A stretch of 64,000 nucleotides of DNA from an uncultured Chlorobiaceae bacterium. Lineage in GTDB: Bacteria; Bacteroidota; Chlorobiia; Chlorobiales; Chlorobiaceae. The translations under genes were made by a program, and so were the position numbers. The stretch spans positions 1 to 64,000 of the forward strand of contig CAIRXW010000021.1 in the NCBI GenBank assembly GCA_903882665.1, written 5' to 3'. Positions within the stretch are counted from its first letter, which is position 1, and the number at the start of each line of letters is the position of its first letter. The notes under the pieces were generated by a model. That model ran no database searches, was not told the origin of the DNA, and saw only the letters and a list, made by a program, of their open reading frames with translations. Shown piece after piece: positions 1-64,000 of the stretch.

Positions 1-173
1 ATCATCCCTTTTCTAAAAATTATGGAATGATAAAAATAACAAGTTTTTTTCAAGTCGGTGACGACCAAAAACGTATCATAACTTGTTTTATTATTAGGCG
101 ATAAACAGTGTTAATTTTTTCAACAACCGGACACCAGTGATTTTTAATAATTTTATATGCAAGGGGTAACAAT

Positions 174-1340
174 ATGAAAGTGAAATATTCCGCCAAAAAG
201 TTGGTTGCTATTGCATCTCTAACGCTGCTGTCTGCTATGCCTCAAGCCTATGCGGTTACTGATCCCGTCGTTTTGACGTTCTCTACTGTGGGCGATTCGC
301 GTGAAGACCCATCAGCGACAACGTTGACTGCCCAGGATAAAATCTGGTTGCAAAATTCCAAAGCGTGGTCGCGTATTATTCGGACAATCCAGACTCAAAA
401 ACCGGGGTTACTCTTTTTTAACGGTGACATGATTATGGGTTATGGCAATGCTGATCCCGCTCTTGTTACTGCGGCAACTGTTGCGACTTCCGACTTTTAC
501 AGGTATGGTCAGCAATATGCCTTCTGGCGCGGCATGGTGACCAGCTTACAAGAGACAGGCACCTATGTTGTGCCGGTTCCAGGCAACCATGAGACACAAT
601 CAAAGCCAGCCGGGAAAAAGTCTCAGGTAGCCAACGAAAATGCTTGGCGTGCCAATATGGGCGATTTGATTATCGATAAAAGCCGTTTTCCCTTCCCGAC
701 TGCCAATCTGAATTTTTCCGGCGATTCGAGTGATCCAAAAATTGTTGATCCAACCGGAGTTGATGGTTTGACAACCTCCCAAAAACAGCTTTCCTACAGC
801 TTTGATGTAGCCGATTCCCATTTTGTGGTCATCAATACCGATCCGGTTGGCAGGGATGGATCTGCACCAACTGCATGGCTTGGCAATGACCTGGCGAGTG
901 CCTCTTCGCGTGGTCAAAAACATTATTTTGTTTTTGGCCATAAACCAGCGGCTCCCTACGTCTACAAAAAAGGGGTGACGCCGAACGGTATTGATGCAAC
1001 TTCAGCAGCCCAATTCTGGGGTTTGATTGAACGCTATAACGCCACTTATTTCTGTGGCCATGAGCATATTTTCAACCTCTCGAAACCCTCATTTACCAGC
1101 GGCTCTGTTACGGTTGGTGGTCATGCATATCAGGTGATTGTTGGTTCTGGCGGCTCTCCTTTTGACGCTTCTGTTGCGGATATTGCCGATGGTCTGACAT
1201 TTAACCCCAAAACGGACAGAACCTATGCATGGGCAACAGTTCATGTTCATAAAAGTGGGTTGGTTGATGTTAACGTTTATGGATTCAGTGACAGCTTTGG
1301 CCCGACATCCTTAATCAGGTCAATCACCTTAAAGCAATAA
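174..1340 (+). CDS. Secreted calcineurin-like metallophosphoesterase
   Basis: 388 aa ORF with N-terminal signal peptide (…LVAIASLTLLSAMPQAYA) and metallophosphoesterase motifs (GDSRED, NGDM, PGNHET, GHEH). Confidence 0.85.
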   Translation: MKVKYSAKKLVAIASLTLLSAMPQAYAVTDPVVLTFSTVGDSREDPSATTLTAQDKIWLQNSKAWSRIIRTIQTQKPGLLFFNGDMIMGYGNADPALVTAATVATSDFYRYGQQYAFWRGMVTSLQETGTYVVPVPGNHETQSKPAGKKSQVANENAWRANMGDLIIDKSRFPFPTANLNFSGDSSDPKIVDPTGVDGLTTSQKQLSYSFDVADSHFVVINTDPVGRDGSAPTAWLGNDLASASSRGQKHYFVFGHKPAAPYVYKKGVTPNGIDATSAAQFWGLIERYNATYFCGHEHIFNLSKPSFTSGSVTVGGHAYQVIVGSGGSPFDASVADIADGLTFNPKTDRTYAWATVHVHKSGLVDVNVYGFSDSFGPTSLIRSITLKQ

Positions 1341-1390
1341 GCTTTCAGAAACAGCTTGAAATAATAATGAATTGGTCATGATTCGATGCC

Positions 1391-2464
1391 ATGAGCCCTT
1401 ACAGTAAAAAGCATCCTCATCTTGATCGCCTGCTCAAGAGAGCGATGCCTGTTACTCTTGATCATTCGTCGAAGGTTCTTGTCCTCAGTGACCTGCACAT
1501 GGGCAATGGTGGCCGGCTTGATGAGTTTCGGCAAAATTCCGAACTGGTTAAAACCATGCTCGAGAGATATTATCTGCCTGAACGATATAGTCTGGTGCTT
1601 AATGGCGACATTGAAGAGCTTTTCAAGTTCCCTCTTGAAAGCATTGCTGGCCAGTGGAGTTACTTTTACGATCTTTTTCTCGAATTTAAAAAAAATGGTT
1701 TTTTTTGGAAAACCTGGGGCAACCATGATGCAGCCCTTCTTGATTCAAGGGAATACCGGCTTGCTTCATCGCTGGTCGAATCAGTCAAATTTCATTATGG
1801 AGATGAAACACTTCTGCTGTTTCATGGGCACCAGGCTGCGCTGTTTTTGTGGCAAACCTGTTCAATGCTCAGTCGTTCGGTTATATTTTTTCTCCGCTAT
1901 TTAGCCAAGCCTCTCGGAATAAGAAATTTTTCAGTTGCCTATAACAGTCGCCAAAGGTTCGCTATTGAGCAATCAATTTATGAGTTCTCAAACCAGTCCA
2001 AGATTGTTTCCATAATTGGTCATACCCATCGCCCCTTGTTTGAATCACTTTCAAAAGCTGATTTTCTGAATTACAGGATTGAGGAACTATGCAGGACGTA
2101 TTCGACCGTTGACGGAGAAAAGCGCTCAGCAATAAAGCTGAAAATCGTTGATTTGAAAGCAGAGCTTGATGCCTGTTATAAAAAGGGGAAGGTTACCGGA
2201 CTTCGAAGTGGTATTTACAATAATATCACCATTCCAAGTATCTTCAACTCCGGATGCACTATTGGAAAACGTGGCATCACCGCCCTTGAAATCGAGGGGA
2301 GCACCATCCGGCTGGTTTACTGGTATAACGGCAAGCAGAATCGCAAGTTTATCAGTGAAAGGGACAATCGACCAATGGAACTCGGTTCGACCGGCTTCTC
2401 GAAAATTGTTCTGAATGAAGACTCTCTCGACTATGTATTTTCCCGCCTTCATCTCCTGACCTGA
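1391..2464 (+). CDS. Calcineurin-like metallophosphoesterase (UDP-2,3-diacylglucosamine hydrolase-like)
   Basis: 357 aa; motifs SDLHMG, NGDIEE, GNHDA, GHTHRP. Confidence 0.85.
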   Translation: MSPYSKKHPHLDRLLKRAMPVTLDHSSKVLVLSDLHMGNGGRLDEFRQNSELVKTMLERYYLPERYSLVLNGDIEELFKFPLESIAGQWSYFYDLFLEFKKNGFFWKTWGNHDAALLDSREYRLASSLVESVKFHYGDETLLLFHGHQAALFLWQTCSMLSRSVIFFLRYLAKPLGIRNFSVAYNSRQRFAIEQSIYEFSNQSKIVSIIGHTHRPLFESLSKADFLNYRIEELCRTYSTVDGEKRSAIKLKIVDLKAELDACYKKGKVTGLRSGIYNNITIPSIFNSGCTIGKRGITALEIEGSTIRLVYWYNGKQNRKFISERDNRPMELGSTGFSKIVLNEDSLDYVFSRLHLLT

Positions 2465-2530
2465 AGCGTCACCGGAACATGTTTCGAAACGGTAACGATT
2501 CCTGGCGAAACGTATCGCATGATGCAGATG

Positions 2531-4009
2531 TCATGACATGAGCAATGAAAGGAGCGAAAAGAGAAGGGCAGTCAAAAGAGCAGCAATGAGGTTCATAAAA
2601 AAACCGGGTATCAGAATCATTTTGAGTGAAACATGTTCAATGCCGCCGAACGCAAGCGTGTTGGCCGCAGTTGCAACTGGTGTCATGAAGGCGCTCGAAG
2701 CGGCGATGGTTATGGTCAGCAGCATGATTATAGGCGACAGGGAGGTGTGTGCGGCAAGAGCGCTTGCCAATGGCGTAAACATGAGAATCAGTGCGGTATT
2801 GCTCAACAGTTCCGAAGAAAACATGATGACGATGATCAAAGAGAGTAACTGAAGAAAATGATTGCCAAACGGCTCAATTGCGTTAAGTATGGTTAATTTT
2901 GCCAACCTCAGGAGATAACCGTCAACCTCCGGAGTTGCCGGATTATCCCATGCCTTGAGCAAGGCAAACAGCATTATCCCCACGACAACGAGAAGGAATA
3001 TTCCGAAACAGGGAAGATCCTTCATGATCAGGTTGATTGAAAGAATCGAGTTGGCATTGGGTTTGTCGAGGTTTGTCATTGGCTCACGAAAAAAATGAGC
3101 CCAGACCCGGTCAAATAATCGCTGAAGAAATCGGTCTATTGCGCTGTAAACCCCGTTCAGGGGGGTTCCCATGCGGGATTCCAGTTCCCGGAAGAGCTGG
3201 CTGATAAAGATCAGGGGAAATCCAATAAGATGAAGCAAAAGAAAGAGGGTATTCATGAAAAGCGTTTCCAGTCTGAAGCTCTTCTTCGGCAGGATTAAGG
3301 CAACAAAGAGAAATATGGTTCCATAGAGCAGAAAGCAAAGGTCTATAGTGTTGAGACTGAAAAGAATCGGGGCTGGTTTGAAAAAAAACTGCAAGGCGCT
3401 CAATGTGCTGATCAGCAGAAGGTTACTTATGAGGAAAAGCAGGGGCTTGTGAGGCAAAACAGCCGGGATACCACTGCTTTCGGAAAAGAGGGATGGAATG
3501 CTGAATGGTTTGGCGGTGAAGAGAATGATGGCCCGTCCAAAAAAAAGAAGGAGAAGCGTTGCAGGTACTCCTGCTCCAAGCCAGGAAAAAAAAGTGATAA
3601 GGTGCCGACCCTCAAATTTAAAGAGTTCGGCCAGGGCAATGGCTAAAATATTTTGCGGACTTCCGGAAAGCGATGCCATTCCTCCACTGTTGGAGCCAAA
3701 GGTGAGTGCAAGATAGAGCAACGATGCGGCAATTCTTTTCTCATCTCTCAGCTCAACAAGTGAAAGCAGGTGATTGATGACGGGAATCATGGAAATCACC
3801 ACAATGGTATGGGAGATAAAGATAGAGAGGGTATAGGAGATCAGAAGAATTGCCGTCAAAAGAGCGCCCAGGTTTTTGCCTGTGTGACGGAGCAGAAGTG
3901 CGATCAGCCTCTGATGCACACGGGCAGCAACAAGCATTTCCGAAAGCAGAAATCCGGTCAGTATGATAACACTGTTTTGAAGCAAATTCATCGTTGATCT
4001 TCTTTTCAC
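2531..4009 (-). CDS. SLC13/ArsB-NhaD superfamily anion permease-like membrane protein
   Basis: 492 aa polytopic ORF; GSNSGGMASLSGSPQNILA and C-terminal SSAFMTPVATAANTLAFG resemble the substrate motifs of the ion-transporter superfamily. Confidence 0.7.
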   Translation of the reverse strand: MKRRSTMNLLQNSVIILTGFLLSEMLVAARVHQRLIALLLRHTGKNLGALLTAILLISYTLSIFISHTIVVISMIPVINHLLSLVELRDEKRIAASLLYLALTFGSNSGGMASLSGSPQNILAIALAELFKFEGRHLITFFSWLGAGVPATLLLLFFGRAIILFTAKPFSIPSLFSESSGIPAVLPHKPLLFLISNLLLISTLSALQFFFKPAPILFSLNTIDLCFLLYGTIFLFVALILPKKSFRLETLFMNTLFLLLHLIGFPLIFISQLFRELESRMGTPLNGVYSAIDRFLQRLFDRVWAHFFREPMTNLDKPNANSILSINLIMKDLPCFGIFLLVVVGIMLFALLKAWDNPATPEVDGYLLRLAKLTILNAIEPFGNHFLQLLSLIIVIMFSSELLSNTALILMFTPLASALAAHTSLSPIIMLLTITIAASSAFMTPVATAANTLAFGGIEHVSLKMILIPGFFMNLIAALLTALLFSLLSLLMS

Positions 4010-4190
4010 TTTATCATGATACGGTAAGCGTCTTCATACTACAGCTTGCATTTCCCGGTACAAAGAGCGAAAGCATTGTTTACAGAATCGTTGCATGACC
4101 GTAACTCTTCCCCAACACTATTTTGTTTTTTTATAATTGTGTAGTTTCATGTTTCTCTTTGGCCATTGCACTGGTAACTGAAAGAGTTTT

Positions 4191-4982
4191 GTGAAAAATA
4201 ATTGTAACTGTTTTTTCAAGCAGCTTCCATTCTTGTCTCGAAGCAGGGCCCTCCTGCTGAGGATTTTTATGCTTCCCAATTTTCTGTTAACCAGGGCCTA
4301 TGGTCTGGAGAATCTTTCCGGATCCGGGAGCGCGAGCATTTATGTTTTCAACCACAATAATTCTTTTGAAGTATTGATGGTGCCAGCGCTGCTCATGTAT
4401 CATCTTGGCGGCATCAGCATCAGCTTTGTCATTGACTGGATGTACGGCAAATTGCCCATTCTTGGCTCGTTGATGAATATGACCGATCCAGTCTATGTCT
4501 ATCACAAACGTTCATGGTTGCCCTTTTTAGAAGCCACCAGGCCTGCGACACCTTCCGCTGACACGATAGAGCGCTGCGCAGAGAAACTCCGTGCAGGCCG
4601 CAGCATCGGGATTTTTCCGGAAGGAAAGCGCAACAGGGATCCGGAAGTTTTGGTCACGGGAAAATCGGGTGTAGGTCATATTGCTTTGCAGAGCGGAGTG
4701 CCTGTTATTCCTGTTGGAATCGATTTCAACTGCAGAAGAACAAAGGGAAAAATTCCGGTACTCGGCAGAACAATTGTCAGGATAGGTCGACCGATTATGT
4801 TCCGGCAGCAGTCGGAGAGATACCGTGCAATTATGCCTTCAGTTTCGGGGTCCAGCAGGCAGCACTCTGAACGAAACCAGATGGCCGCCGAGGTCACCCA
4901 TGAGATTATGCTTTGTCTTGCCGAGCTTTCCGGCAAACGATACCGTGCGCCCTCTCCGCAGAACAGATGCTGCCTTACATAA
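4191..4982 (+). CDS. 1-acyl-sn-glycerol-3-phosphate acyltransferase (PlsC-like)
   Basis: GTG start; NHNNSFEVL acyltransferase motif and FPEGKRNRD motif. Confidence 0.82.
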   Translation: MKNNCNCFFKQLPFLSRSRALLLRIFMLPNFLLTRAYGLENLSGSGSASIYVFNHNNSFEVLMVPALLMYHLGGISISFVIDWMYGKLPILGSLMNMTDPVYVYHKRSWLPFLEATRPATPSADTIERCAEKLRAGRSIGIFPEGKRNRDPEVLVTGKSGVGHIALQSGVPVIPVGIDFNCRRTKGKIPVLGRTIVRIGRPIMFRQQSERYRAIMPSVSGSSRQHSERNQMAAEVTHEIMLCLAELSGKRYRAPSPQNRCCLT

Positions 4983-5007
4983 GATAACCATAAAAACAGG
5001 AGCCTTT

Positions 5008-5670
5008 ATGTCCAGTGTAACCGTCCTTCGGATTGAAAGTGCTGTTGATCGTGCCAGTGCTCTCGAAGTCATCAGGCAGGTCTTTTGTAAAGAAAAAAAC
5101 TGGATCAGCACGGTTCAGAACCAGATTCCTGATGAGCTTGCTGGGAATACCGGTTTTTCATGGTTTCTGGCCAAAGTAAACGGACGGCCAGCCGGTGTAC
5201 TTCGTTTGCTTTACGACCCCTCTTTTGACCTGCCCGAAGAGTATGATGTACATTTCATGCCGGGTATCACCGTTGCAAAGTTGAAAAGCTTCGGGCGATA
5301 TGTAGAAATCGGCAGATTCATGATTCTTGAAGAGTTCCGCAGAAAACCGAGGGTAGCCCTCCGACTCATGCGGGCAGCCACAGAGGAGGTCATAGAGCGT
5401 GATTATACGCATTTTATTACCGATGTGTTTGAAGGTGAGGCACATTCGCCCCTGAATTTTCATACAAGAGTGCTCGGCTTTGAGGTGGTTGGAACGCATG
5501 CATTTGGTGAGTTAAACTGCAGTTCAACCCGGATTATCCTGATGCTTGATATTATAAAGCTTTACAGTCGCATCAAAGACAGTAGAAGCAGGATTTACCG
5601 CGAACTGACCGATGGTCTCAGGGGAATTTTTGAGCGGAAGGCTGCTCTTTCACAGATGACAAGAGGATAA
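5008..5670 (+). CDS. GNAT-fold N-acyltransferase, FeeM / acyl-homoserine-lactone-synthase / OlsB-like
   Basis: ATG at 5008 within ORF 4825..5670; YVEIGRFMILEEFRRKPRVALRLM resembles the acyl-CoA/ACP-binding strand of this group. Confidence 0.6.
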   Translation: MSSVTVLRIESAVDRASALEVIRQVFCKEKNWISTVQNQIPDELAGNTGFSWFLAKVNGRPAGVLRLLYDPSFDLPEEYDVHFMPGITVAKLKSFGRYVEIGRFMILEEFRRKPRVALRLMRAATEEVIERDYTHFITDVFEGEAHSPLNFHTRVLGFEVVGTHAFGELNCSSTRIILMLDIIKLYSRIKDSRSRIYRELTDGLRGIFERKAALSQMTRG

Positions 5671-5742
5671 AAAAGCGTTGCCCATGTTTCCTGCCAGCAG
5701 AGTGAGCGATGGTTTGCGTCATTACAATAAAAGGAGTACTTC

Positions 5743-6003
5743 ATGTTGCGACTTGATGAATTGAGGGCTGAAATAAAAGGTGATTTTTTTTTACATGATG
5801 AACTGAAGAATCATGATGTCAAAAAAGTCGAAGTACTTGCAGATACCATAATAAAGCCCGCCGGAAAAAAAGACTTGGTCAAACTTCTGCGCTTGCTGGA
5901 AAAATCCGGGCATCCCCATATCGTTATCAATTCCAAAGGGCGGGTGGTCTTTCCTGACAGACGATTTCACGGTGCTGTTGTTGTTACTGATTTGAAGCTG
6001 TAG
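5743..6003 (+). CDS. Small conserved-looking hypothetical protein
   Basis: 86 aa ORF; its 3' end is repeated as a degenerate copy at about 13048-13150. Confidence 0.6.
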   Translation: MLRLDELRAEIKGDFFLHDELKNHDVKKVEVLADTIIKPAGKKDLVKLLRLLEKSGHPHIVINSKGRVVFPDRRFHGAVVVTDLKL

Positions 6004-6325
6004 GGCATGAAGTCAGTGAAGAGATTGTCGCTTTTAAGCTGCGAATCATCGGAGGAAGCGTGATTAAATCCGGGATACCCGCTGAATCCAATACGGCGGC
6101 AAACATGTTTTCGTACACCGATAACGCGACCTGTTGGCATTTGAGTAGTTTTGCCCGCATTTTACTTGATTTCCATTGCTGTCAGGCCAGTAGGAATGCC
6201 TAATTTCTTCAGTTGTCGTGCATTATCGAATATAATCAACCGTACTTATTGAGATTTAACGCAAATGTAACGATCTTTCGCTTGGAGGTCGTTTCAATAG
6301 TTCAATAAATATTGTAATCTTGTTC

Positions 6326-6700
6326 ATGGAAAAAATCACAGCAACAACCATATTTGAATCGCTCTCATCCGGCGTAAGATTGGATGTGTATCGATTACTC
6401 GTCAAAAAAGGAGCCGAAGGCATGGTCGCAGGAGAGATTGGATCATCACTCGATGTGCCCCCGGCAAATCTTTCATTTCATCTGAAAACCCTTACCCATG
6501 CAGGGCTTATTACCGTTTGTCAAGAAGGCCGTTTTCAGAGGTACCGCGCTAACCTTCCGTTAATGATGGAACTGATTGGCTATCTCACGGAAGCATGCTG
6601 TAACGGTAATCCGGCGCAGTGCGGCGATTTCAGTTCTCAAACTCTTTGTCCTCAGAGCATAGACACGCAATCAGTTATGAACTCTAAACCAACGGCATGA
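6326..6700 (+). CDS. arsR: ArsR-family winged-helix transcriptional regulator
   Basis: LSSGVRLDVYRLLVKKG…VPPANLSFHLKTLTHAGLITVCQEGRFQRYR; immediately upstream of arsenic genes. Confidence 0.88.
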   Translation: MEKITATTIFESLSSGVRLDVYRLLVKKGAEGMVAGEIGSSLDVPPANLSFHLKTLTHAGLITVCQEGRFQRYRANLPLMMELIGYLTEACCNGNPAQCGDFSSQTLCPQSIDTQSVMNSKPTA

Positions 6701-6916
6701 CTTCTTGATCTCCTTATAGATATTCTGGTATGCATGGAAAGGATGCAACAGAATCCGGATTCAATTAAAACAGCAATACAGCTCTTATTTATAGCCAAAG
6801 GCCTGGAGAGGGAAGGAGATCATGTTACCAATATTGCAGAAGAAGTCTATCTGATGGTGACAGGGTCACCCTTGCAGGTACCTCGAACAAAGCCGGTATC
6901 TACACAAAGAATCTGA
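6701..6916 (+). pseudogene. C-terminal fragment of a PhoU-like protein
   Basis: LLDLLIDILVCMERMQQNPDSIKTAIQLLFIAKGLEREGDHVTNIAEEVYLMVTG matches the PhoU C-terminal signature; N-terminal two thirds absent. Confidence 0.72.
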
Positions 6917-7004
6917 ATCGAATTACATGGTACCATGTGTGACCTCTAATCAAGAAGTATCTGGCATATACCCGTTAACATTGAAAACCTCAACAAGACA
7001 CTTT

Positions 7005-7433
7005 ATGAAGCAATCAGTTCTCATTCTTTGTACCGGAAACTCTTGCCGCAGTCAGATGGCTGAAGGGTTTCTTCGCTCTTTCGACACATCTCTTGAGGTT
7101 TTTTCCGCTGGAACAAAACCTGCCGCTGCCGTGCATCCGCTTGCCGTGGAAGTAATGCGTGAAGAGTTGGTTGATATCAGTTTGAATAAGCCGAAAAGTG
7201 TGGATGAGTTTCTCGGCAAAGCTTTTGATTATGTCATAACGGTCTGTAACGGCGCCAATGAGTCGTGCCCGATGTTTACCGGCAAAGTGGAACACCGCCT
7301 GCATATCGGCTTCGACGACCCGGCTGAAGCAACAGGAACAAAAGATGAGATAATCGCCGTTTTCCGTCGTGTACGTGACGAGATCAATCTGCGTTTCAGA
7401 CGGTTCTATAACGAGAATTTAACTACCGAATAA
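7005..7433 (+). CDS. arsC: Arsenate reductase, thioredoxin-coupled LMW-phosphatase family
   Basis: [18 protein letters not shown]-loop; paired cysteines [19 protein letters not shown]. Confidence 0.9.
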
Positions 7434-7435
7434 TC

Positions 7436-8491
7436 ATGGCTATTGCAGCAAAACAGCTCTCTTTTCTTGACCGCTTTCTGACGCTCTGGATATTTCTTGC
7501 TATGGCGGTCGGGGTACTCTCCGGATATCTCTATCCCGGCATTACGGGTTTCTGGAATCTCTTTCAGTCAGGCACAACGAACATGCTGATAGCCGCAGGG
7601 CTCATTGTCATGATGTACCCTCCTCTGGCAAAAGTAAAATATGAGGAGCTTGGTGATGTCTTCCGCAACACAAAAGTGCTTCTGCTGTCGCTGGTGCAGA
7701 ACTGGATAATCGGCCCGATTCTGATGTTTGTGCTTGCCGTGCTTCTGCTTTCGGATATGCCGCACTACATGGCCGGCCTCATCATGATCGGCCTTGCCCG
7801 CTGTATCGCCATGGTCATTGTCTGGAATGATCTTGCAAAAGGTGATACCGAGTATGCCGCGGGGCTGGTCGCCTTCAACTCGATCTTCCAGGTGCTCTTT
7901 TTCCCGTTTTACGCCTGGATATTCCTGACCCTGTTGCCGAAGTGGCTTGGTATCACCTCCGTGGTCGTTGATATCTCCATCGCCGAAATCGCCGTATCGG
8001 TCTTTATCTATCTCGGCATTCCCTTTATTGCCGGCTTCCTCACCCGTTTTACTCTCTTGCGGCTGAAAGGAAAGGATTGGTATGAGTCGGAATTCATCCC
8101 CCGCATCAGCCCGCTCACGCTTGTGGCGCTGCTCTTCACCATTGTTGTGATGTTTTCACTCAAGGGTGAGTACATCGTAAAAATTCCCATGGATGTGGTG
8201 CGTATAGCCATTCCCCTTCTGATCTACTTCGTGATCATGTTCCTGCTCTCGTTTTACATGGGACGCAAGGTTGGTGCAGGCTACCCGAAAACCGCAACAC
8301 TTGCATTCACTGCGGCAAGCAACAACTTTGAACTCGCGATCGCGGTAGCCGTAGCTGTATTCGGCATTAATTCCGGTGAGGCTTTTGCCGCTGTGATCGG
8401 GCCGCTGGTTGAGGTTCCTGCCTTGATTGCACTCGTCAATGTAGCACTCTGGTTCAGAGGGAAATATTTCGGTGAAACAACAGAGGTCTGA
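7436..8491 (+). CDS. acr3: ACR3-family arsenite efflux permease
   Basis: 351 aa polytopic protein; [25 protein letters not shown] with conserved Cys; lies between two arsC genes. Confidence 0.92.
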
Positions 8492-8972
8492 TAGCAACCT
8501 ATTAATCAACATTTCAAATGCAAAAAAACAAAACGTGCTTTTTCTCTGTACCGGCAACTCTTGTCGGAGCCAGATGGCCGAAGGACTACTTCGGCACCTG
8601 GGAGGGGAGCGGTTCGAAGCTTTAAGTGCAGGGCTTGAACCGAATCATGAAGTCCATCCTTTGGCGATACAAGTTATGAAGGAAATCGGTATCGATATCA
8701 GCTCTCAACAACCGAAAGCTGTGGATGTCTACCTTGGAAAGACAATGATTCATTACCTGATTGTTGTGTGCAACAAGGCTCAATCAACCTGCCCTCGGAT
8801 TTGGCCGGGACTACCTAATGAAAAACGATATTACTGGCCAGTCAACGATCCGGCGGAGATATCCGGTACAACAGAAGAGCGACTTGCGGTTTTCTGTGAG
8901 GTTCGTGACGAACTAAAGGAGAAAATAACCTCATGGCTTTATGATATCAGTATGGGCACCTCTTTTGAGTAA
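8472..8972 (+). CDS. arsC: Second arsenate reductase / LMW-phosphatase family protein
   Basis: [40 protein letters not shown] start overlaps acr3 by 20 nt. Confidence 0.85.
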
Positions 8973-9140
8973 GCTATACATGATAATAAACTTAACTTGC
9001 AGCCCTCATGCGTGTCGATGATCCGATGCTCTCGATGGTGGCAACCCGCCGTAAGGCTGAAAGACGATCAGGGGCAAGAGTGCCCAAAGAACGCGCGGCA
9101 CCTTTGAACTCGTCGATCTGAGCGATCAGGGTCAAGTCGG

Positions 9141-9749
9141 CTAACCTTCTGCTGGAGCCTCAGGCTTTTCGGAAAGAGGCTCCGAAGGCTGCTGAAACTG
9201 CACCGGAGCTTCCGCGATTTTCCGAAAAAGCCTTATGTGGAAGAGATGCTGAGGCCAGTTCAGCAAAAATGTTGCAAGCGCCTCCCACACCGAAACCCAT
9301 GCCACAATGGTAAGACCTTCGGCAAAAACAGTATTGAGAAATGAGGGACTGCCGTCAACAACAAAGAGATGATTGACCCACAAAGAGATGCCGAGAATAA
9401 TAATGCCAATAACGAGAAGCGTTGCGGCGGTTCTCAGCATCTTGTTCATTGCTCCAAGTTCGAGTTCCCGCTGGTAGATAAAAAATTTATGGACACTGGT
9501 ACGCACCCGCTGCATGAACTCTTCAGAAGGATAACACTCAAACATAAAGCGGATCACAAAATCAACCCGTCCTATTTCACGCACACACTCTGTGAGATAA
9601 TAGGCCAGATCCTCATCAAGATCTTTTTTGTGGTATGGAGCTGTTTTGTCGAAGTCCTCATAGAGATCTTCAACACGCCTCGCGGCCACATCAACGATAA
9701 CAAGTCCATCAGCGGTACGTTCGTAGCGGTCAACTATTTTTTTTGGCAC
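9141..9749 (-). CDS. Hypothetical membrane protein
   Basis: 202 aa ORF with two predicted TM segments (LLVIGIIILGISLWV; SVWEALATFLL). Confidence 0.7.
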   Translation of the reverse strand: MPKKIVDRYERTADGLVIVDVAARRVEDLYEDFDKTAPYHKKDLDEDLAYYLTECVREIGRVDFVIRFMFECYPSEEFMQRVRTSVHKFFIYQRELELGAMNKMLRTAATLLVIGIIILGISLWVNHLFVVDGSPSFLNTVFAEGLTIVAWVSVWEALATFLLNWPQHLFHIRLFRKIAEAPVQFQQPSEPLSEKPEAPAEG

Positions 9750-10250
9750 TGGTAATAAATTAAATCCGCAAAATATCTGTAAATTTATTTAGAAAAAGTG
9801 GTTACAGATTTTTTATTTCTTGCTGGAAAACAGCCTCGTTTTTTGCTGATAATATTCATATTAATTTAAGTAAAAACACTTGATTTTTTTATAAAAACGT
9901 GAGTCAACCAGAGGCAAAAGCCTCCGATAGAGAGCTGGAAACTTTTGTCATTGAGTGAGATAAATTGTTTGGAGAGAGCGTTTTGGTGCCATGCTAACCT
10001 TTTTTTGAAGGGGAATTTTGCTTTGAGTTTCTGATAAAGTATCTTAACGATCTTTTGAAGATCATAATAATTAACGACAAGGCATGATCTTTTTTTGATA
10101 ATCCCGATAATTTGCTGAATTCAGAGAATTTATAGACTGGTGCGCTTCGATTTTTGTTATTCTGATTAACGTTCAAGGAGCTATTGTTGTCCCATAAAAA
10201 ACTAAAATTACATATATTCGAAAGTTTATCTAAAAATAAAATGAAAAGCC

Positions 10251-11708
10251 GTGATTGATTTTAATAAAAAAATACTCATTATTGGATTTGGCTCAGTATC
10301 TCAATGTACCGTCCCTCTTCTTTTTAAACACATCAATGTCGATTATACTCATGTCACCATTATGGACTTTGAGGATATTCGTGAAAAAGTAGCACCGTGG
10401 ACAGCATTGGGCGTTACCTACATTAATCATCAAATAACACCGTATAATATAGCACAAACCCTTTCGACCTATGTTGCCGAGGGCGATTTGATCATAGATT
10501 TAGCGTGGAATATTGATTGTTGTGAAATTCTTCAATGGTGTCATGATCATGGTGTCCTCTATATGAACACCTCGGTAGAAGTGTGGGATCCTTATACCGG
10601 GGTTGAGACTCGGCATCCTGCCGAAAGAACACTCTACTGGCGGCACATGAACATCCGCCGCATGACTTCAAAGTGGCAAAATAAAGGTGTCACGGCAGTG
10701 CTGGAGCATGGTGCCAATCCCGGATTGATATCGCATTTTACCAAACAAGGGTTGCTTGATATTGCCGACGCAGTCATTGCCCGGAACAAGGTCGGCCCAG
10801 CTCAAGCCGAAATTATTAAAGAGCTTTCTGAAAAAAGAATTTTCAATGAGCTGGCAATGGCGCTTGGCGTCAAAGTGATTCATTGCTCTGAAAGAGATAC
10901 GCAAATTTCTGATGTTCCAAAACAGGTTGACGAGTTTGTCAATACCTGGAGTGTTGAGGGATTCCGGGAAGAGGGTATGACAACGGCTGAAATGGGTTGG
11001 GGAACCCATGAAAAAGAGCTTCCGGAATTTGCTTATACCCATCAGGATGGACCGAAAAACCAGATTTGTGTGGCCAAAATGGGGATGAATACCTGGGTGT
11101 GTTCCTGGGTGCCTGATTATGACATCCGTGGCATGGTAGTTCGCCATGGCGAGGCTTTTACGATTTCAGACTACCTTACGGTCTCCAAAGAGGGGCAGGC
11201 CATCTACCGTCCAACGGTCCATTACGCCTATTGTCCGAGTGATGCCGCGATTACCTCTCTGCATGAGTTGCGTGGTTATGATTACAGGCTTCAGTCCAAT
11301 TTCAGGATTATGAATGATGAGATCATCAAGGGTTCTGACATTCTTGGTGCATTACTGATGGGTCATGCCTTTAATTCCTGGTGGACAGGTTCCGATTTGA
11401 GCATAGAGCAATCCAGAGCGCTGGTACCTCATCAGAATGCTACCACATTGCAGGTGGCAATATCCGTGGTCGCAGCCTGTATGTGGATGATAGAAAATCC
11501 TGACAGGGGTGTTGTTGTACCAGATAATATCGACCATGAGTATATCCTTGGAATTGCAAAACCTTATCTTGGCAACTTCATCTCAAAAGATTCCGATTGG
11601 ACACCGTTAAAATACAATCCCAACTTTTTTGCAGGGTTTAATACACCTGATATTGATGAAACAGATCCCTGGCAGTTCAAGAATTTTCTTATTACCGATA
11701 ATGATTAA
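10251..11708 (+). CDS. hss: Homospermidine synthase
   Basis: 485 aa, GTG start; Rossmann IIGFGSVSQ; NTSVEVWDPYTG and EHGANPGLISHFTKQGL typical of the family; next to a decarboxylase. Confidence 0.85.
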   Translation: MIDFNKKILIIGFGSVSQCTVPLLFKHINVDYTHVTIMDFEDIREKVAPWTALGVTYINHQITPYNIAQTLSTYVAEGDLIIDLAWNIDCCEILQWCHDHGVLYMNTSVEVWDPYTGVETRHPAERTLYWRHMNIRRMTSKWQNKGVTAVLEHGANPGLISHFTKQGLLDIADAVIARNKVGPAQAEIIKELSEKRIFNELAMALGVKVIHCSERDTQISDVPKQVDEFVNTWSVEGFREEGMTTAEMGWGTHEKELPEFAYTHQDGPKNQICVAKMGMNTWVCSWVPDYDIRGMVVRHGEAFTISDYLTVSKEGQAIYRPTVHYAYCPSDAAITSLHELRGYDYRLQSNFRIMNDEIIKGSDILGALLMGHAFNSWWTGSDLSIEQSRALVPHQNATTLQVAISVVAACMWMIENPDRGVVVPDNIDHEYILGIAKPYLGNFISKDSDWTPLKYNPNFFAGFNTPDIDETDPWQFKNFLITDND

Positions 11709-11723
11709 AACAGGAGACATTTA

Positions 11724-12863
11724 ATGGAAGCTCAATATTTGAAACAATTGGCATTAGAGCATGGCACACCGTTGTTTGTGGTAGACCACGAAGTATTGCG
11801 CGCCAATTACCGCGAGTTCAAGCAGCATCTTCCAAGGGTTCAGGCCTATTTCGCTGTAAAAGCCAACTCAGCCAAAGAAATAGTTAAAACCTTCTATGAC
11901 GCAGGTGCCAGCTTTGATGTTGCATCAATGCCCGAGTTTCTTACTGTCTACGAAAACATTAAAAGCCTGACGCCCGAAGAGCAACAGGATTTTATTTGGG
12001 ATAAGATCATTTATGCGAATCCGATAAAGCCAATACCGACCCTGAAGGAGCTCGACTGTTACAAGCCGCTGGTCACGTTTGATAATGAAGATGAAATAGC
12101 GAAAATCGCCACCTACGCCCCGAACACGGGTCTTGTTTTACGAATAAAAGTTCCTAATACCGGTGCGATGGTAGAGCTCTCTTCCAAATTTGGTGCAGAC
12201 CCAGGAGAGGCTGTTGATCTTATAGACAAAGCTTTCAAGAAAGGGCTGGTGGTCGAAGGTTTAAGCTTCCATGTCGGCAGCCAGTGCACAAATTTCCAGA
12301 ATTATGTTCAAGCCCTTAATCTGGCCTCCAATATCTTCAAGGAGTCGTGGGAAAGAGGGTATAAGGAGGTAAAAATTCTTGATATTGGCGGTGGTTTTCC
12401 CGCTCCCTACGACAACAGTGTCAAGCCTTTTGCCGAGCTTGCCGTCATGCTCAATTCCGAATTTGACCGACTCTTTCCGCCCGACATTGAAATCATAGCA
12501 GAACCCGGAAGATTTTTAGTGGCAACTGCTGCCTGGGTCGTGATGGAGATTATTGGTACCGCCTATCGTGACGGCAAAAGATGTTATTACGTCAATGACG
12601 GTGTATATCACACCTTTTCAGGGATTATCTTTGATCACTGCGAGTATCCTTTAAAATCTTTCAAAGAGGGCAATGAGAAGATGTGTGCGGTGTATGGACC
12701 TACCTGTGATGCTCTCGACACGATTACTATGGCCAACCTCTTGCCCGTAGATCTTGCGATAGGGGATTTGCTCTACAGTGAAAATATTGGAGCCTACAGT
12801 CACGCGTCATCGACTTTCTTTAATGGTTTTCCGCCTGCAAAGGTTTTGCATATAAATAGATAG
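11724..12863 (+). CDS. Ornithine decarboxylase-like, group IV PLP-dependent (alanine racemase fold)
   Basis: FAVKANSAKEIV PLP-Lys motif, GLSFHVGSQ, LDIGGGFPAPY, EPGRFLVATA, YGPTCDALDTI. Confidence 0.87.
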   Translation: MEAQYLKQLALEHGTPLFVVDHEVLRANYREFKQHLPRVQAYFAVKANSAKEIVKTFYDAGASFDVASMPEFLTVYENIKSLTPEEQQDFIWDKIIYANPIKPIPTLKELDCYKPLVTFDNEDEIAKIATYAPNTGLVLRIKVPNTGAMVELSSKFGADPGEAVDLIDKAFKKGLVVEGLSFHVGSQCTNFQNYVQALNLASNIFKESWERGYKEVKILDIGGGFPAPYDNSVKPFAELAVMLNSEFDRLFPPDIEIIAEPGRFLVATAAWVVMEIIGTAYRDGKRCYYVNDGVYHTFSGIIFDHCEYPLKSFKEGNEKMCAVYGPTCDALDTITMANLLPVDLAIGDLLYSENIGAYSHASSTFFNGFPPAKVLHINR

Positions 12864-12889
12864 CACCAACGGGCATGTTACGACATGCA

Positions 12890-12913
12890 GGGGGCACGCC
12901 GCGGCGTGCCCCC
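12890..12913. terminator. Perfect 24-nt palindrome gggggcacgccgcggcgtgccccc, putative terminator or structured element
   Basis: Perfect inverted repeat 27 nt downstream of the decarboxylase stop; no long T-tract follows. Confidence 0.6.
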
Positions 12914-13047
12914 TCGCTATCCATCCTTGTCTTGCAATATTACAATCAATCAATTCTACAATCAGTCAATCTGACTTTTGAATAAGAAGGCCGCGCTTGC
13001 GCATCCCAAGGATGAAACGGAGCGAGAAGTATCCCACGATACTTCTG

Positions 13048-13290
13048 CGCTTGCTTGAAAAATTCGGATATCCCCCGTCATCAATTCCAAAGGGCGAGTA
13101 GTCTTTTCTGACAGACGTTTTCACGGCGCTGTTGTTGTTACTGATTTGATAATTGAAGGGGATTGCGGCAATTCACAGGTGCCTGCTCGGAAATGGATTG
13201 CCGACAACCTCTCCGCCCGTGACGTTTTTTTTTGAACTTTATCCGTACATTGAAGCTGCTTTATTGGGCAACAATCACGACCTTGGTTTA
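13048..13290 (+). pseudogene. Decayed partial copy of the 5743..6003 gene, followed by a homopolymer-frameshifted reading frame
   Basis: Near-identical nucleotides to about 5891-5997 (tcaattccaaagggcg…gttgttgttactgattt) with indels; reading frame broken at T9 (13225-13233). Confidence 0.7.
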
Positions 13291-13303
13291 AAAGAAAAGA
13301 ACA

Positions 13304-13582
13304 TTGATTGATGAGCCTGAGCTTGGTTTGCACCCTTTTGCAATTCACCTTTTAGCCGCAATGCTTCGTTCCGTCTCTAAGCGGCGACAGTTGATTGTCT
13401 CTACGCAGTCCACAGATCTTTTGAACGAGTTTGATGCTGAGGATGTTGTTGTTGCTGATCGGACAGAAGGTTTTACCTGCCTGCACCGTCTGGACTCGCA
13501 GGCTCTGAAAAATTGGCTTGATGCATATTCTCTCGGAGAGCTATGGCAGAAAAACATACTTGGCGGGAGGCCATCACGATGA
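13304..13582 (+). pseudogene. C-terminal remnant of an OLD/RecF-like AAA ATPase
   Basis: IDEPELGLHP Walker B/D-loop and QLIVSTQSTDLL at the N-terminus of the ORF; Walker A half absent. Confidence 0.75.
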
Positions 13583-13614
13583 GCCGGGTTCATGTTTTTT
13601 GCGCCTGTGTTTGA
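13579..13614 (+). pseudogene. N-terminal remnant of a DUF4276-like protein
   Basis: ATGA overlap with the preceding remnant; MSRVHVFCACV then stop, resembling DUF4276 starts (MSRVHVFCEG…). Confidence 0.45.
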
Positions 13615-13738
13615 GGCATGGATTAAAAGAATTGAGGCTTTAACCTCTTGAGAATAAAAAACACTTCAATTGGGAACCCGATTTTGGGGTTTGTAGTGTC
13701 AATTTTGTTTATCTTTGCGTCCGTGCTGAGGTACCACC

Positions 13739-15136
13739 ATGAAACTTGCTACAATCGACATCACCTACTTCCGCTGCTTTGAGTCACTTGCGATCAAGCT
13801 TCACCCCGACATCAATGTTTTTGTTGGTGCCAATGGTGCAGGCAAAAGCAGCATTCTTGATGCCATCGCCATTGCACTGTACGAACTCGTCGCCGCAAAT
13901 GGTGGGGGAGGCAAGAGCCAGCGAAAAATGCAGGGGGCTGCACTTCAGGCTACGGATATTGCCATCACTCCCTCAATTGGAGAGTCTTTTGCCGGGCGCA
14001 AGCAATTCGTACAGATCAGTGCAGGGGTAACGGATTACTATCCAATCGAAGATTTCACAGGAAAAACACCTGACGGACAGAACGTACTGCTGGAGTGGAC
14101 AGATCACATTGTTTATAGTATTCCAGCCACGTTCATTTACGACACCAGCGCTTCGGAAAGAGTCTCAGAACTTCACTATTATATAACGCTCCTTTGGGAA
14201 GAAATCGTCAAAAGTCCGCAAGCATTGATTCCTTTGCCCGTTGTAGCCTACTACCGTGCTACTCGGAGGATGGAGGGAATGCCTGAACTTGGAGATATCT
14301 TTAAACTCGACCTTGCCAGAGACAAGGCATTCGTCAGTGCTCTCAATGCGGCTGCAAATTTTACTGCCATGTGCCAGTGGTTCTACTTGCGTGAGAACGC
14401 CGAACTCCGTGCCCATGTAAACGTCCAGAATGGCGACAGCACGGAGTTTGCTGACTTGCGTGCTGTACGAGAGGCATTGAAACTTACCATTGATGGACTG
14501 GAGCGTATTTACTTTGATGGCAGTCCACCACGACTGATGGTTGAAATCAGGGAGTTCGATGGCACTTTGCGTGCATTTGAGCTGGCGCAACTGAGCGACA
14601 GTTATCGTAACTTGCTTGCGCTGGTACTCGACTTCGCCCGTCGACTTGCTCAGGCCAATCCAAACTGGCCAAACCCGCTTGAAGCGCCGGGCATTTTACT
14701 TATTGACGAAATCGAACAGCACCTTCATCCTTGCTGGCAGCAAAAGATCATTCCCGCTCTTCGTGCAGCTTTCCCGAACACCCAGCTCATTGTTTCAACG
14801 CACAGCCCGGCGGTGCTCACCACAGTACGCCGCGAACATATCAAACTGCTTGGCGCCGACCATCAGTTTGAGCAGATCCTGGAAGATGTAGGTACCTACG
14901 GGGCGGACAACTCCCGCGTTCTGGCTGAGGTGTTTGGTACTTATCCTCGACCTCAAAATATTGATACAGTCCAACAATTAGCTGAATACTGGCAGGCGGT
15001 GGAAGCTCAAGAACACGATACCGATCAAGCAAAAGCTCTACGTCAAGAGCTTGAATCAGCATTGGGCACAAGCGATCCCGATCTTCTTCGCGCCGATCTT
15101 CGGATAAAACAGTTACAATTTTTGAAGCAACGATGA
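13739..15136 (+). CDS. SMC/RecF-like AAA ATPase (PtuA-like architecture, no partner nuclease)
   Basis: 465 aa; GANGAGKSS Walker A, ILLIDEIEQHLHPCWQ Walker B, QLIVSTHSPAVLTT. Confidence 0.8.
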   Translation: MKLATIDITYFRCFESLAIKLHPDINVFVGANGAGKSSILDAIAIALYELVAANGGGGKSQRKMQGAALQATDIAITPSIGESFAGRKQFVQISAGVTDYYPIEDFTGKTPDGQNVLLEWTDHIVYSIPATFIYDTSASERVSELHYYITLLWEEIVKSPQALIPLPVVAYYRATRRMEGMPELGDIFKLDLARDKAFVSALNAAANFTAMCQWFYLRENAELRAHVNVQNGDSTEFADLRAVREALKLTIDGLERIYFDGSPPRLMVEIREFDGTLRAFELAQLSDSYRNLLALVLDFARRLAQANPNWPNPLEAPGILLIDEIEQHLHPCWQQKIIPALRAAFPNTQLIVSTHSPAVLTTVRREHIKLLGADHQFEQILEDVGTYGADNSRVLAEVFGTYPRPQNIDTVQQLAEYWQAVEAQEHDTDQAKALRQELESALGTSDPDLLRADLRIKQLQFLKQR

Positions 15137-15292
15137 AATAAATCCAAGAGAAATATCGACTTAAATCAGACGAAATCATTTATATAAGCGCAATAGATTT
15201 GTATATTTAGAGCTATTTGATTTGAGTTGCTGACTTTTTTCAACTGTTGGCTTCACAGGTGTACAGCTTTTTTATTTTTATACTATACAAGA

Positions 15293-18061
15293 ATGCCGGG
15301 ATTACAACTGAGGGATGAATTTCTCGGGGCACACATGCCCGGCACAGCTATTGCACTGCGAACCAGCGATAACAAGGGCGCTGCCCAGAAGTCTGCTGAT
15401 TCTATTTTGTCGATCACCTACCCGACCTCCGATATCCAGACAGCCCTGAAGGCGATCAGTGTGAAAAACAGTGGGCGTCCCATCGTTGTTATGGGTGGTC
15501 GAGGGCGCGGAAAGTCACACATCATGGCGGTGATGCATCATGCCCTTCACTCTCCTCAAGTGGTGGAATCATGGCTCAAAGAGTGGGGTGCGAAGCTCGG
15601 CAATGATGAGCTAAGCAAGCTGGAACTGCTCAAGGGCTACTTCCCTATTTCCGAGCCTGTGCAAAATCAGGAATATCCGCGTCTCTGGGATCTTGTGTTT
15701 GAGCGTCATCCAAAAGGGGAGTATTACCGAGGCCATTTTGAGAGCATGTCTTCAACATTTCCGCCTCGCACTCTTCTGGAGAAGATGTTTGAAGAGCAGC
15801 CCATTGCTTTAATCCTTGATGAATTTCAGACATGGTATACCGGCCTGCCTGACAAAGATCCTAAAACAGGTCTTTTGCTCAAGCAATACGCCTACAACTT
15901 TGTGCAGATTATCTCTGAAATTGCTGCCGATCGCCCGGAGCTACTGATTTTTGTGATTTCGGTGCTCAATAATGATAATGAAGCCTTTAAGCAGGTGCAT
16001 CGGCAATCGCCTGTTATCATTGATTTTCGTGGCCCCTCAGCCCGGCAGGATCGCCAGAAACTTCTTTTGCACCGGCTCTTTGAAAACAGGCGCAATATTC
16101 AGCATGCAGATATTATCACAACTGCCGGCATCTACTCGACCGAGCGGTTTCGTTTGCTCTATGCCAACAAGTCCGAAGCTGAAAAGGAGCGGATTCAAAA
16201 CGAGGTCTTTACCTGCTGGCCCTTCACTCCGGAGCTGCTTGATCTGCTTGAAGACCACATTCTGCTCTCTTCGGCAGCACAAGAGACAAGGGATCTCATT
16301 CGGATTCTTGCCCAGGTGTTTCGCAGTCGCGGTGCGCTTGTGCCTGTCATTACTCCCGCCGATTTTTTTGTTGATGGTGAGTCAGACGAAGTGCAGACGC
16401 TGGTCGATTCCATAGCAGTTCAGGCAGGTCAGGAAAAACTCCGCCAGATAGCCCAGCGGAATCTTTTTGCGGTGCGTGATTCCGGCTCAACGGTTCCCCA
16501 TGTTCGTGAGCTGGTTAGCTCTCTCTGGATGCGCTCCATCTCCCAAGGAAAGAGTGCGGGTGGAACCCCGGCTGAGTTGCATCTTGATATTACCCGTGAA
16601 GCTTGTATCGACAACAACTCCTTTCAGGCTGAATTAGCCTTGCTTATCGAGAACAGTGTCAATATTCATGGTGACGAGGTGCCTGGCGGGCCACTCTGGT
16701 TTGGCATCAACGAGAACCCGCGTGCGAAGGTTCGGGCTTGTGCCAAAAATGACCGGCTCTGGCAATGCAGTGCTGCGCAAACGAGCGGGACGACGCTCTA
16801 CCCTGGTCAGGATATGCAGTGGATTCGAAAATATTTGCGATATGAGCTTGCTGGACAGGATATCCGGGAGAACGTATCCCGAATCATTGTTCTTGCCCAG
16901 AACTGGCGCGATGACCCCTGGAGTGAGCTGGAAGAAGCAGACAATCCTGCAAAATGGGATCGTCCGGTGCTTCTGGTCATTCCGGACAACATAGAGAGTG
17001 GTGAAGTGAATGCAACACTGGGCCCCTGGCTGGCAAAGCACGTCCAGAAAAGGCGTAACACCATTCGTTTTTTACTTCCAGCCGTTGATATGCCGGGCCT
17101 CTACAATGATAAAGAGCTTCTCTACTCGGCCCGGTGCAGCTATCTCTCTTCTCGTGAAGGATGGGGTTCTGACCCAGTATATTTCTCTTTGCACCAGGAT
17201 TTTAACCGACCGTTCCGCACCTTATTGAAGTCCTGTTACAATCGGCTTGCCCTTTTGCGGCAATGGAATTTTCAGCAACCGCAGCGCTGCCTCTTTGACC
17301 TTGAAAAAATAGCCGCACAAGGCGGGGAGATTCCGCCTGCTGTTGAGGCAAAGATTCTCTCTGACCTTTTCGACAAGAGCGAATTCCGCTCTTTTGTGCT
17401 GCAACGCGCAAAAGAGTCCGACTTTATGAGCTCTCTGCTTGACGACCTGATTGAGCCACCTCCACCTAACTCCGGAGAGGCAATTCCTTTCCTTGGAGAG
17501 ACAAAAATCAACGAGTTGGTGCTGGAGCTTGTCGCCGAAGGGGCCATTGTCCTCAATGTCAACGGAGAATGGATAAGGCGGCGCGACGAAGAGGACTCTG
17601 ACCAGGCTGCATTACGTTATATCCAGTCCAGAGCATTTCGCACCGGTCAGGAGTTACGCCAGATTCAGCTTGCCCTGCCTGGAGCCGCTGGTGGCGGAAC
17701 AGTCACCGCTCCGAATCCTCCCCCGGTTGTTCAGCCAGTGAGCAACGTGAATACTCCCTACTTACCATCACCTCCTTCTGGTGGAGGTATCGTAAGTGGT
17801 CTTGATGACAAGAGCGCCATCACCCAGCCAATACCCCGCCCAACGGCAAAAACCTGTAAATCCGCCGAACCAGCAACGGGAATCAACCTCTCGGGCTGTT
17901 TCGAATCATGGGGAGTCTCTTCCAGTCAATCCATTGAAACTGCACGCATCGAATTTTCTGGCCTTACCTCTCAGCAGATCAAGCAGATTCTGCAACGCAT
18001 ACCATCCTCATTCAAAGCGACACTCGATATCACCTGGCGCGATGGAGGCGATCAATCATGA
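15293..18061 (+). CDS. DUF499-type P-loop ATPase, BrxC/PglY-like
   Basis: IALRTSDNKGAAQKSADSILSITYPT; VMGGRGRGKSH P-loop; ALILDEFQTWY Walker B. Start moved from 15227 to ATG at 15293. Confidence 0.75.
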   Translation: MPGLQLRDEFLGAHMPGTAIALRTSDNKGAAQKSADSILSITYPTSDIQTALKAISVKNSGRPIVVMGGRGRGKSHIMAVMHHALHSPQVVESWLKEWGAKLGNDELSKLELLKGYFPISEPVQNQEYPRLWDLVFERHPKGEYYRGHFESMSSTFPPRTLLEKMFEEQPIALILDEFQTWYTGLPDKDPKTGLLLKQYAYNFVQIISEIAADRPELLIFVISVLNNDNEAFKQVHRQSPVIIDFRGPSARQDRQKLLLHRLFENRRNIQHADIITTAGIYSTERFRLLYANKSEAEKERIQNEVFTCWPFTPELLDLLEDHILLSSAAQETRDLIRILAQVFRSRGALVPVITPADFFVDGESDEVQTLVDSIAVQAGQEKLRQIAQRNLFAVRDSGSTVPHVRELVSSLWMRSISQGKSAGGTPAELHLDITREACIDNNSFQAELALLIENSVNIHGDEVPGGPLWFGINENPRAKVRACAKNDRLWQCSAAQTSGTTLYPGQDMQWIRKYLRYELAGQDIRENVSRIIVLAQNWRDDPWSELEEADNPAKWDRPVLLVIPDNIESGEVNATLGPWLAKHVQKRRNTIRFLLPAVDMPGLYNDKELLYSARCSYLSSREGWGSDPVYFSLHQDFNRPFRTLLKSCYNRLALLRQWNFQQPQRCLFDLEKIAAQGGEIPPAVEAKILSDLFDKSEFRSFVLQRAKESDFMSSLLDDLIEPPPPNSGEAIPFLGETKINELVLELVAEGAIVLNVNGEWIRRRDEEDSDQAALRYIQSRAFRTGQELRQIQLALPGAAGGGTVTAPNPPPVVQPVSNVNTPYLPSPPSGGGIVSGLDDKSAITQPIPRPTAKTCKSAEPATGINLSGCFESWGVSSSQSIETARIEFSGLTSQQIKQILQRIPSSFKATLDITWRDGGDQS

Positions 18062-21045
18062 AGAATATTGACTGGAACGCCCTCATTTTCGGTTCACACT
18101 CTGCGGCAACAGCGTGGATGGAGATATTCTCCTCTTTACTTGCGATTGCCCGGCAGACTTCATCGCCTGTTCTGCTTCATAATGCAACAGTTACTCCTGA
18201 CCGACTGTTGAGCGAAGCCGCCTGGGAACTTTGGGAAGCCTTTCCTCTGACAGCAGTAAAAACTTCAGCCAGCCTCAAAGAGTGGACACGTCAAAGTCCG
18301 GGAAAGGCTGTTCTCATCCTTGACGCTCTTTCATTACGGGAGTTGTCTCTTTTGCTTGGCGCGGCAGAAGCAAGGGGTATTCAGCCGCAGGAGGTGAAAG
18401 TTACTGGATCAGAATCTCCTTCAACCACCGACCACTTTGCCAAAGCCATCGGGTTGCCATCAAGAAGCGCCTTGGCCAACGACGGGAAACCTGGCACCCT
18501 GTCACTTTTCGACGGCAATTGTTTTACGGAAGAGCCAGGGCTGCACTGTCCGAAATGTGGAACCTTTGCCGGAAAGCGCCTTGTTGATCAGTTTACGCGT
18601 CACGTCCAGCCCGCACTTGGTGCCACAGCGCGAAAGAAAAAGGAGTTTGGTCTCAGGAACAAGCCGGTTCAGATGTACCTGCTCATCCATCCCGAATGGC
18701 TGAAAGGGGCATCAGGTTTTGACGGGGAGCGGGAGTATGGTGGATGGGCCGGAGCACCGGCAGAGGCAACCGCCGACTGGTTCACGAAACGGCTGGAAAA
18801 TTTGCGCGTTGTTGAGGTTCGAGGGGCTTCACTGCCGGATGAGGTGGTTTTGGCTGACGGGACGGTGATTGAGACTGCAATAGGTACAGTTCCATATAAA
18901 AAAACCAATAAAGGTATTAAGCCAGATAACGGAAAATATATTTGTGCTAATTGTGGCAGGAAAGAGAGCTTTTTTAATAGTGCAAGGGAATCTGAAAAAA
19001 CATTGCCGGTAACAAGTTATGCCTTGCAGTGTCATTGCCCCCAGTGTGATGCCGATGGCTATACTTATGGAGGGCGATATTTTAAAGCGCCTGATGCCTA
19101 TGATATTCAACGGCTCAATGCTGCTCAAATGGAGTGGAGAAACCGTTCAGAAATTGATTTAGCAGAATATTGGCCGCAGCAGGAGGTACCCATCGGTGAA
19201 CGTACAACCAAACGGGATAGTATGCAGCAATGGGGCTATACCCACTGGTGGAAAATGTTCAATCCTCGCCAATTATTAGTACACACTCACCTGCTCAAGG
19301 CTATTACGGAAGCTTCGGAAGATTCATGGCCTTTGGATGTGCGGGAACAGGCTCTTGGTGCTTTACAGTCGTATTTGCGTAACCAAAATATGTTTTCCTT
19401 TTATCACGTAAAACGAGATTGTCTCGCGCCAGCCCTTAGCAATTCAAATTATCATCCTAAAAGTGCGACGATCGAGGTTAGTGCATTCAGCTCTGGATAT
19501 GGCCCCTGGAAAACTACTGCGTTAGGAATTTTAAGTGGGCTTGAGTGGGCTTTGAAGCCTTGGGATCCTGTTATCAAAGAAGATGCTGGACAAGCAAAAA
19601 GTATTAGGGTTGAAATGAATGATCCTATTGTTCCAGGTAATGAAGCCTTTTGTGCTTCGTCAACAGATTTGTCGATTTTGGATGATCAACAGTTCGATAT
19701 GGTTATTACGGATCCACCCTTTGGTGATAATCTGTTTTATGCCGATCTGGCTGATTTCTTCTATGTCTGGTTACGAATTCCTCTCCGTAAATGGTATGCT
19801 GATTTGCGTGAAGAGGCTTATTTTGAATCGGAGCTTACTCCGCATAGCATGGAGGCAGTAGATAATACGGTGGAGCATCCAGATGACAGAGAAGATTACG
19901 AGAAAGAGCCCTTTATTGAAGCTAAACACTTGGTCAAGATTCGGGGTTTGACGGATAATTTGGTTCTTGCGGAAAAAGATTCAAATCCTTTTTACCGCCC
20001 GCAGCCGTCAAGCGACTTCTACAGCCAGACCTTGTCTGCCTGCTGGGCAGAAGCAAGAAGCCGTTTGAAAGATGGTGGTATTATGGCTTTTACCTTCCAC
20101 CACAACGAAGATCAGGCTTGGATTGATGTCCTTTTAGCTCTTTTTAATGCAGGTTATTTATTGGTAGCAACTTATCCTATCCGAAGCGATGAATCCAAGG
20201 GGGATAATGCTTCATTTGGTTCACAAAAAATAGAATACGACATCATTCACGTCTGCCGTAAACGTCTCGGAGAGCCGGAGCCGGTGAGCTGGGCGCGGAT
20301 GCGGCGCTGGGTGAAAGAGGAGAGCTTTCGCCTGAAGGAGCTGCTGGAACATACGCATGGCAAAGAGCTGCCGGAATCCGATTTGAGGGTGATTCTTCGG
20401 GGCAAGTCGCTGGAGTTTTACTCACGCCACTATGGCAAGGTGTTTACTGGCGACAATCAGGTGCTTGATGTGCGTGAAGCCCTGCTTGGCATCAATCAGC
20501 TTCTTGACGATTTGCTGGAAAACACCTCTTTGACCGGAGGCGTGCACCCTCCTGACAGTGCTGAACCGGCAAGCCGGTTGTACTTGCGTTTGTTCAAAAA
20601 GCGTACAGAGATGGAGCGTGACGAGCTGCACAAAACCCTGCGTGGCACCGGCATTGCCCAGGGAGACCTTGAGGCGCGGGGGTGGGTCAGGGTGGTTGGT
20701 AAAACCGTTGTGATGGTGCCAATCCTTGAGCGCATTGCCTTTTTTACCGAGCGTGGTCGTAACCGTAAGGTGATTAAAACAGACCTCGATCAGGCCCATT
20801 TTCTTGTAGGCGCGGCTTTTGTGGATTCAGGGCTGAAGATCGAAAGCGAGCTGAACAACCCGAACTTCAAGGTGAAACGCTCTGTTGATGAGCTGTTGCA
20901 CTGGTATGCTGAGGTTGATGATGATCCCGTCAACCGGGTGGCCGCCACCACCGCCTCACAACTTTTGGAGCGCTGGCGTAACCGCAAAGTCAAGCCAGAG
21001 CCAGCCCAACTCTCGCTTTTTGAAGTACTCGAATCAGATGAATAA
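18058..21045 (+). CDS. Chimeric protein: PglZ-like N-terminal segment joined to the C-terminal part of a DUF1156/COG1743 (PglXI-like) DNA methylase
   Basis: N-term VLILDALSLRELSLLLGAAEARG…SESPSTTDHFAKAIGLPSRSAL is PglZ-like; CPKCG zinc motifs; ITDPPFGDNLFYADLADFFYVWLR methylase motif IV; ATGA overlap with the upstream gene. Confidence 0.65.
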   Translation: MKNIDWNALIFGSHSAATAWMEIFSSLLAIARQTSSPVLLHNATVTPDRLLSEAAWELWEAFPLTAVKTSASLKEWTRQSPGKAVLILDALSLRELSLLLGAAEARGIQPQEVKVTGSESPSTTDHFAKAIGLPSRSALANDGKPGTLSLFDGNCFTEEPGLHCPKCGTFAGKRLVDQFTRHVQPALGATARKKKEFGLRNKPVQMYLLIHPEWLKGASGFDGEREYGGWAGAPAEATADWFTKRLENLRVVEVRGASLPDEVVLADGTVIETAIGTVPYKKTNKGIKPDNGKYICANCGRKESFFNSARESEKTLPVTSYALQCHCPQCDADGYTYGGRYFKAPDAYDIQRLNAAQMEWRNRSEIDLAEYWPQQEVPIGERTTKRDSMQQWGYTHWWKMFNPRQLLVHTHLLKAITEASEDSWPLDVREQALGALQSYLRNQNMFSFYHVKRDCLAPALSNSNYHPKSATIEVSAFSSGYGPWKTTALGILSGLEWALKPWDPVIKEDAGQAKSIRVEMNDPIVPGNEAFCASSTDLSILDDQQFDMVITDPPFGDNLFYADLADFFYVWLRIPLRKWYADLREEAYFESELTPHSMEAVDNTVEHPDDREDYEKEPFIEAKHLVKIRGLTDNLVLAEKDSNPFYRPQPSSDFYSQTLSACWAEARSRLKDGGIMAFTFHHNEDQAWIDVLLALFNAGYLLVATYPIRSDESKGDNASFGSQKIEYDIIHVCRKRLGEPEPVSWARMRRWVKEESFRLKELLEHTHGKELPESDLRVILRGKSLEFYSRHYGKVFTGDNQVLDVREALLGINQLLDDLLENTSLTGGVHPPDSAEPASRLYLRLFKKRTEMERDELHKTLRGTGIAQGDLEARGWVRVVGKTVVMVPILERIAFFTERGRNRKVIKTDLDQAHFLVGAAFVDSGLKIESELNNPNFKVKRSVDELLHWYAEVDDDPVNRVAATTASQLLERWRNRKVKPEPAQLSLFEVLESDE

Positions 21046-21066
21046 CTGCACAGGGAGAAGCAACCA

Positions 21067-22254
21067 ATGAAAATAGAGTCCATACGGTTAAAAAATTTCA
21101 AGGCATTCCGTGATGCTGAGTTGATTGATCTGCCGAATTTCTGCGTCTTTGTCGGGGCGAATGGTACAGGCAAGAGCACGATCTTTTCTGTGTTTGGCTT
21201 TCTGAAAGATGCTATCACCAGCAATGTCAACACGGCGCTTGCAAAGCTTGGCGGAAGCCGGGGGTTTTCAGAGGTGCGCAGCCGTAACGCCACCGGGCCG
21301 ATTGAGATTGAATTGAAGTTTCGCGAAGGGAGCGACACGCCCCTGACCACCTACTTTCTGCAAATCAATGAGGAGAACGGTCGGGTTATTATTGAGCGTG
21401 AAATTCTCAAATACCGCAGAGGCAGTGGTGGTCAGCCGTGGCATTTTCTTGATTTTTCGCGGGGGAAAGGGAGCGCTGTCACTAATGAACTGATGTCGGT
21501 TAACGATGTCAAAGAGTTGACTCGCGAAGAGCAGACGCTGAAATCACCGGATATTCTGGCTATTAAAGGGTTAGCGCAATTCAAGCGCTTTCCGGCTGTG
21601 GTGGCGCTTGGCAATCTTATCGAGAACTGGCATATCTCTGATTTTCATATCAGTCGGGCCCGTCCGGAGCAGGAGGCTGGTTATGCAGAGCATCTGTCGC
21701 GTGAGGGTGAAAACTTGTCGCTGGTCATCCAGTATCTTCATAATCACCATCCTGCCGCCTTCATTCAAATACTTGAGTTGCTGAAGCAGCGCATTCCCGG
21801 GATCTCTCAGGTAGAATCAAAAACCACCGAAGAGGGGCGGGTGCTGCTCAAGTTTCAGGATGGTTCGTTTGAAGATCCTTTTCTTGCCCGCTATGTTTCG
21901 GATGGTACCATCAAGATGCTGGCCTATCTGACGCTGCTCTATGATCCTTCCCCTCACCCGTTGCTGGGTGTAGAAGAGCCTGAAAATCAGCTCTATCCAA
22001 GGCATTTGCATGAGCTGGCTGAGGAGTTTCGCAACTATGCAAATCGGGGCGGGCAGGTGTTTGTTTCGACCCATTCACCTGATTTTTTAAATGCAACAAC
22101 TGTTGATGAGGTGTTCTGGCTCGTCAAAGAAGAGGGATATACCCAAATCCGTCGAGCCAATGAAAATGCGCAGATTGTTGCCTATATGAAAGATGGCGAT
22201 CAGATGGGCTATTTGTGGGATCAGGGATTTTTTGAGGGGAGCGATCCTCAATGA
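21067..22254 (+). CDS. AAA ATPase, AAA_21/AAA_15 family (OLD/AriA-like)
   Basis: VGANGTGKST Walker A; VSDGTIKMLAYLTLL; GVEEPENQLYP; VFVSTHSPDFLN. Confidence 0.82.
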   Translation: MKIESIRLKNFKAFRDAELIDLPNFCVFVGANGTGKSTIFSVFGFLKDAITSNVNTALAKLGGSRGFSEVRSRNATGPIEIELKFREGSDTPLTTYFLQINEENGRVIIEREILKYRRGSGGQPWHFLDFSRGKGSAVTNELMSVNDVKELTREEQTLKSPDILAIKGLAQFKRFPAVVALGNLIENWHISDFHISRARPEQEAGYAEHLSREGENLSLVIQYLHNHHPAAFIQILELLKQRIPGISQVESKTTEEGRVLLKFQDGSFEDPFLARYVSDGTIKMLAYLTLLYDPSPHPLLGVEEPENQLYPRHLHELAEEFRNYANRGGQVFVSTHSPDFLNATTVDEVFWLVKEEGYTQIRRANENAQIVAYMKDGDQMGYLWDQGFFEGSDPQ

Positions 22255-22808
22255 AAAACCTTGTTTTCTTTCTTGAAGAGCCCTCTGCACAAAGGATGCT
22301 TGAAGGGGTGTTGCCCAGATTTATCCCTTCTGATGTCGTGGTTCACTATGTGGTTTTTCAGGGAAAAAGTGATCTGGAAAAACAACTTCTCCGAAAGCTT
22401 CGTTTTTGGCAACGTCCTGATTCTGTTTTTGTTGTCATGCGCGATCAGGATTCCGGTGATTGCAGGGCTATAAAACGAAGACTTTTAGAGCTTTGCCAGC
22501 AGGCTGGGCGAGGTGAAGCTTTGGTTCGTGTTGCTTGCCATGAATTGGAAAGTTTTTATCTCGGTGATCTGGCTGCGGTTGAACGTGGGCTTGGTATCAG
22601 GGGGTTGGCTGCAAAACAGGGACAGAGTCGGTACAGAACTCCGGATAAACTTGGCTCTCCCTCTGAAGAATTGAAGAAACTGACAAACGGCAAATATCAG
22701 AAGGTTGCGGGTTCCCGTGCCATTGGTGGGCATCTCAATCTCGAAAAAAACAGCTCACACAGTTTTACCGTGCTTCTGTCGGGAATTAAAAAAGTGCTTG
22801 AATCTTGA
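22251..22808 (+). CDS. DUF4276-family TOPRIM-like protein
   Basis: ATGA overlap with the ATPase; FLEEPSAQRML (TOPRIM Glu) and VVMRDQDSGDC (DxD). Confidence 0.7.
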   Translation: MKNLVFFLEEPSAQRMLEGVLPRFIPSDVVVHYVVFQGKSDLEKQLLRKLRFWQRPDSVFVVMRDQDSGDCRAIKRRLLELCQQAGRGEALVRVACHELESFYLGDLAAVERGLGIRGLAAKQGQSRYRTPDKLGSPSEELKKLTNGKYQKVAGSRAIGGHLNLEKNSSHSFTVLLSGIKKVLES

Positions 22809-22812
22809 CATT

Positions 22813-23310
22813 ATGGAAACAATCTCGAACACGGTTTGGCAACGCAAGGGTTCATCGGTAATTTTTGACAAAGTGAGCCTTGGTGAGTTTATTCCCAAAG
22901 GGGCAATGATCTCTCTGCGGCATCTTCTGAGCTGGTCGCAGGGGTTTCCTGACGATCCGCCGGTAACAGGTCATACCATTCTGGTCTCCGGCCTTGAAGC
23001 CATTATTGAAACAATGGAACCGCCCGCGGCTGAGGCGTTTCTTGCCTGCACTGTCCGGCCATTGCTGAAAAATCTGCAAAATCGCTGGCCTGCCTGTGGG
23101 GTGGTGTTCGGATTTTCCTCTCATCCCAATGCTTTTGAAGTGACGGTTCTGGAAGAAGAGCTGCTTTTTCGCCGTCGTGACCGCAAGACGGTGCGTCTTT
23201 CGGACGGGTTATGGGATGGCAGTGCCGCGTTTGACTTGAAACGTGTTAATCGCCAGGGCGAAGAGGGGGGCGAGGTCACCGTTGGCTACTATGTCGATCG
23301 CATTTCCTGA
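22813..23310 (+). CDS. Hypothetical protein of the BREX-like cluster (possible BrxF-position protein)
   Basis: 165 aa from ATG 22813; 20-nt overlap with the helicase gene; no Walker A seen. Confidence 0.6.
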   Translation: METISNTVWQRKGSSVIFDKVSLGEFIPKGAMISLRHLLSWSQGFPDDPPVTGHTILVSGLEAIIETMEPPAAEAFLACTVRPLLKNLQNRWPACGVVFGFSSHPNAFEVTVLEEELLFRRRDRKTVRLSDGLWDGSAAFDLKRVNRQGEEGGEVTVGYYVDRIS

Positions 23311-26080
23311 AATAGAGCCAGGGCTGAAAGTCAGCCACAGGGAGCTTGGCGATGGTATGGTTGTTGGCCGTGAATCGACAGGCTTTGTCACGGTCTTTTT
23401 TCGGGCTCATGGTGACCGGCAGGTTCCGGCTGACTCTCTTCAATTGGCAACCGACCGTTTCGACCAGATTATCCGGGGTATGGTGCCGGTTACAAAGGAG
23501 CGGCTGGAGCGGCTCTGGCTGGCTGTTGAAGCTGAAGAACTTCCTCTGATGGAGAGTGCCGCAACCCTCACTTCCGCAAAAGTCGATCTGCTGCCGCATC
23601 AGATTGTATTGGTGCATCGTCTTACGAACGCCCGCCCCAAGCGATTTCTCATTGCCGATGAAGTTGGATTGGGCAAAACAATTGAGGTTGCGCTTATTCT
23701 TCGTGAGCTTGCATCGCGGGGTGAGTTGCAGCGGGCCATCATGATTGTGCCTGCCGGGCTGGTGGAGAATTGGCGAAGAGAGCTGAACGATGTGTTTAAT
23801 CTCGATTTTGAGGTGTTCGGCAGCGACGGTGACGTCACTGACCGAAAATCAAATGCCTTTGCCAAGCATAACCGGTTAATTGTTTCGGTCGATACGCTGA
23901 AACGGACATCAAGGGTGAAGCGCCTTCTTGCAGCTCCGTTATGGGATCTGGTTGTTTTTGATGAGGCCCATCATCTGAGCGTTTATCGCACCGGCAACAA
24001 GGTTAAAAAAACGGAAAACTTCAAGCTGGCTGAAGCAATTCGTGACCATTGCCGCGATCTTATTTTGCTCTCCGCCACTCCTCATCAGGGCGACCATTTC
24101 CGATTCTGGATGCTGATTCGCCTCCTCAGCCCTGAACTTTTCGAAAATGAGCACGATATGGTGCGCAATCGCCACCGGCTTAATGCGGTTGTGATCCGCC
24201 GTACCAAGGCTGATGCCTGTGCACAGGATGGCAGTTCGTTGTTTGTGCGGCGCATGGTGCATACCCAAGGGTTTCGGCTTTCGGAGAAAGAGCAGGAGTT
24301 TTATCAGGCACTTCTTTATTATTTGCAGGATGGATACAACCTTGCCGCCAGGAATGGCAACAAGGGTCGTGCCCTTGGTTTTGTCATGACCATCTTTCAG
24401 AAAATAGCCGCAAGCAGCTTTGCCGCCATCCGTTCAACCTTGCGTCGCCGCTTGTTGATGCTCACCATTCACGAAGGAATTGAGCGCGACGAGCGTCTCG
24501 ATGTTGATGGTCGTAACCGGGTGTTTGAAGAGGCGCGGCAATTTATTCACCAGATGTACGGCTTGCCCTTCGATGCGGTCGGCAATGCAGAGACAGAGCA
24601 GATTCTTGCTGATGCGAGGTATCAACTCCTCAAAAAACGTCGCGATTCGCTTTCGTTTTCCTCAACGGCGGAGAGTTACTCCGACCAGGAATATGATGCC
24701 GGAGCAAGCGAGGAGTCTGCAGCGACACTGGTTACGGTTGCCCTGCCACAGGAAAGGCAACGGATTTCAGCTCTTCTTGCATCATTTCCGGAGGGCGTTG
24801 AGTCAAAAATAGTGATGCTTGTTCATGCGCTGGAACAGATCTGGCAGCAGAATTCGGATGAGAAGGTCGTTATTTTTGCCACTTATCTTGGCACTGTTGA
24901 GGCCATTAAAAAGCAGTTGAGTGATCGTTTTCCCGACAAAGGTGTCGATATTCTCAAAGGTGGTGATCATGGGGCAAAAACGGCTGCTCAAAAACGGTTT
25001 CGACGCAAGGATGGCTCATCGGTACTGGTTTGCACGGCGGCAGGACGGGAGGGGATAAACCTCCAGTTTGCACGAATCCTCTTCAATTATGATCTGCCAT
25101 GGAACCCGATGGATCTGGAACAGCGGATTGGGCGAATTCACCGGTATGGGCAGGATTCAACGGCACAGGTCTACAACCTCGTGGCAACCGATACCATTGA
25201 AGGGCAGATATTTTTGTTACTTGAGGAAAAGCTCGCTGACATTGCGAAAGCCCTGGGAAAGGTTGACGAGCAGGGGCAAATTGCCGAAGATCTGCGAACA
25301 CAAGTACTGGGGCAATTGAGTAACGTCTTGAGTTATGACCGCCTCTATCAGGATGCTATCAGTGACCCTGCATTGCAACGGACACGGCAGGAGCTTGAAG
25401 TTGCCATGTTGAACGCCGACCTTGCCCGACAGGTTGTGTTTGAACTCTTTCAGGAACTTGACAAATTTAACCTCGGAGAGTACCAGAAATTTGACGATCA
25501 GGGCAAAGGAATGCAACGGCTGGTCAATTTCCTTGCACGCGCAGCAACGGTTTTGGGTTTGTCATTTCATCAAGAGGCTGATGCTCGACTGGTGTTGCAG
25601 AATAATGGAGAGCCACCTCTCTCCTTTACCACTGACCGTGACCTTGCCATGCAACATGAAAGTCTCTACCTTCTTGGGCTTGAGCATCACATGATCAGTA
25701 GCCTGCTGAATCGCTTTGCCAATGCTGAGACCCATTCCAGAGCTCTTGCAGGCAAAGCGGGCAGCATCAGGCAAAGCGGTCTTTTGACGATATGGAAGAT
25801 CAACACGCAGGGAAAAGATGGACAAATTCACCACCGCATCGCCCGTATCGGCATGAGCCTTGATGGTACCAGAGCCCCCTGGCTTGAACACCTTGATGAC
25901 GCGCTGCTAAGCATGGAAGCGCCGGTTTCAATAACACCGGAGGAGTGGAAAACGGTGGCCATCAACAAGAAATCGCACCTTCAGGAACTTTTGCATCGGG
26001 AGCTGAGCTACTGTGGAGTCATCAATGCTGAGACCACTTATGCGGCGACACTGCTCGCCGCAGTCGGAATGGAAAAGTAG
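23291..26080 (+). CDS. SNF2-family DNA helicase (BrxHII/DrmD/RapA-like)
   Basis: ADEVGLGKTIE Walker A, FDEAHHLS, LLSATPHQGD, VLVCTAAGREGINLQFA, MDLEQRIGRIHRYGQ; start moved from 23243 to ATG 23291. Confidence 0.88.
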   Translation: MSIAFPEIEPGLKVSHRELGDGMVVGRESTGFVTVFFRAHGDRQVPADSLQLATDRFDQIIRGMVPVTKERLERLWLAVEAEELPLMESAATLTSAKVDLLPHQIVLVHRLTNARPKRFLIADEVGLGKTIEVALILRELASRGELQRAIMIVPAGLVENWRRELNDVFNLDFEVFGSDGDVTDRKSNAFAKHNRLIVSVDTLKRTSRVKRLLAAPLWDLVVFDEAHHLSVYRTGNKVKKTENFKLAEAIRDHCRDLILLSATPHQGDHFRFWMLIRLLSPELFENEHDMVRNRHRLNAVVIRRTKADACAQDGSSLFVRRMVHTQGFRLSEKEQEFYQALLYYLQDGYNLAARNGNKGRALGFVMTIFQKIAASSFAAIRSTLRRRLLMLTIHEGIERDERLDVDGRNRVFEEARQFIHQMYGLPFDAVGNAETEQILADARYQLLKKRRDSLSFSSTAESYSDQEYDAGASEESAATLVTVALPQERQRISALLASFPEGVESKIVMLVHALEQIWQQNSDEKVVIFATYLGTVEAIKKQLSDRFPDKGVDILKGGDHGAKTAAQKRFRRKDGSSVLVCTAAGREGINLQFARILFNYDLPWNPMDLEQRIGRIHRYGQDSTAQVYNLVATDTIEGQIFLLLEEKLADIAKALGKVDEQGQIAEDLRTQVLGQLSNVLSYDRLYQDAISDPALQRTRQELEVAMLNADLARQVVFELFQELDKFNLGEYQKFDDQGKGMQRLVNFLARAATVLGLSFHQEADARLVLQNNGEPPLSFTTDRDLAMQHESLYLLGLEHHMISSLLNRFANAETHSRALAGKAGSIRQSGLLTIWKINTQGKDGQIHHRIARIGMSLDGTRAPWLEHLDDALLSMEAPVSITPEEWKTVAINKKSHLQELLHRELSYCGVINAETTYAATLLAAVGMEK

Positions 26081-26119
26081 AGAGTTTGTTTTGTTGCAAT
26101 TGTACCGATTGAAAAAATC

Positions 26120-26923
26120 ATGAACCAGAACACCCTTGCGCTTACTCCGGAAAACGAAGAGCTTAACCAAAAGCTCGCGCAACTTGCTGTGGAGTTTCTG
26201 GATCTTTTTACCCGTCACAAAGAGATGGTGGAGGATGAGTATGTTATTCTGACCTCACTCTATCTTGAGAAACTGGGTTGTTTTCAGCTTGAGTTACTGC
26301 AAAAGAAAACGGAAGCTGCCCGGCTTAAAATGAAAATGAAGTTGATACAGGCGGCAATAAACCGCGATGAGCGACCCGATTTGCAGGTGATAGAAAATTC
26401 AGTAGATAAAAAATTTCAGGATTATTATGCTGAAATTGAGGTTCAGGCTGCCGCTTTGGATCAAGCCAAAGATGTGCTGTCACATTTGGTTTCAGAAGAG
26501 GATACCCTGAAGCTGAAAGAGTTGTTTCGGGTGCTGTGCAAAAGGCTCCACCCTGATTTGAATCCGGATCAAACGGAAGATGAAAAAGAGTTGTTCATCA
26601 AGGTAAAATCGGCTTATGATCTGCAAAAAATAGCTGAACTGCAAAACATTCTTCTCTATCTTGATGAGTCGAAAAGGGAGAAGATTGTATCTATCTCAGG
26701 TGATGAGAAGAGGGAACGGATTGAGCATCTTGAAAGCAATGTCAAGTCGTTGACCGCCAAAATAGCCCAATTACAGCAAACCTTTCCGTTCAATGTTAAA
26801 GAGTTGATTTTTGATGAAAAATATATAGCGCAGAAACAGGGGGAGTTAAGAAGTGATATTGAAAAATTTGAGAAGGAAAGGGCCAAGTATGCAACACTTA
26901 TTGACATCATGACTGATGAGTGA
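26120..26923 (+). CDS. Coiled-coil protein with J-domain-like HPD motif
   Basis: LKELFRVLCKRLHPDLNPDQTEDEKELFIKVKSAYDL resembles DnaJ helix II-HPD-helix III; flanking charged coiled coils. Confidence 0.65.
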   Translation: MNQNTLALTPENEELNQKLAQLAVEFLDLFTRHKEMVEDEYVILTSLYLEKLGCFQLELLQKKTEAARLKMKMKLIQAAINRDERPDLQVIENSVDKKFQDYYAEIEVQAAALDQAKDVLSHLVSEEDTLKLKELFRVLCKRLHPDLNPDQTEDEKELFIKVKSAYDLQKIAELQNILLYLDESKREKIVSISGDEKRERIEHLESNVKSLTAKIAQLQQTFPFNVKELIFDEKYIAQKQGELRSDIEKFEKERAKYATLIDIMTDE

Positions 26924-27302
26924 ATCTCTCATACCCGTAACGCCAGGTTTGCTGGATCTCCTGCGTCGAGAGGGGCAAGGTATTGTGCCGTTTTCGCAGG
27001 AAATTCTGGTATTGGAAATAGTCGTTGCTGGTACAAGCTATTGTGCTGAAATTGAGAGCATTGAATCTTGTATCGTCCCTGAAAAATTTTTGACGATGAA
27101 AAGAGAGCCTGATAATAAATTTGACAAGTTTGCGATTGCTCTCTATTGTGACGACACTCGTATTGGATTTGTACCGGCAGCAACGAATCAGGTTTGTTCG
27201 CGTTTGATGGATGCCGGAAAATTATTTGTATGCAGGGTCGTTGCGAAAAACTGGATTGATAGCTGGCTGCAAATAGATGCCCATATTTTTATGGTTGACT
27301 GA
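26916..27302 (+). CDS. Stand-alone HIRAN-domain protein
   Basis: VVAGTSYCAEIE…LTMKREPDNKFDKFAIALYCDDTRIGFVPAATNQ; 8-nt overlap with the upstream gene. Confidence 0.72.
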   Translation: MSESLIPVTPGLLDLLRREGQGIVPFSQEILVLEIVVAGTSYCAEIESIESCIVPEKFLTMKREPDNKFDKFAIALYCDDTRIGFVPAATNQVCSRLMDAGKLFVCRVVAKNWIDSWLQIDAHIFMVD

Positions 27303-27371
27303 TTTCATCAAGCACTTTCAGCTTCCCCGCCAGACGTTTTTATGGCGCTGTTTCCGTTTTCAACTTCTGAG

Positions 27372-28034
27372 CTACACTATCTCCTCCAGCAATTCTACAA
27401 TCTCTTCCGGTCGCTGCACCAGGGCTTTTGCGCCAAACTCAATAAGCTCGTTTTCCGGACGGAATCCCCAGAGGACGCCGAGGGGGTACATTCCTGCCCT
27501 TGTGGCGGTCAGCATGTCGATTCCGCTGTCTCCGACGTAAAGTACTGAAGAGGGCTCTTCACCGAGCATCCGCGCAACAAGCAGGGCACCTTCGGGGTCG
27601 GGTTTGTGGGCTATGGCGCTGTGATGGCCCATGACTACATCAAAATCCCACTCTTTCAGCAGTTCATCTGCGCAGAGTTGGGTGAAGTGGTCGGCTTTGT
27701 TTGAGAGGATTGCTTTTTTGATGCCGCGTTCTGTAAGAGCGTCGAGCAGGGTGCTGATGCCGGGATAGGGACGTGAGTGACGGTTCCAGTTGTCGCTGTA
27801 GTGCGTCATCAGCTCTTTGAGCAGAAAATCGATAGTCTCCGGAGTTCCGGCCTCTTCGGGCAGTGCTTTTTTGACCAGTTCCCTCATGCCGTGCCCGACG
27901 AGAAAGCGGCACTTATCGATGGTATGGATAGGATAGTTGTGCAGGGCAAGGACGGTATTGAGGGTGTTGACAATATCCTGGAGGGTGTTGAGCAAGGTGC
28001 CGTCAAGGTCGAAGATAACTGCTTTGAAGGTCAT
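27372..28034 (-). CDS. gph: HAD-superfamily hydrolase, phosphoglycolate phosphatase-like
   Basis: MTFKAVIFDLDGTLLNTL, AILSNKADH, YVGDSGIDMLTA. Confidence 0.87.
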   Translation of the reverse strand: MTFKAVIFDLDGTLLNTLQDIVNTLNTVLALHNYPIHTIDKCRFLVGHGMRELVKKALPEEAGTPETIDFLLKELMTHYSDNWNRHSRPYPGISTLLDALTERGIKKAILSNKADHFTQLCADELLKEWDFDVVMGHHSAIAHKPDPEGALLVARMLGEEPSSVLYVGDSGIDMLTATRAGMYPLGVLWGFRPENELIEFGAKALVQRPEEIVELLEEIV

Positions 28035-28097
28035 AAGGGAGATGCTCTGGTTTTGGTGAATTCGGGTGTGTGTCACAGGAATAATGCGTCATGGAAT

Positions 28098-28138
28098 AAA
28101 AAAAGCACCCTATACCGGCGGCATAAGGTGCTTTTTTT
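28098..28138. terminator. Bidirectional rho-independent terminator
   Basis: aaaaaaagcacc…ggtgctttttt stem flanked by A and T tracts; downstream of the 28153..28416 minus-strand gene. Confidence 0.8.
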
Positions 28139-28152
28139 AAAAAAACAGCAGC

Positions 28153-28416
28153 TTACTTTTTAGCAGGGATAATCGTCGATGTTACGTTCTGCACTACCTG
28201 TCCAGCCGTGCATGTCACGTTCTGCAGCAACTGACCGGCCGTGTTTGTTGCGTTGCCAGCAAGATCAATAGCCGTTTTTGTGAGGGGCTCAACAACTGAT
28301 ACAATAGCTTTCACTGCTGTGCCGATCAAATCGACATTCTGCTGAAGAAGTTTTCCTGCGGTGTCAAAAAGGTTGCCGAGTGCAACTGAAAAATCGTTGA
28401 TTGCTTCGTTTGCCAT
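28153..28416 (-). CDS. Chlorosome envelope protein, CsmB/CsmF-like
   Basis: 87 aa; ALGNLFDTAGKLLQQNVDLIGTAVKAIVSVVEPLTKTAIDLAGNATNTAGQLLQNV resembles the CsmB/CsmF family. Confidence 0.65.
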   Translation of the reverse strand: MANEAINDFSVALGNLFDTAGKLLQQNVDLIGTAVKAIVSVVEPLTKTAIDLAGNATNTAGQLLQNVTCTAGQVVQNVTSTIIPAKK

Positions 28417-28673
28417 GATGGTTATTATTTTATGATTATAGGAAGATATGTTTTGGTCAAAATTGATTCCGGTATTTTAGTTCCTTGAACGCCTTTACCC
28501 TAATTTCATAATTTTAATGGAATTTAACAAATTTATGCAAGAGAAGCCAGCAGAAAACTGCTTTTCTAACACGTTTTGTTCTTTCCTGGAGGGCAGGGAG
28601 GCAGATGAAATTTCAGAGTTACCCGGTTGCTGCGTATCTTGTGTATAAATGTAAAAAAACCAGAATTAAAACC

Positions 28674-29486
28674 ATGATAAAAAAAATTTCGCTGTTTGTT
28701 GTTTTACTTGCTGTTACTCTCTTCGCGACAGCAGGTGCAGTCGGTAACACTCTTGTGCTTGATGGCTCCACGACTGTCGGACCTCTTGCAAAAACATTTG
28801 CTGCATATTTCACCAAAAAATATGGTGTTCGTGTTACGGTAAGTGAGTCGGGCAGTGGTAATGGCGCCAAAAGTCTGATCAACGGCTCCTGTACCATTGC
28901 CACCATGTCGCGTGCCATGAAGGCGGCTGAAATTGCGGCTGCCCGCCAAAAAGGGGTTAATCCTGTGGCATCCATTGTTGCGCTGGACGGTCTTGCCATG
29001 GTTGTTCATCCGGCAAATCCTGTACGCTCGCTGACAAAAGCCCAGATCAGCAGTATTTACCGTGGAGCCATCACCAACTGGAGAGAGGTGGGAGGCCCCA
29101 ATACCCGTATTGTTGTTATCCAGCGTGAATCCAATAGCGGGACAGAGGAGTCATTCAAGGAGCTGGTGATCGGCAAAGGGATACCGGTTACCGGAAGTGC
29201 CGAGACGCAGTCGAGCAACGGTTCGGTGAAAAGCCGGGTGAGCACAACCCTTTCAGCCATAGGCTTTCTCGGTCATGGTTTTGTTGATGGTTCGGTAAAA
29301 GTTATTGCCGTCAATGGTATTTTTCCAACAGTCGCGGCGGTGAAAAATGGTACCTATCCGGTCTCAAGGCCGCTCTATTTTTATACAAACGGTCAGCCTT
29401 CCGGTGTGGTTAAACAGTTTGTTGATCTGCCGAAAAGCGCTGAGGGAAAACGTATGATCACTGAGCTTGGTTTTATTAACCGCTGA
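28674..29486 (+). CDS. pstS: Phosphate ABC transporter substrate-binding protein
   Basis: Signal peptide; LVLDGSTTVGPLAKTFA, SESGSGNGAKSLI, QRESNSGTEESF. Confidence 0.9.
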   Translation: MIKKISLFVVLLAVTLFATAGAVGNTLVLDGSTTVGPLAKTFAAYFTKKYGVRVTVSESGSGNGAKSLINGSCTIATMSRAMKAAEIAAARQKGVNPVASIVALDGLAMVVHPANPVRSLTKAQISSIYRGAITNWREVGGPNTRIVVIQRESNSGTEESFKELVIGKGIPVTGSAETQSSNGSVKSRVSTTLSAIGFLGHGFVDGSVKVIAVNGIFPTVAAVKNGTYPVSRPLYFYTNGQPSGVVKQFVDLPKSAEGKRMITELGFINR

Positions 29487-29525
29487 GATCATTTTTTTTG
29501 AGTGGCAAGAGTACCTTTTTACATG

Positions 29526-29558
29526 AAAGCCGGTTAACCTGTTAATCCGGCTTTTTTG
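29526..29558 (+). terminator. Rho-independent terminator/attenuator between pstS and pstC
   Basis: aaagccggttaacctgttaatccggcttttttg. Confidence 0.75.
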
Positions 29559-29711
29559 TTTTTGTACTTCCCGGCAAATGTTTCATACTTGTAACAGAAG
29601 CGCGGTTGTATCCTGTGGAGAAAGCTCTTAGATTGGGCACATCATATTTAATTATCACCGGGACATGAGAAGTCAGACCTCTGGTAATTGTCAAAGAAAA
29701 TATTCAAGACT

Positions 29712-30875
29712 ATGGCTGAAGAGAGTTTAGGGGAGAGCAACCGTACAAATGCATTTGTCTTAAGCGCTCGTAAACGCACCATGCAGAAGGTGATAAAAAC
29801 AGCCGGGGAGGGTATGCTTTTTGCCGCAGCCTCTTTTGTGGCTGTTATTGTTCTTTTCATCTTCTATTTTGTGGCGCGTGATGCGGTTCCATTTTTTCAG
29901 ATTCGTGGTTTCAGTGAATTTTTTACCAGTTCGAACTGGTACCCGGCCGATGATCCCGCTCAATTCGGTTCCCTTGCCATCATATACGGCAGTCTGATGG
30001 TGACGCTTGGTTCTGCCTTGATTGCCGTGCCGATGGGTGTGGCCGCAGCAATATGCCTGAGCGACATTCTCCCTTTTTCGATCCGCCAGTATGCCAAGCC
30101 GATTATTGAGATGCTTGCGGCAATTCCGTCGGTCGCCTTTGGCTTTTTTGCACTTGTCATTCTTGCCCCGCTTTTGCAGAATAACGGCGGCCCCATGCTG
30201 ATGTGGGCGTGGTGGATACTTGTTTCGCCCTTTATGATTCTTGCCGTTATCGTAATTTCCGATCTTTTGACCACGAAGATTACGGATCAGAAACGGCGTC
30301 AGCAACTGCATATCTTCTTCCTGATTCTTTTCGGCCTTCTTTCGGTTTTTCTTTTGTTCAAGGTTGGTACCATTCTCTACGGAATTCAGATTCTGACCGG
30401 TACCAACGCACTGAATGTCTCCATTATTCTGAGCTTTATGGCCCTGCCGACCATTGTCAGTGTATCTGAAGATGCCCTTCAGGCGGTCGGGCGAGAGATT
30501 CGTGAGGGGAGTTACGCTCTTGGTGCCACCAGGGCAGAAACGATCATCAAAACGGTTCTTCCTGCTGCAAGCAGTGGCATTCTTGCGGCGGTCATTTTGG
30601 GCATTATGCGCGCACTCGGTGAAACAATGGTGGTCTGGATGGCTTCGGGCAACTCCTCCCAGATTCCCGAGCCATGGTTTAACTATCTTCAGGCAATCAG
30701 GACGTTGACGGCAACCATTGCCGGTGATATGGGTGAAGCTGACCAGGTGACCGGATCGGCCCGTTTTCATGTGCTGTTCGCCATGGGCCTTCTTCTTCTT
30801 GTTATCAGCTTTATCAGCAACCTGGTCAGTGAGAGGATTGTTGTCCGCCAGAGGAAAATTCTTTCGGGTCAGTAG
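29712..30875 (+). CDS. pstC: Phosphate ABC transporter permease PstC
   Basis: Polytopic; EDALQAVGREIREGSYALGATRAETI permease motif; between pstS and pstA. Confidence 0.9.
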   Translation: MAEESLGESNRTNAFVLSARKRTMQKVIKTAGEGMLFAAASFVAVIVLFIFYFVARDAVPFFQIRGFSEFFTSSNWYPADDPAQFGSLAIIYGSLMVTLGSALIAVPMGVAAAICLSDILPFSIRQYAKPIIEMLAAIPSVAFGFFALVILAPLLQNNGGPMLMWAWWILVSPFMILAVIVISDLLTTKITDQKRRQQLHIFFLILFGLLSVFLLFKVGTILYGIQILTGTNALNVSIILSFMALPTIVSVSEDALQAVGREIREGSYALGATRAETIIKTVLPAASSGILAAVILGIMRALGETMVVWMASGNSSQIPEPWFNYLQAIRTLTATIAGDMGEADQVTGSARFHVLFAMGLLLLVISFISNLVSERIVVRQRKILSGQ

Positions 30876-30935
30876 CTGTTGTTGCTGGAGCTTGATTATT
30901 GATTGTTATGCATCTGTTCATCAAACCCTGTACTT

Positions 30936-32282
30936 ATGAATATCGGAACCAGAAAAATACTTGATCGATCATTTACCGCGGTTGGTATCGGTTCTATCAT
31001 CGTTATGGCGGTTGCCCTGATGATTGTTGTTGTGCCGATTATCACCAACGGTATTGGTGCGGTATTTTTTACCGGTACGGTTGAGCATCGGAAAATGCTG
31101 TTTAGTGAATTCAAGAGGGGCGACAGCGAGGGCCTTTCAAGTGAGGTCGCCTCATCAGAGCGTTATCGCGCAAAAGTGTACGAAATGCTCACCGGTTTTG
31201 AGGCTGAACTTGAAACCATGGCTCCGGAAAAAAAGGCTGAATACAAGTCAAAATATGCACAGGTCAGAGCTGCCCTCCAGGCTCTGCTTGGTCCTCTGCC
31301 TGGGGATTCTGCGCCGATGCTGACCAGGTTCAAGTACGGCCAGACCCGGTGGGAGAAAGCGGAGGAAAAACTGCATGATTTCCTCTATGAGTCAAAGTGG
31401 GACAATTCCAACCCCGATGTTATGTCGAAAGAGTACTTTGTGAGTCGCGCCATCAGCTTTCAGGGCACCTCTCTCGTCAAACTTTTTCCCTATGTCAAGA
31501 ATAATCTTGAGTATATGCTCCTCCCGGAGTTCACCGTTTACTGGGGATTTATCACCGACAGTTCGGTTGACTCGCACTTTTTCGGGGGTATCTGGCCGGA
31601 AATTCAGGGTACCTTTTTTCTTGCTGTCGGTGCCATGCTCTTTGCCTTTCCCCTCGGTGTAGTCGCAGCGGTCTATTTTACCGAATATGCCAGGCCGGGT
31701 TTTTTGAACAGCATGTTGCGCAGTGCCAACAGCACTCTTGCCGGAGTGCCAAGCATTGTTTTCGGTATGTTCGGTCTCGCTTTTTTTATCAATACCATGA
31801 AGGTTTCTGAATCAAAAAGTGTGATTGCCGGTGCGCTGACGCTGGCCATCATGATTCTTCCGACCATTATCCGTGCAGCCGAAGAGGCGATCCTTGCTGT
31901 TCCGAAGACCTACAGGGAGGCCTCACTCAGCCTTGGTTCCACAAAATGGAATACCATTGCGACGGTGATTCTGCCCGCAGCACTGCCTGGTATCCTGACG
32001 GGCGGGGTTATCAGCCTCGGAAGGGCAGCAGGCGAGACGGCTCCGATTATCTTCACAGCGGCGGTCAGTGTTGGCTCGGCCATAGGCTTGGCAGATGTTT
32101 TTTCTTCTCCCACACCTGCCTTATCCTGGAACATTTATAATCTTGCCAGCGAACATGAGGCTGCCAGCCAGATCCGCCATGTTCAGTACGGGATGGTACT
32201 CGCCCTTGTAAGTATTGTTTTGATGCTGAATCTCTCGGCGATTGTGTTGAGGGCCCGTATTTCGAAAAAATTAAAAGGCTAA
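30936..32282 (+). CDS. pstA: Phosphate ABC transporter permease PstA
   Basis: [41 protein letters not shown]. Confidence 0.9.
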
Positions 32283-32292
32283 AAGAAAATCA

Positions 32293-33153
32293 ATGCTCAT
32301 GACAATGGATGCCAGAGAGAGTTCCGGAAGTGCGCCAGCACAGAAAGCAACAAGAGATATTTATCTGCCTCCTGAAAGAAGAAAAATATCCGGTGGGGAC
32401 ACGACTCATATCTCAGCCAAGGAATTCTCCATTTATTACGGAGAGTTCGAGGCGGTAAAGAGGGTGAGTGCCGATATTCTCTCAAAATATGTCACCGCTA
32501 TCATCGGCCCAAGCGGCTGCGGCAAGAGCACTTTTTTACGTGCCATAAACCGGATGAACGATCTTATACCGAGTTGTCACACAACCGGTGCCCTGCTTTT
32601 TGACGGGCAGGATATTTATGGAAAATTCACCGATGAGGTGCTGCTCCGCAAAAAGATCGGCATGGTCTTCCAGAAACCGAACCCCTTTCCCAAATCCATT
32701 TTTGACAACATCGCCTACGGCCCCCGCCTGCATGGCGTGAACGACAAAAAGAAACTGATGGAGATTGTCGAGCGCAGTCTGAAAAAAGCGGCGATCTGGG
32801 ATGAAGTGTGCGACCGTCTCGACAAGAATGCCCTCGGTCTCAGTGGCGGTCAGCAGCAGCGGCTTTGTGTTGCCCGTACGCTTGCTGTTGAGCCGGAAGT
32901 ACTTCTGCTTGACGAGCCGACCTCTGCTCTTGACCCAAAAGCCACAGCAAAAATAGAGGATCTTATACAGGAGCTTCGCGGAAGTTATACCATCATGATT
33001 GTCACGCACAACATGCAGCAGGCATCACGGGTATCGGACTCCACGATGTTTTTTTATGAAGGGGTGCTTGTTGAACATGCCTCAACCGCGCAGCTCTTTA
33101 CCAATCCAAAAGACACGATGACGGAAGACTATATAACCGGAAGATTCAGCTAA
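32293..33153 (+). CDS. pstB: Phosphate ABC transporter ATP-binding protein PstB
   Basis: [37 protein letters not shown]. Confidence 0.95.
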
Positions 33154-33171
33154 CGAAAACAGTGTACACTT

Positions 33172-33858
33172 ATGTCAGAACGACCGGTCCATGAGCTTAT
33201 AAAAGAACTTTCTCAGGTTCTTGTTCAACTCTCCGACAAGGTGGTAGGGAATTTACTTGATGCTCTGCACGCAGTGAAACATCAGGATGAGCAGGGTGCG
33301 CGGAAAATCAGGCTTGTTGATGATGAAATTGATGTGGCTGAGGTCGATCTTGAGGCGCGCTGTCTGGCATTTCTTGCCCTTCAGCAGCCGGTAGCAAGAG
33401 ATCTCCGCACCATTGTTACCATCATAAAAATCAACGACGACCTTGAGCGTATCGGTGACCTGGCGGTTCATATTATTGAGCGTATGCCGGAAATCAGTCC
33501 TGAGATGCTCGAATCCTTTGATTTTGAGAGTATGGGTATGCGTGCCGGCGATATGGTTAAAAAGTCCATCAAGGCATTTATCTACAAAGACCGCATGCTT
33601 GCAGACCAGGTGTGCGCTCTTGATGAAGAGGTTGATGTGATGCACCGCTCAGTCTTCAAAAAAGTGACAGCCCTTATGAAGGGGCCTGATTCTGATGTTG
33701 ACCAGCTCATAGCAGCATTAAGCATATCGCGCTATATTGAGCGTATGGCCGACCATGCATCACGCATAGCCACTGAGGTCATTTTTCTGGTGACGGGTGA
33801 AATTGTTCGCCACCGGGGTGGTTTTTATGAAAAGCTCATCGAGTCGCTCAAAGAGTGA
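33172..33858 (+). CDS. phoU: Phosphate transport regulator PhoU
   Basis: RPVHELIKELSQVLVQLS…PVARDLRTIVTIIKINDDLERIGDLA; downstream of pstB. Confidence 0.93.
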   Translation: MSERPVHELIKELSQVLVQLSDKVVGNLLDALHAVKHQDEQGARKIRLVDDEIDVAEVDLEARCLAFLALQQPVARDLRTIVTIIKINDDLERIGDLAVHIIERMPEISPEMLESFDFESMGMRAGDMVKKSIKAFIYKDRMLADQVCALDEEVDVMHRSVFKKVTALMKGPDSDVDQLIAALSISRYIERMADHASRIATEVIFLVTGEIVRHRGGFYEKLIESLKE

Positions 33859-33990
33859 ACAGCCGACAAGGGTGGAGCAATGGGGCGGGTCAGCAGGGCT
33901 TTAGTTTTTTTTTCTTGCATTTAATCTTGCAGGTCTGCTAAATTAACGTCACTTTGTATTTTTTAAACATAAGCATGGTGTTTGAACCCT

Positions 33991-34722
33991 ATGGCTAACC
34001 TGTTAGGCAAATTTTTCGGCGATTCACCGAAAACCGCAGAAACCCCGAAAGCTTTTACCATCCAGATCGATCCTGCGAAGTTCGCTCTTTCCTTGAAACC
34101 GCAGGGCACGGTTCATGTGCAGCTTGAATCACTTAAGCAGAAGCTTACCAAACTCTCTTCGAACGTTGAGAACAACCTGATGCTCAGCATCCGGGCATCA
34201 ACAAAGGGCAATGTCGAGCTTGCCGCTTCGGCCTTCAAGTTTGATGAAGCTTATATCCGCAAAGGAAAGTTTGAGGTTGAGTATCTTACCTTGGCTTACG
34301 CATCCTTCCAGAATCTTGGTGAAGCCGATCTCAAGGCGGTCAACCATGCGAGGATGATTCTCAGGGAGCTTGAAAAACTGGCCCAGCTCGCACTTAATAT
34401 TGCCGATAAAACCGGCTATGTGCAGTTTGCCAATGTGCAGGAGCTGCACAAGGACGAGTATGGCCTGAAACCGATGGGTGATATTACGGCCGAAATGATC
34501 AAAAAAGCTGTTGAGGCCTACGTCAGCAGCAATTCAAAACATGCCAGTGAAACCCTGGTGATGATGAAGGAGATCAAGGATCTTTACGATGCGGCTGTTG
34601 CAAAAATCAAGGCATCGGTGAACGACCAGAATATCACCAATCTGACCGGTATCCTTTCGATTGTTGAGCATGTCAAGTCGTCAGCCGATATATCCTGTTC
34701 CATTGCAAGCCATTTCTGCTGA
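33991..34722 (+). CDS. PhoU-like helical protein
   Basis: 244 aa all-helical protein with two repeats following phoU. Confidence 0.5.
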   Translation: MANLLGKFFGDSPKTAETPKAFTIQIDPAKFALSLKPQGTVHVQLESLKQKLTKLSSNVENNLMLSIRASTKGNVELAASAFKFDEAYIRKGKFEVEYLTLAYASFQNLGEADLKAVNHARMILRELEKLAQLALNIADKTGYVQFANVQELHKDEYGLKPMGDITAEMIKKAVEAYVSSNSKHASETLVMMKEIKDLYDAAVAKIKASVNDQNITNLTGILSIVEHVKSSADISCSIASHFC

Positions 34723-34740
34723 GACGGCTCCCTTTTTACC

Positions 34741-34775
34741 ATAAAAAAAGCGTGCTTCGGTTCGCTTTTTTTTTA
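34741..34775 (+). terminator. Rho-independent terminator
   Basis: aaaaaaagcgtgcttcggttcgctttttttt. Confidence 0.75.
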
Positions 34776-34814
34776 TGGCGCATGTTGTCCTGATTATCCG
34801 ATGAATGTTTATCA

Positions 34815-35915
34815 ATGAAAAGCTTCCAAACGATAGCCGAAAAGCTGAACAAGCATAAATTTGTTGCTGTAGCCCTTCTTGCCATGCTTTTGGCACTCTT
34901 CTGGTTCTTCCAGCATCGTGAGCCGCAAAAAGTGGCTGCTGTAAGACCGAGTGAGCGTATCCCAGTGTCGGTTGCCCTGCTCTCGAAAGCCGCCGTTCGT
35001 GACAGCTTCAGTGTTGTCGGTACCGTCGAGGCATTCAGGGAGGCTGATATCTTTTCTGAATCATCAGGTCTTGTTCGCAGGGTTTCGGCTGAACCGGGAT
35101 CGACGAAAAAGGCAGGAGAGGCGCTTTTTCTGCTTGATGATGAACTGGCCACTGCCCGGAAAAGGAAGGCGGATGTATTTTACCGGCATGCGAAACGGGA
35201 TGCTGAGCGCTACAAAAATCTCTACAGCGAAGGTGCTGTGGCACTTTCAGCCTCAGAAACTGCGCAGTTGCAGCTCGAAGAGGCTGAAGCCGAGTTTACA
35301 GCCGCCAGCCGTAAATACGGCGATACCAGGGTGAAGGCTCCTTTTTCAGGGATTGTGACTGCCCGCTTTGTTGAGCAGGGGGAGATGGTTCAGGAGGGAA
35401 AGAGGGTTGCACAGATGGTTGACCTGTCGAAGGTAAAGGTGATCATCTTTGTGCCTGAGCGGCAGATTCTCAAGTTTGTGCCGGGCACCCTTCTGACGGT
35501 TACCAGCGATCTTTATCAGGGGGAGGGTTTTACGGGCAAGGTAAGCTCGGTGAGTGACAAGGCGGGACGTGATCACACCTTCAGGGTTGAAGTGGTGTTG
35601 CAGAACTCCGGCCACAGTAAATTCAGATCCGGCATGTTTGCCAGAGTCATCCTGAAGGGCGATGGTGAGCGGCTGGCACTTCTTGTTCCACGCGTTGCGC
35701 TTTTGTCAGGGATCAGAAATCCTGAACTTTTTGTTGTCCGGAACGGCAAGGCTTATTTGAAGTCGTTTGTTGCCGGTATGGAGGTGCAGAAGCAGCTTGA
35801 GGTTCTCGGGGGACTCTCGGCGGGCGAGAGCGTGGTGATCAGTGGACAGGATGAGCTTCATGATGGCTCAGATGTGGTTGTGATCGACCAGAAGAGGGGC
35901 CCCGCAGCACCATGA
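34815..35915 (+). CDS. RND efflux periplasmic adaptor (membrane fusion protein)
   Basis: GLVRRVSAEPGSTKKAGEALFLLDD lipoyl-like; RVKAPFSGIVTARFVEQGEMV. Confidence 0.9.
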   Translation: MKSFQTIAEKLNKHKFVAVALLAMLLALFWFFQHREPQKVAAVRPSERIPVSVALLSKAAVRDSFSVVGTVEAFREADIFSESSGLVRRVSAEPGSTKKAGEALFLLDDELATARKRKADVFYRHAKRDAERYKNLYSEGAVALSASETAQLQLEEAEAEFTAASRKYGDTRVKAPFSGIVTARFVEQGEMVQEGKRVAQMVDLSKVKVIIFVPERQILKFVPGTLLTVTSDLYQGEGFTGKVSSVSDKAGRDHTFRVEVVLQNSGHSKFRSGMFARVILKGDGERLALLVPRVALLSGIRNPELFVVRNGKAYLKSFVAGMEVQKQLEVLGGLSAGESVVISGQDELHDGSDVVVIDQKRGPAAP

Positions 35916-38900
35916 CACTGACTGAGCTCTCCATAAAACGGCCAACCCTGATTGTCGTCCTTTTTACCGTTCTTGGTATTCTGGGTCTTTTCAGTTACCG
36001 GCAGTTGCAGTATGAATTATTGCCGAAGATGACCCCGCCCGTTGTGACGGTCTCCATCCGTTATCCCGGCGCTTCACCTTCTGAAGTTGAGACATCGCTG
36101 ACCAAACCGGTTGAAGAGGCGGTTTCGGCCATTGAGAAGATCGCCTCCATCACCTCTACCTCGACCGAAGGGATGTCGGTCGTTGCCATTGAGTTCTCCA
36201 ACTCCGCCAATATCGAAAAGGCGCTGCAGGATGCACAGCGCAAGATCAACGAGGTACGCGACCGTTTTCCCACAGAGGCGAAGGCGCCGGTCATCACCCG
36301 CTTTGCGCTTGATGAGGCTCCCGTGCTGCGTATCGGAGCAACTTCATCGCTGCCCGATACCGATTTTTACCGCATGCTCAAGGATGACATCAAGCCCCAG
36401 CTTGCAAGTATTGCCGGTGTGGGTCAGGTCTATCTGCTTGGAGGGCGCGAGCGTGAAATCAGGGTCAATATCGATCTTGAACGGCTGCAAAGCTATGGCA
36501 TCATGGTGCCCGATCTGCTCAAAGAGGTCGGGAAAGCCAATATTGATTTTCCTGCCGGCAAAATTGATGACCGCGACAAAGAGTTTGTGGTGAGGCTTGC
36601 CGGAAAGTTCACAAGTCTTGAAGAGCTGAAAGCGCTGGTGCTGCGCTCCACCAACGCCGGTACGGTTATGCTCCGGGATGTTGCTGAAGTCGAGGATGGC
36701 TTCAAGGAGATCACAACACTCACAAGGGTGAATGGCCGGAGTGCTGTTGGTATCATGGTGATGAAACAGAGCGATGCCAATACGGTTGACGTCAGCCGCC
36801 TGACAAGGGCAACCCTTTCGCGCCTTACAGCACTTTACCACGACCGGAACCTCTCGTTCGATATCGCCCAGGACTCATCGACCTTTACGCTTGAGGCGGT
36901 CAACGCTGTTCAGCAGGATCTTATGCTTGCGGTGCTGCTTGTCGCACTCGTCATGATGCTCTTTCTGCATAGTTTGCGCAACTCTCTTATTGTGCTGGTT
37001 TCCATACCGACTTCGCTGGTAACCACCTTCATCGGTATGTATCTTTTCGGATTTTCACTGAATTTGATGACGCTGCTCTCCCTTTCGCTGGTGGTTGGTG
37101 TGCTGGTGGATGACTCAATTGTGGTGCTTGAAAATATTTACCGCCATCTTGAACGTGGCGAAGAGCCCCGGCAGGCAGCGCTTCTTGGCCGAAACGAGAT
37201 TGGCTTTACCGCGCTCTCCATAACGCTGGTCGATGTGGTTGTTTTTCTTCCACTCTCTCTGGTCAGCGGTATTGTCGGCAATATCCTGCGCGAGTTTTCC
37301 GTTGTCATGGTCATCTCCACTCTTGTCAGCCTTTTTGTCTCTTTTACACTGACGCCGCTGCTTGCATCACGCTTTTCCAAAGTCGAAAATTTTTCGGGCA
37401 AGAACATTTTTGAGCGCTTCGCCATCGCCTTTGAGCGCAACTTTCAGCGCATGAGGGAGCGCTATCTTGATCTCCTCCAGTGGGGACTTCGGAACCCATA
37501 CAAAGTATTTTTTAGTGCAATACTTATGCTCTTTGCCTCTTTCAGTCTGCTTGTTTTCGGTCTTATCGGTGGAGAATTTATCTCGGTATCTGACCGTGGG
37601 GAGTTTGCCGTCAAACTGGAGCTTGAACCGGGAACCCCTCTTGCGGAGACCAACCGCCTGACAAGGAGTGTGGAGCGTCGTCTGACCGGCATGGCTGAGG
37701 TGAAAAAGGTGATGGTCAATGTTGGTTCTTCGACTGAAGGATTTTTAAATCAGAGCGCGGACAATATTTCAGAAATAAACGTCAAACTTTCGCCGAAAGA
37801 GGAACGGACGCGCTCAACTGATGTCATCATGCAGGCAATCCGTCTTAATCTGAAGGATATTGCCGGTCTGAAGGCCAGCATCAACCCGATTGGTATTTTC
37901 GGAACAGCCAATGAGACGCCGGTCGCCGTCATTTTGAGTGGTCCATCAAGAAGCGAGGTGACGCGTGTGGCTCGAGCGTTGCGGGACAGCGTCAAAACCA
38001 TTGCAGGCACGGCCGATGTTCAGCTCACCTCACAGGTGGGGAGTCCGGAGATGCGCATCGTGGTCGATCGTGAAAAAATGGCCTCGTTTGGCATCACCAT
38101 TTCCGATGTCGGTGCTGCCCTCCGTACCGCTTATGCCGGAGATGAAGCTGGCAAGTACCGTGATGGGAGTGATGAGTACGATATCAGTGTTATGCTCGAC
38201 AAACACTACCGTCAGGATACCTCGACGCTTGCTGAAATCACCTTCCGCACGCCGCAGGGCGATACAGTTCGCCTCGGCCAGTTTGTCACCTTTGAACAGG
38301 ATCGGGGTTATACGCAGTTACAGCGCAAGGATCGCAACAATGCAGTCTGGGTCAAGGCACAGGTTGTCGGTCGTCCTGTCGGCAGCATTGGCAAAGAGAT
38401 TGAGCGGATCATGGGGAACATGAAAAGAAAGGGATTCATGCCCGCAACAGTCTCGTCAGCCTACGACTCGGATTTGAAACGTCAGGGTGAATCGAACTCG
38501 ACCCTTATGCTCTCCTTTCTTGTTGCCATTATCTTTGTCTATCTTATCATGGTGGCGTTGTATGATTCCTGGGTGTGGCCGATGGTGGTGATGTTCTCCA
38601 TTCCTCTGGCCATTATCGGGGCTCTTTTTGCCCTTGCCCTTACCGGCAAATCGCTCAGCATCTTCACGATTCTTGGTATTATCATGCTTGTGGGGCTTGT
38701 AGGAAAAAATGCGATACTTCTGGTGGATTTTATCAATAAATTCCGTCTTGAGGGTATGAAACTTTCTGCATCGATCATTGAAGCTGCAAAAGAGCGGTTG
38801 CGGCCTATTCTTATGACCACCCTGACGCTGATTTTCGGACTCCTGCCGATTGCGCTTTCAGGAAGTTCAGGCTCCGAATGGAAATCAGGTCTTGCTGTTG

Positions 38901-39049
38901 CTCTTGTTGGCGGCTTGGCTAGTTCGATGTTTTTGACGCTTCTGGTTATTCCTGTGGTTTATGTCTGGTTCGACAGTGAACCAAAAAAGTTTGCCTGCCG
39001 GGTTGAAAAAATAATCAGGAAGTTCACGGCCCTGAAGCGGCAAGGGTGA
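35912..39049 (+). CDS. RND efflux inner-membrane transporter (HAE1/AcrB-like)
   Basis: 1045 aa; VSIRYPGASPSEVETSLTKPVEEAV; VVGVLVDDSIVVLENI; ATGA overlap with the adaptor gene. Confidence 0.93.
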   Translation: MTLTELSIKRPTLIVVLFTVLGILGLFSYRQLQYELLPKMTPPVVTVSIRYPGASPSEVETSLTKPVEEAVSAIEKIASITSTSTEGMSVVAIEFSNSANIEKALQDAQRKINEVRDRFPTEAKAPVITRFALDEAPVLRIGATSSLPDTDFYRMLKDDIKPQLASIAGVGQVYLLGGREREIRVNIDLERLQSYGIMVPDLLKEVGKANIDFPAGKIDDRDKEFVVRLAGKFTSLEELKALVLRSTNAGTVMLRDVAEVEDGFKEITTLTRVNGRSAVGIMVMKQSDANTVDVSRLTRATLSRLTALYHDRNLSFDIAQDSSTFTLEAVNAVQQDLMLAVLLVALVMMLFLHSLRNSLIVLVSIPTSLVTTFIGMYLFGFSLNLMTLLSLSLVVGVLVDDSIVVLENIYRHLERGEEPRQAALLGRNEIGFTALSITLVDVVVFLPLSLVSGIVGNILREFSVVMVISTLVSLFVSFTLTPLLASRFSKVENFSGKNIFERFAIAFERNFQRMRERYLDLLQWGLRNPYKVFFSAILMLFASFSLLVFGLIGGEFISVSDRGEFAVKLELEPGTPLAETNRLTRSVERRLTGMAEVKKVMVNVGSSTEGFLNQSADNISEINVKLSPKEERTRSTDVIMQAIRLNLKDIAGLKASINPIGIFGTANETPVAVILSGPSRSEVTRVARALRDSVKTIAGTADVQLTSQVGSPEMRIVVDREKMASFGITISDVGAALRTAYAGDEAGKYRDGSDEYDISVMLDKHYRQDTSTLAEITFRTPQGDTVRLGQFVTFEQDRGYTQLQRKDRNNAVWVKAQVVGRPVGSIGKEIERIMGNMKRKGFMPATVSSAYDSDLKRQGESNSTLMLSFLVAIIFVYLIMVALYDSWVWPMVVMFSIPLAIIGALFALALTGKSLSIFTILGIIMLVGLVGKNAILLVDFINKFRLEGMKLSASIIEAAKERLRPILMTTLTLIFGLLPIALSGSSGSEWKSGLAVALVGGLASSMFLTLLVIPVVYVWFDSEPKKFACRVEKIIRKFTALKRQG

Positions 39050-39074
39050 GTGCTGGAGCTGTTATCTTATTTCA

Positions 39075-39491
39075 ATGCAAACGGGTAAAGCTATGCGTTT
39101 TTTTTCAACACAGACTCCTGTTTTGCTGATTTGTCGTGCAGCCCTTTCATTTTCATGGGTTTATCAGGGGGCAGTACCAAAAATTGCCTGCCAGAGCAGG
39201 GGCGAAATCGAGCTCCTTGGCCATATTCTTCCTCTCAATCAGTGGTTGTGTGAGGCGGTTTTCTGGATTGGTGTTGCCGAAATTCTCTTCGGCCTTTTCC
39301 TGCTTGTTGCTTCCCGTGCGTGGGTTTTCTGGCTGAATATTGTAGCGCTGAGCGGCCTTCTTCTTTTCGTAGCCATTTTCGAGCCTGTAATGTTTGCTTT
39401 GCCGTTCAACCCCTTGACACTGAACGTTTCGCTGATTGCGCTCTCGGTGGTCGCTTTGCTGGAACTGAAGAAATTAAAAAATGTAACCTGA
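39075..39491 (+). CDS. DoxX-like small membrane protein
   Basis: 138 aa, 4 TM pattern with WVYQGAVPKI. Confidence 0.6.
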   Translation: MQTGKAMRFFSTQTPVLLICRAALSFSWVYQGAVPKIACQSRGEIELLGHILPLNQWLCEAVFWIGVAEILFGLFLLVASRAWVFWLNIVALSGLLLFVAIFEPVMFALPFNPLTLNVSLIALSVVALLELKKLKNVT

Positions 39492-40760
39492 ATGAAGCTG
39501 CACCTTTTTGATGGAGAGTTGAACCCTGTTGCACGGCTTTTTCTCTCTGTTTCAGTCACTGTTATCGCCCTTGCCTCACTCCTTGGAGCGGCAGGGGCAG
39601 TGACCGGCAATCTTTTTCTTTTGAAGATCCATCCCTATCTTTTCTTTATCGGCTTCGGCAACCTTGCCATCCTTATTCTCAACCGTTACCTGACCGCCGC
39701 CATCTATCCTGAACTGAAGATCGACCCCCGCAGGCAGGTGCGTTATATTGCTGTTGTTCTGCTCTCTCTTGTCATGATTGTGGTTGCTGTAGCCATGGAG
39801 TGGCCATTGCTGAAGGCTCTGACCGGGTTGGTGCTCATGATTATGGTTGTGGGGCCGATCAGGGAGATTTTTACCACACTGTCGATTCCGAAAATATGGA
39901 AAGAGGTCTCGGTTCGTTACTACATTTTTGATGTCCTTTTTCTCTTCGTTGCCAATCTTGGGCTCTTTACGCTCGGTCTCAAGGAGGCTTTTCCCGATGA
40001 GCGTCTCATTCCTTTCTTTGTGACCCAGTCTTCCTATTTTCTGGGTTCCTCTTTTCCTCTCAGCATCAGTGTGATGGGTTTTCTTTACACTTATGCATGG
40101 AGTCGCTCATCAAAGCGCGAGCTGGTCAAACGCCTCTTCAGCCTCTGGTTTTATGTTTTTGTTGGCGGAGTTCTGCTTTTTTTGATTTTGATTCTTGCCG
40201 AGAACTACCTGGGGATGATGCTGATCAGCCACTTTCTGCTTTTTGGTGTGATGGCCCTTCTCGGCAGTTTTGCCATCTATCTCTACCACTTTTTCCATAA
40301 AAACTTCCCCCATCCGGCCCTTGCCTTTCTCTTGAGTGGCCTTGCCCTTCTTTTTGCTACAAGTGCCTATGGTATCATGAATATCTACTTTCTCAAGGGT
40401 ATTCATTTCGGCACCATACCTCCCCTCCGCCTTGACAGGATGTGGATTTATCACTCTCATACCCATGCGGCGCTGCTCGGCTGGATAACATGCTCTTTTA
40501 TCGGTATGCTCTATATTGTCATACCCTCAATTGTGCGCGAAAACTCTCTTGAAACACTCAGAAGCGAGATGGCACTCTCGGCATTGCTTCCGAGGCCACT
40601 CATGAAAAAAGCATTCAAACAACTTACCGTGCTTCTGCTCTCGGCAACGGCAATCCTTCTCGCCTTTTTTCTTGAAAATAATCTTCTGCTCGGCGTTGCA
40701 GGCACTCTCTATGGATGTGCAGTTTATTATGTATCGGTTAATCTTCGGCTTGAAATATGA
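39492..40760 (+). CDS. Polytopic membrane protein, heme-copper oxidase subunit I/NnrS-like
   Basis: 422 aa, about 12 TM; YHSHTHAALLGWITCSFIGMLYIVIPSI histidine motif. Confidence 0.5.
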   Translation: MKLHLFDGELNPVARLFLSVSVTVIALASLLGAAGAVTGNLFLLKIHPYLFFIGFGNLAILILNRYLTAAIYPELKIDPRRQVRYIAVVLLSLVMIVVAVAMEWPLLKALTGLVLMIMVVGPIREIFTTLSIPKIWKEVSVRYYIFDVLFLFVANLGLFTLGLKEAFPDERLIPFFVTQSSYFLGSSFPLSISVMGFLYTYAWSRSSKRELVKRLFSLWFYVFVGGVLLFLILILAENYLGMMLISHFLLFGVMALLGSFAIYLYHFFHKNFPHPALAFLLSGLALLFATSAYGIMNIYFLKGIHFGTIPPLRLDRMWIYHSHTHAALLGWITCSFIGMLYIVIPSIVRENSLETLRSEMALSALLPRPLMKKAFKQLTVLLLSATAILLAFFLENNLLLGVAGTLYGCAVYYVSVNLRLEI

Positions 40761-40787
40761 AATAATATCCTGGCGGAGGATACCATT

Positions 40788-41735
40788 ATGGGCTCTATGA
40801 ATCGACCTTATGTGACGGTGACCATACCGATGTACAATAATGCCCGTTTTATTGGCGAGACGATAGAGTCGGTGCTTTCACAGACTTTTACCGATTTTGA
40901 GCTCCTGATTTATGATGATCATTCGACCGATGGCTCCTATGATATTGCGGCTTCGTTGAGCGATTCGCGCATAAAGCTTTTCAGAAATCCCGAAAACCTC
41001 GGGCCGGAGGGTAACTGGAACAGGGCGATCAGCAAGGTTCGGGGGAAGTATGTCAAGCTTCTCTGCGGTGACGACATTCTTTTTCCTGAATGTCTTGAAA
41101 AGCAGGTTGCGGTTTTTGATGATCCGCTTAATAGTGGAGTAAGCCTGGTGAGCAGTCAAAGGACTATTATTGATCCTGCAGGAAATACCCTTATCAAAAA
41201 GGTCAATTTTGTTGATGGTGGCCGTATGGAACCAGCCGATGTGGTCAGAAAAATGGTTCGTATGGGCACCAATATTATCGGGGAGCCGGGTTGCGGCCTC
41301 TATCCGGCCGACCTGATTGCCAAAATCAGTGGTTACAGCGCCGTTGTGCCCTACACCATTGACCTTGACTTCTGGATACAGATGCTCAAGCATGGTGATC
41401 TCTTTGTGATTGACGAATCACTTTGTGCTTTCCGCATCTCCGACCTCTCCTGGTCATCAAGGATAGGTGAGCTTCGATATGAGCAGTTCATCGAATTTAT
41501 GGAGCAGGCAGCATCTGATGAAAGTCACGGGGTTACTGACCTTGACCTTTTTATCGGAAAAATCAATTGCGCCGTACAGTCGATGACCAGCCTGATGGGC
41601 TTCAAACTTTTTGCCTCTTCAAGCGCAAGAAAAAGAGAGGGAAAGCCGGCAGAAGAGAGCAGGGTGGGGCATGGAAAGCAGGATGCCCATTTTACGGGGA
41701 GAAATTTTTTTTACAACAACGAATTAATCAAGTAG
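40788..41735 (+). CDS. Family 2 glycosyltransferase
   Basis: [42 protein letters not shown]. Confidence 0.9.
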
Positions 41736-41742
41736 GCAGGTT

Positions 41743-42108
41743 ATGCAACTCACAGCAAAGCTCGTAGCAATTCTTCCTGAACAGACGGGTGCAGGAAAAA
41801 ATGGAACATGGAAAAAACAGGATATTATTGTTGAAACTGACGGGCAGTACCCCAAGAAAGTCTGCATCTCCCTGTGGGGCGAAAAGTATGACCGGAATTT
41901 ACTCAAGACCGGATCGAAGCTCACCATCTCTTTCGATATTGAAAGTCGTGAATTCAATGGCAAGTGGTATACCGATGTCAAGGGATGGAAGGTTGAGGGT
42001 GACAATGCGGGCGGTGACTCCTGTTCACAGGATCCAGGCTTTTATGCTCCACCAGTTTTTGAGCGTGACGGCGCGACTACTGTTTCCAATGACGATTGTC
42101 CGTTTTGA
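41743..42108 (+). CDS. DUF3127 (OB-fold-like) protein
   Basis: GTWKKQDIIVETDGQYPKKVCISLWGEKYD…KWYTDVKGWKVE. Confidence 0.7.
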   Translation: MQLTAKLVAILPEQTGAGKNGTWKKQDIIVETDGQYPKKVCISLWGEKYDRNLLKTGSKLTISFDIESREFNGKWYTDVKGWKVEGDNAGGDSCSQDPGFYAPPVFERDGATTVSNDDCPF

Positions 42109-42159
42109 GCTTCAGGCAGCGATTTTTCAGGAATTTCACTCTTCGGAGGAGACCAATCC

Positions 42160-42732
42160 ATGTATCTTTTTTTTGATACCGAAACGACAGGGTTGCCGCG
42201 TAACTGGCGCGCACCGGTGACCGATATCAACAACTGGCCAAGAACGGTTCAGTTGGCTTTTTTATACTGCGACCGTGAGGGTAACCAACTCTCTTCCGGT
42301 GATTATCTTATCAAGCCGGAAGGATTTGTGATTCCATTCTCCGCCGCTAAGATTCATGGCATCTCAACCGAGAGGGCCACGCTTGAAGGAGCGCCGCTTG
42401 AGCAGGTACTGCAATTATTCCATGAGCTTGTTGCTGATGCAGAGGTGCTGGTGGCCCACAATATCAGCTTTGATGAAAAGATCGTGGGCAGTGAACTGAT
42501 AAGGGCTGGAATGCCAAATTCCCTGCCGTCAAAAAGAAAGATATGCACCATGGAGAGTTCAACCGATTTTTGTGCCATCAAGGGGCCTTATGGCAACAAA
42601 TGGCCCAAACTCTCTGAACTCTATTTCCGGTTATTCGGCACAGTATTTGATGAAGCGCATAATGCGGCGATCGATATGCAGGCAACGGCAAAATGTTTTT
42701 GGGAGTTGAAGAGAAGGGGTGTCATCGCGTAA
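42160..42732 (+). CDS. DnaQ-like 3'-5' exonuclease
   Basis: FFDTETTGLP (Exo I), AHNISFDEKIVGSEL (Exo II), EAHNAAIDMQATAKCF (Exo III). Confidence 0.87.
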   Translation: MYLFFDTETTGLPRNWRAPVTDINNWPRTVQLAFLYCDREGNQLSSGDYLIKPEGFVIPFSAAKIHGISTERATLEGAPLEQVLQLFHELVADAEVLVAHNISFDEKIVGSELIRAGMPNSLPSKRKICTMESSTDFCAIKGPYGNKWPKLSELYFRLFGTVFDEAHNAAIDMQATAKCFWELKRRGVIA

Positions 42733-42751
42733 CCGCTAACCATCAATAATC

Positions 42752-43510
42752 ATGAGGCTTTTTGAGAAAATAGCGCTCGTCACCGGAGCAGCGGGCGGGA
42801 TCGGCAGGGCAGTGGCACTCTGTTTTGCCGCGCAGGGGGCCGTTGTGATTGCCAGCGATAGTAATGCGCCTGGATGCGCAGAAACCCTTGCGCTTCTTGA
42901 GCAGAAAGGATGGAGTGGCAGTTCGGTACTGGCCGATGTCACAAAAGAGGAGGAGATCCGTGCGCTCTACCGTCATATCCGAGAGTGCTTCGGGAGAGTT
43001 GATATTGTGGTGAACATTGCCGGTGGAGACTGTGAACCAGCGGCCGATGTTGAGGATATTGACTATCTGAAAATGAGTGCCAATCTTGACTTGAACCTTA
43101 AATCGTGCATCATCTCCTGCCGGGAGGCGGCCCGGTTGATGAAGCCGCAGGGGTTTGGCAAAATCGTCAATATGAGCTCGCTGGTCTATCGTGGGAGTCC
43201 AAACCAGTTCTCCTACTCTGCAGCCAAGGGAGGCATTTACGCCTTTACCCGCTCACTTGCTCTCTCGCTCGGTCGCTATGGTATCACCGCCAATGCCCTT
43301 GCGCCAGCGTTGGTCGAGGTTCCAGCCTTTGTTGCCGCATTGGGCCCGGAACGGTGGGAGATGCTCCGTAAGGAGTGCGCACAACGCTACCCGCTTGGCC
43401 GAATTGCAACACCTGACGATGTTGCCCGTTGCGCCCTTTTTCTCGCCTCCGATGATGCAGCCTTCATTACCGGGCAGATTCTGGAAATTTCCGGGGGAGC
43501 GAGGCTTTGA
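42752..43510 (+). CDS. Short-chain dehydrogenase/reductase
   Basis: ALVTGAAGGIGRAVA; MSSLVYRGSPNQFSYSAAKGG (S…YxxxK). Confidence 0.9.
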   Translation: MRLFEKIALVTGAAGGIGRAVALCFAAQGAVVIASDSNAPGCAETLALLEQKGWSGSSVLADVTKEEEIRALYRHIRECFGRVDIVVNIAGGDCEPAADVEDIDYLKMSANLDLNLKSCIISCREAARLMKPQGFGKIVNMSSLVYRGSPNQFSYSAAKGGIYAFTRSLALSLGRYGITANALAPALVEVPAFVAALGPERWEMLRKECAQRYPLGRIATPDDVARCALFLASDDAAFITGQILEISGGARL

Positions 43511-43673
43511 GCTCACCCGGATTCAACTGCTTGGCATAGTATAAGAGGAAGAGGACTCTTCCTGGTATTCGTTTTTTGAGTTGGCATTGAAAATAGTTGT
43601 ATTTTGCATAAAAACCAGTGGAGACAGCAGGTTATCGGCTGCACGCTGAAGGATTGAAAAGGTTTTAAACGTT

Positions 43674-46600
43674 ATGATGTTAACTACGGCCACCGAGGTC
43701 GCGCATGTTCCTGTGAACGCTCCGCGCGAGATTCCTTTTAATTATACATCTGCTGGAGATCGACAGGCGATATCGTTCCTGCTTGGCCCGGATATTGTTC
43801 AGATGCTGGATGAGTTGCGCGATTTGCGGGTTACCGGAAGGTCTGCGCGGCTGCTCATGGGTATTATCGGTGAAATTCTCATTCATCGTCGCAATCCTTA
43901 TCTTTTTCAGGAGCTGGTGAACTCTTCTGCCCGTCGCCGCCGCTTGTTTGAGAGGGCCTTTGCCGAGCTTGATACTATTGCGGATATGGCGAATGGTGAG
44001 GCGAGGGTCTCCTCTATTGTGGGTGCGGTGCGTGAGCAGCTTGAGCGCTTTCGTTCGGCCGTTGAGAAGGCGCCTGAACTTCGGCGTCGCATGAAGCGTG
44101 AGCTTGGTGCGGTTGTGGGGGTAAAAAATGTTCTTTTTGATCCGTTTTCTCTTGTGGCTCATGCAACTGATGCTACGGACTGGCGGCTTCATCTTCCTTC
44201 GGCCGTGGTGACGCCTGACGAGGAGTCGCAGGTTGCGCCGCTCATTACAGCGATTGCAGCACTCGGGCTCAACATTATTCCGAGGGGTGCCGGTACCGGG
44301 TTGACCGGGGGTGCGGTTCCGTTGCGGTCGAGGTGTGTGATTATCAATACGGAAAAACTTAACCGCGTTCGGGGTATTTCGGTGCGTGATTTTCAGCTGA
44401 AAAATGGGCAGATATCGCAGGCTTCAGTCATTGAGCTTGAAGCGGGCGTGATTACTGAACGTGCGATGGAGGAGGCTGATGAACACGGTCTTGTCTTTGC
44501 CACTGATCCAACCAGTGAGTGGGCTTGTACGGTCGGGGGAAATATTGCCGAAAATGCGGGGGGAAAGATGGCTGTCCGCTGGGGTACCTGTATCGACAAT
44601 CTGCTTGAGTGGCGTATGGCGATGCCTTCGGGTGAAAACTGGACGGTAAAGCGTGCTGACCACCAGTTGCGGAAAATCATGCATGAGGACAGGGTTCTTT
44701 TTGAGGTGTGGAATGAGTCGGGCAAGAGAATTGATCGCATTGAGTTGTCTGGCACCGATATCCGTAAAAAAGGGCTCTGGAAGGATATTACCAACAAGGC
44801 GCTCGGGGGAGTACCGGGCTTGCAGAAGGAGGGGACTGACGGGGTGATTACTTCGGCTCTTTTTGTCCTTTATCCGAAGTATCCTGAAAAAAGAACGCTT
44901 TGCCTTGAGTTTTTCGGGCCTGACATGGATGAGGCCAGTCGGGTGATTCTTGAGCTGTCAAAAATTTTCCCGCTCCATTCAGAGAATCGTGAGGCGTTGC
45001 TTGCGCTGGAGCATTTTGATGATGAGTATATCCGTGCCATCGACTACAAGGTGAAGGCACCCCGTGCCCAGACGCCGAAAGCGGTGCTGCTGATCGATAT
45101 TGCAGGCAACAGTGCTTCGGAGGTGCAGAGCGGTGTGGAGCGGGTCGAGAGGCTGCTTGAGCCTCATCCCAACACTCTGATGTTTCTGGCCAGGGATAAT
45201 GCGGAGGCGATTCGTTTTTGGGCTGATCGCAAAAAGCTTGGCGCGATTGCCCGGCGAACCAATGCGTTCAAGCTTAACGAGGATATTGTTATTCCGCTTG
45301 AGGCGCTGGCTGAGTTTTCCCGCTTTATCGACAGACTCAATATTGAGGAGGAGCGTTATGCCCAGCGTCGCTTTGTGGAGCGTGCACGCGATCTTCTCGC
45401 AACCTCAACGGTAAGCGGGGATGGCGGGCAGTTTGCCTCAAAGATTCCTGCGGGGGTTGAGCTTTGTCGCATGTTCAGCGGAAAGATTGATGCTGAGTCG
45501 GAAGAGTCGCTCCGTTCACTTGCTGTTGTGCATGAGCTCCGCAGTGAGCTTGGAGAGCTGGTTCAGGGTTATCCTGACATGGAGGCTGCCCTTTATGGCG
45601 CTTATCAGCATGTTCGCGACCGCCGTATTGTGCTGGCAACACACATGCATGCCGGTGACGGCAATGTTCACGTCAATGTACCGGTACTTTCCAACGACAG
45701 GCCAATGCTGGAGCGGGCGGACAAAGTGATTGACCATGTTATGGAGAAGGTGGTTTCGCTCGGCGGGGTCGTGTCGGGTGAGCATGGTATTGGTGTCACC
45801 AAACTGAAATATCTCGATCCGGCCATTGTTGAAGAGCTTTCGCGCTATCGTCGCCGGGTTGATCCGAAAGGAATCATGAATCCCGGCAAGCTTGACGATT
45901 ATGAGCTGCTTGACTATATCTTTACCCCATCATTCAATCGCCTTGAGCTTGAGGCGCATATTCTCCGGCGAGCCCAGATTGAGGTGCTTTCAAAAAAGGT
46001 CGATTACTGTATCCGGTGCGGCAAGTGCAAGACGGACTGCTGTGTCTATTATCCCTCCCGGGGGATGTTTTATCATCCAAGGAACAAGAATCTTGCGATC
46101 GGTTCACTGATTGAGGCACTTCTTTTTGATGCCCAGCGTGAGCGTACTACTGACTTTGCCCTTCTGAAGTGGCTTGAAGAGGTGGCCGACCACTGTACCA
46201 TCTGTCACAAATGTCTTAAGCCATGTCCCGTCGATATCGATAGCGGGGAGGTGTCGGTGCTGGAGCGTGAAATTCTTTCGGAGTGGGGCTTCAAGCACAC
46301 TTCACCGGTCACTGAATTAACGTTGCGCTATCTTGAAAGCCGTTCACCTGCTTTGAATGCCCTTTTTCGTCGTGCTGTGCTGCGAATCGGCGGAGCCGTT
46401 CAGCGGGCTGGTACCAGGCTCACTTCGCCGCTGCAGCCGGAAAATGATCCACCGGCTCTCTATCCGCTTCGTCTGCTTCGCTCTGCGGTGCCGCCGGTAC
46501 CTGAGTATACCCTGCGTGATCTTCTGCCGGAGTGCGGCCCCAATCAGGTGCTTGTTTTCGAGCCTGCAGGCGAGGTTCGAAGTAACGTTTTTTATTTCCC

Positions 46601-47330
46601 CGGATGTGGTTCAGAGCGGATGAACTCAACCATTTCAATGGCGGCGCTGCATCTGCTGCTTGAGCTGGGTGCGCGAGTGGTGCTTCCGCCTCCGTTTCTC
46701 TGCTGCGGCTTTCCGGCGCATGTCAATGCAAAGAGCGATCACTATTCAAGCATTGTGTTGCGCAATACCGTGATCTTCAGCCAGATCAGGGAGATGTTCT
46801 CCTATCTGGATTTTGATGCCTGCGTGGTGACTTGTGGCACCTGCATGGAGGGGCTTGATGCAATGGAAACCGGCAGGGTTTTTGGCGGAAAGATCGTCGA
46901 TATTGCGCTCTATGCCCTTGGGAAAGGGCTGAGGCTTGAAGGGGAGGGAGATTACCTTTACCATGCTCCCTGTCACGACTCGCTCTCTGGTCAAGCGCGT
47001 GAAACCCTGCAAAGTCTGGGTGGGTTTGGCCGGGTGACTGCGGTGCCGCACTGTTGTTCCGAAGCAGGCACGCTGGCTCTGTCGCGTCCGGATATTACCG
47101 ATTCCATGCTTCAACGCAAAAGGGATGCCATTACGGAGCTTATGCATGGAAAAGAGAGAGCTGTCATTTTGACCAACTGCCCGTCGTGCGTACAGGGGTT
47201 GGGTAGAAACCTTGATCTTGGACTGGAGCCACAGCATCTTGTTGTGGCTCTGGCTGAAAAACAGTCGGGCTCCGGCTGGATGGAGCTGATGCGTAAACAG
47301 GTGTCGAGGGGATCAGCGGTCAGCTTTTAG
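43674..47330 (+). CDS. Fused FAD-binding (GlcD-like) / Fe-S / CCG-domain (GlpC-like) oxidoreductase
   Basis: 1218 aa; PRGAGTGLTGGAVP FAD motif; CIRCGKCKTDCCVYYP and CTICHKCLKPCP ferredoxin motifs; CCGFPAHVNAK and HCCSEAGTLALS CCG motifs. Confidence 0.87.
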   Translation: MMLTTATEVAHVPVNAPREIPFNYTSAGDRQAISFLLGPDIVQMLDELRDLRVTGRSARLLMGIIGEILIHRRNPYLFQELVNSSARRRRLFERAFAELDTIADMANGEARVSSIVGAVREQLERFRSAVEKAPELRRRMKRELGAVVGVKNVLFDPFSLVAHATDATDWRLHLPSAVVTPDEESQVAPLITAIAALGLNIIPRGAGTGLTGGAVPLRSRCVIINTEKLNRVRGISVRDFQLKNGQISQASVIELEAGVITERAMEEADEHGLVFATDPTSEWACTVGGNIAENAGGKMAVRWGTCIDNLLEWRMAMPSGENWTVKRADHQLRKIMHEDRVLFEVWNESGKRIDRIELSGTDIRKKGLWKDITNKALGGVPGLQKEGTDGVITSALFVLYPKYPEKRTLCLEFFGPDMDEASRVILELSKIFPLHSENREALLALEHFDDEYIRAIDYKVKAPRAQTPKAVLLIDIAGNSASEVQSGVERVERLLEPHPNTLMFLARDNAEAIRFWADRKKLGAIARRTNAFKLNEDIVIPLEALAEFSRFIDRLNIEEERYAQRRFVERARDLLATSTVSGDGGQFASKIPAGVELCRMFSGKIDAESEESLRSLAVVHELRSELGELVQGYPDMEAALYGAYQHVRDRRIVLATHMHAGDGNVHVNVPVLSNDRPMLERADKVIDHVMEKVVSLGGVVSGEHGIGVTKLKYLDPAIVEELSRYRRRVDPKGIMNPGKLDDYELLDYIFTPSFNRLELEAHILRRAQIEVLSKKVDYCIRCGKCKTDCCVYYPSRGMFYHPRNKNLAIGSLIEALLFDAQRERTTDFALLKWLEEVADHCTICHKCLKPCPVDIDSGEVSVLEREILSEWGFKHTSPVTELTLRYLESRSPALNALFRRAVLRIGGAVQRAGTRLTSPLQPENDPPALYPLRLLRSAVPPVPEYTLRDLLPECGPNQVLVFEPAGEVRSNVFYFPGCGSERMNSTISMAALHLLLELGARVVLPPPFLCCGFPAHVNAKSDHYSSIVLRNTVIFSQIREMFSYLDFDACVVTCGTCMEGLDAMETGRVFGGKIVDIALYALGKGLRLEGEGDYLYHAPCHDSLSGQARETLQSLGGFGRVTAVPHCCSEAGTLALSRPDITDSMLQRKRDAITELMHGKERAVILTNCPSCVQGLGRNLDLGLEPQHLVVALAEKQSGSGWMELMRKQVSRGSAVSF

Positions 47331-47342
47331 CTGGCTAATCCG

Positions 47343-48332
47343 CTAATCATCTTCCCGTTCGCGCTCCCTGCTTCCATTGCGATGGCATCTGATGCAGTTC
47401 TGATAGTTATAAATACCTTCTTCACGATGTTCTTCGGCAATAGTTGATGGCGAGTGCTCGTGGCAGCCGTAGCAGGTATACTGCTTGTAATTGGCCGGAT
47501 TGGTGTGGCAGGTTTTGCAGCTTGCCTGATGATCACTATCGAGCCGGAAATAGCGGTCATGGTTGAATGTTGCCGGTTTCCAGCGGCTGGTACTGTGGCA
47601 TGTTGCACAGCTTGCCTCTGAAGTGCGATGCAGATTATCACTGGGCTGGTCAGCCTTGTGGCAACTGATACACTGTTTTCCTGAAGCGGCAAACTTTTTG
47701 TGATCGAATGTTGCGGGTTTCCATCTGTTCGTGCTGTGGCACTCGGAGCAGGCCGCCTTTACCTCACGGTGCAGCCGGTCATTTGGCTGATCGGTTTTAT
47801 GGCAAGTTATGCAGCTATTCTGGATTGATGTTGCGAGCCTTTTGTGATCGAATGTTGCAGGCTTCCATTCTTTGATACGATGGCACTCACTGCAATTTCC
47901 TGTTGCATAGCGATGCAGGTTGTCTGCCGGTTTTTGATTTTTGTGACAGGCCGTGCAGTTTTTCTGGAGCGATAGGGTCAGCAAGGTGTGCTTGAACGTT
48001 TTGATCGCCTTTACAGCCTCTTTTCCCTTGTGGTCAGTATGGCAGTCGATGCAGGAACTTGAAGAAAGTCCTTTGTGAAAAAGAACCTTCGATGAATCTT
48101 TTGGAAGAGAGGCACCGGCGACATTTTTGACGCCAATGGAACCCTCTTTGTGACAGGTAACGCACTGTACTGACGTTACCCCTTGAAATGGAGTGTGGCA
48201 GCTCAGGCACTCTCTTTTCAGAGCATGATGGCCCTTCATGAGTGTACCGGGGTCGAGCAGCACATCGGGAAATTTTATGGCAAGCGCTGCAAGAATGATG
48301 AGAGAGACGATAAAGGTATAAAGGGGTTTCAT
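47343..48332 (-). CDS. Dodecaheme c-type cytochrome with tandem repeats
   Basis: Twelve CXXCH motifs counted; repeated CSxCHxxxRWKPATFDHK…CHKxDQPxDxLHR unit; N-terminal membrane anchor. Confidence 0.9.
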   Translation of the reverse strand: MKPLYTFIVSLIILAALAIKFPDVLLDPGTLMKGHHALKRECLSCHTPFQGVTSVQCVTCHKEGSIGVKNVAGASLPKDSSKVLFHKGLSSSSCIDCHTDHKGKEAVKAIKTFKHTLLTLSLQKNCTACHKNQKPADNLHRYATGNCSECHRIKEWKPATFDHKRLATSIQNSCITCHKTDQPNDRLHREVKAACSECHSTNRWKPATFDHKKFAASGKQCISCHKADQPSDNLHRTSEASCATCHSTSRWKPATFNHDRYFRLDSDHQASCKTCHTNPANYKQYTCYGCHEHSPSTIAEEHREEGIYNYQNCIRCHRNGSREREREDD

Positions 48333-48339
48333 CAGCCTA

Positions 48340-48918
48340 TTATTTCCAGTTCCAAAAGAAAAGTATGGAGAAAATATGTGTCACGGTTAAGGCGAGTAAA
48401 AGGGAGACCATGGGCATGTGCACCATTCTCCATTGCTCAAGAGTCTTGACGGTCAGGCTGTCCCAGTAGTGTTGCTGCTCAATCTCCTCGTCTACCGTAG
48501 CATTGATTCCAGGTTGGTTCATATTTATTTTCACCTCTTCCTTGACTTTTTTGAGCAGATATTGCCCGACATGGCCGCTGGCGGTTACCACCATCATCAG
48601 GAAGGTCGCCGCCCAGGGTAAAATTGCGTTGAAATGGATCCCTGAATGGACAATGATCATCAGGGTACCTATCCAGCCGGTATTACAGTGTAGTTTGAGA
48701 AGTGTTTTGAGTGTGCCGTTCCTGATAACTTTTTTCTTTCGGGCGGAATAGCCAAAGGAGATTGCAAAAAAAAGAGTTCCGCCAATGCCAAGATATCGCC
48801 CGATCCATACAAGATGAACAACATGCAGGAGGTAGTCAAGTGATATTGCGGCAATAATCAGCAGCAGATAAGAGATTGTCAGCGGCAATGTTCGTTGTAC
48901 AAGGACAGATTTCCACAT
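48340..48918 (-). CDS. Cytochrome b561/ferric reductase-like membrane protein
   Basis: 192 aa with four TMs bearing His residues (LHVVHLVW, IVHSGIHFN, VTHIF); adjacent to the multiheme cytochrome. Confidence 0.6.
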   Translation of the reverse strand: MWKSVLVQRTLPLTISYLLLIIAAISLDYLLHVVHLVWIGRYLGIGGTLFFAISFGYSARKKKVIRNGTLKTLLKLHCNTGWIGTLMIIVHSGIHFNAILPWAATFLMMVVTASGHVGQYLLKKVKEEVKINMNQPGINATVDEEIEQQHYWDSLTVKTLEQWRMVHMPMVSLLLALTVTHIFSILFFWNWK

Positions 48919-49199
48919 GGTTCAACATCGTTAAAAGTAGTCATGAGTTTTCAATTGGAAAAGATATTCTTTGCTGCTTAAAAGAGTCTGAAAAGAGCCT
49001 TAATAATTGCTTAAAATCAATGGATAGAGGGAAGTAAGCCATTTCAGACGAATGCGATACATTTTTTACCATCATCTTGAGTTTCTGGTTGCCTGGGCTA
49101 CTGCGTGAACCTAAAAAAATTGCTCTCTTCTTCTCTTGTTTTTGTAAGTTCTTTCGATGAGTATCTTTGATAATTGACAAATGTAATGGGGGGTGGGGA

Positions 49200-49436
49200 A
49201 TGGATGAACAAAAATCTCAGGATGAGCAGAAGGTTGTGGTTACGTGTCAGGTTACCGATATCCGTATGCCCTTCTGGTCGATGGTTGTGTTTATGGTGAA
49301 GTGGGTTTTTGCCAGTATTCCTGCCATGATAATTTTCTCTTTGGTGGCAGGAGGTATCATGGCCGTTTTGAGTATCGTGTTTGGTACCATGTGGGGATTT
49401 CATGGCATGTTTCGCGAGATCAGATTGCCATTCTGA
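49200..49436 (+). CDS. Small hypothetical membrane protein
   Basis: 79 aa from ATG 49200 with two hydrophobic segments. Confidence 0.5.
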   Translation: MDEQKSQDEQKVVVTCQVTDIRMPFWSMVVFMVKWVFASIPAMIIFSLVAGGIMAVLSIVFGTMWGFHGMFREIRLPF

Positions 49437-49478
49437 ACCAGGTATATTTCTTCCGTTTCGGTAAAAAAAATTGAACTC

Positions 49479-50636
49479 ATGGGGTTGACACTAAGTGATC
49501 GGCATGCTTGTGTGCTGCAGTCGGAAATTCGTAACATGTCGATTGAGTGCCGTCGGGTTGGTGGAATCAATCTTGCCCAGGGAGTCTGTGATACTCCTGT
49601 GCCAGAATCCGTTCTTCAGGGTGCGGTGGAGGCTATCGGGCAGGGCATAAACAGCTACACTCATTATGCCGGTCTGCCTCAGTTGCGCGAGGCTCTTGCT
49701 CTCAAGCAGAAGAGGTTTTCTTCTGTTACGTTTGACCCGGATTGTGAGATCATTGTCAGTGCCGGAGCAACGGGTGCATTGTATTGCGCGTTTCAGGCTT
49801 TGCTCAATCCGGGAGATGAGGTGATTGTGTTTGAGCCTTTTTACGGCTACCATATCAGTACATTGCAGGCCGCAGAGGCTTTACCGGTCTATCTTCCGCT
49901 GAATCCACCGGAGTGGTCGTTCACCGCTCATGATCTTGAACTTGTTGTTTCTTCCCGTACCCGAGGCATTATCGTCAATACCCCGGCAAATCCTTCAGGC
50001 AAGGTTTTCTCGTCTGATGAACTTGAGATCATCGCCGGTTTTGCGGAACGCTACGACCTGTTTGTTTTTACTGATGAGATTTACGAGCATTTTGTTTATG
50101 GCGATAATGCCCATCGCACTTTTGCCTCTTTGCCTGGGATGAGGGAGCGTACCATTACCGTTTCAGGTTCTTCAAAAACCTTCAGTGTTACGGGCTGGAG
50201 GATCGGTTACCTCTTTTGTGATGCCCGGTGGGCCCAGGCAATCGGATATTTCAATGATCTTGTCTATGTGTGCGCTCCAGCCCCTCTACAGGCCGGTGTC
50301 GCCAGGGGAGTGCGGGAGCTTGGTGACGATTACTACCACAATCTCTCCCTTGCACATCAGGCAAAGCGTGACCGCTTTTGTGAGGCTCTCTCTCATGCTG
50401 GAATGCATCCCTATATTCCTGACGGAGCCTATTATGTGCTTGCCGATGTTTCCCGTATTCCTGGTAGTACAGGCAAGGAACGGGCACTGCACATTCTGCT
50501 GAAAACAGGTGTGGCCAGCGTTCCGGGCGGTGCTTTTTATCATGACAAAAAGGGAGAGAAGATGGTTCGTTTTTGCTTTGCCAAGGAGGATGCCGTGCTT
50601 GACGAAGCCATTCGACGCCTTCAGCTTCTTGCCTGA
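49479..50636 (+). CDS. PLP-dependent aminotransferase class I/II
   Basis: NTPANPSGKVFS, FTDEIYEHFVY, SGSSKTFSVTGWRIGYL. Confidence 0.9.
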   Translation: MGLTLSDRHACVLQSEIRNMSIECRRVGGINLAQGVCDTPVPESVLQGAVEAIGQGINSYTHYAGLPQLREALALKQKRFSSVTFDPDCEIIVSAGATGALYCAFQALLNPGDEVIVFEPFYGYHISTLQAAEALPVYLPLNPPEWSFTAHDLELVVSSRTRGIIVNTPANPSGKVFSSDELEIIAGFAERYDLFVFTDEIYEHFVYGDNAHRTFASLPGMRERTITVSGSSKTFSVTGWRIGYLFCDARWAQAIGYFNDLVYVCAPAPLQAGVARGVRELGDDYYHNLSLAHQAKRDRFCEALSHAGMHPYIPDGAYYVLADVSRIPGSTGKERALHILLKTGVASVPGGAFYHDKKGEKMVRFCFAKEDAVLDEAIRRLQLLA

Positions 50637-50664
50637 ATTTTTAACATAAATCAGAGGAATACGT

Positions 50665-51486
50665 ATGAGAAATGGGTTGATCAGGATTGCCGGATTTGTT
50701 GTACTGTTGTTTTCCCTGGCCGGTTGCCTCGAGATCAGTACGATCGTCAGCGTTAAACCGGACGGAACAGGGACTGTTTCCGAGCAGATGTTGATGAGCA
50801 AGAGCTCTTTCAGCGGGATGGTTCTTGCTGATGGGGATAAAAAAGGGCAATCTGGTCAGCTTCCCGGTAAAGAAGCATTTGAAAAGAAGTCGCTGGGGAT
50901 GGGTGAAGGGGTGCATTTTGTTTCGGTTCGTCCGATTGTAAAGAAAACGCAGTCAGGATATGAGGCGCTCTACTCATTCAGGGATATCAATCTGTTGCAG
51001 GTTAACAGTGGCCCTGATAACGCTGTTTCAGCCGATTCAACTTCCGGTGAGCAATCCCCGAAAAAGAACAGGCAGTCTGTCCGATTCTCACTGAAAGAGG
51101 GTTCTCCATCGAGGCTTGTTATTGTGATGGATCAGGAAAAAAAGGCTTCATTATCTAACTCTCCTGATGCAGCAAAGCCTCAGCAAAATGCCGAGCAACT
51201 GAAAATGGCAATAAGTATCATGAAACAGTTTCTCAAGGGGATGAGAGTGTTTATGGCCGTAGATGTCAATGGATCGATACTCAGTACCAATGCGACGTAT
51301 CGAAAAGAAAAGAGAATTACCTTGATGGATGTTGATTTCGACAAGTTGTTGGCCAAACCGAAACAGTTTGCATCATTTGCAGCTCTTGGCTCTGACCCTT
51401 CTTCAGAAGAGATGCAGAAAATCCTGAAAAAAATTCCAGGAATCAAGCTGGAAACACAAAAGGAGGTTAATGTGAGTTTTAAGTAA
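50665..51486 (+). CDS. Hypothetical lipoprotein
   Basis: Lipobox VLLFSLAGCLE after a hydrophobic N-terminus. Confidence 0.7.
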   Translation: MRNGLIRIAGFVVLLFSLAGCLEISTIVSVKPDGTGTVSEQMLMSKSSFSGMVLADGDKKGQSGQLPGKEAFEKKSLGMGEGVHFVSVRPIVKKTQSGYEALYSFRDINLLQVNSGPDNAVSADSTSGEQSPKKNRQSVRFSLKEGSPSRLVIVMDQEKKASLSNSPDAAKPQQNAEQLKMAISIMKQFLKGMRVFMAVDVNGSILSTNATYRKEKRITLMDVDFDKLLAKPKQFASFAALGSDPSSEEMQKILKKIPGIKLETQKEVNVSFK

Positions 51487-51529
51487 AGAGGCAAGGGGGG
51501 ATGTATTGCATTAATAAAACTGAAACCGA

Positions 51530-51925
51530 AAGCTATAAGCCGAATTCTGTGGATTACCCGGGAACCCCGGGTAAAGCTGCAGCCATTTATCTGATGCGGC
51601 TTACCCGAGAACTCTCCTTTCGGAATTGAACGGGCCGCTCTTTATCCCCCGAGGGGAAAAGTCCTCTTATTTAGCCTTGCTTCGGGGAGGTTTGCCAAGC
51701 ACATTCCATTACTGCAATGTCTGGTGGTCTCTTACACCCCCGTTTCACCCTTACTCCGGACGTCCGGAGCGGTCTGTTTTCTGTTGCACTCTCTGTGACA
51801 AGCGGCTTGCGCCGTCATCCCCGGGCTTGAGTTTTGTGACTCTCGACCGGCACCCTGCCCTGTGAAGTTCGGACTTTCCTCCATGCAGCCTTGCGGTTGC
51901 ACGGCGACTGCACACTTGCGGTTTC
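51530..51925 (-). ncRNA. rnpB: RNase P RNA, bacterial class A
   Basis: Plus strand shows the complement of conserved RNase P regions: ataagccgaattctgt at one end and gaagttcggactttcctc…ggcgactgcac at the other. Ends approximate. Confidence 0.87.
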
Positions 51926-51984
51926 AGTTTTACAAAGAACGATAATGAATAGAGCGCTCATATTATTGAACGTGCATCTTCTGT

Positions 51985-52785
51985 TTAATCCTGGGCCTCT
52001 TCAAAGAGTCTTTCGTGCACAACGATGCGTCCGCATGACTCACAAAGATAAAATCCACCCTGTACAATCAGTGTGTGACGATTGGTCGGGACCCTCGTGT
52101 TGCAGCCGGAACAGGCGTTGCGGTTCAGCTTTACAACAGCATTGTTCAAGGTACCGCTTCTAAGGTGGTCGTACTTGTCGAGCAGTCTTTTTGCTTCAGT
52201 TGCAATGAGTAAGCGCTGTGCCTTCACCTTTTTTTTCAGCGAACTGACATCTTCGGCTGTTTCAATAACAATGCTGTCGAGCTCCTCTTTTTTCTGCGCA
52301 ATCTGCTTATTCAGATCCTCAAGCTGCTGATGCAGGACATCGTCAGGCATCATCTCTTCAGTAATTTCATCATAGCGATTCTCCGCAATGAGCAGGCGCC
52401 CTTTTTTCTGGATCTCCTGTGATCGCTGTATTGAGTGGACAATATCCTGAAGCTGGATTTCGGCCTGCGCTATCTCTTTTTCTTCGTATTCTATCTGCTT
52501 TGAGAGCGCGTCATACTCCTTGTTGTTGCGGGCAAGTGTCTGCTTCTCCTTGAAGTTCAGGATCTTGTTTTTGCACTCATTGATCGTTTCGTGCAAATGT
52601 GAGCGCGACTTCAGGTGATCATCAGCTATCTTTTTTCGTGATTCGAGCTGGCGATTGGTAAATACCAGATCTTCATCAAGGGCATCAATTTCCTCTGGCA
52701 GCCCTTTTTGAAGGCTGACGATGCTTTCTATCTGATTGTCAAGGTGCTGAAGCCTGACAAGCAGGTTTATTTTTGTATGATCCAC
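51985..52785 (-). CDS. Coiled-coil protein with C-terminal C4 zinc ribbon
   Basis: LNRNACSGCNTRVP…YLCESCGRIV; long coiled coil. Confidence 0.82.
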   Translation of the reverse strand: MDHTKINLLVRLQHLDNQIESIVSLQKGLPEEIDALDEDLVFTNRQLESRKKIADDHLKSRSHLHETINECKNKILNFKEKQTLARNNKEYDALSKQIEYEEKEIAQAEIQLQDIVHSIQRSQEIQKKGRLLIAENRYDEITEEMMPDDVLHQQLEDLNKQIAQKKEELDSIVIETAEDVSSLKKKVKAQRLLIATEAKRLLDKYDHLRSGTLNNAVVKLNRNACSGCNTRVPTNRHTLIVQGGFYLCESCGRIVVHERLFEEAQD

Positions 52786-52816
52786 TACTCCTGATATTTT
52801 GGATTATTAAAAGCAA

Positions 52817-52847
52817 TAAAAAAAGCACCCTCTCAAGAAAAGGTGCA
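52817..52847 (-). terminator. Rho-independent terminator downstream of tRNA-Leu
   Basis: Minus strand: gcaccttttcttgagagggtgcttttttatt. Confidence 0.7.
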
Positions 52848-52946
52848 TACCTGTGCGTTGTATGTGAAAAACCTGGCCTGAGATGATTCGACTGATGATA
52901 TGTTGTTGAGCGTATTCACGTCTATATCGCCTGTGAAGATTGTTTG

Positions 52947-53029
52947 TGCCCGAAAGGAGACTCGAACTCCTACACCTTGCGGCGCGCGTCCCTGAAACGC
53001 GTGCGTCTACCAATTCCGCCATTCGGGCA
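52947..53029 (-). tRNA. tRNA-Leu(CAG)
   Basis: Minus strand tgcccgaatggcggaattggtagacgcacgcgtttcagggacgcgcgccgcaaggtgtaggagttcgagtctcctttcgggca; 7-nt loop TTCAGGG gives anticodon CAG; long variable arm. Confidence 0.93.
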
Positions 53030-53062
53030 TTCCGCCATGCTCAGACCAGTATAAAAAAAATC

Positions 53063-53245
53063 TTACTTGATCTCCTTGTGCAGGGTATGACGCTGCATGT
53101 TGGGATTGTACTTCTTCAAGATAAGACGTTCTGTGGTATTTTTCTTGTTTTTTGTGGTGGTATATCTGGAAACTGTTTTCCCCTCTTTTTTTGCCTCAGT
53201 GCATTCAAGGGTGATAACGATTCTGTTTTCTTTTCCTTTTGCCAT
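53063..53245 (-). CDS. rpmG: 50S ribosomal protein L33
   Basis: 60 aa; [22 protein letters not shown]. Confidence 0.95.
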
Positions 53246-53395
53246 GGTAACTTCAATCAGGTATGTAATTGTAAATAGAACCCAATATAAGGCCTGAAAG
53301 GTGATTTTGCAAGTTATGGGTTTTTTCTTTCTGTGATAACGGTAGAAAAGCTATTTTTAAGCTCTTTATAACCCTTTTAACAGGTAACCGCAACC

Positions 53396-54649
53396 GTGCT
53401 TGACAGTAACTTTTTTCACTATAACGCTGCAACGCTCCATTGCGATGAAGTCAGCCTTGAGGGGCTTGCGGCCATTTTTGGAACTCCTCTGTTTGTGACT
53501 TCCCGGAGAAGTCTCACCGAAAGTTATCAGACTTTTGAGCACGCATTCAAAGAGCTGCCCCATTTTACCTGCTATTCAGTCAAGGCCAATTTTAATCTCA
53601 CGGTTATCCGTACACTTGCTGAACTTGGCTGTGGCTGTGATGTTAATTCCGGCGGAGAACTCTATCGTGCTTTGCAGGCGGGTGTTGCAGCAGAAAAAAT
53701 CATTTTTGCCGGTGTCGGCAAGAGGTCTGACGAGATTGTCTATGCCCTTCAGAGCGGGGTACTCATGCTGAAAGCTGAATCAATGTCGGAACTTCGTGCT
53801 ATCGACCGGATTGCCGGAGAGCTTGGCAAAACAGCCCCGGTTGCTTTAAGGATTAATCCGAATGTGACGGCTGAAACTCATCCCTATATTACCACTGGCG
53901 ACAGCAAGGAGAAGTTTGGTATTGATGAGCTGGAGCTTCCCCGGGTATTTTCCCTTTTCTCTCAGTTGCCGAATCTCAAGCTTGTCGGGCTCGACATGCA
54001 TATCGGATCACAGATTTTTGATCCCCAATATTATGTGGCTGCCACCCTGAAGCTGCTCGCTCTTTTCAAGGAATCGAAAGAGCTTGGCTTTGCTCTCGAA
54101 TTTCTTGATATCGGTGGTGGTTTTCCGGTAACCTACGATCCACTGAAACCGGCGACTCCGATCGAACAGTTTGCTGAAAAGCTTGTTCCGATGCTCCAGC
54201 CGCTTGGCGTGAAGGTGATTTTTGAACCTGGACGCTATCTGGTTGCCAATGCATCGGTATTGCTGACCAGAATTCTCTATAAAAAGAGTAATCATACTGG
54301 CAAACAGTTTTTTGTGGTCGATGCAGGGATGACGGAACTGATTCGTCCGGCGCTTTACCAGTCGCACCATGAGGTTCAGCCGGTGACTTTTCATGAGGAA
54401 ACTATTGTTGCCGATGTTGTTGGTCCGATTTGCGAGTCGAGTGATTTTTTTGCACGCCAGCGCTCAATTGGTGCGGCAGAAGAGGGAGAACTGCTCGCGG
54501 TGATGTCATCGGGAGCTTACGGCGCCGTCATGGGCAGCAATTACAACGGCAGGCTCCGCCCGGCGGAGGTCATGGTGAACGGAAGCGAGGTCAAACTTGT
54601 CCGTAAACGAGAAACCCTTGAACAGCTCGTACAGAATGAGCTGTTCTGA
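53396..54649 (+). CDS. lysA: Diaminopimelate decarboxylase
   Basis: CYSVKANFNL, GLDMHIGSQI, LDIGGGFPVTY, EPGRYLVANA, GPICESSDFF. Confidence 0.93.
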   Translation: MLDSNFFHYNAATLHCDEVSLEGLAAIFGTPLFVTSRRSLTESYQTFEHAFKELPHFTCYSVKANFNLTVIRTLAELGCGCDVNSGGELYRALQAGVAAEKIIFAGVGKRSDEIVYALQSGVLMLKAESMSELRAIDRIAGELGKTAPVALRINPNVTAETHPYITTGDSKEKFGIDELELPRVFSLFSQLPNLKLVGLDMHIGSQIFDPQYYVAATLKLLALFKESKELGFALEFLDIGGGFPVTYDPLKPATPIEQFAEKLVPMLQPLGVKVIFEPGRYLVANASVLLTRILYKKSNHTGKQFFVVDAGMTELIRPALYQSHHEVQPVTFHEETIVADVVGPICESSDFFARQRSIGAAEEGELLAVMSSGAYGAVMGSNYNGRLRPAEVMVNGSEVKLVRKRETLEQLVQNELF

Positions 54650-54675
54650 GAAGGGGCGACCCTGTTGTAAAGGGT

Positions 54676-55545
54676 TTACTGGTGGATATTTTTGAAGATT
54701 TTAAGGGTCGCATCGGCCATGTTCAGGGTGTAGAAGTGGATGCCCTTGCTATGATGGTCGATGAGATCCTGAACCTGCGCAGTAGCCCATTCGATACCGA
54801 TTGAGGCTACTTCGCTGTCGTTTTTAGCGTTGAGAATTTTTTTCTGGAGAGTAGCGGGAATTCTTGCGCCAAGTGCCAGTTCCGACATTCTGATCATCCC
54901 TTTGCGTGTGGTGATGGGCATAATCCCCGGAATGATGGGCACGGTAATGCCGCCAAGGGCGCAGCGTTCAACAAAGTCGAAGTAGTCGCGGTTGTCGAAA
55001 AAGAGCTGTGTAACAATATAGTCGGCTCCGGCATCGACCTTTTCTTTCAGATATTCAATCTCTTTCATCCGGTTTGGTGTTTCAGGGTGTCCTTCAGGAA
55101 AGCCTGCAACGCCGATACCGAAATCAGGGTACTCTTTTTTTATGAAGCTAACCAGATCTATGGCATAGGGGAAATCCTTTGTTGCATCGGCCATTGATGC
55201 AATCCCGGCTGGTTTGTCGCCTCTCAGGGCAAGCACATTGTTGATGCCGTGCTCCCGGTAGTTCTGCAGAATGGCTCCGGTTTCCTCTTTGTCGGAGCAG
55301 ATGCAGGTGAGGTGCGATACGACAGTCAGGCCGGTTTCTTTCTGTATTTTTGTTACCAGACTATGGGTTTTTGAACGGGTCGATCCACCGGCTCCATAAG
55401 TAACACTGACGTAGGAGGGGTTGAGCGGAGAGAGTGCTGCAATGGTTTCAAACAGTGTTTCCCACTCTTCATCTTTCTTTGGGGGGAAAAACTCAAAACT
55501 GAAGACAGGTTTGGCGGCAGAGTTCAGTATTTCTTTGACAAGCAT
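54676..55545 (-). CDS. metF: 5,10-methylenetetrahydrofolate reductase
   Basis: FSFEFFPPKKDEE, VTYGAGGSTR, ALRGDKP, YIVTQLFFDN. Confidence 0.93.
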   Translation of the reverse strand: MLVKEILNSAAKPVFSFEFFPPKKDEEWETLFETIAALSPLNPSYVSVTYGAGGSTRSKTHSLVTKIQKETGLTVVSHLTCICSDKEETGAILQNYREHGINNVLALRGDKPAGIASMADATKDFPYAIDLVSFIKKEYPDFGIGVAGFPEGHPETPNRMKEIEYLKEKVDAGADYIVTQLFFDNRDYFDFVERCALGGITVPIIPGIMPITTRKGMIRMSELALGARIPATLQKKILNAKNDSEVASIGIEWATAQVQDLIDHHSKGIHFYTLNMADATLKIFKNIHQ

Positions 55546-55602
55546 GTCAGCAAGTGAGGTTTAAAGGCTTGAATAAAAAGAAGAATATACAAAAACAATG
55601 AT

Positions 55603-57852
55603 TTGCCTAACGTAGAAAAAATAAAGGAGCTGCGGCACTCCGCGCACTTTTCCCTGGCGCCATACCCGGCGGTACGGTTGCTCTGTATTGTTATTTTGGG
55701 GATTCTTGCAGGGGTAAACCTATCCCTTCCGGTTGAGGGGTGGCTGCATCTTTGTGCGCTTGCCCTTGTTGCCCTTCTGGCAGGCATGGTGTATGAAAAG
55801 CTGCGCAGTAAAGCTCCGTTCCCGCTCTTTTTCACTTCCATCAGCTATCTGCTTTTTGTCTTCTTCTGCTTTGCTGCCTACAGCGATTACCAGCTCAATT
55901 ATGTGCCACGCGACGGGCTTGTGCGGTTCAGCGGAAAAAACGTGCTGCTTTACGGGCGGATTGCTGATCGGCCAAATTTTTCCAAAACCGGAGTTGGCTG
56001 GATTATGGAGGTTGAGGAGGTCTTTGAAAACGGCCGTACGTTCAAACTCCATGACCGGGCAAAGATTTTCATGCGCAGTGCAGGGAAGCCGGACGTAAAG
56101 ATCAGGTATGGAGATATGGTTCGGGTAAAGGGGAAGCTCGACCTTATTCCTGAAGCAGCAAACCGGGGCGAATTCGACCCACGCAGAGCTGCCCGCATGA
56201 AGCAGCTTTCGGTGCAACTCTTTTGTGCGGGCCCCTGGCAGGTGCAGCATGAAGGGGAGCCGAGGCTCAATGGTTTTGAACGCTTTATTGTGCAGCCGGT
56301 CTACGACTATATTGCCAAGAGTATTGAAGAACTCATGCCGCCGGGGGAGGAGCGCAAGCTCTCTGCCGGGGTGCTGACAGGTGAAAGGGAGAGCATGTCG
56401 GAGGAGGTATTTGAAGCATTCAAGCTTACAGGGACGGCGCATATTCTTGCTGTTTCGGGGCTCAATGTCGGTCTGCTTGCCCTTGTCATTCAAATCTTCC
56501 TGCAGCGGTTGAAGGTAACCACTGCAGGGCGTTGGCTCTCTTTCGTGCTTTTCTGCTTCATTTTGCTTGTCTATTGTTATGTGACCGGCAACTCTCCGTC
56601 GGTCAAGCGTGCTGCCTTCATGTCTCTGGTCTTTATTGGCGGAGAGACGCTTGGTCGGAAAAGCTATCCCGTCAACTCACTTGCCTTTGCGGACTTCCTG
56701 ATTCTCCTGTTCGACCCGTTCGACCTCCTCAATCCGGGATTTTTGATGACCAATGGAGCTGTTCTGGGCATCCTTCTGATTTATCCTCGCTTTATCGATT
56801 CCCCTTCGTCGCAAAAAGGGGGAGGGCTTTTGCGGAGCGCCGGTCGTTTTTTGCTCACCGGCGTCATGATCACTATTTCCTCCATTATCGGGGTCTCGCC
56901 CGTTATTGCCTACTATTTCGGCACCTTTTCAGTCATCAGCATTCTGGCCAATATTCCCGTTGTGCTCTTTTCGACCCTCCTGATGTACGCCCTTGTGCCG
57001 ATGCTGCTGCTTAACCTTGTGTCAGGCTATGCGGCATCTTTTTTTGCCGCAACCTCTTTTTCCCTGGCAGAGCTTACCCTGCGTTCGGCCCTCTGGTTCA
57101 GCCAGGTTCCCTTCGCTTCCATAACACTCAGGCCTGACGGAACGGAAGTCTGGCTCTACTATGCACTCCTTGCAGCCTTGCTCTTTTTCGGTTATCGGAA
57201 AGCGTGGGGCAAGGTTGCTGTTTCGCTTCTGCTTGGTCTCAACCTGCTCTTCTGGTACTCTTTTGCGCTGCACCCGCGCCCTGTTGCTCCCGACATGGTG
57301 ACGGTCAATCTTGGCAGAAACCTTGCCACACTCTTCTCATCGGGCAACGAAACGGTACAGATCGACGCTGGCAGGGCTTCGCGTGACCAGAAGCGCATTG
57401 CGCAGCAGCTCGACGAGTACGGCGTGGCTGCGCCAAAAGCGGTCATACAGTTTTATACACCCGATTCCCTCATCGCAAAAGTGCCCGCCCGCCATCATTT
57501 GCTGCAAGAGAGCACAAAACTCGTACTGCCCTCCATGGTCATTGTCCGCCCGGAAGAGAAGGTGCTCAAGCTCTGGAGCAGGGAACGCTCGCTGCTCATC
57601 GTGTCGGGTACCAGCCGCCTGAAAGAGGAGGAGCTTTACAAAGCTGATATCGCTTTTCTCTGGGTTTACCGATTTGCCCCGAAACAGCAGCAACAGATAA
57701 CCTCGTGGCTCAACTACGCCCGCCCGAAGCGATGCATCCTTGTTCCCGGCTCCTTTCTTCCACGTGTTCATCTCGCTGTGATGCAGCGCTTCGCCGCCGC
57801 TCGCCCCGGAGTCGAAGTTCGCTCAAAAACCCGGCAGATTGTGGTGCAATGA
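55603..57852 (+). CDS. comEC: ComEC/Rec2-family competence protein
   Basis: LSAGVLTGERESMSEEVFEAFKLTGTAHILAVSGLNVGLL competence motif; polytopic. Confidence 0.87.
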   Translation: MPNVEKIKELRHSAHFSLAPYPAVRLLCIVILGILAGVNLSLPVEGWLHLCALALVALLAGMVYEKLRSKAPFPLFFTSISYLLFVFFCFAAYSDYQLNYVPRDGLVRFSGKNVLLYGRIADRPNFSKTGVGWIMEVEEVFENGRTFKLHDRAKIFMRSAGKPDVKIRYGDMVRVKGKLDLIPEAANRGEFDPRRAARMKQLSVQLFCAGPWQVQHEGEPRLNGFERFIVQPVYDYIAKSIEELMPPGEERKLSAGVLTGERESMSEEVFEAFKLTGTAHILAVSGLNVGLLALVIQIFLQRLKVTTAGRWLSFVLFCFILLVYCYVTGNSPSVKRAAFMSLVFIGGETLGRKSYPVNSLAFADFLILLFDPFDLLNPGFLMTNGAVLGILLIYPRFIDSPSSQKGGGLLRSAGRFLLTGVMITISSIIGVSPVIAYYFGTFSVISILANIPVVLFSTLLMYALVPMLLLNLVSGYAASFFAATSFSLAELTLRSALWFSQVPFASITLRPDGTEVWLYYALLAALLFFGYRKAWGKVAVSLLLGLNLLFWYSFALHPRPVAPDMVTVNLGRNLATLFSSGNETVQIDAGRASRDQKRIAQQLDEYGVAAPKAVIQFYTPDSLIAKVPARHHLLQESTKLVLPSMVIVRPEEKVLKLWSRERSLLIVSGTSRLKEEELYKADIAFLWVYRFAPKQQQQITSWLNYARPKRCILVPGSFLPRVHLAVMQRFAAARPGVEVRSKTRQIVVQ

Positions 57853-58343
57853 TGGCTTTTATGCCTGAATTTTTGCATAGCTAATCAGGCCGCTAAGCTT
57901 CATAATTTCAAATATGTTACTTATCTTTCTACGCTTAGGTACCATTTTCTGCATTTTATGATATGTGACATGTTTACTTGGTAATGGGGGATAAAGATGT
58001 GTCAGTAAGCACCTATCAAAAAGTCATTATGTAACATCGAGTTAAATTAGACTATTTTCTTAACGGTTTGTTTTTTCTATTTCGGTATCAATTCTTGTGA
58101 AACGCTTATAATTACGAATATATGACGATGTTTAATAACGGTCTGCTTTTTTCCTCTTGCTCTCCTTGTGTTTGGTTTGCACTGATTTGTGCGAAATAAG
58201 CTGAAAATTTTTTAAACAATAGATTGAAATGATTTTTATGAAAAATTAGAATATTCATGTATAAAATAAAGTTTGTTTTTTTTGAGTTATTAAGATTCGT
58301 CTAAACCGTGTTATGAAATTATATCAATTAAGGAGAGAGTACG

Positions 58344-59627
58344 ATGTTTGCATTTATTAGTTCTTGGGCAGGTATTGTTATGGGAATAGTCGCTCTGATT
58401 ATACTTGGATGGGATTTATATATGCGAAGAAGAATAATGTACTCGGAATTGGACATACAAGAGCGTAAACTTATAGCTAGCGAAGAAGAGAAGAAGTCAT
58501 GGCAACGTTGGCTTGAAAAAGAACGCATGGAACTTGGGAAAATGTATAAACCACTTTCTGAATTAATTGCAAAAGATTTGATTGCCAATAGTGAATGGGC
58601 AGTACAAGCAATCGAAAAAGCTAAATTAGGACCATATTCACAGACTTTATTCGGTGATAGAAGTAGTCATTTTCGAGAAGAAAAAGAAAATATCGCATCA
58701 AGATTTGTGCCACTTTTATTGTCGCGATGTAAAAGTCTTATTGAAAAAGAAGAAAAAAATATTTATTTGATTCTTGATTCCGGCACCACTCTCTTGCCGT
58801 TTTTTACCTTACTTGGTAAACGTAGCGTACAGGCTTATGATAATAATGATAAAAATCCTTGGATTGACAAGATAACCATAATTACAAATAACCTTCCTGG
58901 CATAGAAACACTAATGGAAGTTGGACGTCCTAAACATACAAATCGATATTCTCGACTTGCTGTAAATTGTCATCTTTTGCCAGGAGTTCCTCTTCCAATT
59001 TATTCGGCTGTAACCGGAGAAGAAACAGAAAAAGCACTTATAGAATTGCACAAGCAAGTTAAAGATTCTATTGGGGATAAAGCTATATTTATCGGTATTA
59101 CAACCGGTAACTGGATAAGGATAAGGAAATCAGATCCACGATGTCCTATCCCATTGGCAAGGGGAGAAGGTCATCTTAAGTTAAAGCAAGAGCTGCTGAA
59201 TGCGTCAGACGAACTATTTGTTATTGCTCCGCTTGGCAAGATATTCGCAAATTCAAGTCTCAAATCTGTTAATCGTCTGCTTGGACTTAAGTCAGAAGAT
59301 ATTGATCCAGAAAAGAAAGAATATGATGAATTAAATATTGACGACAATAAAGCATCTGTTGTAAAACTTGTAACAACATTTAGAAGAGATGGTAGGTTAT
59401 TGCAAAATTTAAGTAGATATATACAAGGTCAGTTACAGGTAGATGAGCGGGTAGATGAAGAGAAGTTTATAAATGCAAAGACAGGGGAAATAGATAATAT
59501 CGTTTATCTATTTGACGATTTACCAAAAGAAGAATATTTGGAAAGGGAAATGGAGTTTCCTCATCTGCACACAAGAAAAGATGAATTTACTGAAATTTTT
59601 TTACATCCAGAAAAACAAAAGGACTAA
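58344..59627 (+). CDS. Membrane-anchored protein with DeoR C-terminal sensor-like (ISOCOT-fold) domain
   Basis: N-terminal TM plus coiled coil; LILDSGTTLLPFFTLLG, ITIITNNLPGIETLM, AIFIGITTGNWI, LKQELLNASDELFVIAPLGKIF resemble the DeoR sensor domain; AT-rich gene. Confidence 0.6.
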   Translation: MFAFISSWAGIVMGIVALIILGWDLYMRRRIMYSELDIQERKLIASEEEKKSWQRWLEKERMELGKMYKPLSELIAKDLIANSEWAVQAIEKAKLGPYSQTLFGDRSSHFREEKENIASRFVPLLLSRCKSLIEKEEKNIYLILDSGTTLLPFFTLLGKRSVQAYDNNDKNPWIDKITIITNNLPGIETLMEVGRPKHTNRYSRLAVNCHLLPGVPLPIYSAVTGEETEKALIELHKQVKDSIGDKAIFIGITTGNWIRIRKSDPRCPIPLARGEGHLKLKQELLNASDELFVIAPLGKIFANSSLKSVNRLLGLKSEDIDPEKKEYDELNIDDNKASVVKLVTTFRRDGRLLQNLSRYIQGQLQVDERVDEEKFINAKTGEIDNIVYLFDDLPKEEYLEREMEFPHLHTRKDEFTEIFLHPEKQKD

Positions 59628-59673
59628 TATCTCCCTAAACAGAATAATATGTTGAATTCTCAATGTTGATTTT

Positions 59674-61539
59674 ATGAAATTAAAACGAATTGGCGATGTC
59701 GATATCGCCGGAATTGTTTCGCAAAAAACCTACACACCATCTCCGTCCGCTTGGGAGGATCAGGTTTTTTATTTTTTGCTGGTTGATCGTTTTTCTGACG
59801 GAAAGGAGACCGGGTATCGGGACAACAACGGGCAAATCGTCAGCGGCAATGGTACACCACTGTTTTCGCTGGAACATGCCGGCAATATTTCCCGCGAGGT
59901 TTGGTCTGCCAACGGACAGGGGTGGCAGGGCGGCACTATCAAGGGGTTGATCAGTAAGCTTGGATATCTGCAGCGTATGGGAATAACAGCGTTGTGGGTC
60001 AGCCCCATTTTCCGGCAGGTTGCATTTGCCGAAACCTATCATGGATACGGTATTCAGAATTTTTTTTCGATTGATCCGCATTTCGGTACCGAGCAGGATC
60101 TTGTGGAGCTGGTAAAAACGGCACATTCGATGGGGATGTATGTTGTGCTTGATATCATCATCAATCATACCGGCAATGTTTTTTCGTACAATCCGGATCG
60201 ATACCATACCGTGAGCCAGGATGGTGTCTCTTATCATGATCCTCGGTGGGACGGGAAGAGGTACGATGTTGCCGGTTTTAACGATGCTTTTGGGAAGCCG
60301 ACCATTCCTTTCAGCTCCGGAGTAACGGACAATGTGAAAGAGGCGGTATTTCCTCTTGACCTGCAGGATCCGGAAACCTTTACCTGCAAAGGGCGAATTG
60401 ACAATTGGGATTATGACCCTGAATTTCGCGAGGGTGATTTCTGTGATTTAAAAGATGTACATCATGGTTATGGTACTGCCGATGACTACAAGCCATCCAA
60501 TGCTTTGAAAGTATTGACCGAGGTCTACAAATACTGGATTGCCCTGGCCGATGTTGACGGATTCAGAATTGACACCGTCAAGCATATGGATATCGGCGCG
60601 ACCCGTTATTTCGCGTCGGCAATTCATGAATTTGCCCAGACTCTTGGCAAGGAGAGATTTTTCCTTATTGGAGAAATCACTGGAGGAAGAACCCGTGCCT
60701 TTGATACTCTTGAATCAACGGGTCTTGATGCGGCGCTCGGTATTGATGAAATTCCCGACAAACTGGAATATCTTGTCAAGGGATATCGGAATCCGTCGGA
60801 TTATTTCGATCTGTTTCGCAACTCAGTGCTTATCGGCAAGGAGTCACATATATGGTTCCGTGACAAGGTAGTGACGGTTTTTGATGATCACGACCAGGTA
60901 CGCAAAGGAAAATGGAAGGCTCGTTTCTGTGCAAACGAAGAGGGATGGAAAGTTATTCTGAACGTGCTTGCCCTTAATGCCCTGACATTGGGAATCCCAT
61001 GTGTCTATTACGGCTCGGAACAGTCTTTCAATGGCCATGCCACCGAAGAACGTGACGGGAATGATCTCTTTTTGCGTGAGGCGATGTTTGGAGGAACGTT
61101 TGGTGCTTTGGAAAGTTCGGGTTATCATTTTTTCAATGACCGCTCGAATGTCTATGTCGAGTTTGCAAAAATCCTCAAAATCCGCAAGGAAGAGCTTGCT
61201 TTGCGTCGGGGACGTCAGTATCAGCGTGAAATATCAGGTGACGGAATCAATTTCGGCCTTCCGAAAATGTTTGGTAAAGAAATCCGTTCTGTGGTGGCGT
61301 GGTCCCGCATTCTTGATACTCAGGAAATTGTTGTCGCGATCAATACCGATTACCATAAGGCGCTTACGGTATGGGTAACGATTGATGATGAGCTCCATCA
61401 GGCCGGAAGTACCTTTTCTTGCCTCTATTCGACCTGTGATGAGCAGGCAGGTTCGCAGACTGTTGTTGCGGCCCTGAACGGCAAGGCGATACAGATAACG
61501 GTGCCTGCCGCAGGATGTGTGCTCTACAAGGCAGATTAA
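59674..61539 (+). CDS. GH13 alpha-amylase family glycosyl hydrolase
   Basis: MYVVLDIIINHTGN, DGFRIDTVKHMD, FLIGEITGG, VFDDHDQV. Confidence 0.92.
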   Translation: MKLKRIGDVDIAGIVSQKTYTPSPSAWEDQVFYFLLVDRFSDGKETGYRDNNGQIVSGNGTPLFSLEHAGNISREVWSANGQGWQGGTIKGLISKLGYLQRMGITALWVSPIFRQVAFAETYHGYGIQNFFSIDPHFGTEQDLVELVKTAHSMGMYVVLDIIINHTGNVFSYNPDRYHTVSQDGVSYHDPRWDGKRYDVAGFNDAFGKPTIPFSSGVTDNVKEAVFPLDLQDPETFTCKGRIDNWDYDPEFREGDFCDLKDVHHGYGTADDYKPSNALKVLTEVYKYWIALADVDGFRIDTVKHMDIGATRYFASAIHEFAQTLGKERFFLIGEITGGRTRAFDTLESTGLDAALGIDEIPDKLEYLVKGYRNPSDYFDLFRNSVLIGKESHIWFRDKVVTVFDDHDQVRKGKWKARFCANEEGWKVILNVLALNALTLGIPCVYYGSEQSFNGHATEERDGNDLFLREAMFGGTFGALESSGYHFFNDRSNVYVEFAKILKIRKEELALRRGRQYQREISGDGINFGLPKMFGKEIRSVVAWSRILDTQEIVVAINTDYHKALTVWVTIDDELHQAGSTFSCLYSTCDEQAGSQTVVAALNGKAIQITVPAAGCVLYKAD

Positions 61540-61540
61540 T

Positions 61541-61693
61541 AAGGTTGCGATTGTTTGCAATCCCGGATATCTCGCTGATGCGCGCTTTTTTGAGGACGTT
61601 GTCTTCAACCGCGGTCTTACCTTTCGATTTTTTATCGACCGTGAAACCGCCTTGAACTGGTTCTTTGAACCTCAGGCATCCCCGGAGGCTTGA
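61541..61693 (+). pseudogene. 3' remnant of a STAS/SpoIIAA-like small protein gene
   Basis: KVAIVCNPGYLADARFFEDVVFNRGLTFRFFIDRETALNWFFEP with no start codon after the GH13 stop. Confidence 0.5.
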
Positions 61694-61968
61694 CCCTTCA
61701 GTTTTTCGGTTTGCTTGCGGGATGCTTTCTCAAGGCTGTCGATAATTTTTACGATATCAGTCGAGAGGTCGATGGGGTTTATTTTGCTGATAGTCTGGGC
61801 AAGGGTGCAAATTTTCCCTTCGAGGGGAAGAAATTTATTGACGATGACAACCTTCTCCTCTTTGAGACGGCACTCGCCTCCGAGGAAGTTGCCTTTCTCG
61901 TAGCGCACGCTGTAGCCCGCCGTTTTTAATGCGCTTTCGAGCAGGGTAAGCTGTGCTGTTTTTTTCAT
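61672..61968 (-). CDS. Small hypothetical protein
   Basis: 98 aa ORF with coding-like composition (GYSVRYEKGNFLGGECRLKEEKVVIVNKFLPLEGKICTLAQTISKI). Confidence 0.65.
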   Translation of the reverse strand: MKKTAQLTLLESALKTAGYSVRYEKGNFLGGECRLKEEKVVIVNKFLPLEGKICTLAQTISKINPIDLSTDIVKIIDSLEKASRKQTEKLKGQASGDA

Positions 61969-62002
61969 GAATCTTCCTTTTTCAATGCTTGTTCAGCCCT
62001 GC

Positions 62003-63466
62003 TTATCCTCTCATTCTTGGGTCGAGGGCATCGCGGACGCCATCGCCGATCAGGTTAAAGCAGACCACGGTGGTCAGGATGGCAATGCCGGGGAACGTTG
62101 AAATCCACCAATAGTTCAGAAGGCTGTCGCGCCCTTCATTGATAATGTTTCCCCAGCTTGGTGTTGGCGGTTGAACGCCGAGCCCGAGAAAGGAGAGTCC
62201 GGCTTCGGTTAAAATAATGCTTCCAATTCGGAGCGTTGCGGCTATGATGACCGGGGTGAGGGTATTGGGTGCAAGGTGGCGGAAGATGATTCTCATGCTT
62301 GAAAGGCCGAGTGACTTGGCCGCAAGAATAAACTCCTGCTCCTTGAGTGAGAGCACCTGGCTCCGGACAATCCTTGCAACTCCCATCCATCCGGTAAAGG
62401 AGAGGGTGATGACAATGAGGTAGATGGAGTTGCCGAAGGTGGCGATGATGATAAGGATCAGAAAGAGTGCGGGAAAGGCGATAAGAATATCAACAATCCG
62501 CATCATGAGTGCGTCGATCCATCCGCCGAAATAGCCGGATGTGACCCCGATCAAGGTGCCGAGAGTGACGGAGATCAGGACAACAAGAAAGCCGATGGAG
62601 AGTGAGATTTTTGAGCCGTAGATGACCCGGCTGAGAATGTCGCGCCCGTACTGGTCAGTTCCGAGGATAAAGGTGCGCTTAACGGCAATCTGGTTGTTTC
62701 TGCCCTTCACAAGCTCTCCGAGGGCGATAGTTTTGGTGCGCATGCCCTGACGGTAGATGACACTGTTGCCTTCAACCCGGTATTCGTCAACAAAGCGGAT
62801 GGCGTTTGGTTCGTTGCGTGTTTTAAGAAGCTGAAAATCGCTGATAAGGCTGTTTGCCAGATTGATGGCTGTTCCGTGACCTTCCTGCAGGGGAATGACA
62901 AGATTTTTCGGTTGCCGCAGTACCAGGGCCTCAAGACGCGAGAAGGGAGGCTGATAGGCTGTTACCAGAAAGTCCTGCTGGTCATAGGGGCTGAAAGGGG
63001 CGATGAAGGGAGCAAGAAATGCCGCCGAGTAGAGGACAAAGACAATGGCTGATGCGTAGAGCGCTATGGTGTGGCGCATGAAAGCCCTGAGGCTTATTTT
63101 GCCGAGGCTCAGGGTATCGGCGTCATTTTTTTGCTGTTCCGCCGTTTTTTTACGACCCGATTTCCATGCAATGAGGGCCAGAATGATTGGCAGGGCAACA
63201 AGGTAGAGAGCAGCAATCCAGAATTCAAGGATCTCAGCAGTAAAGATCTCCTGAAATGTTTCCGGTGCCGACATAACGAGCGCTATTGCGGTAAAGAGCG
63301 AACGGAAACTGATGAGCACAAGATCGGCCTGGATGACGAGGATGAGCAGAAAAGCAATGAGAGCGATCAGCAGAAAAAGGGTTACTCCTTTTTTATGTGA
63401 TCCGTTCGGCCCTGCGCCGGGGATGATGTTCAGCAGGGATGATGGTGTGCTGCTATCTGTTTTCAA
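62003..63466 (-). CDS. ABC transporter permease, OppC/DppC family
   Basis: ILGTDQYGRDILSRVIYGSKISLSIG; REQEFILAAKSLGLS-type EAA loop. Confidence 0.92.
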   Translation of the reverse strand: MKTDSSTPSSLLNIIPGAGPNGSHKKGVTLFLLIALIAFLLILVIQADLVLISFRSLFTAIALVMSAPETFQEIFTAEILEFWIAALYLVALPIILALIAWKSGRKKTAEQQKNDADTLSLGKISLRAFMRHTIALYASAIVFVLYSAAFLAPFIAPFSPYDQQDFLVTAYQPPFSRLEALVLRQPKNLVIPLQEGHGTAINLANSLISDFQLLKTRNEPNAIRFVDEYRVEGNSVIYRQGMRTKTIALGELVKGRNNQIAVKRTFILGTDQYGRDILSRVIYGSKISLSIGFLVVLISVTLGTLIGVTSGYFGGWIDALMMRIVDILIAFPALFLILIIIATFGNSIYLIVITLSFTGWMGVARIVRSQVLSLKEQEFILAAKSLGLSSMRIIFRHLAPNTLTPVIIAATLRIGSIILTEAGLSFLGLGVQPPTPSWGNIINEGRDSLLNYWWISTFPGIAILTTVVCFNLIGDGVRDALDPRMRG

Positions 63467-63510
63467 GCTTTTGGTGGCTATCGGTTAATGTTGTTTCCTG
63501 GAACCAGAAA

Positions 63511-63541
63511 AAGCTGCTTTCCCTGGTAAGAAAAGCAGCTT
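63511..63541. terminator. Putative rho-independent terminator
   Basis: aagctgctttccctggtaagaaaagcagctt stem-loop between convergent/adjacent minus-strand genes. Confidence 0.6.
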
Positions 63542-63588
63542 CGCATGGAAAGATACCCTTGTTTGTCAACAGAAAAGTTGCAATGCTC

Positions 63589-64000
63589 TCAGCTTGCTGT
63601 TGTTGCAGCCGCTTCGACAGGGGCCTCAGCCGTTTTCGATGCAAGAACGGTAATAACCGGAGCGTCAGGATTATCCATGATCTGCAGGCCGGCGTAGGCC
63701 GTCATCGGGATCTCCTTGACATGGATTGAATGGCCGATTTCAAGTGCCGTAACATCGACAACAAGGTGATCGGGCATATCTTCCGGTTTACCCTTGATGG
63801 TCAGTGCATGAAGAATAATCAGCAGCTTGCCGCCTTTTTCAACGCCGGCACTTTCGCCGGAAACAGCAACAGGTACTTCGAGCTCAATAATCTCCTCGGC
63901 TGAGAAGAGCTGAAAGTCGGTATGAATGATTTTGTCGGTCACCGGGTGAAACTGAACCTCTTTGATAAAGGAGCGTTTGATTTTGCCATCCGGGAACTGA
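63589..64000 (-). CDS. rplY: 50S ribosomal protein L25/general stress protein Ctc (partial, runs off the window)
   Basis: FIKEVQFHPVTDKIIHTDFQLFSAEEIIELEVPV…EIGHSIHVKEIP; open at the window edge. Confidence 0.92.
   Translation of the reverse strand, partial: QFPDGKIKRSFIKEVQFHPVTDKIIHTDFQLFSAEEIIELEVPVAVSGESAGVEKGGKLLIILHALTIKGKPEDMPDHLVVDVTALEIGHSIHVKEIPMTAYAGLQIMDNPDAPVITVLASKTAEAPVEAAATTAS

What the first reader, a model, noticed from the sequence alone, without database searches (positions are those of the whole stretch)
15293..27302. Rearranged BREX type 3-like defence island with J-domain-like and HIRAN accessory genes
Seen: co-directional, often overlapping genes encode a DUF499-type ATPase, a DUF1156/COG1743-type methylase, a SNF2 helicase, an HPD-motif coiled-coil protein and a HIRAN protein. 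Established: BREX type 3 is brxF-brxC(DUF499)-pglXI-brxHII-pglZ-brxA. Inference: brxC, pglXI and brxHII equivalents are present. No complete pglZ and no recognisable brxA are present, and extra genes replace them. This may be an undescribed BREX-derived variant or a decaying one.
Basis: partly seen in the sequence, partly recalled or inferred. Interest (0 to 1): 0.85.

Follow-up and report, generated by a model that had tools for sequence, protein, structure and literature searches.

The report
Broken BREX-related (Type-3 BR) defence island
This stretch of a green sulfur bacterium's chromosome holds a known kind of BREX-related anti-phage system whose two key enzymes have been spliced into one broken gene by a deletion, followed by a small, apparently undescribed J-domain plus HIRAN gene pair that keeps turning up beside restriction systems.

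Summary
The genes are real, but the cluster is not a rearranged BREX type 3. Homologous loci from many phyla (29 fetched, some partial) share one order: DUF499 ATPase, standalone PglZ (~317 aa), DUF1156 methylase (~1,200 aa), a ~166-aa P-loop-like protein, SNF2 helicase. This matches the 'Type-3 BREX-Related (BR) system' published in January 2026 (PMC12839542). The window copy carries a derived in-frame deletion. Its 18058-21045 ORF joins PglZ residues 1-157 to the methylase from about residue 352, missing 2.2 kb relative to the nearest relative. Lost are most PglZ metal ligands, the DUF1156 domain and the methylase SAM-binding motif. Both genes are intact in that relative's island (L006+L082), and the lost parts are absent elsewhere in the window's genome. 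The J-domain and HIRAN genes do not replace pglZ/brxA. They form a conserved pair in 10 of 66 same-genus genomes plus four others, usually last and co-directional after various restriction systems (Type-3 BR, Hma/Type-1 BR, Type III, Type IIG). That pair is the only part that looks undescribed.

The parts
13304..13582 (+). relic: 92-aa ORF resembling the C-terminus of the OLD-type ABC ATPase HEC-01 (residues 302-391)
   Evidence: blastp 32%; same relic in L006
13739..15136 (+). solitary PtuA-like ABC ATPase (Septu A), no PtuB beside it
   Evidence: PADLOC PDLC00311 553 bits; 98% identical in L006
15293..18061 (+). DUF499/BrxC-like AAA+ ATPase, 922 aa, Walker A GGRGRGKS and Walker B LILDEF intact; core gene 1 of the Type-3 BR system
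18058..18528 (+). PglZ remnant: residues 1-157 of ~318; keeps D89/S92, loses D183, H187, D227, H228, H300
   Evidence: PglZ fold of the intact homologue
18528..18530 (+). deletion junction (2-3 nt shared, GGA/GA); 2,176 bp missing relative to L006, 3,224 bp relative to G211
18529..21045 (+). C-terminal ~838 aa of the DUF1156 N6-methylase fused in frame to the PglZ piece; DPPF (motif IV) kept, DCFMGGGT (motif I, SAM binding) and DUF1156 lost
21067..22254 (+). HEC-01 ATPase (OLD-type ABC ATPase), accessory insertion
   Evidence: PADLOC PDLC04144 669 bits; same insertion point in L002, L005, L013, L016, L017, L025
22251..22808 (+). HEC-01 partner, DUF4276
   Evidence: PADLOC PDLC04143 281 bits; Pfam PF14103
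22813..23310 (+). 165-aa conserved core protein, probable iSTAND (P-loop-like fold, no Walker A)
   Evidence: present in ~20 homologous loci; model pLDDT 86, best fold matches are P-loop ATPases but weak
23291..26080 (+). SNF2 helicase, BrxHII-like, 929 aa, no nuclease domain
26120..26923 (+). coiled-coil protein with J-domain (HPD at residues 144-146), first gene of the J-HIRAN pair; not part of the BR core
26916..27302 (+). HIRAN protein, second gene of the J-HIRAN pair, overlaps the J gene by 8 bp

Best explanation
The region is a Type-3 BREX-Related (BR) phage-defence island at a variable chromosomal site between the carboxynorspermidine decarboxylase gene and a HAD phosphatase/phosphate-transport operon. 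In intact relatives the working parts are the DUF499 ATPase, PglZ, N6-methylase, iSTAND-like protein and SNF2 helicase. By inference from BREX, the methylase marks self DNA; ATPase, iSTAND and helicase recognise and move on unmarked DNA; PglZ is the effector nuclease. In the window copy one deletion fused pglZ to the methylase gene in frame, removing most of the PglZ active site and the methylase SAM-binding region together (shown by sequence). It therefore should neither methylate nor use PglZ, and losing effector and self-protection in one step would make the loss harmless to the cell (inference). The J-HIRAN pair downstream is a separate resident module that accompanies several unrelated restriction systems (shown). 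A plausible role is that HIRAN holds DNA ends while the J-domain recruits DnaK (inference).
For: The same five-gene order occurs in homologous loci from Chlorobi, Desulfobacterota, Planctomycetes, Chloroflexi, Halomonas and Methanococcoides. Published definition: DUF499 ATPase, DUF1156 methylase, nuclease-free BrxHII-like helicase, standalone PglZ, iSTAND (PMC12839542). The PglZ homologue is PorX-PglZ-like (Foldseek E 1e-8; BREX PglZ 9zn5 E 3e-5) with conserved metal residues. The deletion junction maps against two intact relatives. The missing pieces are absent from the rest of the genome. The nearest relative has the same island with intact PglZ and a methylase open to the contig end. J-HIRAN recurs without the BR system.
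Against: The fused ORF is still open over 995 codons; a random junction keeps frame about 1 time in 3, but a selected fusion would too. All other core ORFs are intact, so either inactivation is recent or the remaining parts retain a use. The iSTAND assignment by fold is weak (best E 0.022). I found no functional data for a Type-3 BR system.
Confidence: 0.85

Rival explanations
1. The fusion is an assembly artefact of mixed strains; the real genome has an intact Type-3 BR system.
For: The nearest relatives are intact, and identity around the junction is mosaic: the PglZ end resembles G211 while the flanking ATPase resembles L006.
Against: The assembly is 99.88% complete with 0.08% contamination, and the window lies on one contig of at least 64 kb. 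The lost pieces are found on no other contig.
Confidence: 0.1
2. The PglZ-methylase fusion is a functional new protein, a variant BR system with a single specificity/effector polypeptide.
For: The reading frame is kept through the junction. The surrounding genes are intact and show dN/dS of 0.07-0.28 against the nearest relative.
Against: Five conserved PglZ active-site residues and the methylase SAM motif and DUF1156 domain are missing. No other genome searched shows the fusion. dN/dS against the relative mostly reflects time before the deletion.
Confidence: 0.04
3. One reading: an undescribed BREX type 3 derivative in which J-domain and HIRAN genes have replaced pglZ and brxA as components.
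For: The J and HIRAN genes follow the helicase by 39 bp, co-directionally, here and in the sister genome G334.
Against: No J or HIRAN match in the other BR loci, nor a J match in 12 BR-bearing genomes. Only 2 of the 10 same-genus genomes with the pair have the close BR helicase. The five-gene core is complete without it.
Confidence: 0.03

Closest known systems
Type-3 BREX-Related (BR) system (Rakesh & Krishnan, NAR 2026, PMC12839542)
   Same: DUF499 ATPase, DUF1156 N6-methylase, BrxHII-like helicase without nuclease, standalone PglZ and a small iSTAND-like protein as separate genes; OLD-ABC accessory modules nearby
   Different: In the window pglZ and the methylase gene are truncated and fused by a deletion; HEC-01, solitary PtuA and J-HIRAN neighbour the core
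BREX type 3 (brxF-brxC-pglXI-brxHII-pglZ-brxA)
   Same: Related ATPase, methylase, helicase, PglZ and an iSTAND (BrxF-like) component
   Different: No brxA; short standalone PglZ (317 aa); DUF1156 methylase; different gene order
Hma / Type-1 BR (PADLOC 2021, PMC8565338)
   Same: Homologous helicase (HmaA 1e-100), methylase (HmaB 1e-23) and ATPase (HmaC by profile)
   Different: Hma has no PglZ or iSTAND; its helicase usually carries a nuclease (PMC12839542)
HEC-01 (PADLOC candidate; OLD-type ABC ATPase + DUF4276)
   Same: 21067-22808 matches both HEC-01 models at 669 and 281 bits
   Different: Here inserted inside the BR operon, as also in L002, L005, L017 and L025
HIRAN proteins of PADLOC candidate PDC-M03
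   Same: HIRAN domain similarity (E about 1e-7)
   Different: The window protein lacks the ~120-aa N-terminal part of PDC-M03B, and the J protein matches no PADLOC family

Membership tests
Type-3 BR system | DUF499-type AAA+ ATPase | tested here: met
   15 of 17 family members hit PF04465, best 3.7e-6; profile match to HmaC, E 2e-8; Walker A/B intact
Type-3 BR system | DUF1156 N6-methylase with its catalytic motifs | tested here: not met
   Family yes (HmaB 1.5e-23; DUF1156 in homologue P0004), but the window copy lacks the DUF1156 domain and motif I. So: a degraded member
Type-3 BR system | active standalone PglZ | tested here: not met
   Intact in homologous loci and PorX/BREX-PglZ-like; window keeps only residues 1-157, fused to the methylase. 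So: a degraded member
Type-3 BR system | BrxHII-like helicase without nuclease | tested here: met
   929 aa, SNF2 + Helicase_C only, no nuclease domain in Pfam
Type-3 BR system | iSTAND component | tested here: inconclusive
   Conserved 165-aa gene in the right place without a Walker A; fold matches P-loop ATPases only weakly, E 0.022
Type-3 BR system | anti-phage activity and site-specific m6A | not testable with these tools
   needs experiments
BREX type 3 | brxA present; order brxF-brxC-pglXI-brxHII-pglZ-brxA | tested here: not met
   No brxA hit among the island ORFs; order differs here and in the homologous loci
Hma / Type-1 BR | three-gene core, helicase usually with C-terminal nuclease | tested here: not met
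   Family has PglZ and a fifth core gene; helicase has no nuclease
HEC-01 | ATPase plus DUF4276 partner, adjacent | tested here: met
   669 and 281 bits, 4-bp gene overlap
Septu (PtuAB) | PtuA with PtuB HNH nuclease | tested here: not met
   Only PtuA; the next gene is the DUF499 ATPase

The most novel reading that the evidence does not exclude
The J-domain/HIRAN pair is an undescribed two-gene defence module. It sits last in operons of mechanistically different restriction systems, and might couple DnaK to DNA ends or stalled forks produced by restriction, either as an accessory or as a stand-alone system.
Probability: 0.4. Interest if true: 0.55.

Novelty: new member of a known kind. Interest (0 to 1): 0.35.

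Why it matters
It fixes the identity of the island, a Type-3 BR system only named in 2026, and supplies a natural lesion that removes effector and self-protection in one event, as expected if neither is safe or useful without the other. It also points to a small conserved J-HIRAN pair that recurs beside BR, Hma, Type III and Type IIG systems, which makes a chaperone link to DNA restriction testable.

Tried and rejected
BREX type 3 membership: rejected (no brxA, different order, short PglZ). The 18058 ORF as a plain methylase: rejected after homologues aligned only from residue ~158 and a separate upstream ORF matched residues 4-167. J-HIRAN as part of the BR core: rejected (the empty answer has no positive control inside that call, but the same profile found G631). 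J gene on plasmids: none found. HIRAN in phages: one weak hit to a Xanthomonas phage. CoCoNuT paper checked for a DnaJ/HIRAN pair: no DnaJ mentioned, and HIRAN only as a fold likeness. A paper holding both words was a false lead. PDB sequence searches with PglZ and ATPase gave nothing useful; the fold search worked for PglZ. More distant J-like proteins in the phylum have no HIRAN neighbour and were not followed.

Full report
Observation. From 5' to 3' on the + strand: a PtuA-like ATPase (13739-15136), a DUF499-like ATPase (15293-18061), a 995-aa ORF (18058-21045), the HEC-01 ATPase and DUF4276 pair (21067-22808), a 165-aa gene (22813-23310), an SNF2 helicase (23291-26080), a coiled-coil J-domain protein (26120-26923) and a HIRAN protein (26916-27302). 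A phosphoglycolate-phosphatase-like gene follows on the other strand.

What the core is. One scan of genome contigs with the 995-aa protein gave 29 loci from many phyla, some partial. Where the contig is long enough, they show the order DUF499 ATPase (~930 aa), ~317-aa protein, ~1,200-aa methylase, ~166-aa protein, SNF2 helicase (~930 aa). Most relatives match the window ORF only from residue ~158, and residues 4-167 match the separate ~317-aa gene upstream. That 317-aa protein is a PglZ: weak PADLOC PglZ hits, conserved alkaline-phosphatase-superfamily residues D89, S92, D183, H187, D227, H228 and H300, and a model (pLDDT 83) whose best solved neighbours are PorX PglZ structures (E 1e-8), with BREX PglZ 9zn5 also found (E 3e-5). 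The ~1,200-aa protein is a DUF1156 methylase of the HmaB/PglXI kind, with motif I (D.FMGGGT) near residues 124-178 and DPPF near 702-819. The fifth gene's model resembles P-loop ATPases only weakly and has no Walker A, as expected of an inactive STAND but not proof of it.

Known system. Rakesh and Krishnan (PMC12839542) define Type-3 BREX-Related systems by these parts: DUF499 ATPase, DUF1156 methylase, BrxHII-like helicase without nuclease, standalone active PglZ, iSTAND. They report 569 taxa, and describe OLD-ABC modules as recurrent accessories of BREX and BR systems. The family is therefore described, and the order seen here is the order of its homologues, not a rearranged BREX type 3. No PADLOC model reaches 0.01 for the window ATPase, so standard tools would call the island incomplete.

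The lesion. Window 11474-18527 aligns to L006 1-7053, and window 18529 onward to L006 9231 onward: 2,176 bp are missing relative to L006, and 3,224 bp relative to G211, which carries a PDC-M02 pair in the gap. Two to three bases are shared at the junction. The ORF keeps 157 PglZ residues and the methylase from about residue 352. PglZ D183, H187, D227, H228 and H300, the DUF1156 domain and methylase motif I are gone. The missing parts occur nowhere else in the 99.88%-complete genome. The nearest relative (G334/G399, loci L006 and L082) has the same island with pglZ intact and the methylase open up to a contig break near its end. The deletion is thus derived and, so far as searched, private. Loss of methylase and PglZ activity is inferred from motifs, not from an assay.

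Mosaic. Against L006/L082 the ATPase and helicase are 91-100% identical in 200-base bins. The methylase centre (18729-20128) is only 59-79% identical to both nearest relatives, while 20329-22328 is 92-98% identical to G211. This fits exchange of the target-recognition part (inference).

J-HIRAN. The J gene has a match in 12 same-genus genomes, three of them fragments, with further matches in other orders and weaker ones across the phylum. HIRAN occurs in 10 of 66 same-genus genomes, each beside a J gene. Three more distant genomes of the phylum (L090, L091, L092) and one genome in the phylum of L003 (L120) carry the same pair; the first three share about 26-31% identity with the window J protein. 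HPD is invariant in the 11 aligned J proteins. Only the window and its sister G334 have the close BR helicase next to the pair. Elsewhere the upstream neighbours are HmaC/DUF499 plus YhcG (L083), HmaC (L047), Type III restriction enzyme plus YhcG (L085), a Type III fragment (L084), Type IIG plus a PDC-S70 gene (L087), and Type IIG plus a PLD-SNF2 helicase (L091). No adjacent defence gene was recognised at L086, L092 or L120. I did not compute a background rate for this association. In L082-L085 the pair keeps the same right-hand neighbour, the HAD phosphatase gene, so in this genus it looks like an old resident of a defence hotspot; L089 shows a decayed J gene at that site without the island. 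Literature searches found no description of such a pair, within an open-access library only.

Mechanism. In intact relatives: the methylase marks self; ATPase, iSTAND and helicase survey and move on unmarked DNA; PglZ acts as effector (inference from BREX and PMC12839542). In the window, marking and effector functions were removed together, so the remaining ATPase and helicase are presumably idle. HEC-01 may still work on its own (inference). For J-HIRAN, the J-domain probably recruits DnaK and HIRAN probably binds DNA ends (inference from the domain families; HIRAN end binding is known for HLTF, from my own knowledge). A host DnaJ is known to matter for one unrelated defence protein, bNACHT25 (PMC12169576).

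Noticed in passing
window 26120-27302; L083, L085, L087, L091, L120: J-domain and HIRAN genes form a conserved pair, usually co-directional and last after a restriction system; no published description found.
   Followed up: partly
window 18729-20128: The methylase centre is 59-79% identical to both nearest relatives while flanking genes reach 91-100%, suggesting target-recognition exchange.
   Followed up: partly
window 21067-22808; L002, L005, L017, L025: HEC-01 pair inserted at the same point of the BR operon in several lineages.
   Followed up: partly
L006:7576-8178: 200-aa ORF between pglZ and the methylase is a PDC-M02B gene with residues 98-278 deleted (compare L002:7791-8948).
   Followed up: yes
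window 13739-15136: Solitary PtuA with no PtuB nuclease beside it.
   Followed up: no
window 13304-13582: Relic of an OLD-type ATPase C-terminus upstream of the island.
   Followed up: no
window 12863-28076; L082-L085, L089: The site between the carboxynorspermidine decarboxylase gene and the HAD phosphatase/phosphate-transport operon looks like a defence hotspot in this genus.
   Followed up: partly

Follow-up and report, generated by a model that had tools for sequence, protein, structure and literature searches.

A deletion-derived fusion of pglZ with a DUF1156-type methylase gene, probably marking a decayed Type-3 BREX-Related operon in a Chlorobiaceae genome

In the 64,000-nucleotide window analysed here (the whole stretch of DNA, from an uncultured Chlorobiaceae bacterium), one open reading frame begins as pglZ and ends as a methylase gene, which raises the question of whether it encodes a new kind of enzyme or is what remains of two old ones. 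The earlier note, made from the letters alone, had offered the choice between a new functional architecture and an inactive methylase. Our analysis favours inactivity, as SAM motif I and the WWARR motif are deleted, and speaks against a new architecture, as the fusion was found in no other genome searched. Very probably, a Type-3 BREX-Related (BR) defence operon has decayed here through a single deletion of ~2.2 kb that fused pglZ to the methylase gene and left the product inactive. The frame opens with an ATG that overlaps the stop of the upstream ATPase gene and is built as follows.

18058-21045, + strand: chimeric ORF of 995 aa, the 5' half of pglZ joined in frame to the 3' part of a DUF1156-type N6-methylase gene
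18058..18528, + strand: PglZ-derived part, chimera aa 1-157, matched by tblastn to separate ORFs of ~318 aa in relatives (alignment A3)
18529..21042, + strand: methylase-derived part, chimera aa 158-995, equal to aa 350-1179 of the methylase of relative L002
18528..18531, + strand: deletion junction at codon 157/158, with a 2-bp microhomology (GA at 18529-18530), from base-by-base comparison
18870..20250, + strand: mosaic central segment, 25-82% amino acid identity per 40-residue block to L002 and L006, with flanks at 90-100%

Comparison with relatives upheld the reading of a PglZ-like N-terminus joined to a methylase without its canonical N-terminal half. Chimera residues 1-157 matched the separate PglZ-like ORF of relatives at 35-88% identity, and residues 158-995 matched the last ~830 residues of a methylase of ~1,080-1,290 aa at 37-78% identity. 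What remains of the methylase is the latter half of the TRD/zinc-finger insert, followed by motif IV (DPPF, 19711-19722) and a C-terminal region that is described as three HTH-like domains (PMC12839542). The zinc-finger motifs named in the earlier note were located by motif scan at aa 164 (CPKC) and 296 (CANC), along with CPQC at 327 and DPPF at 552; the TRD insert, which in Type-3 BR methylases has one or two 4C zinc fingers, is cut in half here, with Cys pairs kept at aa 164, 296, and 327. The same scan found no WWARR, D-x-F-x-G-G-G, SDHG, or HGG anywhere in the chimera, in agreement with the reported lack of the DUF1156 signature and of the DPFxGGG SAM motif, and it turned up no SAM-binding motif hidden elsewhere in the frame. 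No DUF1156 match exceeded the cut-off in Pfam or NCBIfam, and partial matches began at aa ~338. Family libraries matched fragments only (HmaB, 1.5e-23; PglXI, 7e-15; DUF1156_MTase, 6e-13; NCBIfam DUF1156_antiphage, 60 bits where the cut-off is 1000), the best stretches starting at or after this residue, and a phmmer search of the chimera against the PDB returned no match.

The alignments of intact relatives defined what the deletion had taken. In alignment A2 (23 full-length methylases), WWARR (residues 85-89 of L002) and FMGGGTT (139-145) were invariant, and both lie within the deleted residues 1-349; the DUF1156/WWARR region and SAM motif I (DCFMGGGT), kept by the intact relatives, are gone from the chimera. 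Its methyltransferase motif set is therefore reduced to motif IV (D/N-PP-F/Y) at aa 552, with motif I (FxGxG) absent. In alignment A3 (22 PglZ sequences), D90 and T125 survive in the chimera, where the invariant D lies in LILDAL (aa 89) and the T in PSTT (aa 124). The invariant residues W179, H180, D184, H188, D228, H229, H301, G302, and G303 all fall in the deleted half, and five of these (D184, H188, D228, H229, and H301), invariant in the 22 relatives, are catalytic-type residues of PglZ. The motifs WHxWxDxxxH, SDHG, and HGG are accordingly missing from the PglZ part, and of the metal-binding set (D, T, D-H, H), D89 and T124 are present and the others deleted. A profile of the intact short PglZ proteins matched the solved BREX PglZ 9nv3 (E=0.003) and PorX 8ted (E=0.02); these matches are weak but run through the conserved DHG and HGG motifs. 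In the BREX type I PglZ, the double mutation T538A/H741A abolishes metal binding at the active site (PMC12205998), and T125 and H301 of the short PglZ may, by analogy, be the equivalents of T538 and H741. Having lost motif I and the first two Rossmann strands, the chimera would, we infer, be unable to bind SAM or to methylate; likewise, the loss of the D-H and H metal-ligand motifs suggests that it would lack PglZ nuclease action. Judged from these motifs, inactivity is the most likely state of the methylase and also of PglZ, which has lost its second metal-binding half.

Structure modelling was consistent with this picture. In the AF2 model of the intact L002 methylase (pLDDT 80.1, pTM 0.71), a strand at 134-137 runs into motif I and another occupies 155-160; beyond a long insert comes the strand with DPPF, at 730-735. 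This predicted layout fits the published one, in which the TRD insert lies between strands 2 and 3 (PMC12839542). In the chimera (pLDDT 67.8, pTM 0.44), the methylase part begins inside the TRD insert, with residues 158-346 at a pLDDT of about 35-70 and the PglZ part at about 45-79. The retained half-TRD dropped from ~90 in the intact model to ~50 in the chimera, a contrast that serves as supporting evidence only because the input alignments differ. Weak generic methyltransferase matches were all that a PDB structure search with the two models yielded (best E 0.019 and 0.008), and we build no claim on them because of this weakness.

A scan of a species-level genome collection (84,980-species contigs) yielded 28 loci, and when the query was divided at the junction, the N-terminal part was matched in 22 of the 28 and the C-terminal part in all. 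The two genes occupied separate ORFs in 21 of the 21 loci in which both were legible; in the remaining locus with a match to the PglZ part (L028), the methylase frame is broken. The PglZ-like ORF of relatives measured 307-377 aa (mostly 316-338; intact ~318) and the methylase ~1,080-1,290 aa, with 1.5-3.2 kb between the two matched segments, and plasmid records likewise carried two genes. Homologues with the same junction, which the earlier note had suggested seeking, were found in none of the 84,980-species contigs, plasmids, phages, or viral contigs, and a further fusion within the family was seen in 0 of 86 genomes, 65 of them from the same genus. Two loci (L014 and L015) were at first taken for fusions because the tblastn match extended through aa 63-108; both were rejected, since in either locus PglZ has an ORF of its own, and this ORF and the methylase are complete. 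Separately, in a deltaproteobacterial relative (L025 1829-4796), the methylase lies in three pieces through frame changes, possibly another decayed copy or the result of MAG errors.

Within the same genus, two genomes carry intact loci, L002 (=G034) and L006 (=G038), and the latter, a sister genome, carries the unfused genes at the same place in the chromosome, sharing with the window the flanking decarboxylase and PtuA-like genes. L006 matched the window at 96.3% identity over 7,056 bp up to window position 18527, and the match restarted at 18529, 2,177 bases further along in L006; the event is therefore a 2,176-bp deletion relative to L006, and about 3,224 bp relative to L002. To the left of the junction, the window is identical to the L002 pglZ over the 70+ bases displayed, and to the right it is ~96% identical to the methylase genes of both L002 and L006. 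This clean difference between syntenic loci supported the internal deletion that the earlier note had proposed as the origin of the pglZ-pglXI fusion, and codon 157/158 (window ~18528-18531) falls within the range of residues 155-165 in which the note had placed the junction. The deletion appears to lie in an interval prone to loss. Between pglZ and the methylase gene, L002 has two PDC-M02 cargo genes (M02A/B; L002:7273-8948). In L006 (L006:7541-8178), M02A is lost and M02B lacks ~540 bp internally, in frame, which suggests that this interval eroded independently there.

The possibility that the strain has intact pglZ and methylase genes, from which the draft dropped ~2.2 kb through an assembly or amplification artefact, was weighed against these data. 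The source genome is a 57-contig draft, the fusion was seen in a single instance, and short junction microhomology such as the one found here is also typical of chimeric amplification products. Against this, the breakpoints bear no repeat in register, and the longest word shared within 1 kb is 10 bp, so the deletion was neither repeat-mediated, a mechanism that we rejected, nor a usual assembler collapse. Moreover, the missing pieces lie on no other contig of a genome that is 99.88% complete with 0.08% contamination, and neither lost half, the N-terminal one of the methylase or the C-terminal one of PglZ, recurs anywhere in it (the only other matches were short and weak, E 0.002-0.19). We therefore regard an artefact as unlikely.

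The retained methylase sequence bears on whether the chimera itself might be functional. Its mosaic central segment (counterparts at L002 10350-11700 and L006 9577-10940) covers ~440 residues, made up of the half TRD and the catalytic strand, and this pattern suggests recombinational swapping of the methylase specificity module among strains of the genus. In 270 retained flank codons compared with L002 and L006, the changes unique to the window lineage were 26 synonymous and 1 non-synonymous, which indicates purifying selection on the retained part for most of the branch. Such a ratio fits either a recent deletion or a remnant still constrained and does not choose between them; the deletion may be younger than most of that branch, and the good conservation of the retained C-terminal segment suggests that the deletion is probably recent. 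Counting against inactivity, the 995-codon frame is open without a stop, and the synonymous excess in the flanks also fits a chimera under selection; the adjoining ATPase, iSTAND-like, and helicase genes look intact as well. On such grounds, the chimera could be a functional new protein in which a PglZ-derived helical N-terminus is tethered to the DPPF and HTH region, acting as a DNA-binding scaffold or dominant regulator, either non-catalytically or with another protein contributing the SAM-binding parts. Yet the fusion is carried by only one draft genome, both catalytic motif sets are gone, and the junction cuts midway through two folded domains whose remnants are both poorly modelled around it, which makes a functional chimera quite improbable. 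It is very doubtful that the chimera is kept as a non-catalytic DNA-binding fusion assembling with the ATPase and helicase in modification-independent defence or regulation. Another alternative is regulated and reversible switching, by phase variation or DNA inversion, in which the missing halves would be stored elsewhere and could return. This would recall the phase variation of pglX genes in BREX/Pgl (PMC9122589) and the swapping of the central methylase module between strains, but it has next to no likelihood: the lost halves are absent from the genome, which already refutes it for the most part, and the breakpoints show no inverted or direct repeats in register.

The genes around the chimera are as follows.

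15227..18061, + strand: DUF499-type AAA+ ATPase, 944 aa counted from a TTG (Pfam DUF499 E=7e-4, below cut-off)
21067..22254, + strand: OLD-like AAA ATPase, first HEC-01 gene (PADLOC PDLC04144 E=5e-202)
22251..22808, + strand: DUF4276 protein, second HEC-01 gene (Pfam DUF4276 E=1.2e-12; PADLOC PDLC04143 E=7.9e-85)
22813..23310, + strand: 165-aa gene at the iSTAND position, from a conserved ATG at 22813 (the ORF list starts at TTG 22705)
23243..26080, + strand: SNF2/BrxHII-like helicase, 945 aa (PADLOC HmaA E=1.4e-100, BrxH E=7.9e-96)

The ATPase, for which an ATG at ~15293 is a likelier start than the TTG, has a Walker A motif (GGRGRGKS, found by script) and 96% DNA identity to the L006 gene, and its orthologues of 929-944 aa lie directly upstream of pglZ in relatives. 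The 165-aa gene has orthologues of 165-167 aa preceding the helicase gene in L002, L003, L007, and L015, and from its position and size it may be the iSTAND component of a Type-3 BR system. The helicase motifs DEVGLGKT, DEAH, LLSATPH, and RIGRIHR are intact, and a Pfam scan found no nuclease family in this protein. The HEC-01 pair is nested between the methylase and iSTAND-like genes in the window and in L002 and is absent from L003 and L015. Further afield, window 13739-15136 encodes a PtuA-like ATPase (PADLOC PDLC00311 E=1e-166), and upstream of it a stretch surrounded by stops, at 13304-13582, encodes a short C-terminal piece of an AAA-ATPase (IDEPELGLHPFAIHLLAAML...) and is apparently a pseudogene of another OLD-like defence ATPase. 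After the helicase gene, window 26120-27302 holds a small DnaJ-like gene (a weak match, below cut-off) and a HIRAN-domain gene.

These genes refine the reading of the fusion: the parent is a DUF499-centred Type-3 BR locus with a small standalone PglZ rather than BREX type 3 proper. The operon described for Type-3 BR (Rakesh & Krishnan 2026, PMC12839542) is that of the intact relatives, which share with it a DUF499 ATPase, a standalone short PglZ, a DUF1156 N6-methylase with a zinc-finger TRD insert, a small gene at the iSTAND position, and a BrxHII-like helicase without nuclease. The window retains the DUF499 AAA+ ATPase (a weak but specific match) and the nuclease-less BrxHII-like helicase; it differs in lacking a separate active PglZ (aa 1-157 of ~318 are left) and a methylase with the DUF1156 helical domain and SAM motif I, the two proteins being truncated and fused, and in carrying HEC-01 cargo in the operon. 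Hma (the PADLOC name, equal to Type-1 BR) supplied the best PADLOC matches of both the methylase (HmaB) and the helicase (HmaA), but Hma itself is without PglZ and its helicase usually carries a nuclease (PMC12839542). BREX type 3 (BrxXI/PglXI, BrxHII, PglZ, BrxF, BrxA) has a related methylase and helicase architecture and a PglZ; unlike in that system, PglZ is here a standalone domain of ~318 aa and the ATPase comes from the DUF499 group, and BrxA and BrxF had no match in ten window ORFs or in the L015 and L002 operon proteins scanned.

On this basis, the ancestral order would have been DUF499 ATPase, pglZ, optional PDC-M02 cargo, N6-methylase, HEC-01 cargo, iSTAND-like gene, and helicase. 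A single illegitimate recombination of the microhomology type would then have removed the 3' half of pglZ, any intervening cargo, and methylase codons 1-349, leaving the frame open by chance. The system would thereby have been turned off for self-marking and restriction alike, both being lost in one step. In the Streptomyces Pgl system, PglX is toxic without PglZ (PMC4365076), and in type I BREX, deletion of pglZ slows growth (PMC9122589). As losing PglZ alone is lethal or growth-slowing in these related systems, joint loss is a plausible low-cost and safe exit, by analogy with a toxicity precedent that comes from Pgl and BREX, not from BR systems. The PglX-PglZ pair of Streptomyces is likewise a functionally coupled methylase and PglZ whose separate loss matters (PMC4365076), but it involves another methylase class and no fusion.

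The chimera carries a caution: even when motifs are recognisable on either side, an in-frame fusion may be a dead product of deletion. Annotators of this genome should not take its DUF1156-like and PglZ-like matches for a working system. The locus would be a natural BREX-Related operon switched off by one event that removed both the effector and the self-marking enzyme, in keeping with the idea that self-damage is avoided only when PglZ and the methylase are lost jointly.
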